A DNA stretch of 64,000 bases from Rhizobium sp. CCGE 510 (GTDB lineage: Bacteria > Pseudomonadota > Alphaproteobacteria > Rhizobiales > Rhizobiaceae), in NCBI RefSeq assembly GCF_000292525.1, contig NZ_AEYF01000001.1, positions 62,001 through 126,000 on the forward strand. Reading direction: 5' to 3'. Shown in pieces: positions 1-64,000 of this stretch. Numbering within the stretch: position 1 is the stretch's first letter; every line of letters begins with the position of its first letter. The translations under genes and the position numbers were made by a program. The notes under the pieces were generated by a model. The model did no database searches. It was not told the origin of the DNA and worked only from the letters and a program-made list of their open reading frames with translations.

Positions 1-1
1 C

Positions 2-361
2 GAGCGGGCGCCGACAGGCGCCGAGAGCGTTGCCAACCACGGGGGACAGGCCACGCAGCGCCACGGCTACTACAAGCTCTTTGCCGTTCGCCAGGCGGAC
101 AGGACCTCGAAGGTCTATTTGCAGCAGGTTGCCCAGACCGAGACCGGCCCGGCGATCACTTCAACCGTCGAGCTGCAGGAGATCAGCGACCTCAAGCCTT
201 ATATTACCGATATACGTCCCGAGAATTCGAACGGCATCATCAAGGAGCCGGGGTTGTTCGCGACGATCTACCTGAAGACCGATCCCTCTGCGGAGCCGGA
301 TGGCTGGACCGTGCTAATCGATGAATTCGGCGACATCACCGTCGAGAAGGCGACGAATTGA
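2..361 (+). CDS. C-terminal part of an unknown protein (runs off the left edge)
   Basis: An open frame runs from base 2 without a stop to a TGA at 359-361, giving the last 119 residues of a protein whose start lies outside the window. The visible part contains a Tyr/Lys stretch (HGYYKLFAVRQAD), then an acidic tail ending GDITVEKATN. I recognise no domain. A TTG at 119 could start a shorter 80-residue product, but the frame upstream is also open and has the same codon character, so a truncated longer gene is more likely. The next gene begins 34 bases downstream on the same strand. Confidence 0.55.
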   Translation, partial: ERAPTGAESVANHGGQATQRHGYYKLFAVRQADRTSKVYLQQVAQTETGPAITSTVELQEISDLKPYITDIRPENSNGIIKEPGLFATIYLKTDPSAEPDGWTVLIDEFGDITVEKATN

Positions 362-395
362 ACGGCTGGGATCTGTTCAGAGGGGCGCCTGCGAG

Positions 396-1415
396 ATGAA
401 ACTCGGCTTTCGCGATGGCGTGGTTTACGACGAGAACAGGTCGAACTGGGACGCAGACGGCCCCAGACCCATCAGTTGGTCTCTGTGGTATCCCGCTGCC
501 GATGAGGCGCGCGAAAGCGACGCAATGGAAAGAGGTTGGTTCCAGAGGGCGAAAGTCGCCCGCGACGCAGCCGTCCGGCCGGATGTCCAGCCCTATCCCC
601 TCGTGCTGTTGTCGCATGGCACCGGCGGATCTGCGGCCGGACTGGAGTGGCTGGCGCGACGGCTGGTCGATTGCGGATTTGCAGCGCTCGGCGTCAACCA
701 TCACGGCAATACCGGCAACGAACCCTATCGCGCCGTAGGCTTTGCTTGCCTTTGGGAGCGGGCGCCTGACCTCAGCTACATGCTCGATCACCGCGATGAC
801 TGGCTCAGCGATCTTTCCGGCCATATCGATACGAGCCATGTTTTCGCAGCCGGCTTTTCGGCCGGCGCCTATGGCGTCATGCTGCTGCTTGGCGCCGTCG
901 CCCAGTTTTCGCAGTTCGAACCGTCGAGGATGAAGCCGGGTGGCGCGCGCGGACCGAGGGAGTTTCCCGACCTTGCCGATCATATCCCGACATTGCTTTC
1001 CACCAGCAAGGTGTTTCGCGATTCATGGTCCCGCATGTCGAAGTCCTACCGGGATGACAGAATCAAGGCCGCACTCCTATGCGCGCCGGGCCGGTCCGTT
1101 CTCGGTTTCAGCGCGGAAAGCCTGAAAGCTGTCGATGCGCCCGCCCTTATCCTGGTCGGCGATGCCGATAGGGCGGCGCCGGCCGAGGAATGTTCGACAT
1201 GGCTGCATGCGCGGCTCTCGCGCAGCGCTCTGAAGATCTTCGGTGGCGGCCTTGGGCATTACGTCTTCGTGCCGGAGGGCACCGCACTCGGCCTCGCCTT
1301 TGCCGCAGAGCTCTTTACCGATCCGCCGGGCATCGAGCGTGTGGCTATTCATGACGAGATTGCTGGTCTGTCGGCAGCGCTATTCCAGGACAGTATGTTC
1401 AACGCGAAGGCCTGA
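396..1415 (+). CDS. alpha/beta hydrolase, predicted dienelactone-hydrolase-like
   Basis: This 339-residue protein has the marks of an alpha/beta-hydrolase of the predicted dienelactone hydrolase group. An oxyanion-hole motif (LLSHGTGGSAAG, about residues 74-85) is followed by the nucleophile elbow GFSAGAYG (about 155-162), an acidic residue in LVGDADRAAP (about 255-265) and a histidine in GGGLGHYVF near residue 290, the expected Ser-Asp-His order. No signal peptide is seen, so it is probably cytoplasmic. I chose ATG 396 (MKLGFRDG); an upstream in-frame start at 321 would add a basic, non-homologous-looking leader overlapping the previous gene. The substrate cannot be told from the sequence. 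Confidence 0.8.
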   Translation: MKLGFRDGVVYDENRSNWDADGPRPISWSLWYPAADEARESDAMERGWFQRAKVARDAAVRPDVQPYPLVLLSHGTGGSAAGLEWLARRLVDCGFAALGVNHHGNTGNEPYRAVGFACLWERAPDLSYMLDHRDDWLSDLSGHIDTSHVFAAGFSAGAYGVMLLLGAVAQFSQFEPSRMKPGGARGPREFPDLADHIPTLLSTSKVFRDSWSRMSKSYRDDRIKAALLCAPGRSVLGFSAESLKAVDAPALILVGDADRAAPAEECSTWLHARLSRSALKIFGGGLGHYVFVPEGTALGLAFAAELFTDPPGIERVAIHDEIAGLSAALFQDSMFNAKA

Positions 1416-1422
1416 GCTAAGA

Positions 1423-1444
1423 AAAGCCCCGTTTCCGGGGCTTT
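1423..1444. terminator. bidirectional hairpin between the hydrolase gene and prfB
   Basis: A perfect 9-bp stem AAAGCCCCG/CGGGGCTTT with loop TTTC lies between the convergent ends of the hydrolase gene (stop at 1415) and prfB (stop at 1469). The A and T ends of the stem give a short U tract in both directions, so it can serve both genes. Confidence 0.8.
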
Positions 1445-1468
1445 CTCGTCTCGATCCTGCTGCTGGTA

Positions 1469-2600
1469 TCAGTCCACATCCTCGACGACCGCGTCGGCGG
1501 CGCCGCTGATGCGGTGGGCAAGGGCCGCTTCCATGAACTCGTTCAGATCGCCGTCGAGCACGTCGTCCGGCGCGGTGCTGGCAACCCCGGTGCGCATATC
1601 CTTGACCAGCTGGTAAGGTTGCAGCACGTAGGAGCGGATCTGGTGGCCCCAGCCGATATCCGTCTTGGAGGCCGCTTCGGCGCTGGCAGCGTCCTCGCGC
1701 TTTTTCAGTTCCGCTTCGTACATGCGGGCCCGTAGCATGTCCCAGGCCTTGGCGCGGTTCTTGTGCTGCGAACGCTCCTGCTGGCACTGCACGACGATAC
1801 CGGTCGGGATATGCGTGATGCGCACGGCCGAGTCGGTGGTGTTGACGTGCTGGCCGCCGGCGCCCGACGAACGATAGGTATCGATGCGGCAGTCGCCTTC
1901 GTTGATATCGATCTGGATCGAGTCATCGACAACTGGATAGACCCAGATCGACGAGAAGGAGGTGTGGCGACGCGCATTGCTGTCGTAGGGCGAGATGCGC
2001 ACCAGCCGGTGCACACCCGATTCCGTCTTCAGCCAGCCATAGGCATTGTGGCCCTTGACGAGCAGCGTCGCGGATTTGATGCCCGCCTCTTCGCCGTCGT
2101 GGACTTCGAGAAGCTCGACCTTGAAACGCTGGCGTTCGGCCCAACGGGTGTACATGCGCAGGAGCATGTTCGCCCAGTCCTGGCTTTCGGTGCCGCCGGC
2201 GCCGGAATGGACTTCGAGATAGGTGTCGTTGCTATCGGCTTCGCCGGAAAGCATGGCTTCCACCTGACGGCGGGCGGCCTCAGCCTTCAGGGCCTTCAGC
2301 GTGTCCTCGGCTTCCTTGACGACACTCTGGTCGCCCTCTTCCTCGCCAAGCTCGATCAGCTCGATATTGTCGTTCAGCTGCTGTTCCAGCTCCTTGACGC
2401 CATTGATGCCGTCATCCAGCTGCTGGCGCTCGCGCATCAGCTTCTGCGCTTCGGAAGCGTCGTTCCAGAGGTTCGGATCCTCTGCCTTGTTGTTCAACCA
2501 GTCCAACCGTCTTATCGCCTGGTCCCAGTCAAAGATGCCTCCTCAGCAGGGTGATAGCCTGCTTGGTTTCATCGACCACATTTTCGATTTCGGCTCGCAT
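1469..2600 (-). CDS. prfB: peptide chain release factor 2, with programmed +1 frameshift
   Basis: RF2 releases the finished peptide at UGA and UAA codons. The gene is read in two frames. It starts at ATG 2600 ([11 protein letters not shown]), and after 23 codons reaches CTT TGA C (2534-2528). Shifting +1 there continues as D-W-D-Q and gives a protein of 376 residues, the family's usual length. An AGGAGG (2543-2538) three bases before the CTT is the internal Shine-Dalgarno that drives the shift. The GGQ catalytic loop appears as [10 protein letters not shown]. The stop-recognition tripeptide is SPY (in [15 protein letters not shown]) where E. coli has SPF. Frameshifting lets RF2 regulate its own level: when RF2 is scarce the ribosome pauses at UGA and shifts. 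Confidence 0.97.
2528..2543 (-). promoter_or_regulatory. RF2 programmed +1 frameshift site
   Basis: Read on the minus strand the site is AGGAGG-CAT-CTT-TGA-C, the canonical autoregulatory slippery site: internal Shine-Dalgarno, CUU peptidyl-tRNA slip codon, in-frame UGA and a following C. The long downstream frame and the 23-codon leader join in frame only through this shift. Confidence 0.96.
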
Positions 2601-2647
2601 TTTCCTGCTTCTCTGTCTGGGTTCTTCCGGTGCTGGTGGACATAGAG

Positions 2648-2681
2648 ACGCCCGCCGCGGATGTAAAGGCCGCGCGGGCGT
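2648..2681 (-). terminator. hairpin downstream of the PBP1A gene
   Basis: An 8-bp stem ACGCCCGC (2648-2655) / GCGGGCGT (2674-2681) lies 19 bases after the mrcA stop and before prfB. There is no good U tract on the minus strand, so it may be a weak terminator or an RNA-stabilising hairpin. Confidence 0.45.
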
Positions 2682-2699
2682 TCAAAAATCGGGCGGCGG

Positions 2700-5159
2700 T
2701 CAGAACAGGCCGGGCGTGCCGGTCTGGACCGCCTGGTTTGCTTGCGGCGAAGTCTTCAGGATCTCTTCCGGCGCCATGGTGCTGTCCATGCCGATGACGG
2801 AGAAGCTGTCGGCCGGGCCGGTGCCGGGCTTGAAGGCCTCGATGATGGTGTTCGGATCGCCGTCGACGGCGGCCATGCCGGTCTTGCGGTCGATCGAAAT
2901 CAGATTCATTCCCGGCGGGATGACGAATTTCGATTCCGGCGCATCCTTGACGGCAGCCTGCATGAATTCGTTGAAGATCGGGGCGGAGAGAACGCCGCCG
3001 GTGCCGCCGCGGCCGAGCGGGGCCGGCGTATCGAAGCCCATATAAAGACCGGCGACCAGATCCGGCGTGAAGCCGACGAACCAGGCATCCTTCTCGTCAT
3101 TGGTAGTGCCGGTCTTGCCGGCGACGTCGCGACCGCCGAGATCGACCTTGCCGGCGGCCGTGCCGCGCTGGATGACGCCCTGCATCATCGAGGTGATCTG
3201 GTAGGCGGTCATCGGGTCGAGAACGGTTTCGCGGTTGTCGACGACATTGGGCTCTTCCTGGTTCTGCCAGTCGCCGGCATTGCAGCCTTCGCACAGACGC
3301 TCCTCATGCTTGAAGATCGTCTTGCCGTAGCGGTCCTGGATGCGGTCGATCAAGGTCGGCTTGATCTGCTTGCCGCCATTGGCGATGACCGAATAGGCCG
3401 AGACCATGCGCAGCACCGTCGTGTCGCCGGCGCCGAGCGACATGGAGAGAACCGGCAGCATGTGATCGTAGATGCCGAAGCGCTCGGCATATTCGGCAAC
3501 AATGTTCATGCCGAGATCGTTGGCGAGGCGCACCGTCATCAGGTTGCGCGAATGCTCGATGCCGGAGCGCAGCGTCGACGGGCCGCCGACTTCGCCACCG
3601 TAGTTTTCCGGCTTCCAAACCTGGCCGCCGGAGACGATTTCGATCGGCGCATCCATGATGACGGAAGCCGGGGTATAGCCGTTATCCATTGCCGCCGCGT
3701 AGACGAAAGGCTTGAACGAGGAGCCCGGCTGGCGCATCGCCTGGGTGGCGCGGTTGAATTCGGACTGCGAATAGGAGAAGCCGCCGACCATGGCGAGCAC
3801 ACGGCCGGTCTTTGGATCCATGGCGACCAGGCCACCCTGCACCTTCGGCGGCTGTTGCAGGCGATAGGAGGTCGACGCGTCATCGCCAAGCTTTGCGACA
3901 TAGACGACGTCGCCAGGGGCTACGGCGCCGACCGGCGATTTCGCGGTCTTGCGGGCGCCGTCGGCCGAACGGAAGGCCCACTGCATGTTCTTGGCTTCGA
4001 TAGTGCCGCGCTGACGGTCGGCTGAAACCTTGCCGCTTCCATCCTTGGCCGGCTGCAGGCCGATATCGACGTTGCTGTCGGAGACGGCAAGCACAACGGC
4101 GAGCCGCCATTCAGGCACGTCGGAGAGGGAGGGAATATCGGCAAGCGCCTTGCCCCAATCGCCGCTTGCATCGATCTGCTTGATCGGGCCGTGGAAACCG
4201 CGACGCTCGTCATAGGTCACCAGACCATCCTGCAGCGCCTTGCGGGCTGCGAGCTGCAGCTGCGGATCGAGCGACGTGCGCACCGAAAGGCCGCCCTCAT
4301 AGAGAACCTTCTCGCCATATTGGTCGATCAGCTGGCGGCGCACGGCTTCGGCGAAATAGTCCGAAGCAAAGAGCGAGGGGCCGGTTGTGCGGGCGGTGAC
4401 GCCGAGCGGCTGCTTCTTGGCTTCCTCGCCGTCGCTCTGGCTGACATAGCCGTTTTCGACCATGCGGTCGATCACCCAGTTGCGGCGTTCGAGCGCAGCT
4501 TCCGGATGGCGGAAAGGATGATAATTGGCCGGACCTTTCGGCAACGATGCCAGATAGGCGGCTTCGGCAACGGTCAGTTCGGTGACGGATTTGTTGAAAT
4601 AGGTGAGTGCGGCGCCGGCGATGCCGTAGGAATTCAGACCGAAGAAGATCTCGTTCAGGTAGAGTTCGAGGATCTTGTCCTTGCTGTAGGCCTGCTCGAT
4701 ACGGAAGGACAGGATCGCTTCCTTGATCTTGCGGTCGATCGTCTGGTCAGAACTCAAAAGGAAATTCTTGGCCACCTGCTGAGTGATTGTGGAAGCACCG
4801 ACCGGGCGGCGGCCGGAACCGAAATTCTGCAGGTTGACGAGGATGGCGCGGCCGAGGCCGGTGAGATCGACGCCCGGGTGATTGTAGAAATTCTTGTCTT
4901 CGGCCGACAGGAAAGCGGCCTTCACGCGGTCGGGGATGGCCTGAATCGGCAGGAAGAGACGCTTTTCCTTGGCGTATTCGGCCATCAGAGCGCCGTTGCC
5001 GGCGTGGACGCGGGTGGTCACCGGCGGCGCATAGCTGTTCAGAACGGCATAGTCCGGGAGATCCTTCGCGACGTTGGCGAGATAGATGGCAACACCCGCC
5101 GCCGCGACCAGAAACAGGACGCAGGCCATTCCGAAGAAATATCCAAAAAGTCTAACCAT
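2700..5159 (-). CDS. mrcA: penicillin-binding protein 1A, bifunctional transglycosylase/transpeptidase
   Basis: This class A PBP polymerises lipid II into glycan strands and cross-links the peptides on the periplasmic face of the inner membrane. The 819-residue protein has an N-terminal membrane anchor (residues about 5-28). A GT51 transglycosylase domain follows, with catalytic Glu in SAEDKNFYNHPG (E87) and the motif STITQQVAKNFLLS. The transpeptidase domain has the nucleophile in RQPGSSFKPF (Ser near 480), an SRN-type motif in EHSRNLMTV, and KTGTTNDEKDAW near residue 680. The length fits PBP1A (mrcA/ponA). It lies between prfB and the amidase gene, all on the minus strand; the amidase also acts on peptidoglycan. 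Confidence 0.95.
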   Translation of the reverse strand: MVRLFGYFFGMACVLFLVAAAGVAIYLANVAKDLPDYAVLNSYAPPVTTRVHAGNGALMAEYAKEKRLFLPIQAIPDRVKAAFLSAEDKNFYNHPGVDLTGLGRAILVNLQNFGSGRRPVGASTITQQVAKNFLLSSDQTIDRKIKEAILSFRIEQAYSKDKILELYLNEIFFGLNSYGIAGAALTYFNKSVTELTVAEAAYLASLPKGPANYHPFRHPEAALERRNWVIDRMVENGYVSQSDGEEAKKQPLGVTARTTGPSLFASDYFAEAVRRQLIDQYGEKVLYEGGLSVRTSLDPQLQLAARKALQDGLVTYDERRGFHGPIKQIDASGDWGKALADIPSLSDVPEWRLAVVLAVSDSNVDIGLQPAKDGSGKVSADRQRGTIEAKNMQWAFRSADGARKTAKSPVGAVAPGDVVYVAKLGDDASTSYRLQQPPKVQGGLVAMDPKTGRVLAMVGGFSYSQSEFNRATQAMRQPGSSFKPFVYAAAMDNGYTPASVIMDAPIEIVSGGQVWKPENYGGEVGGPSTLRSGIEHSRNLMTVRLANDLGMNIVAEYAERFGIYDHMLPVLSMSLGAGDTTVLRMVSAYSVIANGGKQIKPTLIDRIQDRYGKTIFKHEERLCEGCNAGDWQNQEEPNVVDNRETVLDPMTAYQITSMMQGVIQRGTAAGKVDLGGRDVAGKTGTTNDEKDAWFVGFTPDLVAGLYMGFDTPAPLGRGGTGGVLSAPIFNEFMQAAVKDAPESKFVIPPGMNLISIDRKTGMAAVDGDPNTIIEAFKPGTGPADSFSVIGMDSTMAPEEILKTSPQANQAVQTGTPGLF

Positions 5160-5521
5160 ATTTTCAGCTACCGGTCTCTTCGATCGTCAATCGGCGCAGA
5201 CGCAGCGATTGTATGGATCAAGGCAATTTGCACGTTGCGCGGCTTACTCCATGAGCGTTACCGCCACAAGCCGATTCCGCGCTCAAGGCTTACGAAACAT
5301 AAGCCGGAGTAACGGCGCGAATGTGAGGAAAATAGGGCTCTCGCCGCCGCATTCACCGCTGCGGGCGCGTTTCATTAGGACTGTCACATCCAAGCAACGC
5401 CCGTTCCCGCCGTCAAGCTGAACCATCCTGCTCAGAATTCGATTCATGGAACGCAGTTTAAGTGTTTGTTTTCATGAATGCGGCCGTCCCGCAACTGCGA
5501 CTGAATTCTGGGCAAAAACCG
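5160..5521. other. gene-free stretch upstream of mrcA
   Basis: This 362-base gap lies between the amidase stop and the mrcA start, both minus strand, and so must hold the mrcA promoter if the gene is not read from the amidase. I see no convincing -35/-10 pair, RNA structure or small gene with a ribosome binding site. Open frames crossing it on the plus strand have no coding features. Confidence 0.5.
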
Positions 5522-6793
5522 TTAGCCGCCATTCGCCATGACGCCGGCGCGGTATCGCTTCACCGCCTCGGTCAAGAGACTGACGATCTTGCCGCGCCAG
5601 CTCTCGTCGAGCAGCAGTTTCTCGTCCTCGGCATTGGATAGGAAGCCGAGTTCGAGAAGGATCGACGGCACATCAGGGGCCTGCAGCACGCGGAAACCGG
5701 CATGACGGTGCGGATTGTTGATGGTGCCGACCTGATCCTTGAAAGAATTCAGCACGCTTTCGGCCAGCGAAATCGAGAAGGCCTGGGTTTCGCGCCGTGT
5801 CAAATCGAGCAGGATATCGGCGACCTCGGGCGGCTCGGCGACCGTTTCCTTGCCGGCGATCTGGTCGGAGAGGTTTTCGCGTTCGGCAAGGTCGGCGGCG
5901 AGTTTGTCGGATGCCTTGTCGGAGATCGTGTAGACGGTGGCGCCACGGATGTCCTTCTGCTTCAGCGTGTCGGCATGCATCGAAATGAACAGCCCGGCAT
6001 GGTTCTGGCGGGCGATCAGCACACGCTGCGACAGCGACAGGAACTCGTCGTCCTCGCGCGTCAGGAAAGCCTTGATGCCCGGCTCCTTGTTCAGCCGATC
6101 GGTCAAGGCCTTGGCGAAGGCAAGCGTCACCTGCTTTTCTTCGGTCTTGGTGTCGACGCCGATCGCGCCGGTATCGATGCCGCCATGGCCGGCGTCGACG
6201 GCGATGACGAAATCGCCGAGGGCAGCTTTCTCAGGTGCCGGGATGGCGCTCGTCGTCTCCGCCGCCTCAGTCCCTTCGCTCGAGGCGCGATCGCTCCAGG
6301 ATTGGGTCTTCACCAGCTCGGCGAAGGCTTGCTTGTCGATCATCTCGGCATCGAGCACGAGCCGATGACCCTGGCCGGCCTCGTCGGCCTGGACTTTGGC
6401 GAGCGCCAGCTTGACCGGCCCTGCCGTCGTCAGCACGATGCGGGCGCTGTCCTCGTCCATCTTGCCGTAACGGATATCCTTGAACAGGCCGCGGGCGGCG
6501 AGATCCTTGGCCGGAAAGCCGAAGGCGGTCGCCGGCAGGTCGATGACGATGCGCTCCGGATTGGCGATGTAGTGGACGGAAAAGTGCGGTTCGCGATCGA
6601 AATCGATGACGATCCGGGTTCTTGCATCGTCGCCGACGATGCGTGCGCCATAGGCCAGCAGCGGATCCCTCGCCTCGACGGAACCAATAACGGCCGGCAG
6701 GAAACCAACCGCCAGAAGCGCCGTCAGAACCAACCTTGCGAATGTCGATCGCCGCGCTGGGGATTTCGCCGCGATCCGAGCCCTCTTAAACAA
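5522..6793 (-). CDS. amiC: periplasmic N-acetylmuramoyl-L-alanine amidase (AMIN + Amidase_3)
   Basis: This zinc amidase cuts the bond between MurNAc and the stem peptide, usually during daughter-cell separation. The 423-residue protein has a basic N-terminus and a hydrophobic signal segment (VLTALLAVGFLPAV, about 22-36). It is followed by an AMIN domain (about 45-150), which directs such enzymes to the septum. The catalytic domain (about 195-415) shows the zinc ligands in VDAGHGGIDTG, the Glu in TKTEEKQV, His in ISMHADT, and catalytic Glu in LLELGFLSN. The visible start is TTG 6793, with no better in-frame start before an upstream stop, so the first few residues are uncertain. It is divergent from rne. 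AmiC is a family assignment; AmiB-type naming is equally possible. Confidence 0.9.
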   Translation of the reverse strand: MFKRARIAAKSPARRSTFARLVLTALLAVGFLPAVIGSVEARDPLLAYGARIVGDDARTRIVIDFDREPHFSVHYIANPERIVIDLPATAFGFPAKDLAARGLFKDIRYGKMDEDSARIVLTTAGPVKLALAKVQADEAGQGHRLVLDAEMIDKQAFAELVKTQSWSDRASSEGTEAAETTSAIPAPEKAALGDFVIAVDAGHGGIDTGAIGVDTKTEEKQVTLAFAKALTDRLNKEPGIKAFLTREDDEFLSLSQRVLIARQNHAGLFISMHADTLKQKDIRGATVYTISDKASDKLAADLAERENLSDQIAGKETVAEPPEVADILLDLTRRETQAFSISLAESVLNSFKDQVGTINNPHRHAGFRVLQAPDVPSILLELGFLSNAEDEKLLLDESWRGKIVSLLTEAVKRYRAGVMANGG

Positions 6794-7417
6794 TAAACCG
6801 CCACACCCTATCTGTTACTCCGATGGAGCCGACGCGGCCGCGTCGAACGTCGCTAGACGAAACACCCGTTGCGGCCCGCCGAATCGCGATCACTTTATCC
6901 CCAACTTCTATGCGTTACGAAATCCATCAATATTATGGCGCATTTGGCTTTTCCCTTGCTATTGTGACACGGAAAACATACAACGAATTTTAGGGTAAAG
7001 TGTTGACGGGATAGAGTCGCCGCAAAGGCTGCCAGCCAGATCAGGACCTGGCGCCACACCGGTCATCGTCCGCCGTCTCATGCGCTTCATCCTTAGAACT
7101 GGATCCTGATTTTCCGGCTCATTGTCGGAATTCATTGGTGGATCAGCCACCACGCTCTCAGGGAGCAAACTCATCGGACCCGAACGGGTCTTCGTATTTG
7201 TCGATCACGCTTGGTTGTTGATGGTTTCGCAGCAGGTTTTATCTGAAGTGTACAGGCCCCGGACCGAAATGGTTCCGGCTGCGGTCTGGCTGCTGCCCTC
7301 CCCCTCGTATCAGGCGCGACTTTCATTATCCGGCGCGGCCATTGCGGACCGCATTCTTTCTGTTTCAACAGCAGTCGGGAATGCGCTCTCGCGGCCACGC
7401 CGAGGAGCACAGCTTAC
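6794..7417. other. long divergent gap and leader upstream of rne
   Basis: This 624-base region separates the divergent amidase and RNase E genes. The rne mRNA probably carries a long 5' leader here; in E. coli the rne leader mediates autoregulation. The AT-richer part is near 6890-7000. A possible promoter is CTTGCT (6955-6960), 17 bases, ATACAA (6978-6983). I see no small gene with a convincing ribosome binding site; the short open frames here lack coding character. Confidence 0.45.
6955..6983 (+). promoter_or_regulatory. possible rne promoter
   Basis: CTTGCT and ATACAA are separated by 17 bases, partly matching the rhizobial sigma-70 consensus (CTTGAC-N17-CTATAT). It is the best plus-strand candidate in the gap. 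It would give an rne leader of about 430 bases. Confidence 0.3.
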
Positions 7418-10327
7418 ATGGCAGACAAAATGCTTATCGATGCGTCTCACGAGGAAGAGACGCGCGTCGTTGTCGTTCGCGGGAACCGCATAGAAGAATT
7501 TGACTTCGAGTCTCAGCACAAGAAGCAGATCCGCGGCAACATCTATCTTGCAAAGGTAACGAGGGTCGAGCCCTCGCTCCAAGCCGCATTCGTCGATTAC
7601 GGCGGCAACCGGCACGGCTTCCTGGCCTTCGCCGAAATCCATCCCGACTATTATCAGATACCGCTTGCCGACCGTCAGGCGTTGCTTCGGGCCGAAGCCG
7701 AGGAGCATCGCCGCGACGAAGATGTCGAGCATGTCGAAACCGCGCCGATGGTCGATCTTTCGACCCAGGACCAGCCGGATGTCGGCATCGTGCCGGCAGA
7801 GGCGCCGGAAACGGCAGGTGTAACGGAGGAGCCGGCAGCGATAGCAACCGCTGCATCGCCCGAGGCCACCGAGGAAGCTCCGGCCAAAAAGGCCAGGCCG
7901 CGCCGCAGCCGCAAAAAGGTGACCGAACCGGCTGCTGAGACGACCGCGACCGAGGACGCCGTTCCCACAGATGTCGAAGCCGAAGGCGCTTCGAGCGTCG
8001 ACAACGAGGATGACGGTTCGACCGGCGGCCCGATGGCCGCCATGGTGGAAACCGACTCGATCTCCGAGGACGTCGATACCAACAAGCGTCGCCACGATGA
8101 TGATGACGACGATGACGATCATGGCGAAGAGGAAATCATCGAATCCGTCGGCGCCGAAGACGCGATGGAAGAAGTGCCGGACCGCGTGCAGCGCAAGCCG
8201 CGCAAGCAGTACCGCATCCAGGAAGTCATCAAGCGCCGCCAGATCCTGCTCGTGCAGGTCGCCAAGGAAGAGCGCGGCAACAAGGGTGCCGCCCTTACCA
8301 CCTATCTCTCGCTCGCCGGCCGCTATTCCGTGCTGATGCCGAACACGGCGCGCGGCGGCGGCATTTCCCGCAAGATCACCAACCCTGCCGACCGCAAGCG
8401 CCTGAAAGAAATCGCGCGCATGCTCGAAGTGCCGCAGGGCATGGGCGTCATCCTTCGCACCGCCGGCGCCAACCGCACCAAGGTCGAGGTCAAGCGCGAC
8501 TTCGAATATCTGATGCGCCTCTGGGAAAATGTCCGCACACTGACGCTGGCATCCACGGCTCCCTGCCTGGTCTACGAGGAAGGCTCGCTGATCAAGCGGT
8601 CGATCCGCGACCTTTACAACAAGGATATCAGCGAAGTAATCGTCTCCGGCGAAGAAGGCTATCGTGAAGCGAAAGACTTCATGAAGATGCTGATGCCGAG
8701 CCATGCCAAGGTGGTTCAGCCCTACCGCGACATCCATCCGATCTTTTCGCGTTCCGGTATCGAGGCGCAGCTCGACCGCATGCTGCAGCCGCAGGTGACG
8801 CTGAAGTCCGGCGGCTACCTGATCATGAACCAGACCGAAGCGCTGGTTTCCATCGACGTCAACTCGGGCCGCTCGACCCGCGAACACTCGATCGAAGACA
8901 CCGCGCTGCAGACGAATCTCGAGGCTGCCGACGAAGTCGCTCGCCAGCTGCGCCTGCGCGACCTTGCCGGCCTGATCGTCATCGACTTCATCGACATGGA
9001 AGAGAAGCGCAACAACCGCGCTGTCGAGAAGAAGCTGAAGGAATGCCTGAAGAACGACCGCGCCCGCATCCAGGTCGGACGGATCTCGCATTTCGGCCTG
9101 CTCGAAATGTCGCGCCAGCGCATCCGCGCGTCGGTTCTCGAATCGACCACGCAGGTCTGCTCGCATTGCGGCGGCAGCGGCCATGTGCGTTCGCAGTCCT
9201 CCGTCGCCCTGCATGTCTTGCGCGGTATCGAGGAATATCTGCTGAAGAATACCACGCACAACATAAGCGTGCGCACCACGCCTGACATTGCGCTCTATCT
9301 GCTCAACCATAAGCGCCAGACGATCATCGATTACGAAAACCGTTTCGGCGTCGCCATCATCATCGATGCGGACGGTTCGGTCGGCGCCCAGCATTTCGCG
9401 ATCGATCGCGGCGATCCGGTGGAAAATCCGGTCAAGATCGAAACGCTCTTCAACTTTGCAGCCATTCCTGAAGATGACGACGACGATATCGTCATCGAAG
9501 CGGATGAGGACGAAGACGAGGAACTCGAAGAAAAGCCGGCCGCTGCCGAGCGACCTGTCGCAGCACGCTCGGAAGCCGACGCTGACGGCAACCGCAAGCG
9601 CAAACGACGCCGGCGTCGGCGCGGTCGCAACGGCAATGCCGAGCATCCGACATCAGCCGCTGGCGAAGCTGGCGACGAAGATGAGGATGGTGACGACGAG
9701 GGCGTTGAAGGCGGCGAAGGCGATGAAAACGCCGAATCCACGCCCGAGACACTGGCGGAAAGCGAGGAATCGCAGCGCCGCAAGCGGCGCCGTCGCGGCA
9801 AGCGCGGCGGTCGCCGCAATCGCGCCGAGGATGGCTCCGAACTGACGGCCGGCGAAGCCGGTGAAGACAATGGCGGTGATGAGGGCGGCGACGAGGACGA
9901 AGGCGACGACGTTTCGAACGATGGTGCTCCAAGCGAAGCCGTCGCCGAAACTGTCGAAACAGCTGCCGAAGCCGGCGAAGGCCAGGCTGCGATGGCAGCC
10001 GTCGAAAGCGCACCTGTGATAACCGAGGAAGTAAAGCCCGCCCGCAGCCGCGGCCGCCGCAAACCGGCCGCAGCGCCGGTCGAGGAACCGGTGGCTGAGA
10101 CGGCGCCTGCGGCCGAGGCCGAACCGGAGTTGGTGGAAGCCTCTGCCGATCTCGGAACGCCCGTTCAGGAAGAGGTCCAGGAAGAGGCAAAGCCGGTTCG
10201 CGCCAACCGCGAATCCAACATCTCCTCCTCGGAGCCGACGGTAAAATCCACCCGCGTCGAGAATGCCGAAGCTGACGACGGCAAGCCGAAGAAAGCCGGC
10301 TGGTGGCAGCGCCGTGGCTTCTTCTGA
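7418..10327 (+). CDS. rne: ribonuclease E
   Basis: RNase E is the single-strand endonuclease that starts mRNA decay and processes rRNA and tRNA precursors, and is the scaffold of the degradosome. The 969-residue protein begins MADKMLIDASHEEETRVVV, which is typical. The S1 RNA-binding domain is split: its first half (about 38-85) is followed by about 160 low-complexity acidic residues with a run of aspartates (about 230-240), after which the S1 domain resumes. The catalytic core follows, with the metal-binding segment VSIDVNSGRST and IDFIDM, then the zinc-link CSHCGGSG near residue 585. The C-terminal third (about 690-969) is disordered with alternating acidic and Arg/Lys-rich blocks, the usual RNA- and partner-binding tail. 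A GAGGAG upstream of ATG 7418 serves as ribosome binding site. Confidence 0.97.
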   Translation: MADKMLIDASHEEETRVVVVRGNRIEEFDFESQHKKQIRGNIYLAKVTRVEPSLQAAFVDYGGNRHGFLAFAEIHPDYYQIPLADRQALLRAEAEEHRRDEDVEHVETAPMVDLSTQDQPDVGIVPAEAPETAGVTEEPAAIATAASPEATEEAPAKKARPRRSRKKVTEPAAETTATEDAVPTDVEAEGASSVDNEDDGSTGGPMAAMVETDSISEDVDTNKRRHDDDDDDDDHGEEEIIESVGAEDAMEEVPDRVQRKPRKQYRIQEVIKRRQILLVQVAKEERGNKGAALTTYLSLAGRYSVLMPNTARGGGISRKITNPADRKRLKEIARMLEVPQGMGVILRTAGANRTKVEVKRDFEYLMRLWENVRTLTLASTAPCLVYEEGSLIKRSIRDLYNKDISEVIVSGEEGYREAKDFMKMLMPSHAKVVQPYRDIHPIFSRSGIEAQLDRMLQPQVTLKSGGYLIMNQTEALVSIDVNSGRSTREHSIEDTALQTNLEAADEVARQLRLRDLAGLIVIDFIDMEEKRNNRAVEKKLKECLKNDRARIQVGRISHFGLLEMSRQRIRASVLESTTQVCSHCGGSGHVRSQSSVALHVLRGIEEYLLKNTTHNISVRTTPDIALYLLNHKRQTIIDYENRFGVAIIIDADGSVGAQHFAIDRGDPVENPVKIETLFNFAAIPEDDDDDIVIEADEDEDEELEEKPAAAERPVAARSEADADGNRKRKRRRRRRGRNGNAEHPTSAAGEAGDEDEDGDDEGVEGGEGDENAESTPETLAESEESQRRKRRRRGKRGGRRNRAEDGSELTAGEAGEDNGGDEGGDEDEGDDVSNDGAPSEAVAETVETAAEAGEGQAAMAAVESAPVITEEVKPARSRGRRKPAAAPVEEPVAETAPAAEAEPELVEASADLGTPVQEEVQEEAKPVRANRESNISSSEPTVKSTRVENAEADDGKPKKAGWWQRRGFF

Positions 10328-10353
10328 ACGCTGATTTTCGGACGTAACTGATC

Positions 10354-10384
10354 AATCCGGCTGCGGCGACGCGGCCGGATTTTT
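10354..10384 (+). terminator. rne intrinsic terminator
   Basis: An 8-bp stem AATCCGGC / GCCGGATT followed by TTTTG lies 27 bases after the rne stop. Stem strength and the U tract make this a good Rho-independent terminator. Confidence 0.85.
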
Positions 10385-10465
10385 GTTTGTGGCAACGGCA
10401 TCAGCGGTCTTGTATCCTCGTGCCGTTGGTGCGCATCATCGATGGCGATCACACGTGAGACGACC

Positions 10466-10675
10466 ATGCGGACGAATATCGATATCGATGATGCCTTGCT
10501 TGCCGAGGCGATGGCCGCCACGGGATTGGCGACAAAAGAGGCCGCCGTCGAAAAGGCCTTGCGAATCCTTATCGAGAGGCACCGCCGCACCAATGCGATC
10601 GCAAATCTCTCAGGCATAGGCTGGGCAGGCGATCTCGACGATATCCGTCGTGACCGGTCAGATGATGCAGGATAA
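10466..10675 (+). CDS. vapB: VapB-family type II antitoxin (orphan)
   Basis: This 69-residue protein begins MRTNIDIDDALLAEAMAATG, the ribbon-helix-helix DNA-binding start of VapB antitoxins (MRTNI-ID--L). It has the family's helical stretch TKEAAVEKALRILIERHRR and a C-terminal toxin-contact region containing WAGDLDDIRRDR. An upstream ATG at 10442 would add eight unrelated residues. A normal VapB is followed directly by VapC, with the genes overlapping at the stop. Here only a broken vapC follows, so the antitoxin appears to be an orphan. Autoregulation by VapB binding upstream is usual in the family, but I see no clear operator. Confidence 0.85.
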   Translation: MRTNIDIDDALLAEAMAATGLATKEAAVEKALRILIERHRRTNAIANLSGIGWAGDLDDIRRDRSDDAG

Positions 10676-10758
10676 TCTTCCTCGACAGTTCGGTCTGGAT
10701 TGCGCATCTGCGCGGGATAAGCGCGGCCAGCCCGGTCCGACATCGCCGAGACCAGCAG
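10672..10758 (+). pseudogene. vapC: remnant of vapC toxin (PIN-domain RNase), start lost and body replaced by a repeat
   Basis: Translating from 10672 gives IIFLDSSVWIAHLRGISAA, the start of a VapC PIN-domain toxin (usually MI-VDSSVWI-HLRG), including the first catalytic Asp. It sits exactly where vapC should begin, overlapping the vapB stop. The first codon is ATA, not ATG. If the base were G, the overlap would read ATGA, giving a toxin ATG and a vapB TGA; the present A gives ATA for the toxin and TAA for vapB. After 29 codons the homology runs into a repeat element (10759-10890), so the rest of the toxin is gone. Confidence 0.8.
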
Positions 10759-10890
10759 CTCATCCGGCTGCCGCCACCTTCTCCCCGCTTGCGGGGCGAC
10801 ATGCCGCGCCCTCTCTGCTCCCAACTCGCTCTCGCAGGGCACGTCCCCTCTCCCAGTTTTTTACGGGCAGAGGGTTAGGGTGAGGGGCAG
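10759..10890. repeat. rhizobial intergenic palindromic repeat (RIME-like)
   Basis: The 132-base block starts CTCATCCGGCTGCC and ends GGGTTAGGGTGAGGGGCAG. It contains the hairpin CCCCGCTTGCGGGG and long complementary arms (CCCCTCTCCC against AGAGGGTTAGGGTGAGGGG). Blocks of this type occur between genes throughout Rhizobium and related genomes. It lies at the break of the vapC remnant and just downstream of the convergent aidB-like gene. Confidence 0.7.
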
Positions 10891-10964
10891 CCATCGGCGC
10901 AAAGTGGTTCGATATCGCTCGGCGAGATGTCCGGCAACGAGCGACTATCATCCCCCGCCTGCGA

Positions 10965-12623
10965 TCAGGCCGCCGGCGGATAGAGCAGGTCGACGATGTA
11001 GCTGGCGTCGAAGCGGGAATCGAGCATGCCGTAGGTGGAGCGCCAGCCGCCGGCAAGACGCGTCTCGATGAAGGCATCGGCAATGCGCCCTGCCCCGAGC
11101 CGATAGAGTTCGGCGGCACCGGCCGCAAGCGCCAACTGCTCGACGAGCAGGCGCGCGGCGCCCTCATCCTGTTCGCAGAGCGCGACAGCGGCGCGCAGCA
11201 CATCGATCGTCTTCTTGCCGGCCGGGCCGAGATCGCGGGCAAGGCCGGCGAAGACCGTTTCGAACAGATCCTTGCCACGGTTGAGCACGCGCAGCACGTC
11301 GAGCGCCATGACGTTGCCGGAGCCTTCCCAGATGGCGTTGACCGGAGCCTCACGGTAGTGGCGGGCAATCGGGCGTTCTTCGATGTAGCCGTTGCCGCCG
11401 ATGCATTCCATCGCCTCGTAGATCAGCGCCGGCGCGATCTTACAGCACCAGTATTTGGCGACCGGCGTCATGACGCGGGCATAGGCCGCCTGCTCGGCAT
11501 TGCCGCGCGCCTTGTCGAAGGCGTCGGCAAGACGGAAGGACAGCGCCGTCGCGGCTGCGACGTCGAGCGCCATGTCGGCCAGCACGCGCGTCATGATCGG
11601 CTGGTTGACGAGCATCTTTCCGAAGATGCTGCGGCCGCGGGTGTGGTGTACGGCTTCGGCGAGCGAGGCGCGCATCATGCCTGATGAGGCCAGCGCGCAG
11701 TCGAGCCGCGTCAGCGTCACCATGTCGAGGATGGTGCGGATGCCGGCATCCGGGCCGCCGAGCAAGAAACCGAACGTGTCTGAGAATTCCACTTCGGCAG
11801 AGGCGTTGGAGCGGTTGCCGACCTTGTCTTTCAGCCGCTGGAACTGGAGGCCGTTGGCGGAGCCGTCCTCCAGCAGGCGCGGCACCAGGAAGCAGCCCAT
11901 GCCCTCCTTCGTCTGCGCCAGCATGATGAAAGCGTCGCTCATCGGAGCGGACATGAACCATTTATGGCCGGACAGCCGGTAGATGCCCTCGCTGACCTTT
12001 TCGGCAGCGCTGCGGTTGGCGCGCACATCCGTGCCGCCCTGCTTTTCCGTCATGCCCATGCCGATGGTCACAGCAGACTTCTGCATGGCGGGCTTGTTCG
12101 ACGAATCATATTTGCGCGAGAGGATTTTGGGGGCCCAATCCTTCTGTATCGCGGGCGAGGCCGAGAGCGCGGCGACCGAGGCGCTGGTCATCGTCAGCGG
12201 GCAGAGATGGCCGGATTCCAGCTGTGACGATAGATAGAAGCGAGCGGCGCGAACCTTGTGGGCCTCATCCTTGGCGTCGGTATCGGCCTGCGGGTCCCAG
12301 ACGGAGGAATGCAGGCCGACCGACATGGAGCGCCGCATCAGCGCGTGCCAGGCGGGATGGAACTCAACGACATCAAGGCGCTCGCCGCGCGGACCGTGGG
12401 TACGCAGCTGCGGCGCGCCCTGGTTCGCCATGCGCGCCAGCTCCTGTGCCTCCGGCGAGGTGACGTAGCGGCCTATGTTTTCCAGGTCCTCGCGGATGCC
12501 GCGCGGCAGGGCTGCCGTCAGATCGACGATCAGCGGATCGGACCGATAGGCGTTGATGCCGGACCACAGGCTCGGCTGATTGAGTTCTGCGAGTTTTTCT
12601 TCAGTCCGGTTGGCGGAGGTCAT
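10965..12623 (-). CDS. aidB: AidB-like acyl-CoA dehydrogenase
   Basis: This 552-residue flavoprotein has the acyl-CoA dehydrogenase fold and the length and motifs of the AidB subgroup. The FAD/substrate motif GMGMTEKQGGTDVRAN lies near residue 190 and GHKWFMSAP near 220. The C-terminal dehydrogenase signature includes CIGGNGYIEE and EGSGNVMALDVLR near 430-450. In E. coli, AidB is induced by alkylation and binds DNA while retaining FAD. Whether this copy acts in alkylation defence or in acyl-CoA metabolism (isovaleryl-CoA-type) cannot be decided here. It is divergent from pyrB with a 179-base gap holding both promoters. Confidence 0.85.
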   Translation of the reverse strand: MTSANRTEEKLAELNQPSLWSGINAYRSDPLIVDLTAALPRGIREDLENIGRYVTSPEAQELARMANQGAPQLRTHGPRGERLDVVEFHPAWHALMRRSMSVGLHSSVWDPQADTDAKDEAHKVRAARFYLSSQLESGHLCPLTMTSASVAALSASPAIQKDWAPKILSRKYDSSNKPAMQKSAVTIGMGMTEKQGGTDVRANRSAAEKVSEGIYRLSGHKWFMSAPMSDAFIMLAQTKEGMGCFLVPRLLEDGSANGLQFQRLKDKVGNRSNASAEVEFSDTFGFLLGGPDAGIRTILDMVTLTRLDCALASSGMMRASLAEAVHHTRGRSIFGKMLVNQPIMTRVLADMALDVAAATALSFRLADAFDKARGNAEQAAYARVMTPVAKYWCCKIAPALIYEAMECIGGNGYIEERPIARHYREAPVNAIWEGSGNVMALDVLRVLNRGKDLFETVFAGLARDLGPAGKKTIDVLRAAVALCEQDEGAARLLVEQLALAAGAAELYRLGAGRIADAFIETRLAGGWRSTYGMLDSRFDASYIVDLLYPPAA

Positions 12624-12802
12624 AATTCGCTTCTAGTGTAAGAGCCCGGCAAAGGGAAACCGGAAGTTATGATTCGGTTCATTCTGCTCTATCGGAATTT
12701 TGGCGAAAATGCATGGGGACATAAGCCTTTGCCCACAGCGCATGCTTGCCCCGGCGGGCAGCACTCTTTATAGACCCGCCAGAGACAGCAAGAGGCAGGG
12801 TC

Positions 12803-13759
12803 ATGGTCTTTTTTCCCCACCGCCACCTCATCGGCATCAAGGGCCTCACCGAGCAGGATATCACCTATCTGCTCGACAAGGCCGACGAGGCCGTCAAGAT
12901 CAGCCGCCAGCGAGAGAAGAAAACGTCGACGCTGCGCGGGCTGACGCAGATCAACCTGTTCTTCGAGGCATCGACTCGCACGCAGGCCTCCTTCGAGCTG
13001 GCCGGCAAGCGGCTCGGCGCCGACGTCATGAACATGTCGGTCGGCAATTCCTCAGTGAAGAAGGGCGAAACGCTGATCGACACGGCGATGACGCTGAATG
13101 CGATGCGTCCCGACGTGCTTGTCATCCGCCATTCGAGCGCCGGTGCTGCCGCCCTTCTCGCCCAGAAGGTTTCCTGCTCGGTCGTCAATGCCGGCGACGG
13201 CCAGCACGAACATCCGACCCAGGCGCTGCTCGACGCACTGACGATCCGCCGCGCCAAGGGCAAGCTCTCGCGCATCATCGTGGCGATCTGCGGCGACGTG
13301 CTGCATTCGCGGGTGGCGCGCTCCAATATCCTGCTGCTCAATGCGATGGGCGCCCGCGTGCGTGTCGTCGCGCCCGCCACCCTGCTACCCGCCGGCATCG
13401 CCGAGATGGGTGTTGAGGTCTTCCATTCGATGAAAGAAGGGCTGAAGGACGCCGACGTGGTGATGATGCTGCGGCTGCAGCGCGAGCGCATGTCCGGCGC
13501 CTTCGTGCCTTCGGTGCGCGAATACTACCATTTCTACGGGCTCGACGCCGAAACGCTGAAGGCGGCGAAGGAGGATGCGCTGGTCATGCATCCCGGCCCG
13601 ATGAACCGCGGCGTCGAGATCGCCTCAGAGGTGGCGGACGGGCCGCAGAGCGTGATCGCCGAACAGGTGGAAATGGGGGTCGCGGTGCGCATGGCGGTGA
13701 TGGAGACGCTGCTCGTCTCGCAGAACCAGGGTCCCCGAAGCGATGGAATGATGGCATGA
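12803..13759 (+). CDS. pyrB: aspartate carbamoyltransferase catalytic subunit
   Basis: PyrB condenses carbamoyl phosphate with aspartate, the first committed step of pyrimidine synthesis. The 318-residue protein has the carbamoyl-phosphate loop [12 protein letters not shown] (about 54-65), the HSSAG motif near 110, the aspartate-binding [10 protein letters not shown] and a C-terminal [12 protein letters not shown] chose ATG 12803 ([15 protein letters not shown]), with GAGGCAGG upstream, over an in-frame ATG at 12746 that adds an unrelated 19-residue leader. The gene overlaps the next by four bases (ATGA) and there is no pyrI, so this is the class that partners with a dihydroorotase-like protein. 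Confidence 0.97.
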
Positions 13760-15045
13760 GCAATCCGATCGTCCTCAAAAACGTCCGCATCATCGACCCG
13801 TCGCGCAATCTCGACGAAGTCGGCACGGTCATCGCCGAAAACGGGGTGATCATTGCCGCCGGCTCCTCGGCGCAGAACCAGGGCGCGCCGGAAGGCGCCG
13901 TCATCCGCGACTGCGCGGGCCTTGTCGCGACGCCCGGCCTCGTCGATGCGCGCGTCCATATCGGCGAACCCGGCGGCGAACATCGCGAGACGATCGCCTC
14001 GGCCAGCCGGGCGGCAGCAGCCGGCGGCGTCACCTCGATCATCATGATGCCGGACACCGATCCCGTCATCGACGACATCGCGCTCGTCGAATTCGTCAAG
14101 AAGACGGCGCGCGATACGGCCGCCGTCAACGTCTATCCGGCAGCCGCCATCACCAAGGGCCTTGCCGGTGCGGAGATGACGGAGATCGGCCTGCTGATGC
14201 AGGCGGGCGCCGTCGCCTTCACCGATGCCCATTCCAGCGTCCACGACACGCAGGTGCTGCGCCGGATCATGACCTATGCGCGCGAATTCGGCGCCGTCAT
14301 CTCCTGCGAAACCCGCGACAAATATCTTGGCGCCAACGGCGTCATGCATGAAGGGCTTTTCGCCAGCTGGCTCGGGCTCTCCGGCATTCCAAGGGAAGCC
14401 GAACTCATCCCGCTCGAACGCGATCTCAGAATCGCAGAACTGACGCGCGGCCACTATCACGCCGCGATGATCTCGGTGCCGGCCTCGGTCGAAGCGATCG
14501 AACGCGCCCGCAGCCGCGGCGCCAAGGTCACTTCAGGCATCTCGATCAACAATCTGGCGCTCAACGAAAACGACATCGGCGAATACCGCAGCTTCTTCAA
14601 GCTCTATCCGCCGCTGCGCCCGGAAGACGATCGGATCGCCATGGTCGAGGCGCTTGCGAGCGGCGCGATCGACATCATCGTCTCCTCGCACGATCCGCAG
14701 GACGTCGATACGAAGCGCCTGCCCTTCGGCGAAGCGGCCGATGGCGCGGTCGGTCTTGAAACCATGCTGGCGGCGGCGCTCAGGCTTCACCATGGCGGCC
14801 AGGTGAGCCTGATGCGCCTGATCGATGCCATGTCCACCCGCCCCGCGCAAATCTTCGGCCTCGCCGCCGGCACGCTGAAGCCGGGTGCTGCGGCCGATAT
14901 CGCGTTGATCGATCTTGATGAGCCTTGGCTTGTCGCCAAAGACATGCTTCTCTCCCGCTCGAAGAATACGCCGTTCGAAGATGCGCGGTTCAGCGGGCGG
15001 GCCGTCGCGACTTATGTCTCGGGAAAGCTTGTCCACGCACTTTAG
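13756..15045 (+). CDS. pyrC: dihydroorotase-like protein, probably non-catalytic partner of PyrB
   Basis: The 429-residue protein has the amidohydrolase fold of class I dihydroorotases, overlaps pyrB by four bases and is surely co-translated with it. However, the metal ligands look lost. The usual D-x-H-x-H reads [10 protein letters not shown] (R66 replaces the first His). The usual His in the VTPHHLL region is replaced ([12 protein letters not shown]), and the usual TDHAPH is SSHDPQD. In Pseudomonas a similarly degenerate PyrC' is needed to assemble the aspartate carbamoyltransferase dodecamer, and I infer the same structural role here. A catalytic dihydroorotase would then be encoded elsewhere. 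Databases may call it pyrC or pyrX. Confidence 0.85.
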
Positions 15046-15088
15046 AAAAAGCCTGGACTGATACGCCACGGAGGGGCTGAGGCGGCAT

Positions 15089-15709
15089 ATGTTATCCAAT
15101 CTCATGTCATGGCAGATCACGCTGCCGATCGCGCTTGCCGCCGCCGTCATCGGTTATCTCTTCGGCTCCATTCCTTTCGGCCTGATCCTCACGCGCGCCG
15201 CCGGCCTCGGCGACGTGCGCAGCATCGGCTCCGGCAATATCGGCGCGACCAATGTGCTGAGAACGGGAAACCGCAAGCTCGCTGCTGCGACGCTGCTGCT
15301 CGACGCGCTGAAAGCATCGGCAGCAGCCTGGGTCGTCGGTTATTTCCTCGGTCAGGAGGCGGCGATCATCGCCGGCTTCTTCGCCTTCATCGGCCATCTC
15401 TTCCCGGTGTGGATCGGCTTCAAAGGCGGCAAGGGTGTCGCCACCTATATCGGCACCCTGCTCGGCGTCGCGCCGATCATGGTGGTGCTCTTCGCCGCCG
15501 TCTGGCTGGCGGTCGCCTTCACCAGCCGCTACTCGTCGCTGTCGGCGCTGGTCGCCATGCTTGTCATTCCGGTTGCGCTGTGGATACTGGGTAACGAAAA
15601 GGTTGCGGCCGTCATGGCGATCATGACGCTGATCTCCTACTGGAAGCACAAGGCCAATATTTCCCGCCTAATGGACGGCACGGAAAGCAAGATCGGGGCA
15701 AAGGGATAA
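15089..15709 (+). CDS. plsY: acyl-phosphate glycerol-3-phosphate acyltransferase
   Basis: PlsY transfers an acyl group from acyl-phosphate to glycerol-3-phosphate, the first step of phospholipid synthesis, in the inner membrane. The 206-residue protein has about five membrane segments. It carries the conserved motifs [11 protein letters not shown] (about 25-35), [12 protein letters not shown] (about 47-58) and FKGGKGVAT (about 111-119). ATG 15089 has GAGG upstream; ATG 15104 (MSWQITL) is a possible alternative. Its stop overlaps the dprA start (TAATG). Confidence 0.94.
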
Positions 15710-16851
15710 TGGATGCGCCGGGCGCGGGATCAAAAGGCGTCGCGCTGAGCGAACGGCAACGCATCGCCTGGCTGCGCCTCATCCGTTCCGACAATATCGG
15801 CCCGGCGACCTTTCGCGACCTGATCAATCATTTCGGTTCGGCCGAGGCAGCACTCGCGGCGCTGCCGGAGCTTTCGGCGCGCGGCGGCGCCACGCGGGCA
15901 ATCCGCATCGCCAGCGAGGCCGAGGCGCACCGGGAACTGGAAGCGGCGCATCGCTTCGGCGCCCGCTTCGTCGGCATCGGTGAGCCGGACTATCCGCAGG
16001 CCCTGAAGAAGATCGACGGCGCGCCTCCGCTGCTTGCCGTCAAAGGCGCTCTTGCCGCCGCCAAACGACCGGCGGTCGGCATCGTCGGCTCCCGCAACGC
16101 TTCGATCGCCGGCGCGAAATTCGCGGCCATGGTGGCGCGCGATTGCGGCCGGGCTGGTTATACCGTGGTGTCCGGCCTGGCCCGTGGCATCGACACGGCA
16201 GCGCATCGGGCAAGCCTCGACACGAGCACGATCGCAGCGCTTGCCGGCGGTCTCGACCAACCCTACCCGCCGGAGAATATCGGGCTGCTCGAGGAGATAA
16301 CCGGTGGCAACGGCCTGGCGGTGAGCGAAATGCCGTTCGGCTGGGAACCGCGCGCCCGCGATTTCCCGCGCCGAAACCGGCTGATCGCCGGTATCGGTCT
16401 CGGTCTGGTGGTCGTCGAAGCGGCAACGCGCTCAGGCTCGCTGATCACCGCACGGCTTGCCGGCGAGTTCGGCCGCCTGGTGTTTGCCGTGCCCGGCTCA
16501 CCGCTCGATCCGCGCTGCCACGGCACCAACGGCCTGCTGAAGGACGGCGCTTCGATCGTCACCACACCCGCCGATGTCATCGAGGCTTTGGCGCCGCTTA
16601 CGCAATTCGAGCTGTTCCCGTTATCGATGGCCGAGCAACCGGCAGCCGACGGCAAGGCGATGACAATTCCGCCCGGCGATTCAGACCGGGCCCGCATCAT
16701 CGATGCGCTCGGGCCAACCCCGGTCGAGATCGACGACGTCATCCGCCATACCGGCCTGTCGGCATCCGCCGTCTATCTCATCCTTCTGGAACTCGACATC
16801 TCAGGCAGACTGCATCGGCATCAGGGCGGCCTCGTCTCGCTTACCGATTGA
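15709..16851 (+). CDS. dprA: DNA-processing protein DprA
   Basis: DprA binds incoming single-stranded DNA and loads RecA during natural transformation. The gene is widely kept in bacteria with no known competence. The 380-residue protein has an N-terminal SAM/HhH-like region (about 10-75), then a Rossmann-like DprA domain (about 85-295) with [25 protein letters not shown] and [12 protein letters not shown]-terminal winged-helix domain follows (about 320-378, [19 protein letters not shown]). It overlaps plsY by one base. Confidence 0.95.
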
Positions 16852-16990
16852 ATTTCGCACGATATTCGGGCGCGGCGTTAAGAATGGCGAAACCATGCCG
16901 AAAGTGATTGGCAACCTATCTCAAGATGTATTTTTCCGACAATCCTCTTTCGGCTGCAGCAGACGCAAGAGGTAAAATTGTACCAAACCC

Positions 16991-17019
16991 CTTGACCGCG
17001 GCGATTTCCCTGTCCATGT
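16991..17019 (+). promoter_or_regulatory. possible topA promoter
   Basis: CTTGAC (16991-16996) matches the rhizobial -35 consensus exactly. It is followed after 17 bases by CCATGT, a weak -10. The pair lies 80 bases before topA. Confidence 0.35.
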
Positions 17020-17098
17020 CGGAGGGCCGGGCATCCATGTTGCGGTGTGTGTTGCGCTGGCTTAAATGCTGGCGTCGTTTCCTTTTTAGAGAATCATC

Positions 17099-19753
17099 AT
17101 GAATGTTGTAGTGGTGGAATCGCCTGCCAAGGCCAAGACGATCAACAAGTATCTGGGTCCGGGATACAAAGTGCTCGCCTCCTTCGGCCATGTGCGCGAT
17201 CTGCCTGCCAAGGATGGCTCGGTCCTCCCCGATCAGGATTTCGAAATGCTTTGGGAGGTCGATAGCGCCTCGGCCAAGCGGATGAAGGACATCGCCGACG
17301 CGGTGAAATCCTCCGACGGCCTATTTCTCGCGACCGACCCGGATCGCGAAGGCGAAGCGATTTCCTGGCACGTTCTCGACATGCTGAACAAGAAGCGCGT
17401 GCTGAACGGCAAGCCGGTCAAGCGCGTCGTCTTCAACGCGATCACCAAGAAGGCGGTCCTCGACGCGATGGCCGATCCGCGCGACATCGACGTGCCGCTC
17501 GTCGACGCCTATCTCGCGCGCCGCGCACTCGACTATCTCGTCGGCTTCAATCTTTCGCCGGTCCTGTGGCGCAAGCTGCCCGGCGCGCGTTCGGCCGGCC
17601 GTGTCCAGTCTGTGTCGCTTCGCCTGGTTTGCGACCGCGAATCCGAGATCGAGCGCTTCATATCGGAAGAATACTGGAACATCTCGGCGCTTCTGAAGAC
17701 GCCGCGTGGCGACGATTTCGAAGCAAGGCTGGTTTCGGCGAACGGCAAACGGCTGCAGCCGCGCGCGATCGGCAACGGCGAGGATGCCGGCCGGCTGAAG
17801 GCGTTGCTCGACGGTGCGAGCTATGTCGTCGACACGATCGAGGCCAAACCGGTCAAGCGCAACCCAGGACCGCCGTTTACGACCTCGACGCTGCAGCAGG
17901 CAGCTTCCTCCAATCTCGGTTTCTCTGCCTCGCGCACCATGCAGATCGCTCAGAAGCTTTATGAGGGCGTCGATATCGGCGGCGAGACCGTTGGTCTGAT
18001 CACCTATATGCGAACCGACGGCGTGCAGATGGCGCCGGAGGCGATCGATGCGGCGCGCAGCGCCATCGTCGACCAATTCGGCGAGCGCTACATGCCCGAG
18101 AAGCCGCGCTTCTATTCCGCCAAGGCCAAGAACGCACAAGAGGCGCACGAGGCGATCCGTCCGACCGATTTCTACCGCTCGCCCGACCGCGTGCGCAAAT
18201 TCCTCGATGCCGACCAGATTCGGCTCTACGACCTGATCTGGAAGCGCGGCATCGCCAGCCAGATGGCCTCGGCCGAGATCGAGCGCACGACGGCTGAAAT
18301 TACCGCCGATAATAAGGGCGAGAAGGCCGGCCTGCGCGCCGTCGGTTCGGTCATCCGCTTCGATGGCTTCATCGCCGCCTATACCGACCAGAAGGAAGAC
18401 GGCGAGCAGAGCGACGATGGCGACGAGGATGGCCGTCTGCCGGAGATCAACGCGCGCGAGACGCTCGCCAAGCAGAAGATCAATTCGACCCAGCATTTCA
18501 CCGAGCCGCCGCCTCGCTATTCGGAAGCCTCGCTGATCAAGAAGATGGAAGAGCTCGGCATCGGCCGCCCCTCCACTTATGCGGCGACGCTGGCAACGCT
18601 GCGCGACCGCGACTATGTGACGATCGACAAGCGCAAGCTGATCCCCCAGGCCAAGGGCCGGCTGGTGACGGCTTTCCTCGAAAGCTTCTTCACCAAATAT
18701 GTCGAATACGACTTCACCGCCGATCTCGAGGAAAAGCTCGACCGGATTTCCGCCGGCGAGCTGAACTGGAAGCAGGTGCTGCGCGATTTCTGGAAAGATT
18801 TCTTCGCGCAGATCGAAGACACCAAGGAACTGCGCGTCACCAATGTGCTCGATTCGCTGAACGAGGCGCTCGCACCCCTGGTCTTCCCGAAGCGGGAGGA
18901 CGGCAGCGATCCGAGGATCTGTCAGGTCTGCGGCACCGGCAACCTGTCGCTGAAGCTCGGCAAATACGGCGCCTTCGTCGGCTGCTCGAACTATCCGGAA
19001 TGCAATTACACCCGCCAGCTCTCCTCCGAAAACGGCGGGGAAGCGGATGGCGCCGGATTGAACGAGCCGAAGAACCTCGGCACCGATCCGACGACCGGCG
19101 AGGAGCTGACGCTGCGTTCCGGCCGCTTCGGCCCCTATATTCAGCGCGGCGACGGCAAGGAAGCCAAGCGCGCTTCGCTGCCGAAGGGTTGGAAGCCCGA
19201 AGAGATCGACTATGAAAAGGCGATGGCTTTGATTTCGCTGCCGCGCGACATCGGCAAACATCCGGAATCCGGCAAGATGATCTCGTCAGGCATCGGCCGC
19301 TATGGGCCGTTCCTGCTGCATGACGGTTCCTATGCCAATCTGGAAACCATCGAAGACGTATTCTCGGTCGGCCTCAATCGCGCCGTGACTGTCATTGCCG
19401 AAAAGGCGAACCAGCCGCCGGGCCGGGGTTCGCGCGGTACGCCGGCGGCGTTGAAGACACTCGGCGATCATCCCGACGGCGGCGCGATCACCGTTCGCGA
19501 CGGCAAATACGGTCCCTACGTCAACTGGGGCAAGGTCAATGCCACCCTGCCGAAGGGCAAGGATCCGCAGGCGATCACCGTCGAGGAGGCGCTCGCGCTG
19601 ATCGCCGAGAAGGCCGGCAAGGCGCCTGCCGGCAAAACCACCAAGGCGAAAGCCAAGCCGAAGGCGGCGGCAGCCGAAGCCAAGACCACCAAGACGGCGG
19701 CCAAGCCGAAGACAACGAAGGCGAAAGCGCCCGCGAAATCGAAAAAGAGCTGA
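17099..19753 (+). CDS. topA: DNA topoisomerase I
   Basis: TopA is a type IA enzyme that relaxes negative supercoils through a 5'-phosphotyrosine intermediate. The 884-residue protein starts with a Toprim domain (VVVESPAKAKTINKYLG; acidic motif TDPDREGEA near 78-86). The active-site Tyr is in GLITYMRTDGVQM near residue 304. A C4 zinc finger (CQVCGTGNL...CSNYPEC, about 606-640) and further zinc-ribbon-like repeats follow. The last 60 residues are Lys/Ala-rich, a non-specific DNA-binding tail common in this group. rnr begins one base after its stop. Confidence 0.97.
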   Translation: MNVVVVESPAKAKTINKYLGPGYKVLASFGHVRDLPAKDGSVLPDQDFEMLWEVDSASAKRMKDIADAVKSSDGLFLATDPDREGEAISWHVLDMLNKKRVLNGKPVKRVVFNAITKKAVLDAMADPRDIDVPLVDAYLARRALDYLVGFNLSPVLWRKLPGARSAGRVQSVSLRLVCDRESEIERFISEEYWNISALLKTPRGDDFEARLVSANGKRLQPRAIGNGEDAGRLKALLDGASYVVDTIEAKPVKRNPGPPFTTSTLQQAASSNLGFSASRTMQIAQKLYEGVDIGGETVGLITYMRTDGVQMAPEAIDAARSAIVDQFGERYMPEKPRFYSAKAKNAQEAHEAIRPTDFYRSPDRVRKFLDADQIRLYDLIWKRGIASQMASAEIERTTAEITADNKGEKAGLRAVGSVIRFDGFIAAYTDQKEDGEQSDDGDEDGRLPEINARETLAKQKINSTQHFTEPPPRYSEASLIKKMEELGIGRPSTYAATLATLRDRDYVTIDKRKLIPQAKGRLVTAFLESFFTKYVEYDFTADLEEKLDRISAGELNWKQVLRDFWKDFFAQIEDTKELRVTNVLDSLNEALAPLVFPKREDGSDPRICQVCGTGNLSLKLGKYGAFVGCSNYPECNYTRQLSSENGGEADGAGLNEPKNLGTDPTTGEELTLRSGRFGPYIQRGDGKEAKRASLPKGWKPEEIDYEKAMALISLPRDIGKHPESGKMISSGIGRYGPFLLHDGSYANLETIEDVFSVGLNRAVTVIAEKANQPPGRGSRGTPAALKTLGDHPDGGAITVRDGKYGPYVNWGKVNATLPKGKDPQAITVEEALALIAEKAGKAPAGKTTKAKAKPKAAAAEAKTTKTAAKPKTTKAKAPAKSKKS

Positions 19754-19754
19754 C

Positions 19755-22127
19755 GTGAGCAGGATACCGCGCGACAGAACGAACCCTGCGGGCAAGCGCC
19801 CGGGCAAGATCGGCCGTGCCGGCAAGGATGCTCCCGCCGTCGAGCCGCTGAACATCGTCCACGGCGCGCTGCCCTCGCGCGAGGTGATCCTGCGCTTCAT
19901 CGCGGATCATCCGCAAAAAGCCTCCAAACGCGAACTCGCCAAGGCTTTCGGCCTGAAGGGCGACAACCGCGTCGAGCTCAAGCATCTGCTGCAGGAACTC
20001 GAGCAGGAAGGCATGCTGCAGAAGAACCGTAAGTCGCTGATCCGCCCCGGCGCGCTGCCGCCGGTCACCGTTCTCGATATTACCACGCGTGACAAGGATG
20101 GCGATCTGATCGGCCGGCCGGCGGAATGGCCTGAGGATCAGGGCGTCGCGCCTGCCGTCGCCATCCGCCAACAATCGCCCGCGGGCCGCCAGGGCAAGGG
20201 CAAGGCGCCCGTCGCCGGCCTCGGCGACCGCATCCTGGCGAAGATCTTCCCGGCCGTCGATCGCGGCGGGCCGGCCTATACGGCGCGGATCATCAAAGTG
20301 ATCGACAAGCGCCGCGGCGCCTCGATGGGCGTTTTCCGCACGGCGCCTGGCGGTGGCGGCCGGCTGCTGCCGATCGAGCGGCGTGGCGAGGAGATGGTGA
20401 TCGATCCCGACTTCACCGGCGGCGCCACGGACGGCGACCTGGTCGAAGTCGAAATCGCCCGCCTCGGCCGTCTCGGCCTGCCGCGCGCCAAGGTGCTTTC
20501 CGTGGTCGGCTCCGTCGGCTCGGAAAAAGCGATCTCGATGATCGCCATTCATGCGCATGGTATCCCGCATGTGTTCCCGCCGGCCGTCGTTGACGAGGCG
20601 GACGCCGCAAAACCCGCCACGATGTCGCATCGCGAGGATTGGCGCGACGTGCCGCTGATCACCATCGACCCGGCCGACGCCAAGGATCATGACGACGCCG
20701 TTTATGCCGAACTGGACCCCTCGCCCGACAATCCCGGCGGCGTCGTCGTCAGCGTGGCTATTGCCGATGTCTCCTGGTATGTCCGCTCCAAGTCGGCGCT
20801 CGACCGCGAGGCGCTGAAACGCGGCAACTCTGTTTATTTCCCGGATCGTGTCGTGCCGATGCTGCCGGAGCGGATTTCCAACGATCTTTGTTCGCTGAAG
20901 GAAGGCGTCGACCGCCCGGCGCTTGCCGTGCGCATGAGCTTTTCCGGAGAAGGCCGCAAGATCGGCCATACCTTCCATCGCATCATGATGAAGAGCGCGG
21001 CCAAGCTGTCCTATCAGCAGGCGCAGGCAGCGATCGACGGCAAGCCGGACGATCAGACCGGACCAATGCTCGAGCCGATCCTGAAGCCGCTGTGGCACGC
21101 CTATGAGGTGATGAAGCGCGGACGCGACCGGCGCCAGCCGCTGGAACTCGACATGCCGGAGCGCAAGATCCAGCTGAAGCCCGACGGCACCGTCGACGGG
21201 GTCGTCGTGCCGCCGCGGCTCGATGCGCACAAGCTGATCGAGGAGATGATGATCCAGGCGAACGTCTGCGCCGCCGAGACGCTGGAAAAGGCACGCCAGC
21301 CGCTGATCTACCGCATCCATGACGGCCCGACGCTTGCCAAGCAGGAGATCCTGCGCGAGTTCCTGGCGACGCTCGGCATTTCGCTTGCCAAGGGCGGCAA
21401 CATGCGCGCCAACAACTTCAACGGCATCCTGGCGAAGGCGGACGGCACGCCGCACCAGACCATGGTCAGCGAGATGGTGTTGCGTTCGCAGAGCCAGGCG
21501 ATCTACGGTCCGGAGAATATCGGCCACTTCGGCCTCAACCTGATGAAATACGCGCATTTCACCTCACCGATCCGCCGTTACGCCGATCTTATCGTGCACC
21601 GCGCCCTCGTCGGCTCGCTCGGCTTTGGTGAAGGCGGCATCACGCCCGAGGAAGAGGCTGTTCTCGACGATATCGCCGCCGAAATCTCAACCTTCGAACG
21701 CCGGGCCATGGCGGCCGAGCGTGAGACGGTCGACCGGCTGATAGCCCATCATCTCAGCGGCCGCGTCGGTGAAGAATTTGCCGGACGGGTCTCGGGTGTG
21801 ACGAAATCGGGGCTTTTTGTTTCCCTGCCGGACTATGGCGCCGACGGTTTCGTCCCCATATCGACGCTTGGCACCGATTATTTCATCTATGACGAGGCGC
21901 ATCAGGCGCTCTCGGGTGAACGGACAGGGCTTGGCTATCGCCTTGGCGACAGCGTCACGGTGAAGCTTGCCGAAGCGATTCCGCTCGCCGGCGCGCTGCG
22001 TTTCGAAATGGTCAGCGAAGGGCGCGAAATGCCGACGGCAGTGCGCTCCTTCCACAAAGCGGGCCGCCGCGACAGGGGCCAGGTCCGCAAGAAGCCCGGA
22101 ACGAGACCGCCGCGGGGACGTCACTAG
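19755..22127 (+). CDS. rnr: ribonuclease R
   Basis: RNase R is a processive 3'-to-5' exoribonuclease that digests structured RNA. The 790-residue protein has an N-terminal winged-helix region (about 45-95) and cold-shock-like RNA-binding domains. The RNB catalytic domain shows the metal-binding aspartates in TIDPADAKDHDDAVY (about 302-316). A C-terminal S1 domain (about 675-755, GRVSGVTKSGLFVSLPD) ends in a basic tail. The start is GTG 19755, one base after the topA stop, indicating translational coupling. Confidence 0.95.
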   Translation: MSRIPRDRTNPAGKRPGKIGRAGKDAPAVEPLNIVHGALPSREVILRFIADHPQKASKRELAKAFGLKGDNRVELKHLLQELEQEGMLQKNRKSLIRPGALPPVTVLDITTRDKDGDLIGRPAEWPEDQGVAPAVAIRQQSPAGRQGKGKAPVAGLGDRILAKIFPAVDRGGPAYTARIIKVIDKRRGASMGVFRTAPGGGGRLLPIERRGEEMVIDPDFTGGATDGDLVEVEIARLGRLGLPRAKVLSVVGSVGSEKAISMIAIHAHGIPHVFPPAVVDEADAAKPATMSHREDWRDVPLITIDPADAKDHDDAVYAELDPSPDNPGGVVVSVAIADVSWYVRSKSALDREALKRGNSVYFPDRVVPMLPERISNDLCSLKEGVDRPALAVRMSFSGEGRKIGHTFHRIMMKSAAKLSYQQAQAAIDGKPDDQTGPMLEPILKPLWHAYEVMKRGRDRRQPLELDMPERKIQLKPDGTVDGVVVPPRLDAHKLIEEMMIQANVCAAETLEKARQPLIYRIHDGPTLAKQEILREFLATLGISLAKGGNMRANNFNGILAKADGTPHQTMVSEMVLRSQSQAIYGPENIGHFGLNLMKYAHFTSPIRRYADLIVHRALVGSLGFGEGGITPEEEAVLDDIAAEISTFERRAMAAERETVDRLIAHHLSGRVGEEFAGRVSGVTKSGLFVSLPDYGADGFVPISTLGTDYFIYDEAHQALSGERTGLGYRLGDSVTVKLAEAIPLAGALRFEMVSEGREMPTAVRSFHKAGRRDRGQVRKKPGTRPPRGRH

Positions 22128-22168
22128 AGCCCATGCGCCGATGTTTCGGCCTGAAAGAGGAACTTGCG

Positions 22169-22621
22169 ATGAGCACACCGACCGATCCGGCCGTGCGCTA
22201 CGGGGATACGCCCGAGGCCGAGCGTCCGGTTGGACGCTCGATCATGCGGGGGCTGTCGAACTGTTGCCCGGCCTGTGGCAACGGCAAGCTCTTTCGCGCC
22301 TTTCTGAAGCCGGTCGATCATTGCGCTGCCTGCGGCGAGGCGATGCATCACCAACGCGCGGACGACCTTCCGCCCTATATCGTCATCTTCGTTGTCGGCC
22401 ACGTCGTGGTCGGTGGCTATATGCTGACCGACATGACCTTCGTGCTGCCGGTCTGGGCGCATCTTGCCATCTGGGCGCCGATCACCGTTATCACCGCGCT
22501 TGCCTCGATCCAGCCGATCAAGGGCGGTGTCATCGGCCTGCAATGGGCGTTGCGCATGCATGGTTTCGGTGGAGAGAGTAACGGTTCCGACGATTATGAC
22601 ATCCCCGGCCGGCCGGATTAG
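22169..22621 (+). CDS. DUF983 family membrane protein
   Basis: The 150-residue protein matches the DUF983 family. A zinc-ribbon-like N-terminal part (SNCCPACGNGKLF and HCAACGEAM, four paired cysteines) is followed by two membrane segments (about 75-95 and 100-120). Function is unknown; some alphaproteobacterial members lie near cytochrome oxidase genes. ATG 22169 has AAAGAGG upstream. It lies 41 bases after rnr and is probably co-transcribed with it. Confidence 0.85.
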   Translation: MSTPTDPAVRYGDTPEAERPVGRSIMRGLSNCCPACGNGKLFRAFLKPVDHCAACGEAMHHQRADDLPPYIVIFVVGHVVVGGYMLTDMTFVLPVWAHLAIWAPITVITALASIQPIKGGVIGLQWALRMHGFGGESNGSDDYDIPGRPD

Positions 22622-22876
22622 CGCCTTCACCTTCCAGACATATTTGGCGTGTAGTGCCAGCGCTCCACCGATCACCACCCGAAGGCGGTGGCGGACGATC
22701 CTCAACGACTTGACATGGTAAGCTTTTCTTGTCTGAACAGGCTTTACATTCCGCAGGTGGTCACTCACATCGGACATATTGCGAAACGCTCCCCGTCACC
22801 CGGATTTGGCACGCCCGTGTCTTTCTGTGTGAGGTGACCGGCCGATTCGCTCGCGTAGCTTTCTAAGGATGGATAA

Positions 22877-24061
22877 ATGTCTCAGCCGAGAAACGGCACA
22901 CCGGGCGATGTCGAGGAAATCCATTGGCCTTCTCTGGTGGCAGCCATCTCGTCCATATCAGCCGTCGGCATAGCAATCGGCCTCGGACTGCCCCTCCTCA
23001 GTATCATCCTCGAAAAACGTGGCATCTCGTCCACCCTGATCGGGCTCAACACGGCAATGGCCGGGGTCGCGGCGATGGCTGCCGCGCCGATCACCACCAG
23101 GCTCGCCCATAAATACGGCGTCGCGCCGACAATGCTCTGGGCCGTGCTGATTTCGGCGCTGAGCGCGCTCGGTTTTTATTATGCCCAGGATTTCTGGATG
23201 TGGTTTCCACTGCGTTTCGCTTTCCATGGCGCGACGACGACGCTGTTCATCCTCTCCGAATTCTGGATCAATGCCGCTTCGCCGCCTTCCAAACGCGGCT
23301 TCGTGCTCGGCATCTATGCGACCGTGCTTTCCCTCGGCTTTGCGGCCGGGCCGCTGCTGTTTTCGATCCTAGGCAGCGACGGCATCTTCCCCTTCCTGAT
23401 CGGCGCCTGCGCCATCCTGCTGGCCGCCATTCCGATCTTCATCGCCCGCGACGAAAGCCCGGTGCTCGAGGAAAAGCCGGAGTTGCATTTCATGCGCTAC
23501 GTTTTCCTGGTGCCGACGGCGACGGCGGCGGTCTTCATCTTCGGCGCGGTCGAAGCGGGCGGCCTATCGCTTTTCCCGATTTTTGCCGTGCGCGCCCATT
23601 TTACCGAATCGCAGGCAGCACTTCTGCTCACCATGATGGGCGTCGGCAACGTCATCTTTCAGATCCCGCTCGGCCTGCTCTCCGACCGCATCGCCGACAA
23701 GCGGCCGCTTCTAGCCGGCATGGCACTGATGGGGTTCATCGGCGCGATGATGTTGCCGCTGCTGCTCGACAACTGGCTGTTGATGGCCGGGCTGCTGCTT
23801 TTCTGGGGCGGCTGCGTCTCCGGCCTCTATACGGTCGGGCTCAGCCATCTCGGCTCGCGGCTGACGGGCTCCGACCTTGCGGCGGCCAATGCCGCCTTCA
23901 TCTTCTGTTATGCGATAGGAACCGTGGCCGGACCGCAGGCGATCGGCGCAGCGATCGACGTCGCTGGAAATAACGGTTTTGCCTGGGCGATTGCCGCGTT
24001 CTTCGGGCTTTACGCCCTACTTTCCGGCATCAGACTGATGTTCATTCGAAAACGGACTTGA
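22877..24061 (+). CDS. MFS transporter
   Basis: The 394-residue protein has about twelve hydrophobic segments in two halves and the cytoplasmic loop LSDRIADKRPLL between segments 8 and 9, typical of the major facilitator superfamily. The type resembles YcaD/YfkF-like carriers. The substrate is unknown and no regulator is next to it. ATG 22877 has AAGGA upstream. A CTTGAC at 22709-22714 is a possible promoter -35 element in the 255-base upstream gap. Confidence 0.85.
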   Translation: MSQPRNGTPGDVEEIHWPSLVAAISSISAVGIAIGLGLPLLSIILEKRGISSTLIGLNTAMAGVAAMAAAPITTRLAHKYGVAPTMLWAVLISALSALGFYYAQDFWMWFPLRFAFHGATTTLFILSEFWINAASPPSKRGFVLGIYATVLSLGFAAGPLLFSILGSDGIFPFLIGACAILLAAIPIFIARDESPVLEEKPELHFMRYVFLVPTATAAVFIFGAVEAGGLSLFPIFAVRAHFTESQAALLLTMMGVGNVIFQIPLGLLSDRIADKRPLLAGMALMGFIGAMMLPLLLDNWLLMAGLLLFWGGCVSGLYTVGLSHLGSRLTGSDLAAANAAFIFCYAIGTVAGPQAIGAAIDVAGNNGFAWAIAAFFGLYALLSGIRLMFIRKRT

Positions 24062-24098
24062 CTTTTCGGGCGAGATTCGTAGTTTCGCGCCAGAATTT

Positions 24099-24136
24099 GC
24101 CGTGGAGCCCATCCGGTTTCCACGGCTTTCATTTTC
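24099..24136 (+). terminator. hairpin between the MFS gene and rpmG
   Basis: A perfect 8-bp stem GCCGTGGA / TCCACGGC (24099-24106 with 24118-24125) is followed by TTTCATTTTCC. It may end the MFS transcript or act as an attenuator in the rpmG leader. Confidence 0.5.
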
Positions 24137-24154
24137 CTTAAAGGCAGGACGACC

Positions 24155-24322
24155 ATGGCCAAGGCTACAACAATCAAGATCAAGCTGCTGTCGACAGCCG
24201 ACACCGGTTTCTTCTACGTCACGACGAAGAACAGCCGTACGATGACGGACAAGATGACGAAGACGAAGTACGACCCGGTTGCACGGAAGCACGTCGAGTT
24301 CAAGGAAACCAAGATCAAGTAA
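24155..24322 (+). CDS. rpmG: 50S ribosomal protein L33
   Basis: The 55-residue basic protein [20 protein letters not shown], with the central [14 protein letters not shown] and ending ETKIK, is a ribosomal L33. It lacks the CxxC zinc pairs found in some L33 paralogues, so it is the zinc-free type. AAAGGCAGG serves as ribosome binding site. A strong terminator follows directly. Confidence 0.96.
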
Positions 24323-24342
24323 TCACTTGATCTCAGGATTTC

Positions 24343-24376
24343 AAAAAAGCGCGCGCCCTCGGGTTGCGCGTTTTTT
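24343..24376 (+). terminator. rpmG terminator
   Basis: AAAAAAGCGCGC pairs with GCGCGTTTTTT (one bulged G) around a short loop. The run of six T gives a classic Rho-independent terminator 20 bases after rpmG. Confidence 0.85.
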
Positions 24377-24415
24377 GTTGTCCGGATGATCGCCTCTAGA
24401 GATGATAGCGCAAAC

Positions 24416-24580
24416 AGAAAAACGCCGCCCTTCCATCTTCGGGAAGTGGCGGCGTTTTCTTGAAAGGGGGTCGGCCAGCATGCAAAACGGCACGAGGAAC
24501 CGCTATAACTTGCCTACTAGCCGACCGACCCCACGACCCAGGAGATGCGGCGGACCTGAGCATCATGGGGTATCGACAAC
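24416..24580 (-). ncRNA. candidate small RNA downstream of pleD (5' end approximate)
   Basis: Read on the minus strand, this stretch forms a stem GGGGTCGG/CCGACCCC (24542-24535 with 24474-24467) around a loop containing TTCCTC. A strong terminator follows, with an 11-bp stem GGCGGCGTTTT/AAAACGCCGCC, extended by CTTCC/GGAAG, ending in TTTTTC. No gene ends here on the minus strand except pleD 490 bases upstream. There is no open frame with a ribosome binding site. The arrangement (stem with CU-rich loop, then terminator, 150-170 bases) resembles the alpha-r sRNA families of rhizobia; I cannot say which. Confidence 0.55.
24417..24458. terminator. strong bidirectional terminator
   Basis: The 11-bp stem AAAACGCCGCC (24419-24429) / GGCGGCGTTTT (24448-24458) is extended inward by CTTCC/GGAAG. 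The T run is longer on the minus strand (TTTTTC) than on the plus strand (TTTTCTTG), favouring a minus-strand transcript. Confidence 0.85.
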
Positions 24581-25066
24581 TCCTCAACGGGAGCGCTTCT
24601 CTTATGTGCCGATAATTTGCGCAAAACTGAAAGAAAATCAACAAATTCTTAATGATGATTTTTGCGGACTTGATTCTATGGTTAAAAGTCCAGTTTTGGT
24701 GCATACAATGATTTACCGGATCTGCTTGGTGCCGAAGCCTACTCGTTGCCACCTGGAAGAAATTCGACACTATAACGCAATAACTTGAACACCCCCTCTC
24801 CCTACGTGAGGCGCCGCCGCAGCACACTATTTCGCCTCATTGGCATGAGACGTTTTTTATAGTCGCTATTTCATTTTCAGCTATGGCCAGATACTTTCAA
24901 GACTATCGGGCAGCGGCGCATCCCCAGCAAAGCAGGAAATCCATTTTTCGGCTATTTGGCTGCAAATTTTCACCCCGCGCCCTGCCGGCGGGTATTAAAA
25001 ATCGGTAACAATTCGCTTACCACTGTGGAAAACCTTTAGACGACATATAAGGCGACAGATGATTCG
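24581..25066. other. AT-rich gene-free stretch downstream of pleD
   Basis: Between the candidate sRNA and the pleD stop is an AT-richer region (about 24600-24790) that presumably holds the sRNA promoter. I see no clear -35/-10 pair and no small gene with a ribosome binding site. Confidence 0.4.
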
Positions 25067-26440
25067 TCAGGCGGCTGCGGCGACCACGCGGTTGCGGCCG
25101 GTATTCTTGGCCTCGTAAAGAGCCAGATCGGCCTGCTTCATCAGCTGGTCCGGGGTCAGCACCGCTGCAATACGCGAGGCGATGCCGAAGGACGCGGTGA
25201 CGTTCAGCGCCTCGCCGGCGTGTTTCAGCATGAAGGGGGCGCTTTCGATCGCCGTGCGCAGGCGCTCGGCGACAGCGGCGGCTATCTCAGGCGAGGTGTC
25301 GGGCATGACAACGACAAATTCCTCCCCGCCGTAGCGGCAGGCGAGATCGGCGCCGCGAATGGTCGAACGGACACGGTTTGCAAATTCCCGCAGCACTTCG
25401 TCGCCACCGTCATGGCCGTAGGTGTCGTTTACCTGCTTGAAGCGATCGATATCGGTGATCAGTACCGAAAGCGGTCGGCCGCGCGCCATTGACCGGTTGA
25501 AGAGCACGTTCAAATGATTGTCGAGATAGCGCCGGTTATAAAGGCCGGTCAGCGGATCGGTTACCGCAAGCTCGATCGTCTGCTTGACGCTGGCGCGCAG
25601 ACGGTCGTTGTAGCGCTTGCGGCGGATCTGCGTCAGGCTGCGGGCAACCAACTCATTGGGATCGACCGGGCGGATGATGTAGTCGTTGACGCCGAGATCG
25701 AGCGCGCGCACGACCATCTCGTCGGCACCCTGCTCGGTGATGATCAGGATCGGCAGGAATCGCGTGCGCTCCAGCGAGCGCAGCTGCGAGCAGAGGCGTA
25801 GCGGATCGTAATCGTCGAAGTTGGCGTTGACGATGACAAGATCGAACGCGCTTTCGGCCGCCTCGAAGAGAGCGGCCTGCGGATCGGAGAGGGCAAGCAC
25901 GTCGGCAACGGGCTTCAGCGCCCTGATAAGGCGCTCCTGCGAATTGGCGCGGCCGTCGACGAGCAGGACCTGAGCGGTCTCGTCGGCGCGGCTCTCGACC
26001 GCGCGGGTGAGGTCGTCGATGCCTATCGTATGGGCGGTGTCAGCGCGAATGCGCAGCTCATCGCTCAACGTCTTCAACCGCAGCAGGCTCTTCACCCGCG
26101 AGATCAGCTGCAGATCGTTGACCGGCTTGGTGAGGAAATCGTCGGCACCAGCTTTCAGGCCGCGAACGCGATCGGCCGGCTGGTCAAGCGCGGTGACCAT
26201 GACGACGGGAATATGCGCGGTTTTCTGGCTGGCTTTCAGCCGCTCGCAGACTTCGAAACCATCGATGCCGGGCATCATGATATCGAGCAGGATGAGATCG
26301 ACCTGGTTGCGCTCGCAGATCGCCAGCGCCGTGTAGCCGTCGGCCGCGGTCATGACGTCGAAATACTCCGCCAGCAGCCGCGCTTCGAGCAGCTTCACGT
26401 TGGCCGGAATATCGTCCACCACCAGTATTCGCGCAGTCAT
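25067..26440 (-). CDS. pleD: PleD, response regulator with diguanylate cyclase output
   Basis: PleD makes cyclic di-GMP when phosphorylated and drives the motile-to-sessile or polar-development transition in alphaproteobacteria. The 457-residue protein has a first receiver domain (1-120, phosphoacceptor D53 in LLDIMMPG) and a second receiver-like domain (about 155-275) in which the acceptor position reads VNANFDDYD, so it is probably not phosphorylated. A GGDEF domain follows (active site GGEEF near 369). An RxxD product-inhibition site (RGAD) lies five residues before GGEEF. The gene follows divK by 18 bases, the conserved divK-pleD operon. Confidence 0.97.
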   Translation of the reverse strand: MTARILVVDDIPANVKLLEARLLAEYFDVMTAADGYTALAICERNQVDLILLDIMMPGIDGFEVCERLKASQKTAHIPVVMVTALDQPADRVRGLKAGADDFLTKPVNDLQLISRVKSLLRLKTLSDELRIRADTAHTIGIDDLTRAVESRADETAQVLLVDGRANSQERLIRALKPVADVLALSDPQAALFEAAESAFDLVIVNANFDDYDPLRLCSQLRSLERTRFLPILIITEQGADEMVVRALDLGVNDYIIRPVDPNELVARSLTQIRRKRYNDRLRASVKQTIELAVTDPLTGLYNRRYLDNHLNVLFNRSMARGRPLSVLITDIDRFKQVNDTYGHDGGDEVLREFANRVRSTIRGADLACRYGGEEFVVVMPDTSPEIAAAVAERLRTAIESAPFMLKHAGEALNVTASFGIASRIAAVLTPDQLMKQADLALYEAKNTGRNRVVAAAA

Positions 26441-26458
26441 AGGTGTCTTTCCGATGCG

Positions 26459-26830
26459 TCAGGCATCGCCCAGATAGGTCTTGATCGTCTCGATGAATTT
26501 CGGAACCGAGATCGGCTTGGAAACATAGGCCTCACAGCCGCCCTGGCGAATCCGCTCCTCGTCGCCCTTCATCGCAAAAGCCGTGACGGCAATGACGGGA
26601 ATGACGTGCAGCTCGTCATCTTCCTTCAGCCATTTCGTGACTTCGAGGCCGGAGACCTCGGGAAGCTGAATATCCATCAGGATGAGGTCGGGGCGATGCT
26701 TGCGCGCCAGATCGAGCGCCTCCATGCCATTTCTGGTCTGGATCGTGGTGTATCCGGACGCCTCGATGAGGTCGCGAAAGAGCTTCATGTTGAGCTCGTT
26801 ATCTTCTACAATCATCACCTGTTTGGGCAT
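26459..26830 (-). CDS. divK: DivK single-domain response regulator
   Basis: DivK is a 123-residue receiver-only protein that controls the CckA-ChpT-CtrA cell-cycle pathway through the kinases DivJ and PleC. It shows the acidic pocket VEDNE (about 8-12), phosphoacceptor D53 in LMDIQLPE, a conserved Thr in VTAFAM and Lys in SKPI. No output domain is present. It is first in the divK-pleD operon and divergent from the DUF3572 gene. Confidence 0.96.
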
Positions 26831-26907
26831 GACAAGCTGTCCCTACGTCCGTTCGCGCAGCGGTTTGTCCCATGAGAAAGGCACATGCGGACAATAGCTC
26901 CGTGAAA

Positions 26908-26927
26908 CCGATAGCGCACGCTAGCGG
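26908..26927. promoter_or_regulatory. imperfect palindrome upstream of divK
   Basis: CCGATAGCG-CA-CGCTAGCGG has 9-base arms with one mismatch and lies in the 132-base gap between divK and the divergent DUF3572 gene. It could be an operator. No CtrA site (TTAA-N7-TTAA) is visible here. Confidence 0.25.
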
Positions 26928-26962
26928 TATTTGGTTGAAGAAAAGGTAACGTAACTCTCGAA

Positions 26963-27271
26963 ATGCAAAGCAACTTCAAGACTTCGAAACAACAGGCCGC
27001 CGACCCGCACGCAACCGCGATCGCCGTGCTCGGCTGGCTTGCCGACGATCCCGACATGTTCGGCCGATTCCTCGCCCTGACGGGTGTTGCGCCCGGCCAG
27101 GTGCGCAGCGCCGTCGACGACCCGGGTTTCCTTGCCGGCATGATGGATTTCCTGATGAACCACGAACCGACGGCGATGGCTTTCTGCACGGCGAGCGGCA
27201 TCAGCCCGGAAACCGTCACCGCCGCCTGGCGGCATTTCTCTTCGCCGAGTCTCGGTTCCGGAGAATGCTGA
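26963..27271 (+). CDS. DUF3572 family protein
   Basis: This 102-residue protein matches the alphaproteobacterial DUF3572 family, with the characteristic IAVLGWLADDPDMFGRFLALTG and AGMMDFLMNHEP. It is predicted to be soluble and all-helical; the function is unknown. It overlaps the following gene by seven bases and the pair is divergent from divK. Its location beside divK-pleD is conserved in rhizobia, from memory. Confidence 0.85.
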   Translation: MQSNFKTSKQQAADPHATAIAVLGWLADDPDMFGRFLALTGVAPGQVRSAVDDPGFLAGMMDFLMNHEPTAMAFCTASGISPETVTAAWRHFSSPSLGSGEC

Positions 27272-27951
27272 CCATGGCCTGCACTCCGGACCTCGATGTC
27301 TCGCATATCCGCCTCGGCGAACGGCCGTTGATTGTCTGCGACGTCGACGACGTCGTGCTGCAGTTCATCGGCCCTTTCCAGCTTTTCCTTCAAAGCCGGG
27401 GGCACGCGTTTCTGCCGCGATCGTTTAAGCTTCACGGCAACATCGTATCGCAGGCGGATGGCGCGGAGATCGAGGATCCGCAGGTTAGCCGACTGATCGA
27501 GGAATTCTTCGAGGCACAGGAGCTGTGGCAGACGCCGCTCGACCGCGTCGTCGAAACGCTCGACCGGCTTTCGCAAGAGGCCGACGTGCTGTTCCTGACG
27601 GCTATGCAGCCGCGGTTCCAGGAGCAGCGCCGCCGTCTGCTCGATAGGCTGGGTCTGCTTTTTCCGCTGCTTGCCACCGAGCAGCCGAAGGGGCCGATCG
27701 TTCACGCCTTGCATGCCAGCCGCTCCCTTCCCGTCGTCTTCATCGATGATATGGCGCGCAATCTGCATTCCGTCAGGGATCACGTCGCCGATTGCCTGCT
27801 GATTCATCTGATGCCGAATTCGCCCGTCCATCGTTTCGCACCGGCGGCGGCCGCCGACATCACCCGCGCTACCGACTGGATGCATGCGGCCGAATTGATC
27901 GAGGCGTATTTTCTTTCCGGCGCGCTCATGCGCGCAGTTCCAGCCGCATGA
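27265..27951 (+). CDS. HAD-like protein of unknown function
   Basis: The 228-residue protein has a HAD-type motif I (IVCDVDDVVLQF, about 23-34), a later threonine motif (FLTAMQPRF) and an acidic motif IV (VVFIDDMARN near 155). These suggest a HAD-family phosphatase or phosphotransferase, but the sequence is divergent and no substrate is known. A start at 27274 (MACTPD) is as likely as 27265. It overlaps DUF3572 and its 3' end overlaps the convergent GNAT gene by 26 bases. Confidence 0.65.
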   Translation: MLTMACTPDLDVSHIRLGERPLIVCDVDDVVLQFIGPFQLFLQSRGHAFLPRSFKLHGNIVSQADGAEIEDPQVSRLIEEFFEAQELWQTPLDRVVETLDRLSQEADVLFLTAMQPRFQEQRRRLLDRLGLLFPLLATEQPKGPIVHALHASRSLPVVFIDDMARNLHSVRDHVADCLLIHLMPNSPVHRFAPAAAADITRATDWMHAAELIEAYFLSGALMRAVPAA

Positions 27952-28519
27952 GCGGACGTCCGTCCTTGCGCCGTGCCACCGTCTCGAAACCGGCCGCATC
28001 GAAGATCGCCGACGAGCCGATGCAGAGAGAGACTGATTTCGACTGCTTCACGTGATCGATCGGACAGGCTTCGAGCAGCCGCGCCCCCTGGCGCCGCGCA
28101 TGGTCGATGGCGCCGGAAAGCAGGCGATGGCTCATTCCCTTTCCGCGCAAACCGGGCAGGAGGAAGAAGCAACTGACGGCCCAGATGGACGGATCATGCG
28201 CATCGCCCTCCTCCAGCGGCCGCGAGACGGTGCGCGGCGAATTGAACTGCGGCACATCGTGGCGCGGCCCGACCTGCACCCAGGCAACCGGCGCGCCGTC
28301 AGCATAACAGAGGATGCCCGGCGGCGGCCCCGCCTTGATCCGGTCCTGCATATGCGCCTTGCGCGCCTCGGTCGCCATCTTCGTTCTGATCGCATGCGGC
28401 AGGCGCAGCGCGACGCACCAGCAATTATAGAAGGCACCCTGCGGCCCGAACAGGATTTCGAAGTCGCCCCAGCGGTCTGGCGTTACCGGTTCGAAACGAA
28501 GATCGTTATCCAAAGGCAA
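27926..28519 (-). CDS. GNAT family N-acetyltransferase
   Basis: The 197-residue protein has the GNAT fold. The acetyl-CoA loop appears as FLLPGLRGKGMSHRLL (about 116-131), followed by the helix AIDHARRQGARLLEACP. The substrate is unknown. The visible start is TTG 28519 with GGGAG just upstream; a second TTG at 28513 is possible. Confidence 0.8.
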   Translation of the reverse strand: MPLDNDLRFEPVTPDRWGDFEILFGPQGAFYNCWCVALRLPHAIRTKMATEARKAHMQDRIKAGPPPGILCYADGAPVAWVQVGPRHDVPQFNSPRTVSRPLEEGDAHDPSIWAVSCFFLLPGLRGKGMSHRLLSGAIDHARRQGARLLEACPIDHVKQSKSVSLCIGSSAIFDAAGFETVARRKDGRPLMRLELRA

Positions 28520-28558
28520 AGCTCCCGCCTCTCTTGAGACTCGGAAGCTTAGGGCGTA

Positions 28559-29881
28559 ATGTCACGGCGTTCAACCTTTGTTCTCATGATGATGCCCGCG
28601 CCCGACAAGACACCCGGCTTCTGTCGCGACTGCCTTGCCGAGCAGAAGGGCGAGGCGCGCCGTTGCGTGTCCTGCGGCAGCCCCCGTCTGGTGCGCCATC
28701 GCGAGCTCTACGCATTGACGCTTGCGCATATCGATTGCGACGCCTTCTACGCGGCCGTCGAAAAACGCGACAATCCGGAGCTTGCCGATAAGCCGGTGAT
28801 CATCGGCGGCGGCAAACGCGGCGTCGTCTCCACCGCCTGCTATATCGCCCGCATCCACGGCGTGCGTTCGGCGATGCCGATGTTCAAGGCGCTGGAAGCA
28901 TGTCCCGAGGCGATCGTCATTCGGCCCGACATGGAGAAATATGTCCGGGTCGGGCGCCAGGTGCGCGCCATGATGCAGGATCTGACGCCGCTGGTGCAGC
29001 CGCTGTCGATCGACGAGGCCTTCCTCGAGCTTGACGGCACCGAGAGGCTGCATCACGATCCGCCGGCGCGAACCCTCGCCAAATTCGCCCGCCGGGTCGA
29101 AAAGGAAATCGGCATCAGCGTTTCGGTCGGGCTTTCCTATTGCAAATTCCTTGCCAAGGTTGCCTCCGACCTGCACAAGCCGCGCGGATTTTCCGTCATC
29201 GGCCGTGAGGAAGCGGTCGAGTTTCTGGCGCCGCGCGCCGTCACCACGATCTGGGGCGTCGGCAAGGCCTTTGCGGCGACGCTTGAGGCAGACGGCATCC
29301 GCACCATCAGCCAGTTGCAGCAGATGGAGGAAAACGACCTGATGCGCCGCTACGGCAGCATCGGCCAGCGGCTCGCCCGGCTGTCGCGCGGCATCGACGA
29401 CCGTGAAGTGCATCTCAACGATGCGGCCAAAAGCGTTTCGTCCGAGACGACCTTCTTCGACGACATCTGGCGTTATGACGATCTGGTGCCGATCCTGCGC
29501 AATCTTTCGGAAAAGGTCGCCTGGCGGCTGAAGAAAAACGGCATTGCCGGCCAGACCGTGGTCTTGAAGATGAAGAGCGCCGATTTCAAATCGCGCACCC
29601 GCAACCGCAAGCTCGAAGACCCGACCCAGCTTGCCGACAAGATCTTCCGCACCGGGCTCGATCTTCTCGAAAAAGAAACTGACGGCACGAAGTTCCGACT
29701 GATCGGCATCGGCGTCAGCGATCTCGGCGATGCTGCGCGTGCCGATCCGCCCGATCTCATCGACCGGCACTCCGGCCGGCGAGCGGCCGCCGAAGCGGCG
29801 ATGGACAAGCTGCGCGACAAGTTCGGCAAGAATACGGTCGAGACCGGCTACACCTTCGGCAGCAGCAAGCGTGATTACTGA
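28559..29881 (+). CDS. dinB: DNA polymerase IV with N-terminal zinc-finger extension
   Basis: This Y-family polymerase copies past DNA lesions with low fidelity. The 440-residue protein has catalytic residues in [13 protein letters not shown] (D59) and [12 protein letters not shown] (D-E near 155), helix-hairpin-helix motifs near 235-260, and the little-finger domain in the last third. Ahead of the polymerase are about 50 extra residues with two CxxC pairs (C22/C25 and C36/C39), a probable zinc ribbon absent from E. coli DinB. I see no LexA box upstream, so SOS control is not evident for this copy. The C-terminal end lacks a canonical beta-clamp QLxLF motif. Confidence 0.93.
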
Positions 29882-29971
29882 GGTGTGAAGGCTCCGCGGT
29901 CCCGCCTATAAAATCTTCCTTAAACTTCGTCTCATAATGTGCCGTGCAAGTATTGCGTATGGTTGGGTATC

Positions 29972-31228
29972 ATGTTCTCGCGTCTCGTCTTCGGCCTCGG
30001 CTTGCTGTCGGCCACCGCACTCGTGCACCCTGCCCTTGCCGCAGATGCGCGCACGCTGCAGATCATCGTCTCGAAGGACAGGCAGTCGCTTGCGGTCTAT
30101 GACGGCACCGAGGTCGTCGCGACCTCGAAGGTCTCGACCGGCAAGGACGGGCACACGACGCCGAGCGGCATATTCTCGGTGCTCGAAAAGCAGAAATACC
30201 ACGAATCCAATCTCTATTCGGCGGCGCCGATGCCGTTTATGCAAAGGCTGACCTGGTCCGGCATTGCGCTGCACGAATCCAATTCCGTGCCGCGTTATCC
30301 GGCCTCGCATGGCTGCGTGCGCATGCCGGGCGCCTTTGCAAAGATGCTCTACGGGATGACCGAGCCCGGCATTCCCGTCATCATCAGCGATGGCGAAGTG
30401 GCGCCGCAACCGATCGACCATCCGACGCTTTTCCATCCGGAAGCGCCGGCGCCGATGCTGCTGCTTTCGGATGTCGAACTGCGGCCTTCGATGCCCGACA
30501 GTCCGGGGACACCGGTGCAGGTGGCGATGAACGACACGGCGGCAATGCCGATGCCGGCAGCGCCGCCGCTTGCCGCGCGGGAACCCCAGCCGCCGTCCGA
30601 GCCGATCAGCATGCTGATCACCCGCCGCACGCTGCGCGAGACGATCATCGACATCCAGACCCTGCTCAACCGGCTCGGCTTTTCCGCCGGCGATCCGGAC
30701 GGCTTGCTCGGGCCGTCGACCGTGCAGGCGATCAAGACTTTCAAGACGCTGCGGCCGGCCGAATTTGCCGGTGACAGGAGCCTCGTCTCCGACGCGCTGC
30801 TGAGGGAAGTCTATGCCGCGGCGGGCAAGGGTGAACCGCCGAACAGCGTCATCATGGTGCGCCGGGCGTTCAAGCCGATCTTCGAAGCGCCGGTGACCAT
30901 CGCCGATCCGGGCTTGGCGCTCGGCACGCATTTCTTCACGCTGCATGCGGTCGATGAAACGGCCGGCACGGCGGACTGGCTCGGCATCACGCTTGAGAAC
31001 AATCTCGCCCGCGAGACGATGAAGCGGCTCGGCATCACCAATCAGGAAAGCTCGATCGTCACCGGCAGGCCGATTGCCCGGTCGCTCACCCGCATCACGA
31101 TCCCGGAGGAGACCCGCCGCAGGATCGACGCGCTGATCGCGCCCGGCTCGACCCTGACGATCTCCGATACCGGTCTTGGCCGGGAGACCGGCGAAGGCAC
31201 GGATTTCATCACCATCACCCGTGGTTGA
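29972..31228 (+). CDS. periplasmic L,D-transpeptidase (YkuD) with peptidoglycan-binding domain
   Basis: The 418-residue protein starts with a signal peptide (MFSRLVFGLGLLSATALVHP...ALA). The YkuD domain follows (about 25-140), with the catalytic motif HESNSVPRYPASHGCVRM, whose Cys forms the acyl-enzyme. After a Pro-rich linker comes a peptidoglycan-binding type 1 domain (about 215-275, IDIQTLLNRLGFSAGDPDGL). Such enzymes make 3-3 cross-links or attach lipoproteins to the wall. I chose ATG 29972 over an upstream ATG at 29939 because it starts the signal peptide. The gene is convergent with dnaE. Confidence 0.9.
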   Translation: MFSRLVFGLGLLSATALVHPALAADARTLQIIVSKDRQSLAVYDGTEVVATSKVSTGKDGHTTPSGIFSVLEKQKYHESNLYSAAPMPFMQRLTWSGIALHESNSVPRYPASHGCVRMPGAFAKMLYGMTEPGIPVIISDGEVAPQPIDHPTLFHPEAPAPMLLLSDVELRPSMPDSPGTPVQVAMNDTAAMPMPAAPPLAAREPQPPSEPISMLITRRTLRETIIDIQTLLNRLGFSAGDPDGLLGPSTVQAIKTFKTLRPAEFAGDRSLVSDALLREVYAAAGKGEPPNSVIMVRRAFKPIFEAPVTIADPGLALGTHFFTLHAVDETAGTADWLGITLENNLARETMKRLGITNQESSIVTGRPIARSLTRITIPEETRRRIDALIAPGSTLTISDTGLGRETGEGTDFITITRG

Positions 31229-31232
31229 TCCC

Positions 31233-31254
31233 GATCACCCCGCGGTGGGTGATC
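31233..31254. terminator. palindrome between the convergent L,D-transpeptidase and dnaE genes
   Basis: GATCACCC (31233-31240) and GGGTGATC (31247-31254) form an 8-bp stem in the 43-base gap. Similar GATCACC/GGTTGATC half-repeats flank it on both sides. It is a likely shared terminator, though without a U tract. Confidence 0.5.
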
Positions 31255-31271
31255 ACGATCACCCGGGTTGA

Positions 31272-34200
31272 TCAAACAAGCTCGACATCGACGACACCGG
31301 GAGCGGCGCGAAGAGCGGCGGCGATCTCCGGAGTGATGCGGTATTTCTCCGCCAGCGCCACTTCCACCTCGCGTTTGCCCTCCTCCTTGATGACGATGAA
31401 GGAAACCAGACCGTCGCCCTTGGCGTTCAGATGGCCGGCGACCATCTTCAGTGGCCCGGAATCTCTGATATAGACGCGCAGTGCCTTCTGCATCTGCAGC
31501 GACTTTTCCTCCAGCGACTGGATCGTCTGGATGCGCAGGCCGATGCCCTCCGGCCGCTCCTCACCGGTCGCGGTCAACACGAAGGATTTCCCCGACTCCA
31601 GCACGTCGCGATACTGGTTGAGCATTTCCGAAAACAGCACCGCCTCGAACTGGCCGGAAGAATCGGAAAAGACGATGATGCCCATCTTGTTGCCGGTGCG
31701 GGTCTTGCGCTCCTGCTTCGAAATGACGGTGCCGGCGAGCCGCGCATTGAAGGCGCCCTGTTTGATCGCTTGGGAAAACTCGGTAAAGGTCTGCACCCGC
31801 ATCTTCTGCAGGAGGTTGTTGTAGGAATCGAGCGGGTGGGCTGTGAGGTAGAATCCCAGCACCTGGAATTCCTTGAGCAGCCGCTCGGAGGCAAGCCAGG
31901 GCGAAAACGGCGGCAGGGAGATCTTTTCAGGCCCCGAGGTCAGGGTGCTACCGAAAATATCCGACTGGCCGCTCAGCTTGTTTTCCTGGGCACGCTGGGC
32001 ATAACCGAGGATACGGTCGAGGCCGGCCGAAAGCTGAGCGCGGTCGGCGCCGAAACAATCGAAGGCGCCGGCAAAGATCAGGCTTTCGAGCACACGGCGA
32101 TTGACCTGGCGCGGGTCGATGCGCAGGCAGAAATCTTCGATGCCGGCAAAAGGCCTGTCGCCACGCACCTCGACGATATGGTCGACGGCGGATTCGCCAA
32201 CACCCTTGAGAGCGGCGAGCGCATAATAGATGCGGTTGTCGCCGGTCTGGAAATGGCGGAAGGAGGTCTGCACCGAGGGTGCGATCACCTCGATACCGAG
32301 GCGCTTGGCATCCTGGCGGAAATCGTTGACCTTTTCGGTGTTGGACATATCGAGCGTCATCGAGGCGGCGAGGAATTCGACCGGATGATGCGCTTTCATA
32401 TAGGCCGTCTGGTAGGAGACGATGGCGTAGGCGGCGGCATGCGATTTGTTGAAGCCGTAATTGGCGAACTTCGCCAGCAGTTCGAAGATATTGTCGGCCT
32501 GCGGCTTCGATACGCCGTTCTTGACCGCGCCGACGACGAAGCGTTCGCGCTGCTGGTCCATCTCGGCCTTGATCTTCTTGCCCATGGCGCGGCGCAGAAG
32601 GTCGGCTTCTCCGAGCGAGTAGCCGGACAGGACCTGAGCGATCTGCATCACCTGTTCCTGGTAGACGATGACCCCTTGGGTTTCCTTGAGCAGGTGGTCG
32701 ATCATCGGATGGATCGATTCCAGCTCTTCTTCGCCGTGCTTGCGGGCATTGTAGGTCGGGATGTTTTCCATCGGGCCCGGACGGTAGAGCGCCACCAGGG
32801 CGATAATGTCCTCGATGCAGTCCGGCTTCATGCCGATCAGCGCCTTGCGCATGCCGGCACTTTCCACCTGGAACACGCCGACCGTCTCGCCGCGCGACAG
32901 CATCTCGTAGGTCTTCTTGTCGTCGAGAGGAATGGCCGCGAGATCGACCTTAACGCCGAGCTTGGCGACGAAATCGACCGCGACCTTCAGCACCGTCAGC
33001 GTCTTCAGGCCGAGAAAGTCGAATTTGACCAGGCCGGCCTGCTCCACCCACTTCATGTTGAACTGGGTGACCGGCATGTCCGAGCGCGGATCGCGATACA
33101 TCGGCACCAGTTTGGAAAGCGGGCGGTCGCCGATGACGATGCCGGCGGCATGCGTCGAGGCATGGCGGTAAAGCCCCTCGATCTTCTGGGCAATGTCGAG
33201 CAGGCGGGCGACGACCGGCTCCTTGGCCGCCTCTTCCTGCAGCTTCGGCTCCTCCTCGATCGCTTTGGACAGCGGCGTCGGATTGGCCGGATTGTTCGGC
33301 ACGAGTTTGCAGATCCTGTCGACCTGACCGTAGGGCATTTCCAGCACGCGGCCGACGTCGCGCAGGGCGGCGCGCGCCTGCAGCGAACCGAAGGTGATGA
33401 TCTGCGCCACCTGTTCGCGGCCATACTTGGCCTGGACGTAGCGGATCACCTCTTCGCGGCGGTCCTGGCAGAAGTCGATGTCGAAGTCCGGCATCGAAAC
33501 GCGTTCCGGATTGAGGAAGCGTTCGAAGAGCAGCGAAAACCGCAGCGGATCGACGTCGGTGATCGTCAAGGCGTAGGCGACCAGCGAACCGGCGCCCGAA
33601 CCGCGGCCGGGACCGACCGGAATGTCTTGCTGCTTGGCCCATTTGATGAAGTCGGCAACGATCAGGAAGTAACCGGGAAAACCCATGCGTTCGATGACGC
33701 CGAGTTCGAAGTCCAGTCGCTCGCGATATTCTTTTTCCTCGTAACCCGGCGACATGCCGAGCGTCGAAAGCCGCATGTCCAGCCCTTCGACTGCCTGGCG
33801 GCGCAGTTCGCTCGCCTCGGCGCGTTCGGCCTCCTCGGCATCGTCGGTCGCCCCGGTGAAGCGCGGCAGGATCGGCTTTCGCGTCTTCAGCACGAAGGAG
33901 CAACGCTTGGCGATCTCGATGGTGTTTTCCAGCGCTTCGGGCAGATCGGCGAAGAGCTTGGTCATCTCGGCCCGGCTCTTCAGATAATGGTCCGGGGTCA
34001 GGCGAAAGCGGCTGTCGTCGGAGACGATCGCATTGTGGGCGACCGCCATCAGCGCATCATGGGCATCGTAATCGTCGCGTGTCGGAAAGAAGGCCTCGTT
34101 GGTCGCAACCAGCGGCAGGTCGTTGATATAGGCGAGCTCGACGATCTTCTGCTCGTGCCGCTTGTTGTAGGTTCCGTGCCGCTGCAGCTCGACATAGAGC

Positions 34201-34769
34201 CGATCGCCGAAGAGACGCTTCAGCGCGAGCAGCCGGACTTCCGCCTGGGCGGGATGGCCATCCTTGATCGCCACGTCGACGGGCCCGGTCAGGGCGCCGG
34301 TCAAGGCGATCAGCCCTTCCGTACCGGCCTCCTCCAGCCAGGAGGCTTTGACATGAACGGCCTGGTTGCTTTCGCCGCCGAGATAGGCGCGGCTGACGAG
34401 ATCGACGAGCCGTTCGTAACCGGCATCGGTAGCGGCGAGAAGAACGATCGACGGCAGCTTGACCAGAGCCTGCTGGCCGCCGCGCTTTTCCGTTTCCAGC
34501 CCGTCTTCCATGTCGATCGAGACCTGGCAGCCGATGATCGGCTGCAGGCCCTCCTCCATCGCCTTCTGCGAGAATTCCAGCGCGATGAACAGATTGTTGG
34601 TGTCGGTAACGGCGATCGCCGGCTGGCTGTCGCCGGTCGCCTTGTAAAGGATCTTCTTCAGCGGCAAGGCGCCTTCGAGAAGCGAATAGGCGGAGTGGAC
34701 CCTCAGGTGGATGAAGCCCGGCGTGCCGCCGGTCACCTCAGCCGTTGAACCCTTTGCCGTATCCGCCAT
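31272..34769 (-). CDS. dnaE: DNA polymerase III alpha subunit
   Basis: DnaE is the replicative polymerase subunit. The 1165-residue protein has an N-terminal PHP domain (FIHLRVHSAYSLLEGA), the polymerase core with the catalytic aspartates in MPDFDIDFCQDRREEV, a helix-hairpin-helix region near 830-870, and a C-terminal OB domain. Its length marks it as the replicative DnaE1 rather than the mutagenic DnaE2. I chose ATG 34769 (MADTAKGST); a start five codons earlier (34784) is possible. A 28-codon membrane peptide gene lies just upstream on the same strand. Confidence 0.96.
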   Translation of the reverse strand: MADTAKGSTAEVTGGTPGFIHLRVHSAYSLLEGALPLKKILYKATGDSQPAIAVTDTNNLFIALEFSQKAMEEGLQPIIGCQVSIDMEDGLETEKRGGQQALVKLPSIVLLAATDAGYERLVDLVSRAYLGGESNQAVHVKASWLEEAGTEGLIALTGALTGPVDVAIKDGHPAQAEVRLLALKRLFGDRLYVELQRHGTYNKRHEQKIVELAYINDLPLVATNEAFFPTRDDYDAHDALMAVAHNAIVSDDSRFRLTPDHYLKSRAEMTKLFADLPEALENTIEIAKRCSFVLKTRKPILPRFTGATDDAEEAERAEASELRRQAVEGLDMRLSTLGMSPGYEEKEYRERLDFELGVIERMGFPGYFLIVADFIKWAKQQDIPVGPGRGSGAGSLVAYALTITDVDPLRFSLLFERFLNPERVSMPDFDIDFCQDRREEVIRYVQAKYGREQVAQIITFGSLQARAALRDVGRVLEMPYGQVDRICKLVPNNPANPTPLSKAIEEEPKLQEEAAKEPVVARLLDIAQKIEGLYRHASTHAAGIVIGDRPLSKLVPMYRDPRSDMPVTQFNMKWVEQAGLVKFDFLGLKTLTVLKVAVDFVAKLGVKVDLAAIPLDDKKTYEMLSRGETVGVFQVESAGMRKALIGMKPDCIEDIIALVALYRPGPMENIPTYNARKHGEEELESIHPMIDHLLKETQGVIVYQEQVMQIAQVLSGYSLGEADLLRRAMGKKIKAEMDQQRERFVVGAVKNGVSKPQADNIFELLAKFANYGFNKSHAAAYAIVSYQTAYMKAHHPVEFLAASMTLDMSNTEKVNDFRQDAKRLGIEVIAPSVQTSFRHFQTGDNRIYYALAALKGVGESAVDHIVEVRGDRPFAGIEDFCLRIDPRQVNRRVLESLIFAGAFDCFGADRAQLSAGLDRILGYAQRAQENKLSGQSDIFGSTLTSGPEKISLPPFSPWLASERLLKEFQVLGFYLTAHPLDSYNNLLQKMRVQTFTEFSQAIKQGAFNARLAGTVISKQERKTRTGNKMGIIVFSDSSGQFEAVLFSEMLNQYRDVLESGKSFVLTATGEERPEGIGLRIQTIQSLEEKSLQMQKALRVYIRDSGPLKMVAGHLNAKGDGLVSFIVIKEEGKREVEVALAEKYRITPEIAAALRAAPGVVDVELV

Positions 34770-34851
34770 GTCATGCCTTCCCAATCACCCGAATGAATCG
34801 GACGCATTGTCGGCATAGAGAGCGACGATGTCCAGAAGAAGTCCCGCGTCC

Positions 34852-34876
34852 GGACCGCATGATTGCCATGCGGTCC
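34852..34876 (-). terminator. perfect 10-bp hairpin between the small peptide gene and dnaE
   Basis: GGACCGCATG (34852-34861) pairs perfectly with CATGCGGTCC (34867-34876) around a 5-base loop. It begins 10 bases after the peptide's stop. No U tract follows, so it may stop transcription only partly, or protect the 3' end of a short SOS transcript. Confidence 0.55.
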
Positions 34877-34886
34877 CCTGAAAACT

Positions 34887-34973
34887 TTAGATCGCCATGA
34901 CGATGAGCGAGAAGCTGGCAACGAACATTGCGATGGAGGTGAATGCTGCGATATCACGGATCATGTCAGTCAT
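34887..34973 (-). CDS. 28-residue predicted membrane peptide under a LexA box
   Basis: The gene starts at ATG 34973, with a good ribosome binding site (GGAGAG, 4-5 bases before the start), and ends at TAA 34887. The peptide begins MTDMIRDIAAF and continues TSIAMFVASFSLIVMAI. That is a short charged N-terminus and one hydrophobic segment of about 20 residues, a single membrane span. About 30-55 bases upstream lies a TTGACA promoter overlapping a perfect GAAC-N7-GAAC LexA box. Size, topology, SOS control and position before dnaE all resemble SidA, the 29-residue SOS-induced Caulobacter inhibitor that acts on FtsW. Homology by sequence is not shown. It is too short for standard gene callers. Confidence 0.7.
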   Translation of the reverse strand: MTDMIRDIAAFTSIAMFVASFSLIVMAI

Positions 34974-35001
34974 TTGGCTCTCCGTTACTCGTTATGTTTT
35001 T

Positions 35002-35030
35002 AATTTGTTCGATGTTTGTTCTGTTGTCAA
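35002..35030 (-). promoter_or_regulatory. promoter of the 28-residue peptide gene
   Basis: On the minus strand a perfect TTGACA (35030-35025) is followed after 17 bases by CAAATT (35007-35002), a weak -10. Transcription would start near 34995, giving a leader of about 20 bases with a ribosome binding site. The LexA box fills the spacer. Confidence 0.6.
35007..35021. promoter_or_regulatory. LexA (SOS) box GAAC-N7-GAAC
   Basis: On the plus strand the site reads GTTC-GATGTTT-GTTC, exactly the direct-repeat LexA box of alphaproteobacteria (GTTC-N7-GTTC). It sits inside the spacer of the minus-strand promoter, where LexA would block RNA polymerase. The plus-strand DUF5680 gene starts 184 bases away and could also be affected, but I see no plus-strand promoter here. 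Confidence 0.85.
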
Positions 35031-35204
35031 CAGGAATCTTTTCCTTCTTTCTTGCGTTAGAAAATGCCGAACGCGCATTGCGATTCGGTAGAGGCAGACG
35101 GGCGACCTCTCTCAAGGCGAGCCGCATATTTCCGACTTGTGTTCCCTTTTTGTTCTTTACATGCCGCGGCATATTTGCCAGCATCCGGCCGAGAGGAGAA
35201 CGAC

Positions 35205-35669
35205 ATGTTCGACATTGCAATGCTGAACGAATTCGTCGTAGAGGCGAAGGCTGCGACCTATGTCGGCGGCGGCGTGCCGCGCCCGCCCTGCCGGCCGGGT
35301 GCCCACGATATCGGCTATGAGCGCGGCGACTGGCGCTATCTCGACAGCTATTTCGGCGGCACCGATTTCGCCGGACAGGAGGTGGTCTGGTTTGCCGGCG
35401 AGCCCGTCTGGGTGATGAACTATTTCGGTTGGATCGTCGCACCAGATCTCATCGACGGCGCTGCCGCCGGAGCGGTGATCAAGGCGGCACTGTCAGCCAT
35501 GTATCGGCAGGGGCGTTTTCTCGGCGGGATGGAATTCGATCATCCACTCGGCCGCTATCTCGACCGCAGCGAAGGCGGTTGCGAGCGGTTCAGCGGCCAT
35601 GAACGCATCATGGTCGACAGCCGGGAGGCCTATATGCTCGATTATCGTGGCGGGCTAATCATCCCGTAA
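35205..35669 (+). CDS. DUF5680 domain protein
   Basis: The 154-residue protein matches the DUF5680 family. It has an N-terminal helix (MFDIAMLNEFVVEAKAATYV), a conserved Gly/Pro/Cys turn (GGGVPRPPCRPG) and aromatic strands (DWRYLDSYFGGTDFAGQEVVW, MNYFGW). The function is unknown and it is probably soluble. I chose ATG 35205, with GAGAGGAG upstream; an upstream start at 35064 would add 47 residues without family similarity. Confidence 0.8.
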   Translation: MFDIAMLNEFVVEAKAATYVGGGVPRPPCRPGAHDIGYERGDWRYLDSYFGGTDFAGQEVVWFAGEPVWVMNYFGWIVAPDLIDGAAAGAVIKAALSAMYRQGRFLGGMEFDHPLGRYLDRSEGGCERFSGHERIMVDSREAYMLDYRGGLIIP

Positions 35670-35708
35670 TCGCTGCCTTAGATTTTTGTTTCTACGGCAT
35701 TATCCCGG

Positions 35709-35741
35709 AACCGCTGCACACGTCGGGGCGACATGCTCTAG
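35709..35741. repeat. partial copy of RIME-like repeat
   Basis: AACCGCTGCACAC followed by GCGACATGCTCTAG matches the second half of the complete copies near 39.97 kb and 61.5 kb. It overlaps the lolD stop codon. Confidence 0.6.
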
Positions 35742-36421
35742 AAATCGACGATTTTGCCATCGGAAATGGTCACGCGCCGATCCATGCGGCGAGCGAGTTC
35801 GTGATTGTGGGTGGCGATGAGGGCGGCAAGGCCGGACTGGCGCACCAGCGCCTCCAGCGCGTCGAAGACGTAACTTGCCGTTTCCGGGTCGAGATTGCCG
35901 GTCGGCTCGTCGGCAAGAAGCAAGCTCGGCGCATTGGCGACGGCGCGGGCGATCGCGACGCGCTGCTGCTCGCCGCCGGAAAGCTCGCCAGGGCGATGGG
36001 CGCCACGATGGCCGATGCGCATATAGTCGAGAAGCTGGCCGGCCCGCTCGCCGGCTTCCTTCCAGGACAGCCCGGCGATCAGCTGCGGCATCATGATGTT
36101 CTCGAGTGCGGAAAATTCCGGCAGCAAGTGGTGGAATTGGTAGACGAAGCCGATCTCGCTGCGGCGGATCGCGGTGCGTTTTTCGTCTGAAAGGCCGTCG
36201 CAAGCATGGCCGTTGATGATGACTTCACCGCCATCGGGATGTTCCAAGAGGCCAGCCAGATGCAGCAGCGTCGACTTGCCGGTGCCGGAGGGAGCGACGA
36301 GAGCGACGATCTCGCCTTTCGACAGCGAGAAATCCGCACCCTTCAGGATCGGGAGCAGCGTATCGCGTTGCCCGTAATGGCGCTCGACCCCCGTAAGCTT
36401 GAGAACGACGTTGCGTTTCAT
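35738..36421 (-). CDS. lolD: lipoprotein-releasing ABC transporter ATP-binding protein
   Basis: LolD powers release of outer-membrane lipoproteins from the inner membrane. The 227-residue ATPase has Walker A ([11 protein letters not shown], about 43-53), the signature [14 protein letters not shown] (about 145-158), Walker B ([12 protein letters not shown]) and an H-loop (ATHNHELA). It follows the permease gene by 14 bases, the usual lolC/E-lolD order. Confidence 0.94.
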
Positions 36422-36435
36422 GAAGGCGGCATTCC

Positions 36436-37740
36436 TTATTCGTAGCGCAGGGCCTGCACCGGATCGAGCCTGGAGGCACGCCAGGCCGGGAAGATCGTCG
36501 CGATGAAGGAGAGCGTCAACGCCATGACGACGATCGAGATGGTTTCGCTGAGATCCATCTCGGCCGGCAGCTGGCTGAGGAAATAGACCTGCGGATTGAA
36601 GATCACGGTGCCCGAAACCCAGGAGAAGAACTGGCGGATGGATTCGATGTTGACGCAGACGAGGACGCCGAGCAGCACGCCGGCCATGGTGCCGACGATG
36701 CCGATCGCCGCCCCGGTCATGAAGAAGATACGCATGATTGCGCCGGCGCTGGCGCCCATGGTGCGCAGAATGGCGATATCGCTGCCTTTGTCCTTCACCA
36801 GCATGATCAGGCCGGAGATGATGTTCAACGCCGCGACAAGCACGATCAGCGTCAGGATCATGAACATGACGTTGCGCTCGACCTGCAGCGCCGAGAAGAA
36901 GGTCTGGTTGCGCTGGCGCCAGTCGGTGAGGTTGATCTGGCGGCCTGCCGCTTCCTCCACCTTGGGTCTCAGAGTGTCGATATCGTCGGGGTGATCGACG
37001 AAGAGTTCGATCGACTGCACCAGTCCCTCGGCATTGAAAAAGAGCTGCGATTCCTCGAGCGGCATAAAGATAATCGAGGAATCATATTCCGACATGCCGA
37101 TCTCGAAGAGGCCGGAGATCTTGTAGGACTTGACGCGCGGGCTGACGCCCATCGGCGTGATGTCACCATCCGGCGACGTCAGCGTGATGAGGTCGCCGAC
37201 GTTCAGGCCGAGCTGGTTGGCCATGCCGGTGCCGATCAGCACGCCTTGGCCGGAGGCATAACCGACCATGTCGCCTGATTTGATATTGTCTGAGATCGTC
37301 TTGAGCTTGGTCAGGTCCTCAGCGCGGGCGCCGCGCACCAGCGCACCGGTGCTGCCGCCCGCCTGGGCGGAGGCAAGCACTTGACCTTCCACCAGCGGCA
37401 GCGCCATCTTGACGCCCGGCACGGCGGCCAGCCTGCTGGAGAGGTCGGGATAATCGGTGAAGGGACCATCGGACGGCTGGACGATCATGTGGCCGTTGAT
37501 GCCGAGGATGCGCGAGACGAGCTCGGTGCGGAAGCCGTTCATCACCGCCATGACGATGATCAGCGTCGCAACGCCAAGCGTGATGCCGACGAAGGAGAAG
37601 CCCGCAATGACCGAGATGAAGGCTTCCTTGCGGCGGGCGCGCAGGTAGCGCCACGCCACGAGGCGTTCGAAGGTGGAAAATGGCTTGCCAGCCGGACCCA
37701 AGCCGGATTTTGAACTCCGGTCCACTGCTGCCTCTGCCAT
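36436..37740 (-). CDS. lolC: lipoprotein-releasing ABC transporter permease (LolC/LolE family)
   Basis: The 434-residue membrane protein has an N-terminal span (about 42-65), a large periplasmic domain (about 70-280) and three C-terminal spans, the LolC/E (FtsX-like) topology. Only one such permease is present, as in many alphaproteobacteria, where a single LolF-like protein can replace LolC and LolE. It lies between proS and lolD, 15 bases after proS, and forms an operon with both. Confidence 0.9.
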
Positions 37741-37755
37741 TTCGCCTCCGTCTCC

Positions 37756-39078
37756 TTAAGCCACGAACCTGTTGATCGCCGCTTCGATGGTCATCGTTTC
37801 GCGGGCGCCGGTCTTGCGGTCCTTCACCTCAACTTCGCCGTTGGCGACCGCGCGCGGGCCGGCGATGATCTGGACGGGCACACCGATCAGGTCGGCGGTC
37901 GCGAATTTCGTGCCGGCCCGGTCGTCGGTATCGTCATAGAGCACATCCTTGCCGGCCTTGGTCAGCGCGGCATAGATCAGCTCGCAGGTATCGTCGCAGG
38001 CCTGATCGCCTGCCTTCATGTTGATCACCACGACATCGAAGGGCGCGACGGATGCCGGCCAGATGATTCCGTTGTCGTCATGCGATGCTTCGATGATGGC
38101 GGGAACAAGGCGTGTCGGGCCGATACCGTAGGAACCCATATGAACGAAGTGGTCCTTGCCGTCGGGTCCCTGCACTTTCGCGCCCATCGCCTCGGAATAT
38201 TTCGTGCCGAAATAGAAAATATGGCCGACCTCGATGCCGCGCGCCGAAAGGCGGTCGCCTTCGGGAACGGCGCTGAAAGCCGCCTCGTCATGCATTTCCG
38301 AGGTCGCCGCATAGAGCGAGGTCCATTTGTCGAAGATCGTCTGCAAACCCTCGACGCTGTCGAAATCGGTGCGGTCGTCGGGAATATCGAAGTCGACGAA
38401 ATCCTTGTGGCAGAACACCTCGGATTCGCCGGTGTCGGCGAGGATGATGAATTCATGGCTGAGATTGCCGCCGATCGGGCCGGTATCGGCGCGCATCGGG
38501 ATGGCGCGCAGGCCGAGCCGATCGAAGGTCCTGAGGTAGGCGGCGAACATCTTGTTGTAGGAATGCTCCGCCCCTTCGCGCGTCAGATCGAAGGAATAGG
38601 CATCCTTCATCATGAATTCGCGTGAGCGCATGGTGCCGAAGCGCGGCCGGATCTCGTCGCGGAACTTCAGCTGGATGTGATAGAGATTGAGCGGCAGGTC
38701 CTTGTAGGACTTGACGGAGGAGCGGAAAATATCCGTCACCATCTCTTCGTTGGTAGGGCCATAGAGCATCGGCCGATCCTGGCGGTCCTTGATGCGCAGC
38801 ATCTCCTTGCCGTAGGCGTCATAACGGCCGCTCTCCTGCCAGAGTTCGGCCGATTGCAAGGTCGGCATCGAAAGCTCGATAGCGCCGGCCCGGTTCTGCT
38901 CGTCACGGATAATGGCGTTGACCTTGTCGAGCACGCGTTTGCCGAGCGGCAGCCAGGAATAGATGCCCTGCGACTGCTGGCGGATCATGCCGGCGCGCAG
39001 CATCAGCCGGTGGGAAACGATTTCCGCCTCCTTGGGGTTTTCCTTGAGGATGGGCATGAAATAGCGGGACAGACGCAT
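37756..39078 (-). CDS. proS: prolyl-tRNA synthetase
   Basis: ProS charges tRNA-Pro. The 440-residue protein is the short alphaproteobacterial type without the editing insertion of the longer E. coli enzyme. Class II motifs appear as motif 2 [25 protein letters not shown] (near 140-164) and motif 3 [12 protein letters not shown] (near 325-336). The C-terminal anticodon-binding domain covers about 340-440. I chose ATG 39078 ([13 protein letters not shown]), since an upstream in-frame start at 39183 adds a 35-residue Ser/Arg-rich leader absent from the family. Confidence 0.95.
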
Positions 39079-39334
39079 GGCGGATTCCGAAGCAGTTGAG
39101 ATCCCGCAGCAGGCGGAATCGAAAGACAATGGTGAATGTCGGGAGCGTTCATAGCCGCTTCGCGGCAGGAAGGAAACCCGCAACGGACGTTGGCAACCTC
39201 CCCGAAGCGCATGTTCGCACCCGCAAAATGGAAGGGCGTCAAAAAGCGCGTGTTTATAAGGACTTGAACGAAAATCTTGTCAACAGAAAAATTTTACTAG
39301 AGTGTAGCAAAAATGCAAAAAAAGCTAATGACAA
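39079..39334. other. gap upstream of proS
   Basis: This 256-base stretch contains the proS promoter region on the minus strand. Its right half is AT-rich and could hold the plus-strand promoter of the candidate sRNA (for example CTTGTC near 39273). No gene is seen. Confidence 0.4.
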
Positions 39335-39506
39335 AGCCCAATGTTTGAGCTAGCTTTAGCTCACAAAACAGGCAAGAGAGATAAATTCTTGCCAAATTCG
39401 CGGTCAAGTCTTGGGAGGATCAGATCTTAGGCGCGCTCGTCGCTGCCCCGGCAACGGTTACGGATCACGCGATACTTAAAACAAGGCTTTTAGCCTTGTT
39501 TTTTTT
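39335..39506 (+). ncRNA. candidate small RNA between proS and DUF1467 (5' end approximate)
   Basis: A plus-strand transcript is implied by a very strong terminator at 39478-39506 with no gene ending before it. Upstream are two perfect hairpins: GAGCTA-GCTT-TAGCTC (39347-39362) and GGCAAGA...TCTTGCC (39371-39393). A single-stranded purine stretch GGGAGGATCAGATC lies at 39413-39426. The AT-rich region before 39330 could hold its promoter. A 29-codon open frame (39341-39430) overlaps it but lacks a ribosome binding site, so an RNA is more likely than a peptide. Confidence 0.55.
39478..39506 (+). terminator. very strong orphan terminator
   Basis: AAAACAAGGC (39478-39487) pairs with GCCTTGTTTT (39493-39502) around a 5-base loop, and the T run continues to 39506. 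The flanking genes are both on the minus strand and end or start elsewhere, so it belongs to an unannotated plus-strand transcript. Confidence 0.9.
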
Positions 39507-39642
39507 GGCTTTTCGACTTCATCCGACCCTAAAGATCCGGGCGACTTGCGTAAGGGAATGATCCTCATTCCGTTACGGCAGCTCTTTGCCGCAATCGCAT
39601 GACGCCGGTATGACGAAGTTCGCTTTTCAATGATATACATCT

Positions 39643-39659
39643 GCCCAAAGTTTGGGCAA
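39643..39659. other. 17-base perfect palindrome near the DUF1467 stop
   Basis: TGCCCAAA-G-TTTGGGCA is symmetric with a single central base. It lies 11 bases after the DUF1467 stop. It could be a protein-binding site or part of a weak hairpin. Confidence 0.35.
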
Positions 39660-39669
39660 AAGCTGGACG

Positions 39670-39945
39670 TCAATAGAAGCTCGGCCCGAGTTGCGGAAGG
39701 GCATCGAAGCCCCAGCCGAAATAGGTGTCGCAGAGATACCAGAGGCCGTAGATCAGAGCGGAAATCAGCGTCGTCAACGAAAAGACGAAGGCGGCGCGAA
39801 ACCGGCTGGGCGCGCTCGGAACGGTGCCGAACACCACATCATTGTCCTCCGCCTGGGTGCGCAGCCCGATCGGCAGAACGGCAAACAGCGTCATCCACCA
39901 GACGATGAAGTAGACGGCAAATCCCTGAAGAAATGTCTGGAGCAT
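39670..39945 (-). CDS. DUF1467 family membrane protein
   Basis: The 91-residue protein has two membrane segments (about 7-28 and 52-72) and the conserved loop LPIGLRTQAEDNDVVFGTVPSAP, the DUF1467 pattern. The function is unknown. It lies between mce and proS in many alphaproteobacteria, from memory. Confidence 0.88.
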   Translation of the reverse strand: MLQTFLQGFAVYFIVWWMTLFAVLPIGLRTQAEDNDVVFGTVPSAPSRFRAAFVFSLTTLISALIYGLWYLCDTYFGWGFDALPQLGPSFY

Positions 39946-39966
39946 TGTGGTTCCCGGTAGTGTCGC

Positions 39967-40076
39967 GCTAAAGCGCGTCGCGATCTTTCAGATTCGCTCC
40001 TTGCGCTTTAACTCATTGTTTTACGCATGTCGTTGCCGCAAAACCGCTGCACACTTTTGCGCGACATGCTTTAGAG
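39967..40076. repeat. RIME-like repeat, complete copy A
   Basis: About 110 bases consisting of two palindromic halves: TAAAGCGC...GCGCTTTA and GCATGTCG...CGACATGC, with ACCGCTGCACACTTTTGCG in the second. The same element occurs in inverted orientation at 61473-61579. Confidence 0.75.
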
Positions 40077-40189
40077 GACGGCGACAGACATTCTGTCACT
40101 TTGCGTTAGGCGCCCTTATACGGCGGAATGGCGATCAATTCAAAGCGGATGAAGCCCATAGCCGGCTTGGAGGCATTCTGCCGCAGGGG

Positions 40190-40594
40190 TCACGCCTGTT
40201 CGAGTTCGATCAGCGTGCCGAAGAAATCCTTCGGATGCAGAAACAGCACCGGCTTGCCATGCGCGCCGGTTTTCGGCTGGCCGTCGCCGAGCACCCTCGC
40301 CCCGGATGCGACCAGCCGGTCACGGGCGAGAATGATATCGTCCACCTCGTAGCAGATGTGGTGCATGCCGCCGGACGGGTTCTTTTCGAGAAAGGCTGCG
40401 ATCGGCGAGGTATCGCCGAGAGGTTGCAACAATTCGACCTTGGTGTTCGGCAATTCGACGAAGACGACAGTGACGCCGTGTTCCGGCAGAGCCTGCGGCT
40501 GCGATACGGCTGCGCCCAGCGTGTCCCGATAGGCGGCCGTTGCCGCGGCCAGATCGGCAACGGCAATGGCGACATGGTTCACCCGGCCAAGCAT
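40190..40594 (-). CDS. mce: methylmalonyl-CoA epimerase
   Basis: This 134-residue glyoxalase-fold enzyme interconverts the 2R and 2S forms of methylmalonyl-CoA in propionyl-CoA catabolism. It begins LGRVNHVAIAVADL, whose His is a metal ligand. It also shows VELLQPLGDTSPIAAFLEKN, GGMHHICYEVDD (second His) and a C-terminal Glu in GTLIELEQA. It follows rnj directly (2-base gap) and is probably in the nuo-birA-rnj-mce transcript. Confidence 0.93.
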   Translation of the reverse strand: MLGRVNHVAIAVADLAAATAAYRDTLGAAVSQPQALPEHGVTVVFVELPNTKVELLQPLGDTSPIAAFLEKNPSGGMHHICYEVDDIILARDRLVASGARVLGDGQPKTGAHGKPVLFLHPKDFFGTLIELEQA

Positions 40595-40596
40595 GT

Positions 40597-42267
40597 TTAG
40601 ACCTTGGTAACGAAGGCGGTGACGAGCGGCTTCTTGCCCCAGGCCTGGTTCGCGGCCGAGCGGATGGCCCGGCGCACGGCCTCCTGCACCATGTCGACAT
40701 CCTTGCGACGGGCGCGCGGAATGCTCTCGATGGCGCTGATCGCCGCTTCGAAGAGCGTATCTTCCATCTCCTCGCCCTCGACGTCATAGACCGGCAAGCC
40801 GATCGCAACGAGATCGGGATCGCCGACGATATCATAGCGGGCGTCGAGCACGACGCTGACCGCGACGTGGCCGACATAGGAAAGCTTCTTGCGTTCGCCG
40901 ATCCCCATCTCGTCGAAATCGCCGATCAGCGAACCGTCCTTGTAGATGCGGCCATGCGGCGCCTGGCCGATCACCTCAGCGGGACCGGGCGCCAGCCGCA
41001 GGATGTCGCCGTTGCGCACGCGCGGCACCAGGGCGATGCCGGATTGTTCGGCAAGTTCCTTGTGCGCGGTCAGATGCGTCGCCTCGCCATGCACCGGCAC
41101 GACGATCTTCGGCCGCGTCCATTCATACATCCGCTGCAACTCGTTGCGACGCGGATGGCCGGAGACGTGGACCAGCGCTTCGGTATCGGTGATGATGTGC
41201 ACACCTTGCTCGACAAGACCGTTCTTGATGTCCTGGATCGCCTTCTCGTTGCCGGGAATGGAGCGCGAGGAAAAGACGACGATATCGCCTGCCGCAAACG
41301 CCACGTTGCGCATCTCGTCGCGAGAAAGCTTGGCAAGCGCTGCCCGTGCCTCACCCTGGCTGCCGGTCAGGATGACGACGACCTTGTCGCGCGGGATATA
41401 GCCGTATTCGTCCTCGGAGATGAAGGGCTTCACGCCTTCCATCAGGCCGATATCCTGGGCAACGTTAACGACGCGCTTCAGCGAACTGCCGAGCAGCAGC
41501 ACTTCGCGGCCAGCCGCCTCGGCAGCCTCGGCAACGGTACGTATGCGCCCGACATTCGACGAGAAGGTGGTGATCGCCACCCGGCCTTCGGCATTTTCGA
41601 TGATCTTGCGCAGGCTTTCCGACACATCCTTTTCGGAGGGCGAAACGCCGTCGCGCAGCGCGTTGGTGGAATCGCACATCAGCGCCAGAACGCCTTCGTC
41701 GCCGAGCTGGCGGAAACGCGTCTCATCGGTCAGGGGTCCGAGCGAAGGCTCGTGGTCGATCTTCCAGTCGCCGGTGTGGATGACGTTGCCGACCGGCGTG
41801 CGGATCATCAGCGACATCGGCTCGGGGATCGAATGGTTGACGGCCACACCCTCGATGCTGAAGGGGCCGACATTGATGGTGTCGCCTGCCTTGAACGGCG
41901 TCACCGGCACTTCACCGATCCTGGCCTTTTCGAAATTGCGCTTGGCTTCGAGCAGACCAGCGGTAAAGCCCGAGGCATAGACCGGCACGTTGAGCCCGGG
42001 CCAGAGATCGGCGAGCGCGCCATAATGATCTTCATGCGCATGAGTAATAATGATCGCCTTGAGGTTCTTGCGCTCACTGGCAAGGAACCGGATATCGGGC
42101 AGCACCAGGTCGACGCCCGGCAGGTCGGGGCCGGGAAAGGTGACGCCGCAATCGACCATGATCCATTGGCGATGCTCCGGCGGGCCGTAGCCATAGAGAG
42201 CGAGATTCATGCCGATCTCGCCAACGCCGCCCAGAGGCAGGAATACCAACTCGTCCTGTTTCGCCAT
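40597..42267 (-). CDS. rnj: ribonuclease J
   Basis: RNase J combines 5'-to-3' exonuclease and endonuclease activity in rRNA maturation and mRNA decay. The 556-residue protein has a metallo-beta-lactamase domain with THAHEDHYGAL (HxHxDH, about 77-87), a beta-CASP domain (about 215-350), and a closing His in HVSGHPRRNEL. A C-terminal domain follows (about 450-556). Alphaproteobacteria are unusual in having both RNase J and RNase E, and both are present in this window. Confidence 0.95.
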   Translation of the reverse strand: MAKQDELVFLPLGGVGEIGMNLALYGYGPPEHRQWIMVDCGVTFPGPDLPGVDLVLPDIRFLASERKNLKAIIITHAHEDHYGALADLWPGLNVPVYASGFTAGLLEAKRNFEKARIGEVPVTPFKAGDTINVGPFSIEGVAVNHSIPEPMSLMIRTPVGNVIHTGDWKIDHEPSLGPLTDETRFRQLGDEGVLALMCDSTNALRDGVSPSEKDVSESLRKIIENAEGRVAITTFSSNVGRIRTVAEAAEAAGREVLLLGSSLKRVVNVAQDIGLMEGVKPFISEDEYGYIPRDKVVVILTGSQGEARAALAKLSRDEMRNVAFAAGDIVVFSSRSIPGNEKAIQDIKNGLVEQGVHIITDTEALVHVSGHPRRNELQRMYEWTRPKIVVPVHGEATHLTAHKELAEQSGIALVPRVRNGDILRLAPGPAEVIGQAPHGRIYKDGSLIGDFDEMGIGERKKLSYVGHVAVSVVLDARYDIVGDPDLVAIGLPVYDVEGEEMEDTLFEAAISAIESIPRARRKDVDMVQEAVRRAIRSAANQAWGKKPLVTAFVTKV

Positions 42268-42284
42268 AATTTTCGTTTTTTCCG

Positions 42285-43049
42285 CTATCTAAAAAACACA
42301 TCGCCGGCAGCAATGGGCATCATCCTGCCAGTGCCGGTATCGAGCATCAACAAGCCATTATCATCAATTCCGGCGAATTGTCCGGAAATCGATCGGTCCG
42401 GCAAATTCACCGTAATCCTTTCGCCAATACCACAGGCTATCTCGCGCCAGCGCGCGGTGATTTCGCCAATGCCGCGGCCCTGGTCCCAGAGATCGAGCAC
42501 GCCAGCCATCGCGGCGAAGAGGTGGGCGAAAAGTTCCTCCGGAGAGGCCGCACTTGCATGCTGACGCAGGCAGGTGACGGGGTAGAGCGGATTGTCGGGC
42601 ATCACCGAAACATTGATGCCTATGCCGACGATCAGTGCGTAGCGGCCATCCGGCAGGCCTTCGCCTTCGACGAGAATGCCGCAGGTCTTCTTTCGTCCTA
42701 TGAGGATATCGTTCGGCCATTTGATCTCGAGCGGCTCGGCGCCTGGCGGCAGCACCTGGCGGATCGCCTGGTGCACGGCAACGGCAACGGCAAGCGGCAA
42801 AGAGCTCAAGCGCTCCATCGGCGCCGGGTCGATCAGCAGAAGAGAGGCGTAGAGATTGCCGCGTTCGGAAACCCAGAGCCTGCCCCGACGGCCGCGGCCG
42901 CCGGTCTGCCGTTCGGCCGTCACCCAGAGATTGCCGCCATCGCCCGCCCGAGCCCGGGCGAGGCATTCGCTGTTGGTGGACGATGTTTCCGACAGAGCCT
43001 CGTGCCTGAAATCGCCGAGCGATATCCGGCGCCGCCCGTCGGAAGCCAT
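42285..43049 (-). CDS. birA: biotin-[acetyl-CoA-carboxylase] ligase
   Basis: BirA attaches biotin to carboxylase carrier domains. The 254-residue protein has the ligase domain with the biotinyl-AMP loop GGRGRRGRLWVS (about 51-62), the KWPNDIL motif (about 112-118) and the small C-terminal domain. It has no N-terminal helix-turn-helix, so unlike E. coli BirA it cannot repress transcription. ATG 43049 overlaps the nuoN stop by one base (TGATG), so it is translated at the end of the nuo operon. Confidence 0.92.
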   Translation of the reverse strand: MASDGRRRISLGDFRHEALSETSSTNSECLARARAGDGGNLWVTAERQTGGRGRRGRLWVSERGNLYASLLLIDPAPMERLSSLPLAVAVAVHQAIRQVLPPGAEPLEIKWPNDILIGRKKTCGILVEGEGLPDGRYALIVGIGINVSVMPDNPLYPVTCLRQHASAASPEELFAHLFAAMAGVLDLWDQGRGIGEITARWREIACGIGERITVNLPDRSISGQFAGIDDNGLLMLDTGTGRMMPIAAGDVFFR

Positions 43050-44494
43050 CAAAAGAGCGTCGCGGCGGCAAGCTCGGCCGCACCGCCGATCGGGCCGCCG
43101 ATCAAGACATAGGCGGTGACGAACAGACCGGAGAGACCGAAAACCAGACGCAACGAACCGGAGACGCGGGCGAATTCGCCGGTCGCCTCATCGAACCACA
43201 TCAGCTTGATGACACGCAGATAATAATAGGCGCCGACCACCGAGGCGAGAACGCCGATGATGGCGAGCGCATAAAGCTTGGCTTCGATGGCGGCGACGAA
43301 GACGAAGTACTTGGCGAAGAAGCCGGCAAGCGGCGGGATGCCGGCGAGCGAGAACATCAGCGCCGTCAGCACAACGGCCATGAACGGGTTGGTGGTGGAA
43401 AGGCCGGCGAGATCGTCGACATTTTCGACGACGGTGCCGTCCTTGCGGCGCATCGACATGATGATCGCAAAGGTGCCGAGGGTCATGACCATGTAGATGA
43501 CCATATACAGCATGACGCCGGAAACGCCGGTCTGGTTGCCGGCGGCAAGGCCGACCAGCGCGTAGCCCATGTGGCCGATCGACGAATAGGCCATCAGCCG
43601 CTTGATGTTTTTCTGGCCGATCGCGGCAAACGCGCCGAGCAGCATCGAAGCGATCGAAATGAAGACGACGACCTGCTGCCAATCCGCCAGAACCGGCTGG
43701 AAGGCGGTGATGACGATGCGCGTCATCATCGCCATGGCGGCAACCTTGGGGGCTGCAGCCAGGAAGGCGGTGACCGGCGTCGGCGCGCCTTCATAGACGT
43801 CGGGCGTCCACATATGGAAGGGAACGGCGGAGATCTTGAAGGCGATGCCGGCAAGGATGAAGACCAGGCCGAAGATCAGACCGAGCGAACGCGCACCCTC
43901 GACGGAAAGCGCCTGAGCGATCTCGGAGAAGTGGGTGTGGCCGGTGAAGCCATAGACCAGCGACATGCCATAGAGCAGCATGCCGGAGGAAAGCGCGCCG
44001 AGAACGAAATATTTCAGGCCGGCTTCGGTCGACTTCAGGCTGTCGCGGTTGATCGCGGCGACGACATAGAGCGCCAGCGACTGAAGTTCCAGCGCGAGAT
44101 AGAGCGAAATCAGGTCGTTGGCCGAGATCATCAAGAGGATGCCGAGGGTCGCAAGCACCAGCAGAACCGGGAACTCGAACTTGTCGAGTTGGTTTTCGCG
44201 TGCGTGGCCGGTCGTCATGAACAGGGCGACCAGCGAACCGATGAGCGCCACCAGCTTCATGAAGCGCGAGAAGCCGTCGGCCATGTAGACGCCGCCATAG
44301 GCGAGGCCTTCAGCGGGCACGAAGAGCAGCCACAGGCCGGCGGCCAGCAGCAGCACGATGGCGAGGCCGGTGACGACGAGGCCCGACCGCTCGCCTGAGA
44401 AGACGCCGACCATCAACAGGACAAGGGCGCCGACCGCGAGGATGAGCTCCGGCGCGGAAAGATGCAGACTGAGGAGAATTGTTTCAGCGGTCAT
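43049..44494 (-). CDS. nuoN: NADH-quinone oxidoreductase subunit N
   Basis: NuoN is one of the three antiporter-like proton-pumping subunits of complex I. The 481-residue protein has about fourteen membrane segments, with the conserved helix [16 protein letters not shown], the helix [16 protein letters not shown], and [21 protein letters not shown]. It is the last nuo gene of the operon and overlaps birA by one base. Confidence 0.96.
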
Positions 44495-44512
44495 GTCCGA
44501 TAAGTCCCGTCA

Positions 44513-46024
44513 TCAATTCATAGACAGCGCAACATTCTGCGCTGCGTGCACGGCGGCCGTGTAGTTGTTGACCAGCAGATCCACCGAGGCGGCCGTCGCA
44601 TCGAAGACCGGAGCCGGGTAAACGCCGAAGAAGATGGTCAGTGCGACCAGCGGGTAGAGAATCAGCTGCTCGCGCCTGGAAAGATCAAGCAGCGCCTTCA
44701 GCTTTTCCTTCTCCAGCGCGCCGAAGATCACCCGGCGATAAAGCCAGAGTGCATAGGCGGCCGAGAGGATGACGCCGGTGGCGGCAAACAGCGCGACCCA
44801 GGTATTGACCCGGAAGACACCGATCAGCGTCAGGAATTCGCCGATAAAGCCCGACGTGCCGGGAAGCCCGACATTGGCCATGGTGAACACCATCATCGCG
44901 ACGGCATATTTCGGCATGTTGTTGACGAGACCGCCATAGGCGTTGATCTCGCGGGTGTGGGTGCGGTCGTAAATGACGCCGACGCAGAGGAAGAGCGCGC
45001 CGGAGACGATGCCGTGCGACAGCATCTGGAAGATCGAACCCTGAACACCCTGCATGTTAGCGGCAAAGATGCCCATGGTGACGTAGCCCATGTGCGCCAC
45101 CGAGGAATAGGCGATCAGCTTCTTGATATCGTCCTGCATCATCGCCACCAAGGAGGTGTAGATGATCGCAATGACCGACAGGGCGAAGACGAACGGCGCG
45201 AAATAGTCTGATGCGACCGGGAACATGCCGAGCGAGAAGCGAATCAGACCGTAGCCGCCGAGCTTCAACAGCACGCCGGCCAGGATCACCGAGCCCGCCG
45301 TCGGCGCCTGAACGTGAGCATCAGGAAGCCAGGTATGAACCGGCCACATCGGCATTTTCACCGCGAAGGAGGCGAAGAAGGCAAGCCATAACCAGGTCTG
45401 CAGCGCCGGCGGGAATTTATAAGCCAGCAGCGCGGTGATGTCGGTCGTGCCGGCCTGCCAGTACATCGCCATGATGGCGAGCAGCATCAGCACCGAGCCG
45501 AGCAGCGTATAGAGGAAGAACTTGTAACTCGCGTAGACGCGGTCCTTGCCGCCCCAGACGCCGATGATCAGGAACATCGGGATGAGGCCCGCCTCGAAGA
45601 AGACGTAGAAGAGCACGATATCGAGCGAGACGAAGACACCGACCATCATCGTTTCGAGGATGAGGAAGGCAATCATATATTCCTTCAGGCGCTTCTCGAT
45701 CGAGAGCCAGCTCGCCAGCACGCAGAAGGGCATGAGGAAGGTCGACAGGATGACGAACAGCATCGAGATGCCGTCGACGCCCAGGTGGTAGCCGATGCCG
45801 GTGCCGAGCCAGTCATGCTTTTCGAGCATTTGGAAGCCCGGATTGGCATTGTCGAAGCCGGTCCAGATGAAGAGCGAGACGACGAAGGTGAAGACGGTGG
45901 TGATCAGCGAGATCCACAGCACGTTCTTCCGGCCGGTTTCGCTCTCGCCGTTCATCAATAGCAGGAGCACCACGCCGACGAGCGGCAGGAAGGTGACCGT
46001 TGAAAGAATAGGCCAATCGGTCAT
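44513..46024 (-). CDS. nuoM: NADH-quinone oxidoreductase subunit M
   Basis: This 503-residue antiporter-like membrane subunit has about fourteen segments. Typical motifs are the Glu in [32 protein letters not shown] and [17 protein letters not shown]. Its start overlaps the nuoL stop by one base. Confidence 0.96.
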
Positions 46025-48024
46025 CAGAAGGAACTCCCGAGCATCATCCAGGTAACAAGCCCCGCAATGCCGATCAGCATGGCGAAGGCATAGTGATAGA
46101 GGTAACCGGTCTGCAGGCGGACGACGCGGTCGGTAACGGCGACGACGCGGGCGGCAACGCCGTTCGGGCCGTACGTGTCGATGACGCCGACGTCACCCTT
46201 CTTCCACAGGAAGCGGCCGAGCGCCTTGGCCGTGCGGACGAAGAGGAAGTCGTAGAGTTCGTCGAAGTACCACTTGTTCAACAGGAACTGGTAAAGAATG
46301 CGGTGCTGCCTGGCGAGGGTGCGCGGAGTCTGCGGCGAGCGGATATACATGTACCACGCAGTGACGAAGCCGAGCAGCATGGCGATGAAGGGGCTCAAGC
46401 CCACCAGCGCCGGCACATGGTGGAACTCTTCGACGAGCTCGTTCTCGGCGCCGGTAAACAGCGCGCCCTTCCAGAACTCGGTATATTCCTCACCGTAGAA
46501 CCGGCCTTCGAAGAAGTAGCCTGCGAAAATGGCTCCCACTGCAAGGAGATAAAGCGGCACCAGCATGACCTGCGGCGACTCGTGCACGTGATGCATGACC
46601 TCGTGCGAAGCGCGCGGCTTGCCGTAGAAGGTCATGAAGATCAGGCGCCAGGAATAGAAGCTGGTGAACAGAGCAGCGATGACCAGCAGCGAGAAGGCAA
46701 AGCCTGCGACCGGCGAATGCGATGCATAGGTTGCCTCGATGATCACGTCCTTGGAGAAGAAGCCGGCAAGGCCGAACGGCGTGAAGGGAATGCCGACGCC
46801 GGTGATCGCGAGCGTACCGATGATCATCATCCGGAACGTCCACTTGATGTGCGGCCGCAGGCCACCCATGTAGCGCATGTCCTGCTCGCCATCGACGGCG
46901 TGGATGACCGAGCCGGCGCAAAGGAAGAGCAGCGCCTTGAAGAAGGCGTGCGTGAACAGATGGAAGATTGCCGCGCCGTAAGCCCCTACCCCGAGCGCCA
47001 CGAACATGTAGCCGAGCTGCGAACAGGTGGAATAGGCGATGACGCGCTTGATGTCGTTCTGCACCAGGCCGACGGTCGCCGCGAAGAAGGCGGTGATCGC
47101 GCCGATGACGGTGACGACGACCAACGCATCCGGCGACAGTTCGAAGAGCGGCGACATACGGGCGACGAGAAAGACGCCGGCGGTGACCATGGTGGCCGCA
47201 TGGATGAGGGCCGACACCGGGGTCGGGCCTTCCATGGCATCGGGCAGCCAGGTGTGCAGCAGGAACTGCGCCGACTTGCCCATGGCGCCCATGAACAGCA
47301 GCAGGCAGATGCCGGTCAGCGCATGCGCCTTGTCGAGCTGCATGCCGAAGAGGTTGAGGATCACTTCGCTCGCCTCGCCGCCGCCTTCATGCGGGGCGAA
47401 GTTCGAGGCATTGGCGAAGATCGTGTCGAGGTTGATCGAGCCGAACAGCACGAAGACGCCGGCGATGCCAAGCACGAAACCGAAGTCGCCGACGCGGTTG
47501 ACGATGAAGGCCTTCATCGCCGCAGCCGTTGCCGACGGCTTCTTGAACCAGAAGCCGATCAGCAGATAGGAGGCAAGACCGACGCCTTCCCAGCCGAAGA
47601 ACATCTGGGCAAGGTTATCGGCGGTCACCAGCATCAGCATGGCGAAGGTGAAGAGCGAGAGATAGGCAAAGAAGCGCGGACGATGCGGATCGGTGTGCAT
47701 GTAACCGATCGAATAGACGTGCACCAGCGTCGAGACCGTGTTGACGACGATCAGCATGACGGAGGTCAGCGTATCCACGCGCAGCGACCAGGAGACGTCG
47801 ATGCCGCCGGACTGGATCCAGCGCAACACCTCGACCTTGATCGGGCCGCCTTCGGCATGCCCCATGCCGACGGTGAAGAACACCACCCAGGATAGGATGG
47901 CGGCGATGATCATCAGGCCGCTGGTGACATATTCCGAAGCCTTGGCGCCGATGGCGCGGCCGAAAAGGCCGGCGACGATCGCGCCGATCAAGGGAAGAAA
48001 GACGATAGCCTTATAGAGGAACAT
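46024..48024 (-). CDS. nuoL: NADH-quinone oxidoreductase subunit L
   Basis: NuoL is the largest, distal proton-pumping subunit. The 666-residue protein has about sixteen segments with the motifs [38 protein letters not shown] and [18 protein letters not shown], and the long C-terminal lateral helix region (about 530-640). It starts 8 bases after nuoK. Confidence 0.97.
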
Positions 48025-48031
48025 GAGCCAC

Positions 48032-48340
48032 TCAGCCCTTCATCATATTGACGTCTTCGACCGCGATCGAGCCGCGGTTGCGGTAGAAGACAACGAGAAT
48101 TGCAAGACCGATCGCCGCTTCGGCAGCCGCGACCGTCAGGATGAACAGCGCGAAGACCTGACCGACGATGTCGTTCAGGAAGGAGGAGAAGGCGACCATG
48201 TTGATGTTGACGGCAAGCAGGATCAGCTCGATCGACATCAGGATGACGATGACGTTCTTCCGATTCAGGAAGATGCCGAAGACGCCGAGCGTGAAGAGGA
48301 TGGCGCTGACCGTCAGGTAGTGGGAAAGTCCGATGACCAT
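48032..48340 (-). CDS. nuoK: NADH-quinone oxidoreductase subunit K
   Basis: The 102-residue MrpC-like subunit has three membrane segments with conserved glutamates in [11 protein letters not shown] and [12 protein letters not shown] chose ATG 48340 ([16 protein letters not shown]); the frame is open upstream but that part lacks family similarity and overlaps nuoJ. Confidence 0.95.
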
Positions 48341-48362
48341 GTTCTTTGTTCCTTGACCTGCC

Positions 48363-48977
48363 TTAGACGCCCTGCCCGGGCTTGACCGACACCACCTCGA
48401 CGGCGGTGGCGGGCGTGCGGGCAACCTGCCTGGGAATATTCTGCCGCTTGATGTTGGTGCGGTGCCTCAGCGTCAGCACGATCGCGCCGATCATGGCGAC
48501 GAGCAGCACCAGACCGGCGATCTCGAAGAAATAGACGTAGTTGGTGTAGAGCACGTCGCCGAGGGCGGCGGTATTGGTGCGTTCCGTCAGCGCCGGGATC
48601 GGCATGGCGACCGTCTTGGCGATCTCGGGCGAGATGACGCTGCCGCCGATGACGACGATCAGTTCGGCCGCGAGGATCACCCCGATCAGCCCGCCGATCG
48701 GCGCATAGTCCAGAACGCCGGCCCTCAGTTCGGTGAAGTCGATATCGAGCATCATCACCACGAAGAGGAAGAGCACGGCGACGGCACCGACATAGACGAC
48801 GAGCAGGATCATCGCCAGGAATTCGGCACCGAGCAGCAGAAAGAGGCCGGCCGCATTGAAGAACACCAGGATCAGGAACAGAACCGAGTGAACCGGGTTC
48901 TTCGCCCAGATGACCATGAACGCCGACGCCACCGCGACAAAGGCGAAAAGGTAGAAAAATAGAGCCTGCAGACCCAT
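48363..48977 (-). CDS. nuoJ: NADH-quinone oxidoreductase subunit J
   Basis: The 204-residue subunit has five membrane segments and the conserved helix [19 protein letters not shown], which contains the pi-bulge involved in coupling. ATG 48977 ([19 protein letters not shown]) is the family start; the frame extends 30 codons further upstream with no similarity. Its 142-base distance to nuoI contains nothing I can identify. Confidence 0.95.
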
Positions 48978-49119
48978 GTTGGTGCCTTTTTCATCTTCCC
49001 CCGGGCAGCCGGGAGTTTTTCTGCCCGATAGAGCTTTGCGCGGCTGACCGGCAAAGCTCCTGTGCATATTGACCGCGACCGAAGCAGCTAAGCTCCCTTA
49101 CGGCATTTCAAAAACTCGA

Positions 49120-49611
49120 TCAGCGGTACGGCGAGTCGATCGCGATGTTGCGGGCGATTTCGCGCTCCCACCGGTCGCCGTTATCCAGAAGCCGTCCCTT
49201 GTCGAAATAGAGCTCTTCGCGGGTTTCCGTCGCGAATTCGAAGTTCGGGCCTTCGACGATGGCGTCGACCGGGCAGGCTTCCTGGCAGAAGCCGCAATAG
49301 ATGCACTTCACCATGTCGATGTCGTAACGCACCGTGCGGCGGGTGCCGTCATTGCGACGGGGACCGGCCTCGATGGTGATCGCCTGGGCAGGACAGATCG
49401 CCTCGCAGAGCTTGCACGCGATGCAGCGCTCTTCGCCGTTCGGATAACGGCGCAGCGCATGCTCGCCGCGGAAACGCGGGGAGACCGGACCCTTCTCGAA
49501 GGGATAGTTGATCGTCGCCTTTTGGCGGAAGAAATAGCGCATCGACAGAAAGAACGCGCCGACGAATTCCTTGAGAAACAGCGAGCTGATGGAACCGGAC
49601 AAGCTTGCCAT
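49120..49611 (-). CDS. nuoI: NADH-quinone oxidoreductase subunit I
   Basis: This 163-residue ferredoxin-like subunit carries clusters N6a and N6b in two 4Fe-4S motifs, [12 protein letters not shown] (about 60-71) and [12 protein letters not shown] (about 99-110). ATG 49611 ([10 protein letters not shown]) is the family start. Confidence 0.96.
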
Positions 49612-49651
49612 CTTCAACCTCCAATTTTGCCGGAAACGAGAGCTGACATCA

Positions 49652-50695
49652 TCATGCCCAACCCATCAGTTTCAGCACGAATGCAACGATGACGACCATG
49701 GCGAGTGACAGCGGCAGGAAGACCTTCCAGCCGAGGCGCATGAGCTGGTCGTAGCGGTAGCGCGGGACGAACGCCTTGACCATCGCGAACATGAAGAACA
49801 CGAAGCAGGCCTTCAGCATGAACCAGATGATGCCCGGAACCCAATTGAGGATCCAGATGTCGACCGGAGGCAGCCAGCCACCGAGGAAGAGGATCGTCGT
49901 CAGCGAGCACATCAGGCAGACGGCCGCATATTCGCCGAGCATGAACATCATGTATGGCGACGAGCCGTATTCGACCATGAAGCCGGCAACGAGTTCCGAT
50001 TCGGCTTCCGGAAGATCGAAGGGCGGGCGGTTCGTCTCGGCAAGTGCCGAAATGAAAAAGATGATGAACATCGGGAAGAGCGACAGCCAGTGCCAGTCGA
50101 GGAACGACGATGGCAGGCCGAGCATGGTGCCGAGGCCGGTATGCTGCGCATTGACGATATCGGTCAGGTTCAGCGAGCCGACGCAGAGCAGCACGGTGAC
50201 GATCACGAAGCCGATCGAGACTTCGTAGGAGACCATCTGTGCTGCCGAGCGCAGGGCGCCGAGGAATGGATACTTCGAGTTCGAAGCCCAGCCACCCATG
50301 ATGATGCCGTAGACCTCGAGCGAGGAGATCGCGAAGATATAGAGGATGCCGACATTGATATTGGCAATCACCCAGCCATCGGCGAGCGGCACCACGGCCC
50401 AGGTGGCAAGCGCCAGCAGCACCGTTACCAACGGGGCAAGCAGGAACACTACCTTGTTGGCGCCGGCCGGAATGACCGGCTCCTTGAAGACGAATTTCAG
50501 AAGGTCAGCGAAGGACTGGAACAGACCGAAGGGGCCGACGACGTTCGGGCCGCGGCGCAGCTGCACGGCCGCCCAGATCTTACGGTCGGCGAGCAGCACA
50601 TAGGCGATGAAGACGAGCAGGCAGACGAGAAGCAGCAGCGACTGACCGATCATGATGATCGCCGGCCAGACATAGGTCGAAAAGAAAGAATCCAT
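49652..50695 (-). CDS. nuoH: NADH-quinone oxidoreductase subunit H
   Basis: NuoH forms the quinone chamber with NuoB and NuoD. The 347-residue protein has eight membrane segments, [22 protein letters not shown] (about 43-64) and the acidic loop [19 protein letters not shown] (about 220-238). Confidence 0.97.
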
Positions 50696-50707
50696 AGTCC
50701 CCTGCCC

Positions 50708-52789
50708 TTACTCTGCCGCGACTTTGAAGTTGTTGCGGGCCAATGCCGAGCACTCCGCCATGACAGCCGAGGCACGCGCTATCGGGTTCGTCAAATAGAA
50801 GTCTTTCACCGGCGACGCAAACCCGGATTTGTTCATCTTGCCGGCTTTTTTCGCAACTGCGGCAATTTGGGCGCTATCGGTTTCGGCGATCTCGTCGATG
50901 GCGGCGAAATGCGGGAAAGCGGCATAGAGCCGGACGCGCAATTCGCTGAGCGAATCGAAGGGAAGCTTCTTGCCGAGCACGTCGGAAAGGGCGCGGATGA
51001 TCGCCCAATCCTCGCGGGCATCGCCCGGCGCAAAGCCTGCACGGTTGCCCATCTGGACGCGGCCCTCGGTGTTGACCCAGGTGCCGGACTTTTCGGTATA
51101 GGCTGCGGCCGGCAGGATGACGTCGGCATGATGCGCGCCGTTATCGCCATGCGAGCCGATATAGACCGTGAGCTTGGCCTTCTTGGCGGTGAAATTGAGT
51201 TCGTCGGCGCCGAGCAGGAAGAGCACATCCATCGCCGTCAGCATTTCGGCGGCATGGACGCCCTTGGCACCCGGCACGAAACCGAGGTCCAGGCCGCCGA
51301 CACGAGAGGCTGCGGTATGGAGGACGGCAAAGCCGTTCCAGCCTTCGACAACCGCGCCGACCGAACCGGCAAGCTTGGCGGCGCTGGCGAGTACGCCGGC
51401 GCCATCGGTGCGCGACAGCGCGCCCTGGCCGATGATGATCATCGGCTTGGCAGCGTTCTTCAGAACTTCGGCAAAGGCGTGACCGCCGTCGACCAGATCC
51501 TTCAGCGTGTCGGGACCGCCGCCGAGGTAATCATAGCTGTAGCGCAGCTCGCTCGGCTCGCCGATCACACCGATCGGAAACTTGCCGCGGCGCCAGCGCT
51601 TGCGGATGCGGGTATTGAGGATTGCCGCCTCGAAGCGCGGATTGGCGCCGATGATCAGCAGCGCGTCGGCCTGGTCGATGCCCGAGATGGTCGGGTTGAA
51701 AAGGTAGCTTGCGCGGCCGAGCGACGGATCGAGCGCCGCCCCATCCTGGCGACAGTCGAGATTGGTCGATCCCAGCGACTTCACCAGTTCGGAAAGCGCA
51801 TACATTTCCTCGACGGAAGCGAGATCGCCGGCGATTGCGCCGATCTTGTCGCCGGAGGTGGCGGTGGCGGCAGCCTTGATGGCGCCGAAGGCTTCTGCCC
51901 AGCTGGCAGCCTGCAGGCGGCCGTCGCGGCGGACATAGGGCCGGTCGAGGCGCTGGGTCTTCAGGCCATCCCAGATGAACCGGCTCTTGTCGGAGATCCA
52001 CTCTTCGTTGATCGCCTCGTTGACACGCGGCAGAACGCGCATGACTTCACGGCCGCGGGTATCGACGCGGATCGCCGAACCGACGGCATCCATGACGTCG
52101 ATCGATTCGGTCTTGTTCAATTCCCACGGACGCGCGGAAAAAGCGAAGGGCTTGGAGGTCAGCGCGCCGACCGGGCAAAGGTCAACGACGTTGCCCTGCA
52201 GCTCGGAGGTCATCGCCTGTTCGAGATAGGTGGTGATCTCGGCATCCTCGCCGCGGCCGATCAGGCCGAGTTCGGAAATGCCGGCGACCTCGGTGGTGAA
52301 GCGGACGCAGCGCGTGCAGTGGATGCAGCGGTTCATCACCGTCTTGACCAGCGGGCCGATATACTTGTCTTCGACGGCGCGCTTGTCTTCCTGGTAACGC
52401 GAGGTGTCGATGCCGAAGGCCATCGCCTGGTCCTGCAGGTCGCATTCGCCGCCCTGGTCGCAGATCGGGCAATCGAGCGGATGGTTGATCAGCAGGAATT
52501 CCATCACTCCTTCGCGGGCCTTCTTGACCATCGGAGTGTTGGTGAAGACCTCGGCCAGTTCGCCATTCGGGCCGCCGCGAATGTCGCGCACGCTCATGGC
52601 GCAGGAAGCCTGCGGCTTCGGCGGGCCGCCCTTTACCTCGACAAGGCACATGCGGCAGTTGCCGGCAACCGACAGCCGCTCATGGAAGCAGAAGCGCGGA
52701 ACTTCGGCGCCGGCATCCTCGCACGCCTGCAACAGCGTGTAGTGATCCGGAACCTCGATCTCGTTGCCGTCAATCTTCAGTTTTGCCAT
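50708..52789 (-). CDS. nuoG: NADH-quinone oxidoreductase subunit G
   Basis: The 693-residue subunit carries the N1b, N4 and N5 clusters. A 2Fe-2S domain is at the N-terminus (CRMCLVEV). A His/Cys motif follows (HPLDCPICDQGGECDLQD), then a 4Fe-4S motif (CIHCTRCVRF) and a large molybdopterin-oxidoreductase-like domain (about 220-600) that has no cofactor in complex I. It starts 12 bases before nuoH; upstream is a 223-base gap. Confidence 0.96.
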   Translation of the reverse strand: MAKLKIDGNEIEVPDHYTLLQACEDAGAEVPRFCFHERLSVAGNCRMCLVEVKGGPPKPQASCAMSVRDIRGGPNGELAEVFTNTPMVKKAREGVMEFLLINHPLDCPICDQGGECDLQDQAMAFGIDTSRYQEDKRAVEDKYIGPLVKTVMNRCIHCTRCVRFTTEVAGISELGLIGRGEDAEITTYLEQAMTSELQGNVVDLCPVGALTSKPFAFSARPWELNKTESIDVMDAVGSAIRVDTRGREVMRVLPRVNEAINEEWISDKSRFIWDGLKTQRLDRPYVRRDGRLQAASWAEAFGAIKAAATATSGDKIGAIAGDLASVEEMYALSELVKSLGSTNLDCRQDGAALDPSLGRASYLFNPTISGIDQADALLIIGANPRFEAAILNTRIRKRWRRGKFPIGVIGEPSELRYSYDYLGGGPDTLKDLVDGGHAFAEVLKNAAKPMIIIGQGALSRTDGAGVLASAAKLAGSVGAVVEGWNGFAVLHTAASRVGGLDLGFVPGAKGVHAAEMLTAMDVLFLLGADELNFTAKKAKLTVYIGSHGDNGAHHADVILPAAAYTEKSGTWVNTEGRVQMGNRAGFAPGDAREDWAIIRALSDVLGKKLPFDSLSELRVRLYAAFPHFAAIDEIAETDSAQIAAVAKKAGKMNKSGFASPVKDFYLTNPIARASAVMAECSALARNNFKVAAE

Positions 52790-53012
52790 CGTCGCTCAGT
52801 CCTGTTTCCCGTTTGCCTGATGACGGCAAACAAACCTATTTTTGCAACACTCTCATTGCCTAGCCGGATCTTTCGTCCTGCCGACATCTGATGTCGCCCA
52901 AATTCTCTGTCGCGTGCTCCAGGTCCGGAACCCGCACCGGCATCCGCAGCGTGAGGCCCCCGCCCGTCCGCCGATCTGCCCATCTTTCCGGCCGATTGCA
53001 CGGCCGGACAGT
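52790..53012. other. gap between the HhH protein gene and nuoG, with two hairpins
   Basis: Two perfect hairpins are visible within the operon: TCCGGCCG/CGGCCGGA (52987-53008) just after the stop of the HhH gene, and GTTTGCC/GGCAAAC (52811-52831) 22 bases before nuoG. They could be mRNA processing or stabilising structures; neither has a U tract. Confidence 0.45.
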
Positions 53013-53726
53013 TTATTTCCTTCGGCGCGCCCGCCCTGCCAGAACTTTTGCCTGGCCGGTCCAGTCGTCACGCCCGATGCGGCCGTTGACGCCAAGCTCG
53101 GCGTCGAGCCGGGCAATGTCCTCGACGCTCCAGGCAGCAATCTCGGCGAAGCTGCGAATGCCCCTGTCACGCATCACCTGCTCCAGCTTCGGGCCGATGC
53201 CGGTGATCAGCTTCAGATCGTCGGCCTTTTTCGCCCGCGGGGTCGGCTTTGCCTTCACAGCCGGCTTCGGCTGGCTGGCAGGTACCGGTTCGCCGACCGG
53301 TGTTACCACAGTCAGTTTCGGCTTTGCCTTCTTCTCGACTTCACGCTTCTCCGCCGTCGGCTTGTCCGCGGCCGCCGGCTTGACCACAGCCTTGGCGACG
53401 ACCTTGACCGCAGGGCGAATATTTTCCGGCCGGATATCGACATCCGGCGCCAGCGCTTCCGGTGGCGTGTCATCGAGGGCAGCCGCGACCTTGCCGGTCG
53501 TTTCCAACGCGCTCTGGAAGGCGCCGAAGAAGGCGCCCGCCATCTGAGTCGAGAAACCGAAGCCGATCGCGGTTGCGGCGGCAAAGGCTGCAGCAGGATG
53601 CGCCATCAGCGGATGCACCGGCATTGCCCGTGCATTTTCCAGCATCTCGGCGGCAAGACGGCCGAAGCCGGCCGCGAAATCGGCGGCGTCTTCCTTCTTT
53701 CCACTCTTCGATGCGTTGTCCGCCAT
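53013..53726 (-). CDS. helix-hairpin-helix protein inserted between nuoF and nuoG
   Basis: This 237-residue protein is not a standard complex I subunit. The first 85 residues are Ala-rich and helical, resembling phasin-like or membrane-adjacent segments. A Lys/Ala/Pro linker (about 90-155) leads to a C-terminal domain (about 160-237) with DLKLITGIGPKLEQVMRDRG, a helix-hairpin-helix-like fold, and GRIGRDDWTGQAKVLAGRA. The same domain ends the NuoE of this operon (DLKMISGVGPKIEATLNEIG; GRIERDDWVKQAKALAKG). It follows nuoF by two bases and is certainly co-transcribed. Databases often label such proteins as complex I-associated; the role is unknown. Confidence 0.8.
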   Translation of the reverse strand: MADNASKSGKKEDAADFAAGFGRLAAEMLENARAMPVHPLMAHPAAAFAAATAIGFGFSTQMAGAFFGAFQSALETTGKVAAALDDTPPEALAPDVDIRPENIRPAVKVVAKAVVKPAAADKPTAEKREVEKKAKPKLTVVTPVGEPVPASQPKPAVKAKPTPRAKKADDLKLITGIGPKLEQVMRDRGIRSFAEIAAWSVEDIARLDAELGVNGRIGRDDWTGQAKVLAGRARRRK

Positions 53727-53728
53727 GA

Positions 53729-55033
53729 TTATTCAGCCGCCTCCAGAACCGCGCCATGATCAAGAGCGCTTGCCGTATACTGGTCGATGCGCTTTTCGAT
53801 CTCGGGGCGGAAGTTACGGATCAGACCCTGCACTGGCCATGCGGCGGCGTCGCCGAGCGCGCAGATGGTGTGGCCTTCGATCTGCTTCGTCACCTGGAAC
53901 AGCATGTCGATTTCGCGCTTCTGGGCATTGCCCTTGGCCATGCGCTCCATCACCCGCCACATCCAGCCGGTGCCTTCGCGGCAGGGCGTGCACTGGCCGC
54001 AGCTCTCGTGCTTGAAGAAAGCGGAGATACGGGCGATCGCCTTGATGACGTCGGTGGACTTGTCCATGACGATCGCGGCGGCTGTCCCGAAGGAGGAGCC
54101 GACGCCGCGCAGGCCGTCGAAATCCATCGGGCAGTCGATGATGTCCTTAGCCGGAACGATCGGGCAGGATGCGCCGCCCGGAATGACCGCCAGCAGATTG
54201 TCCCAGCCGCCGCGGATGCCGCCGGCATGGCGGTCGACCAGTTCGCGGAAGGTGATGCCCATTTCCTCTTCGACCGTGCACGGCTTGTTGACGTGGCCGG
54301 AGAGCATGAACAGCTTGGTGCCGACATTGTTCGGGCGGCCGATGGCCGAGAACCAACCGGCGCCGCGGCGCAGGATCGTCGGCGCAACGGCGATCGATTC
54401 GACGTTGTTGACCGTCGTCGGGCAGCCGTAGAGACCCATATTGGCCGGGAAAGGCGGCTTCAGGCGCGGCTGGCCCTTCTTGCCTTCCAGGCTTTCGAGC
54501 AGGGCTGTTTCCTCGCCGCAGATATAGGCGCCGGCGCCGTGATGGACGTAGATGTCCATGTCCCAGCCGAGCTTGTTGTTCTTGCCGAGCAGGCCATAAT
54601 CATAACATTCGTCGATCGCCGCCTGCAGCGCTTCGCGCTCGCGAATATATTCGCCGCGCGCATAGATGTAGGCCGCATTGGCGCCCATGGCGAAACTGGC
54701 GATGACGCAGCCTTCGATCAGCGTATGCGGATCGTGACGCATGATGTCGCGGTCTTTGCAGGTGCCGGGCTCCGATTCGTCGGCATTGACGACGAGGTAG
54801 TGCGGGCGGCCGTCGCTTTCCTTCGGCATGAAGGACCATTTGAGGCCAGTCGGGAAGCCGGCGCCGCCACGGCCGCGCAGGCCCGATGCCTTCATCTCGT
54901 TGATGATCCAGTCGCGGCCCTTTTCGAGGATCTGCTTGGTGCCGTCCCAGTGGCCGCGGCTCATCGCGCCCTTCAGGGACTTGTCCTTGAGGCCGTAGAT
55001 GTTGGTAAAGATGCGGTCTTTATCTTGTAACAT
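53729..55033 (-). CDS. nuoF: NADH-quinone oxidoreductase subunit F
   Basis: NuoF binds NADH and FMN and carries cluster N3. The 434-residue protein has [17 protein letters not shown] (about 54-70, NADH/FMN glycine loop), [15 protein letters not shown] and the 4Fe-4S ligands in [12 protein letters not shown] with a further Cys near residue 398. Confidence 0.97.
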
Positions 55034-55044
55034 GCTTCACCTCT

Positions 55045-56214
55045 TTACCGCGGCTTCTTGCCGAAGACCTTGATATATTCCGCTTCGCCGCCCTTGGCGA
55101 GCGCCTTGGCCTGCTTGACCCAGTCGTCGCGCTCGATGCGGCCGCGGAAGTTCAGGAAGCCGTCGACCCATTCGCGTTCGGCCTTTTTCCAGCCGGCTAC
55201 CTGCGAGAAGGTGAAGATGCCGATCTCGTTCAACGTCGCCTCGATCTTCGGGCCGACGCCGGAGATCATCTTCAGATCATCCGGCGCGGCAGGCTTTTCG
55301 ATGCCGGCCGGACGGTTCTTGTCGGTCAAGGCAGGCTTTGCGGCCGTGGCGGCTTCCGCTTTGACGGCGGGTGCCGGCGCCGGTTCGGCAGCCGCAGTGC
55401 CGGAAACCGGCTGCTGCTCGGCTGCCTTGGCATTTCTGGCAGCCGCCTTCGGCGCCGTTGCCGGCGTCTTCAGCGCGGCATTGGTCTCGGCATCTGTGCT
55501 CTTCGGGCGGGCGGCCTCCGACGGCGGGACCGGAGCGGCGTCGACGACCGGAGCCGACACGGTTTCGGCATCGGCCTTCTTGGCGCGCGTCCTTGTCTTC
55601 GGCTCTGCCGTCGTCAGCGAGGTCAGGCCGCCTTCCGGCGCCGAAAACACTCGGTCAATCTGGGTGCCGGGCTTGATGCTCGCGCCATTGCCGGCGGCAA
55701 AGGTATCGATGATTTCTTCGAGACGTGCCGGCGTCAGATCTTCATAGGTGTCCTTGCCGATCATCACCATCGGGGCGTTGACGCAGGCGCCAAGACATTC
55801 AACCTCTTCCCACGACAGCGTTCCTTCGGCATTGCGCTCGAAGCTATGGGCATGGATCTTGCTCTTGCAGACCGACATCAGCGCTTCCGAGCCGCGCAGC
55901 ATGCAGGGCGTCGTGCCGCAGACCTGGACGTGGGCGCGGGTGCCGACGGGGTGCAGCTGGAACTGCGTATAGAAGGTCGCGACCTCGAGCACCCGGATAT
56001 AGGCCATGTCGAGCATGTCGGCGATCTTTTCGATCGCCGCGCGCGTGACCCAGCCATCCTGCTCCTGCGCCCGCATCAACAGCGGGATGACCGCCGATTG
56101 CTGGCGGCCGGCGGGGTATTTCTGGATCGTCTTGTCCGCCCAGACCGCATTTTCATCGCTGAAAGCGAATGCGGCAGGCTGAAATTGATCTTCGGCTAAT
56201 CGACGAACGGACAT
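55045..56214 (-). CDS. nuoE: NADH-quinone oxidoreductase subunit E with C-terminal HhH extension
   Basis: NuoE carries the 2Fe-2S cluster N1a. The family domain covers residues about 1-175, with ligands in VCGTTPCMLRG and VECLGACVNAPM. The protein has 389 residues, more than twice the E. coli length (166). The extra part is an Ala/Pro/Lys linker (about 205-310) and a C-terminal domain (about 315-389) with PDDLKMISGVGPKIEATLNE and GRIERDDWVKQAKALAKG, shared with the extra protein between nuoF and nuoG. Confidence 0.95.
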   Translation of the reverse strand: MSVRRLAEDQFQPAAFAFSDENAVWADKTIQKYPAGRQQSAVIPLLMRAQEQDGWVTRAAIEKIADMLDMAYIRVLEVATFYTQFQLHPVGTRAHVQVCGTTPCMLRGSEALMSVCKSKIHAHSFERNAEGTLSWEEVECLGACVNAPMVMIGKDTYEDLTPARLEEIIDTFAAGNGASIKPGTQIDRVFSAPEGGLTSLTTAEPKTRTRAKKADAETVSAPVVDAAPVPPSEAARPKSTDAETNAALKTPATAPKAAARNAKAAEQQPVSGTAAAEPAPAPAVKAEAATAAKPALTDKNRPAGIEKPAAPDDLKMISGVGPKIEATLNEIGIFTFSQVAGWKKAEREWVDGFLNFRGRIERDDWVKQAKALAKGGEAEYIKVFGKKPR

Positions 56215-56230
56215 TCTTTCTCACGCCTTG

Positions 56231-56503
56231 TCAGTTTAGGGTTCCACACCGCGAAGCGGTCAAAGACTGCATTTCGCAGGCATAGGCCGACTGGTCTTTC
56301 TGCATAAACACTACGAATTTGCCGCCATTCGGAATGGCAGCCTTGATCTGATAGCCCTTGGACAAAAGATCGCCCATGGACGTTTGTGCCGCTGGCGGCG
56401 TCACTTCCTTACGACCGAGCGGCGTGCCGAGCGTATCGGTCTCCTGGGCCGAAACCCCGGATGCCGCAAGAAGAAGGGCGACGGCAAGCGGCAGACGCTG
56501 CAT
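56231..56503 (-). CDS. small secreted protein within the nuo operon, unknown function
   Basis: This 90-residue protein begins with a clear signal peptide ([20 protein letters not shown]), probably cut after SAQ, leaving about 70 periplasmic residues. These include two cysteines (YACEMQSLTASRCGTLN) that could form a disulfide. ATG 56503 overlaps the nuoD stop by one base (TGATG). I recognise no family. Its tight coupling suggests expression with complex I. Confidence 0.75.
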   Translation of the reverse strand: MQRLPLAVALLLAASGVSAQETDTLGTPLGRKEVTPPAAQTSMGDLLSKGYQIKAAIPNGGKFVVFMQKDQSAYACEMQSLTASRCGTLN

Positions 56504-57693
56504 CAACGGTCCACCTCGCCGAAGACGATGTCGAGCGAGCCGAGTACGGCCGCGACGTCGGCAAGCTGATGGCCGCGGCACATGAAATCCATCGCCTGCA
56601 GATGCGCATAACCCGGCGCACGGATCTTGCAGCGATACGGCTTGTTGGAGCCGTCGGAAACCAGATAGACGCCAAACTCGCCCTTCGGCGCCTCGACGGC
56701 GGCGTAAACCTCGCCGGCCGGCACGTGGTAGCCTTCGGTATAGAGTTTGAAATGGTGGATCAGCGCTTCCATCGAGCGCTTCATCTCACCGCGCTTCGGC
56801 GGCACGACCTTGCCGTCGATCGACGAGAAAGGACCGGTCTTGGCATCCGACAACAGGCGATTGACGCACTGCTTCATGATCCGGACCGATTCGCGCATCT
56901 CGATCATGCGGATCAGGTAGCGGTCATAGTTGTCGCCGTTCTTGCCGATCGGAATGTCGAATTCGAGATCGGAATAACATTCGTAAGGCTGGGCGCGACG
57001 CAGATCCCAGGCAGCGCCCGAACCGCGCACCATGACGCCGGAGAAGCCCCAGGCCCAGCAGTCCTCCAGCGACACGACGCCGATATCGACGTTGCGCTGC
57101 TTGAAGATGCGGTTGCCGGTCAACAGATTGTCGATGTCGTCGAGCGCCTTCAGGAACGGGTCGCACCAGTCGCCGATATCCTGCACGAGCTGTTCCGGCA
57201 GGTCCTGATGGACGCCACCCGGACGGACATAGGCGGCATGCATGCGCGAGCCGCTGGCGCGCTCGTAAAACACCATCAACTTTTCACGCTCTTCGAAGCC
57301 CCAGAGCGGCGGCGTCAGCGCGCCGACGTCCATGGCCTGCGTCGTGACGTTCAGCAGATGCGAGAGGATGCGGCCGATTTCCGAATAGAGAACGCGAATC
57401 AGCTGGCCGCGGATCGGGATGTCGATGCCGAGCAGCTTTTCCACAGCCATCGCATAGGCATGTTCCTGGTTCATCGGCGCGACGTAATCGAGACGATCGA
57501 AATAGGGCACAGCCTGAAGATAGGTCTTGGTCTCGATCAGCTTCTCGGTGCCGCGGTGCAGCAAGCCGATATGCGGATCAACCCGCTCCACAATTTCGCC
57601 GTCAAGCTCCAGGACAAGACGAAGAACGCCATGCGCCGCCGGATGCTGCGGTCCGAAATTGATGTTGAAGTTGCGGACGTTATGTTCGGTCAT
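56503..57693 (-). CDS. nuoD: NADH-quinone oxidoreductase subunit D
   Basis: NuoD, related to the large subunit of NiFe hydrogenases, lines the quinone site. The 396-residue protein has [15 protein letters not shown] (about 12-26), with the conserved His pair, and [14 protein letters not shown]. It is encoded separately from NuoC, unlike the fused E. coli NuoCD. GGAG lies upstream of ATG 57693, and a foreign-looking cassette separates it from nuoC. Confidence 0.97.
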
Positions 57694-57728
57694 GCTGGGT
57701 GCTCCATGCCAAACGCGTTGCCAATCAA

Positions 57729-57759
57729 GCGAATAGCGAATGGCGAATAGCGAATAGTT
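57729..57759 (+). repeat. left inverted repeat of the cassette (four heptamers)
   Basis: Four consecutive 7-base units (GCGAATA, GCGAATG, GCGAATA, GCGAATA) followed by GTT. It mirrors the right end. Confidence 0.85.
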
Positions 57760-57769
57760 TCGTTCGGTC

Positions 57770-58096
57770 TCATCGTTTCTCCTGGAGACTCCGTATCAGC
57801 GCTCGAACCATTCGTCCGATTTCGTCGCACTTTTCGGTCATCTGCCTGAACTCACTCTCCTCGATCAGACCGATGCGATGAGAGATGAGCATATGCGTTT
57901 CCAATTCCTTCAGCGAACCTTGGGAGATGCGCAGAAACTGAATGAAACTTCCCGTGACTTCACGTCCGTGTCCTTCAGCAATATTGGCGGCTATCGAACT
58001 CGCCGCCCTGCGTATCTGAGCCGTCAGACCATAAATCTCCTCTTTGGGAAACTTTTTGGTCAACTGATAGCAATCCACCGCGAGATCGATCGCCAT
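57770..58096 (-). CDS. four-helix-bundle protein (23S rRNA intervening-sequence family), start possibly lost
   Basis: The 108-residue product matches the S23/IVS four-helix-bundle family, with [35 protein letters not shown] and [14 protein letters not shown]. Members are found in 23S rRNA intervening sequences and are related to the Avd protein of diversity-generating retroelements; their function is unclear. The frame is open upstream of ATG 58096 and encodes NSYKDIKVWQ, the family's real N-terminus. The codon where ATG is expected (58129-58127) is ATA. Either a non-standard start is used, or the gene starts short or is decaying. It lies inside the heptamer-flanked cassette. Confidence 0.8.
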
Positions 58097-58147
58097 CTGC
58101 CAGACCTTAATATCCTTGTAGGAGTTTATCGTCTGGCCGCCCTTTCC

Positions 58148-58178
58148 AACTATTCGCTATTCGCTACTCACTATTCGC
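58148..58178 (-). repeat. right inverted repeat of the cassette (four heptamers)
   Basis: Read inward on the minus strand: GCGAATA, GTGAGTA, GCGAATA, GCGAATA, then GTT. It begins two bases from the nuoC stop codon. Confidence 0.85.
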
Positions 58179-58180
58179 CT

Positions 58181-58783
58181 TCAAGGCTTCGCCTTCTCAT
58201 CCCCCGGCAACACATACTCCGTCCCTTCCCAAGGCGACATGAAGTCGAAGTTGCGGAATTCCTGTTTGAGCTCGACCGGCTCGTATACGACGCGCTTTGC
58301 CGCGTCGTCGTAGCGGACCTCGACGAAACCTGTGGTCGGGAAGTCCTTGCGCAGCGGGTGGCCTTCGAAGCCGTAATCGGTGAGGATGCGGCGCAGGTCC
58401 GGATGGCCGGTGAAGAGTACGCCGTACATGTCCCAGGTTTCGCGCTCGAACCAGTCGGCGCCGGGATGAACGGCGCAGGCCGATGGAACCGGCGTATCCT
58501 CGTCGGTTGCCACCTTGACGCGGATGCGCAGGTTCTGCTTCGGCGACAGCAGGTGATAGACCACGTCAAAACGCAACTCGCGCTGCGGCCAGTCGACGCC
58601 ACAAATATCAATCAGGTTGACGAAACCGCATTTGGCGTCGTCACGCAGGAAGGTCAAAAGCGCGATCAGGTTCTCACCGGTCGCCGTCAGCGTCAGCTCG
58701 CCATACTTCAGCTGCGATGCGGCGATCAGGTTACCGCGCGCTTCGCCAAGGTAGGACGCAAGCTCAGTCAGGGCTTCACTCAT
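58181..58783 (-). CDS. nuoC: NADH-quinone oxidoreductase subunit C
   Basis: The 200-residue NuoC packs against NuoD in the peripheral arm. The family signature appears as [50 protein letters not shown] (about 99-148). The C-terminus (DEKAKP) ends two bases from the cassette, so the insertion spared the coding sequence. Confidence 0.96.
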
Positions 58784-58802
58784 ATGCCTTTGTCCTTAAC
58801 CC

Positions 58803-59387
58803 TTAGCGTTCGATCGTGCCGGTGCGCCGGATCTTCTTCTGCAGCAGAAGCACGCCGTAAAGCAGCGCCTCTGCCGTGGGGGGACAGCCCGGCACGTAGA
58901 TGTCGATCGGCACGATGCGGTCGCAGCCGCGCACCACCGAGTAGGAATAGTGATAATAACCGCCGCCATTGGCGCAAGAGCCCATCGAGATGACGTAGCG
59001 CGGCTCGGGCATCTGGTCGTAGACCTTGCGCAGGGCCGGCGCCATCTTGTTGGTCAGTGTGCCGGCGACGATCATGACGTCGGACTGGCGCGGCGAAGCG
59101 CGCGGCGCAAAACCGAAGCGCTCGACGTCATAACGCGGCATTGACAGCTGCATCATTTCGACGGCGCAGCAGGCAAGGCCGAAGGTCATCCACATCAGCG
59201 AACCGGTGCGGGCCCAGTTGATCAGTTCATCGGTCGAGGTAACGAGAAAGCCTTTGTCGGCAAGCTCGTTGTTGATCTCGCCGAAAAATGCGTCGTTGCT
59301 GCCGATCGGCTTGCCGGTCGAGGGATCGATGATCCCCTTCGGCTGCTGGGCGACGAGTGGCTGATTGCTCACAGGGGCTACTCCCAT
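58803..59387 (-). CDS. nuoB: NADH-quinone oxidoreductase subunit B
   Basis: NuoB holds cluster N2, which passes electrons to quinone. The 194-residue protein has [12 protein letters not shown] (tandem Cys, about 69-80), [16 protein letters not shown] and YVPGCPP, giving the four ligands. I chose ATG 59387 (MGVAPVSNQ), which overlaps the nuoA end by ten bases. Confidence 0.96.
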
Positions 59388-59743
59388 TCCAGGGCTCCCT
59401 TTTTCCATTCATAGATAAAGCCGATGGTCAGCACGAAGAGGAAGACCATCATGGACCAGAAGCCGAACCAGCCGATGGCGCCGAAGGAAACGGCCCAGGG
59501 GAAGAGGAAAGCGACTTCCAGGTCGAAGATGATGAAGAGGATCGATACAAGGTAGAAGCGGATGTCGAACTTCATGCGGGCATCGTCGAACGCGTTGAAG
59601 CCGCATTCGTAAGCCGAGAGCTTTTCCGAATCGGGCGCTTTGAAAGCCACGGCGAACGGCGCAATGAGCAGCGCCAGGCCGATAACGAGCGCGATAGCGA
59701 TGAAGATAGCGATCGGAATATAGGAACTGAGCAGTTCAGTCAT
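59378..59743 (-). CDS. nuoA: NADH-quinone oxidoreductase subunit A
   Basis: The 121-residue first subunit of the operon has three membrane segments, [24 protein letters not shown] (the conserved Cys loop) and [19 protein letters not shown] 59743 ([10 protein letters not shown]) is the family start; ATG 59752 (MNMMTELL) is possible. The operon promoter must lie in the 247-base gap towards the tRNA-Asp gene; a GATAAT-like -10 occurs near 59898-59903 but without a good -35. Confidence 0.95.
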
Positions 59744-59990
59744 CATGTTCATCCCTGCTTGCCGGAGGCGCCAGGCGGCACATTTGGGCAAATGCCCGGC
59801 AAGCGAACGTGCGTTGCAACAAGCCGTGGTTAGCGCAGCCGAAGCCCCGGCGCAAGAGATTTACAGAGGCAATTCGACGCGTGGCGCGCGGACATTATCA
59901 AGCAGATGCAACGATGTCGCGACAAATCCGCCCAAGCCGTGTGAAGCTGCATGTCTGACCAGTGGAAACTGCATGGCTTGGTGAAGATAA

Positions 59991-60067
59991 TGGCGCGAGT
60001 GACGGGGCTCGAACCCGCGACCTCCGGCGTGACAGGCCGGCACTCTAACCGACTGAGCTACACCCGC
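59991..60067 (-). tRNA. tRNA-Asp (anticodon GTC)
   Basis: 77 bases from GCGGGTG to GCCA on the minus strand. The acceptor stem is GCGGGTG/CACTCGC with one G-T pair. D-loop AGCTCAGTCGGTTAGAG, anticodon stem-loop CCGGCCTGTCACGCCGG (GTC), T-loop GGTTCGAGCC, and CCA is encoded. Confidence 0.97.
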
Positions 60068-60150
60068 GCATTGATCGGCCATTTGCGGCCGCGAGGGTGA
60101 AGAAAGCCGGACAAACAACAAATCGCTTTGCGTTTTTACAAGACTTGAAA

Positions 60151-60227
60151 TGGCGCGAGTGACGGGGCTCGAACCCGCGACCTCCGGCGTGACAGGCCGG
60201 CACTCTAACCAACTGAGCTACACCCGC
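60151..60227 (-). tRNA. tRNA-Asp (anticodon GTC), second copy
   Basis: Identical to the neighbouring tRNA-Asp except for one D-loop base (TTGGTT instead of TCGGTT). The two are 83 bases apart and probably co-transcribed on the minus strand. Confidence 0.97.
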
Positions 60228-60629
60228 AATTCATTTCAAGCAGTCCGGATGCTTTCGCACCCTCACCAAAACGGCTGCCCGTTTCGATGAGCGGCTAACT
60301 ACGGGGTTCGCCTTTTAGTGTCAAGCAGGTTTGGAGACAAAACCATGACAGCCGTTGAATTGTTTTGGCAAGGCCGCACGGAATGAAGGAAAAGGCGGCA
60401 AATCCGTTTCCCGCTGCAGCACCGAGGCCGGGTCGAAGCCGCCGGCACGGTCGAAGCCGACATGCCCCCTCCCCTTTATCCACAGCCGGCCGCACCCGAC
60501 GGGTATCGGAAGGAACGGGGCCGCCGCCAAAAAAATCAAAAAATCTTCACAAACGCTCTTGCGGTTTTGCCGCGATCCGCATAGATCACGGCCACCAACG
60601 CGGCAGGCCGATCCGGCTTCGTTTGCGAT
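60228..60629. other. gap between tRNA-Asp and tRNA-Val
   Basis: The 402-base region between divergent tRNA genes must hold both promoters. I see no clear promoter pair and no protein gene with a ribosome binding site. The open frames crossing 60295-60730 are Pro/Arg-rich and look non-coding. Confidence 0.5.
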
Positions 60630-60705
60630 GGGCGATTAGCTCAGTTGGTAGAGCGCCTCGTTTACACCGAGGATGTCGGCGGTTCGAGTCCGTCATCGCC
60701 CACCA
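60630..60705 (+). tRNA. tRNA-Val (anticodon TAC)
   Basis: 76 bases from GGGCGAT to CACCA. The acceptor stem GGGCGAT/ATCGCCC is perfect. D-arm TAGCTCAGTTGGTAGAG, anticodon loop CTCGTTTACACCGAG (TAC), T-arm CGGTTCGAGTCCG, and CCA is encoded. Confidence 0.97.
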
Positions 60706-60998
60706 TTCTTTTCCTCCCATAAAGTATTAATAGCTGGATGATGTTGAGGCTTCGCAGGCAGACGCCCGCATTGCTTCACCACCTATCCGGGGCTCCAATC
60801 GGCCACTGATCCGGTGAAAGCGCTCAGCAGGGCCAGATGCGGGGGCGCCGTCTGAAGCCAACGCTCCACCAAAACGGACTACTCCCGGCCGCTGCAGCCA
60901 CCCCCTATTGGGCGAATGGATGAGGGCCAGCAAAAGTGGGAGAATTCGTCGCCCGGAAATCTCCGCGCTTGAAGGCTCACAATGCCTGGAGGTGTGCC
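60706..60998. other. gap after tRNA-Val
   Basis: I see nothing identifiable in these 293 bases beyond short non-coding open frames on both strands. Confidence 0.45.
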
Positions 60999-61211
60999 AT
61001 GAGGTCTCTCTGCTCCGCATTGACGCTGTGCATCGCGGTCGCCCTTTATACGCCAGGCGCCAGATATGTCAGGCTGCCCGGATACGCCTTCAAGACGAAT
61101 CCGCAATGCCAGCGCCACGAACCAAAGACGCGGTTTGACAGGCGGTGCGACTGGCCGAGAGTGGGCTTCAAGGACTTTACGCCCCCGCTTGTAACCGTAC
61201 TTGGGATCTGA
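60999..61211 (+). CDS. possible small secreted protein, unknown
   Basis: A 70-residue frame starts at ATG 60999, with a strong ribosome binding site (GGAGGTG) five bases upstream. It begins MRSLCSALTLCIAVALYTPG, a likely signal peptide, and continues with a basic segment containing two further cysteines (NPQCQRHE and DRRCDWP). I recognise no family. The ribosome binding site and signal peptide are the main support. Confidence 0.45.
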   Translation: MRSLCSALTLCIAVALYTPGARYVRLPGYAFKTNPQCQRHEPKTRFDRRCDWPRVGFKDFTPPLVTVLGI

Positions 61212-61345
61212 CGATCGTTCTCAGCGAATCATCGTGGTCCATGCGCGCTTGCTAGCCCGACGGCATCCATGGCTTTTTGACTGTGACAGCGTCTCTGATC
61301 GCGGTCGAGCGCCGTCGCTCTGACTCCCCACCAGACTCTATATAG

Positions 61346-61467
61346 CACTTCGGAATCCCGAAATTGGTTGTGGGATTGAAATCATTGCATGTTTTTTTCT
61401 GTCGACACCTCGGGAAGCGCCGCGGATTTCGGAATCCCGAAGCGGGGAATTTCGGGATTCCGAAGTG
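61346..61467. repeat. 122-bp element with perfect 20-bp inverted ends and an internal copy
   Basis: The left end CACTTCGGAATCCCGAAATT (61346-61365) and the right end AATTTCGGGATTCCGAAGTG (61448-61467) are perfect reverse complements. A third copy of the core TTCGGAATCCCGAA lies at 61428-61441. The core is itself a near-palindrome (TTCGG/CCGAA). The element contains no gene. It may be a small mobile palindromic unit or a cluster of protein-binding sites. Confidence 0.75.
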
Positions 61468-61472
61468 GCGTT

Positions 61473-61579
61473 CTAAAGCATGTCGCGTAAAAGTGTGCAG
61501 CGGTTTTGCAGCAACGACATGCGCAAAACAAGGAGCTAAAGCGCGAGAAGCGAATCGGAAAGATCGCGACGCGCTTTAG
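61473..61579. repeat. RIME-like repeat, complete copy B (inverted relative to copy A)
   Basis: It begins CTAAAGCATGTCGCG and ends CGCGACGCGCTTTAG. It is the reverse complement of the element at 39967-40076 with scattered differences, and has the same two palindromic halves. It lies just upstream of the 3' end of the glutathione peroxidase gene. Confidence 0.75.
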
Positions 61580-61611
61580 AATCGTGACAGTCGGGGCTCA
61601 TCGCCCACCAT

Positions 61612-62178
61612 TCATCCCTTCGCCAGTTCTTTATCCACCGCCGAAACCAGCCGCGAATCATCGGCCGTCACATCCGGCGCGAAGCGGGCGGCGACTTTGC
61701 CGTCGCGGCCGATCAGGAATTTTTCGAAGTTCCAGAGAATGTCGTCCTCGTCGCCACCTGACATGCCGTGGGATTTCAGCCGTTCGCGCATCGGGCCCTC
61801 ACCTGTCGTCTTCACGCCAGACTTCGTCAGCTGCCGGTAGAGCGGGTGCTGGGCTTCGCCTTTGACGGAGATCTTCGAAAAGATTGGGAAGGTGACATCG
61901 TAGGTGCTGGTGCAGAAATCGAGAATCTCGGCGTCGGTGCCGGGCTCCTGGCCCTTGAAGTCGTTGGCGGGGAAAGCGGCGATAACGAAGCCGCGTTCGC
62001 GCTTTTCGCCATAGAGCTTTTCGAGCCCCTCATATTGAACGGTCAGCCCGCATTTCGAGGCGACATTGACGACCAGGAGCACGCGGCCCGTGTATTCGTT
62101 GAGCGCGGTTTCACGACCATCCACTGTTTTGACAGGAATATCCAACACGTTCGCCGTCACGGGAACCTCCAATTTCAT
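61612..62178 (-). CDS. glutathione peroxidase family protein
   Basis: The 188-residue protein has the thioredoxin fold of the GPx family, with the peroxidatic Cys in NVASKCGLTVQYEGL (C43). The catalytic Gln is in FKGQEPG and Trp-Asn in ILWNFEKFLIGRDG. The usual FPCNQF reads FPANDF, so the Cys often found there is missing. It probably reduces organic hydroperoxides using thioredoxin or glutathione, and is cytoplasmic, with no signal peptide. It is larger than the typical 160 residues through an insertion near 120-140. Confidence 0.9.
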   Translation of the reverse strand: MKLEVPVTANVLDIPVKTVDGRETALNEYTGRVLLVVNVASKCGLTVQYEGLEKLYGEKRERGFVIAAFPANDFKGQEPGTDAEILDFCTSTYDVTFPIFSKISVKGEAQHPLYRQLTKSGVKTTGEGPMRERLKSHGMSGGDEDDILWNFEKFLIGRDGKVAARFAPDVTADDSRLVSAVDKELAKG

Positions 62179-62310
62179 GGGAACATATTCGCCAAACTTA
62201 GCGATATCGCCGCGGTTGTCATCAGCGTCGAAATCAATTCCGCGTCAGGAGACACTGGTGTGGCCCAATGCATGGCATCAGGACGCGTGCAGAGGTTCCG
62301 GGACGAAGAA

Positions 62311-62354
62311 CTAAAGCGCGTCGCGCGAATCAAGTTCGACGCGATGCGCTTCAG
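62311..62354. repeat. partial RIME-like repeat (first half)
   Basis: CTAAAGCGCGTCGCG...CGCGATGCGCTTCAG matches the first palindromic half of the complete copies. Confidence 0.6.
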
Positions 62355-62378
62355 CGGCCTGTGCCGGGCTTAGACCTC

Positions 62379-62738
62379 TCAGGCGGGGGATGTTTCCTTC
62401 ACGTCGTCGAGCAGGAAGTGCACGACGATATAATCCGTCTTGAAATGGCGGCCGCTGTCCGACACGGATTCGACGCTGCCGCCGTCCTTCGGGTGCCAGG
62501 CGTGGTAATGCGGGTTGGTGGTGATCAGCGTGATGGCCTTGCCTTCCAGGGCTTCCTCACCAAGCCGGAAGCGCATCTCGGCAAACGGCCAGATCCGCTC
62601 GTAATCCTCCATGCTGATGCGTGCCTTCAGCGCCTTGCGGTGCAGCGGTGCTTCGCCGGCCTCTGCCGGTGATTCCAACATCACCTCCTCGGCCCCTTTG
62701 ATGATGGCGTTGAACTCTTCAGGCCACATGCGTCTCAT
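62379..62738 (-). CDS. hypothetical protein
   Basis: A 119-residue soluble protein beginning MRRMWPEEFNAIIKGAEEVM, with ALKARISMEDYERIWPFAEMRF and a His-rich turn TNPHYHAWHP. No signal peptide or membrane segment is seen. Codon character matches the neighbours and the composition looks like a real protein, but I recognise no family. It stands alone between the peroxidase and the methyltransferase genes. Confidence 0.65.
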   Translation of the reverse strand: MRRMWPEEFNAIIKGAEEVMLESPAEAGEAPLHRKALKARISMEDYERIWPFAEMRFRLGEEALEGKAITLITTNPHYHAWHPKDGGSVESVSDSGRHFKTDYIVVHFLLDDVKETSPA

Positions 62739-62901
62739 GAAATCGCTCCTCCCGAGGCTCTCGTCAGTCCACAGATGAAACTTAGCGATTTGTTCGAAAG
62801 AAGCAAATTCCCGTCATGTGGTTGTCATCGGCTTCGGCTGCTCCTACGTTCGCCGCATACCAAATCAGGGCCGTCAGTCGCCCGTAATCCCGAGATCAGA
62901 G

Positions 62902-63507
62902 ATGAAGACACGTGAAGACAGGCAGGCGCTCCGGGCGAGCATGCCGCGCACTCCGCTCAGCGCCCATCATATGGAAAACGCCCGCCTGCTGCCGGATCGC
63001 GGCGAGTTGCTCTACCGGATCCCCAACGGCGGCATCGGCGTCGAAGTGGGTGCAGCCTTCGGCGACTATACGGCGGAGATCCTGGAAAAGAATCGCCCGG
63101 CGCAGCTTTACCTGATTGATCCCTGGTCGATGGATCGTTACAGCTCCGGCCTCGACACCATCCACACGACGTTTTCGGCCGAGATCGAGGCCGGCCGGCT
63201 GCATCTGATGCAGGGCACATCGCTGGAAAAGCTCGCAGAATTCGAGGACGATTTCCTCGACTGGGCCTATATCGATACCGACCATTCCTTCGAGCTCACC
63301 TGGCAGGAACTGCTGCTCTGTGAAAAGAAGGTGAAGCGGACGGGGCGCATTGCCGGGCATGATTTCTGCACCGGCAATACGGTCAAGCCGATCGTCTATG
63401 GCGTCGTCGAGGCGGTCACCAAATTCTGCAAGGACTGCGGCTGGCAATTCGAGTTCCTGACAGTCGAATCACATGCGCATTTTTCCTATTGCCTGAAGCG
63501 GCTCTAA
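62902..63507 (+). CDS. class I SAM-dependent methyltransferase
   Basis: The 201-residue protein has a Rossmann-fold SAM motif I (GIGVEVGAAFGDYTAEI, about 44-60), an acidic end of strand 2 (LYLIDPWS) and DWAYIDTDHSFELTWQEL (about 116-133), like the Methyltransf_24 group. The substrate is unknown. I chose ATG 62902 (MKTREDRQ); an upstream start at 62818 adds 28 non-conserved residues. Confidence 0.8.
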   Translation: MKTREDRQALRASMPRTPLSAHHMENARLLPDRGELLYRIPNGGIGVEVGAAFGDYTAEILEKNRPAQLYLIDPWSMDRYSSGLDTIHTTFSAEIEAGRLHLMQGTSLEKLAEFEDDFLDWAYIDTDHSFELTWQELLLCEKKVKRTGRIAGHDFCTGNTVKPIVYGVVEAVTKFCKDCGWQFEFLTVESHAHFSYCLKRL

Positions 63508-63513
63508 CCGGTC

Positions 63514-63915
63514 CTACACCTTGCCGGAATATTGCGCGTCGCTGACATGCTCCATCCAGTCGACATGCTTGCCGTCCAGCGCCTCGTGAATGGCGATGTG
63601 TGTCATCGCCGTGTCCGCGGCGGCACCGTGCCAATGTTTTTCGCCCGGCGAAAACCATACCGTGTCGCCGGCGCGGATCTCGCTTATCCCACCGCCCCAG
63701 CTCTGGACGAGGCCCCTGCCTGAGGTCACGATCAGCGTCTGGCCGAGTGGATGCGTGTGCCAGGCGGTGCGGGCGCCGGGTTCGAAAGTGACGGAGGTTG
63801 CCCGCATCCGGGCCGGTTCTGGCGTTTCCATCAGCGGATCCTGGCGAACGGCGCCGGTGAAATAATCGGCTGGCGGCTTCATCGAGGGGCGAGAGCCGGC
63901 GGGTTTGATCTCCAT
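63514..63915 (-). CDS. cupin-domain protein
   Basis: This 133-residue single-cupin protein has metal-ligand motifs in [19 protein letters not shown] (about 50-68) and a second motif [16 protein letters not shown] (about 83-98). Its family includes (R)-mandelonitrile lyase-like and quercetinase-like cupins; the reaction is unknown. I chose ATG 63915 ([11 protein letters not shown]) for its AAGGAAAG ribosome binding site; starts at 63936 and 63987 are possible. It is convergent with the methyltransferase gene. Confidence 0.8.
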
Positions 63916-64000
63916 GATCTTTCCTTTTCCATTCATTGCGGTTGAAGCTTTGTAGCGGAACGATATTTCATCGAGGCGACCAATCAAAGCCGGATCGGCA

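Follow-up and report, generated by a model that had tools for sequence, protein, structure and literature searches.

SidA of Caulobacter crescentus is described as an inhibitor of 29 residues that resides in the inner membrane and interacts with FtsW (PMC4211646, in excerpt); its gene is CCNA_02004 (PMC10769358, in excerpt), and the dnaE gene of the same species is CC1926 (PMC1839093, in excerpt). DidA, also from C. crescentus, resembles the peptide considered here, which would likewise inhibit division, in being a DNA-damage-induced, single-span membrane division inhibitor, and differs from it in comprising 71 residues, binding FtsN, and being independent of the SOS response (PMC4211646, in excerpt). 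YneA of Bacillus subtilis, SosA of Staphylococcus aureus, and ChiZ of Mycobacterium tuberculosis are SOS-induced small membrane division inhibitors, for which contact with FtsW has been shown (YneA) or modelled (SosA and ChiZ; PMC13396833, in excerpt). These three come from other phyla and are likened to our peptide by description, not by sequence. TisB and DinQ of Escherichia coli are also short, SOS-controlled membrane peptides; they act on the membrane itself and are under antisense RNA control, and TisB is a charged amphipathic helix. Finally, ribosome profiling of Sinorhizobium meliloti 2011 revealed translation of a frame, sORF25, located in the 5'-UTR of dnaE1 (PMC10117765, in excerpt), which is compared here by its position. 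The term 'SOS' does not occur in the main text of that paper.

The window is the whole stretch of DNA that was analysed, 64,000 nt of Rhizobium sp. CCGE 510 (contig NZ_AEYF01000001.1, positions 62,001 to 126,000). A candidate gene for a peptide of the SidA family lies on its minus strand, directly upstream of dnaE1, with the following features:

35025-35030, minus strand: TTGACA, putative -35 element (TTGA[CT] conserved 55-60 nt before the ATG)
35007-35021, minus strand: LexA-type operator GAACAAACATCGAAC, a perfect GAAC-N7-GAAC box (kept in 54 of 57 loci, at most 70 nt from the ATG)
34996-34999, minus strand: degenerate third half-site AAAC (half-sites at 11-nt spacing in the family consensus)
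34978-34983, minus strand: ribosome binding site GGAGAG (G-rich stretch at the same distance in the family consensus)
34887-34973, minus strand: single-span membrane peptide of 28 aa, SidA-family candidate (ATG frame, homologues, hydropathy)
34852-34876, minus strand: perfect 10-bp hairpin between the peptide and dnaE1 (not followed by a run of T)
34806-34834, minus strand: weak promoter-like site, possibly an independent promoter of dnaE1 (9 of 12 positions)
31272-34769, minus strand: dnaE1, replicative DNA polymerase III alpha subunit (TIGR00594, 1194.5 bits)

An earlier note on this DNA had described a 28-codon frame with a GGAGAG ribosome binding site and one predicted membrane span, and all of these were found as described at 34887-34983. 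The frame (34887-34973, minus strand) translates as MTDMIRDIAAFTSIAMFVASFSLIVMAI, with a best 19-residue mean hydropathy of 2.21 at residues 10-28, which predicts a single span, and with no charged residue after D7. The same note had placed a perfect LexA box in the spacer of a TTGACA promoter. The TTGACA and the box were borne out: the operator begins 3 nt past TTGACA and occupies nearly the whole 17-nt spacer, and 28 of 30 family loci carry TTGA[CT] at 55-60 nt 5' of the start codon. The promoter as a whole was less clear, in that its -10 element is weak and a consensus scan of the locus calls no promoter there. In the family consensus, the GAAC half-sites form an 11-nt repeat of which the third copy is degenerate. 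The start of dnaE1 is placed at the ATG at 34769, with a TTG at 34784 as a possible alternative.

To evaluate the frame, 57 loci were aligned, comprising the best 30 of 86 family matches and 27 new loci among 61 genus matches; all 57 are followed by dnaE on the same strand. Among 30 genus loci, variable columns numbered 5, 1, and 14 at codon positions 1, 2, and 3 (27 columns each; binomial p 0.0009), and dN/dS was 0.20. The remaining two frames of the genus loci gave pN/pS values of 1.02 and 4.12. A dN/dS of 0.21 was obtained for 30 family loci, where synonymous sites are close to saturation. The synonymous bias on which the earlier note had staked its reading is present, with dN/dS about 0.2. 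These patterns indicate that the frame is under purifying selection and that its amino acids are selected.

Perfect boxes are frequent enough that their number has to be read with care. Five occur in the whole window versus 1.77 expected, a number that 6 of 100 shuffles reach, and 201 occur genome-wide versus 133 for a reversed control pattern. Most single boxes are therefore chance, and genome-wide box counts carry no weight by themselves. In contrast, a box together with a short hydrophobic frame is a rare combination: the window contains 665 ATG frames of 20-60 aa, of which 13 have a hydropathy of at least 1.9 and three are preceded by a box no more than 70 nt away; the two with both properties are one frame with two ATGs. 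Moreover, the box ahead of the peptide is not chance, because 54 of the 57 aligned loci retain a perfect box no more than 70 nt from the ATG, usually at -47 or -48, versus 0.36% of shuffled upstream stretches. By group, the box is kept in 27 of 30 loci from the family and in all 30 from the genus. The three loci that lack a perfect box (L006, L007, and L014) each have a box with one mismatch. The conservation of the box ahead of dnaE, which the earlier note had anticipated, is thus seen in this sample. Six of the 57 loci (L004, L013, L018, L019, L024, and L027) carry two perfect boxes no more than 69 nt from the ATG; these generally share one half-site, with three GAAC at 11-nt spacing, and may provide stepwise LexA control.

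Controls within the same genome that have a perfect box are lexA (TIGR00498), an ssb gene (PF00436), and the gene preceding a dnaE2-like gene. A Pfam search with this last gene gives no family; its place is one that we take to be the imuA position. Two genes of the window also have a box. A Y-family polymerase gene, dinB-like (PF00817 IMS, E 6e-45; 28586-29881, plus strand), starts 2 nt past a perfect GTTC-N7-GTTC box at 28569-28583. A divergent DUF5680 gene (PF18931; 35205-35669, plus strand) has its own GTTC-N7-GTTC box at 35141-35155, 64 nt before its ATG. The DUF5680 gene was seen by motif search in 20 of 30 genus loci, 19 of which keep a box within 160 nt, and it is a candidate SOS gene to which no function is assigned.

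In the genus sample, all 60 genomes gave a match to the peptide; in the family sample, 79 of 151 did so at E ≤ 10, 55 of these at E < 0.01, in keeping with the conservation among relatives that the earlier note had looked for. No NCBIfam or Pfam model matches the peptide or three of its relatives at E ≤ 1. At the class level, we searched with a profile (A1) of 20 hand-picked peptides, comprising 8 of Rhizobiaceae type, 10 from other Hyphomicrobiales, and 2 from another family of the class, and leaving out the more diverged order peptides. This yielded matches in 20 of 385 genomes at E ≤ 0.05, six of them at E ≤ 2.2e-4 across nearly the whole model and 14 as short or weak pieces. Since similarity of the peptide alone does not reach far, a survey anchored on dnaE was used.

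In this survey, a short hydrophobic ATG frame preceded by a perfect box was detected in 20 of 40 order loci (from 120 matched genomes; one locus belongs to the same family as the window), 9 of 60 class loci (from 129 matched genomes), and 15 of 29 Caulobacteraceae loci, and the same combination appeared in none of 12,900 Markov-resampled sequences. A perfect box was absent from 17 of the 40 order loci and 49 of the 60 class loci. The survey kept the shortest hydrophobic ATG frame in the slot ahead of dnaE, and a few slot peptides (e.g., L033 and L053) may be chance or shortened. Of the 72 family genomes without a peptide match, 30 were examined: nine have a boxed, diverged slot peptide and 21 have no perfect box in the slot, and two further loci (L273 and L290) have a similar frame that lacks a perfect box. 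A search of phage sequences gave no match. The single record found among plasmids is a Shinella replicon of 4.6 Mb in which box and dnaE are both present; this record holds two annotated features in total, and the missing annotation of the peptide there is uninformative. Collectively, the gene is old yet patchy, having often been lost, diverged, or missed.

The Caulobacteraceae sample comprised 30 named genomes picked from 80 loci, with a dnaE match in 29. A related peptide occupies the slot in all 29, roughly 90-165 nt before the dnaE match. Its box has no mismatch in 15 loci and one mismatch in 14, a result that 9% of shuffles reach. The slot peptides are mostly 29 residues long, with a few of 30 and some with an earlier in-frame start; C. 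vibrioides OR37 is an example of a carrier, and its peptide has a 19-residue mean hydropathy of 2.06 versus 2.21 for the window peptide. From length, span, box, and slot, we infer that this peptide is SidA. In strain NA1000, sidA presumably adjoins dnaE; a place of sidA beside dnaE was also part of the earlier note's tentative proposal of a positional counterpart. The proposal is supported by gene order, with dnaE next to the peptide in every aligned locus and the Caulobacteraceae slot filled by a boxed peptide throughout. The window peptide thus shares with SidA a length of about 29 residues, one predicted inner-membrane span, a LexA-type box, and a place directly before dnaE. It differs in having 28 residues, an unlike C-terminal half, no Trp19, and no BLASTP match in the one pair compared.

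Several comparisons suggest that this likeness extends to the sequence. A profile-profile comparison of A1 with A2 (10 hand-picked Caulobacteraceae peptides) is gap-free with Met1 on Met1, at a probability of 83% and an E of 8.6e-6 in a single comparison. A10 and F17 are invariant in both sets, and R6, D/E7, and S13 are common by majority. With less selection of the input, an HMM of 17 order-level slot peptides scores 11 of 12 Caulobacteraceae peptides above 300 of 300 shuffles, and a Caulobacteraceae HMM scores all six Rhizobiaceae peptides tested above at least 299 of 300. In the sets from the order and from Caulobacteraceae, slot peptides shorter than 28 aa were dropped or re-started in frame and duplicates were removed; one class peptide was also given another in-frame start. 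Other results speak against it. An HMM built on Rhizobiaceae alone performs weakly on Caulobacteraceae (0-28 of 300 shuffles score equally high), most of the 17 order-level peptides are not told apart from shuffles by the Caulobacteraceae HMM, and BLASTP of one Rhizobiaceae peptide against the OR37 peptide gave no match. When anchored at the N terminus, register 0 scores 20.3 and the best of 12 other registers 7.3, and the register-0 score is reached by 43 of 20,000 column permutations. The alignment to which the earlier note had pointed, made with the presumed SidA, gives similarity above controls. Peptides of other Hyphomicrobiales families link the Rhizobiaceae and Caulobacteraceae groups, and the case for homology to SidA is made by these intermediates, gene order, and regulation taken together. 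Judged in this way, the window peptide appears homologous to SidA, the SidA side being represented by the Caulobacteraceae slot peptide and not by a sequence labelled sidA.

These observations and the analogy with SidA suggest that the window gene probably encodes a LexA-repressed inhibitor of the SidA family, which would act on division at the FtsW/FtsI/FtsN step. LexA bound to the GAAC-N7-GAAC operator just past the -35 element would hold the gene off, and RecA-driven cleavage of LexA upon DNA damage would open the promoter. The 28-residue peptide would then be made and inserted in the inner membrane as a single helix, where it would most likely keep the late divisome complex FtsW/FtsI/FtsN inactive, such that septation would be delayed until repair is complete. 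The sequence lends support through the operator, the -35 element, the ribosome site, the selected frame, gene order, and similarity to the Caulobacteraceae slot peptide. The earlier note had read the frame as a rhizobial SOS checkpoint peptide; box, selected frame, gene order, and similarity agree with that reading, whereas the checkpoint function is one that we infer.

The peptide might share descent with SidA and be under LexA control, and yet act on another target in rhizobia, such as the machinery of polar growth rather than FtsW. In favour of this, Rhizobiales grow from one pole (PMC8546619, in excerpt), and the C-terminal half of the window peptide is unlike that of the Caulobacteraceae set, whose invariant Trp19 it lacks. 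We consider such a change of target unlikely, given that the N-terminal half is kept (R6, D/E7, A10, and F17), which suggests a kept partner.

The position of the peptide directly 5' of dnaE1 on the same strand admits a reading in which the frame is a leader of dnaE1 (uORF): the act of translating it, rather than the peptide made, would tune the replicative polymerase, perhaps depending on the SOS response. sORF25 may be the same gene as, or an ortholog of, the window peptide; it lies in the dnaE1 5'-UTR, and uORF action is named as possible for such frames (PMC10117765, in excerpt). The gap between peptide and dnaE1 also contains a hairpin in many genus loci (23 of 30 have perfect stems of at least 7 bp, with a varying loop), and a scan of this gap called no terminator. 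Apart from this hairpin, however, neither a conserved RNA structure nor a constant coupling with dnaE was seen: the gap ranges from 36 to 445 nt (with starts called crudely), the fold of the 261-nt leader does not exceed that of shuffles (z -0.07), and dnaE1 may have a separate weak promoter, with one promoter-like site found upstream of it versus 0.3 expected in shuffles. Selection on the amino acids, which are alike across families, further argues that the product matters, and a leader function is accordingly quite improbable.

A toxin of the TisB/DinQ type, which would damage the membrane and slow growth with no divisome target, would fit an SOS-regulated peptide of this size and is slightly more doubtful still. 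A charged amphipathic helix like that of TisB was not found, as the span has no charge after residue 7 (D7), and gene order and similarity tie the peptide to SidA. Length, single span, and SOS control are the properties in which the two are alike (DinQ: PMC3567139, in excerpt). Lastly, that the frame is chance and the box alone matters, as an operator that could in principle serve dnaE1, is contradicted by codon-level conservation (a codon-position bias and a dN/dS of 0.2, both missing in the other frames), and the presence of the peptide throughout the genus sample and of related peptides in other families makes such a reading almost certainly wrong.

The SidA-family reading can be carried further, if tentatively. 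The LexA box, the SidA-family peptide, and dnaE1 might constitute a single checkpoint locus that is ancestral in Alphaproteobacteria and was retained by Hyphomicrobiales and Caulobacteraceae, with local losses, and through which the SOS response stops division and adjusts the polymerase by read-through. We regard this as possible but rather less than probable; if true, replication and septation would be tied to a single operator.

Among the literature matches listed, the window gene is unreported, the remark on sORF25 aside, and an earlier remark on SidA homologues (e.g., in the 2011 SidA paper) is possible; the available excerpts name SidA solely as a Caulobacter protein, with no rhizobial counterpart. 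What is new seems to be breadth, namely that of the SidA family and of the box/dnaE locus across Hyphomicrobiales, for a kind of system that was already known. The residues common to both groups (R6, D/E7, A10, S13, and F17) provide a first map of possible divisome contacts. Should the homology hold, a single SOS division checkpoint, encoded by easily missed genes, would extend over much of the Alphaproteobacteria, and division arrest after DNA damage in rhizobia would become a directly testable question.
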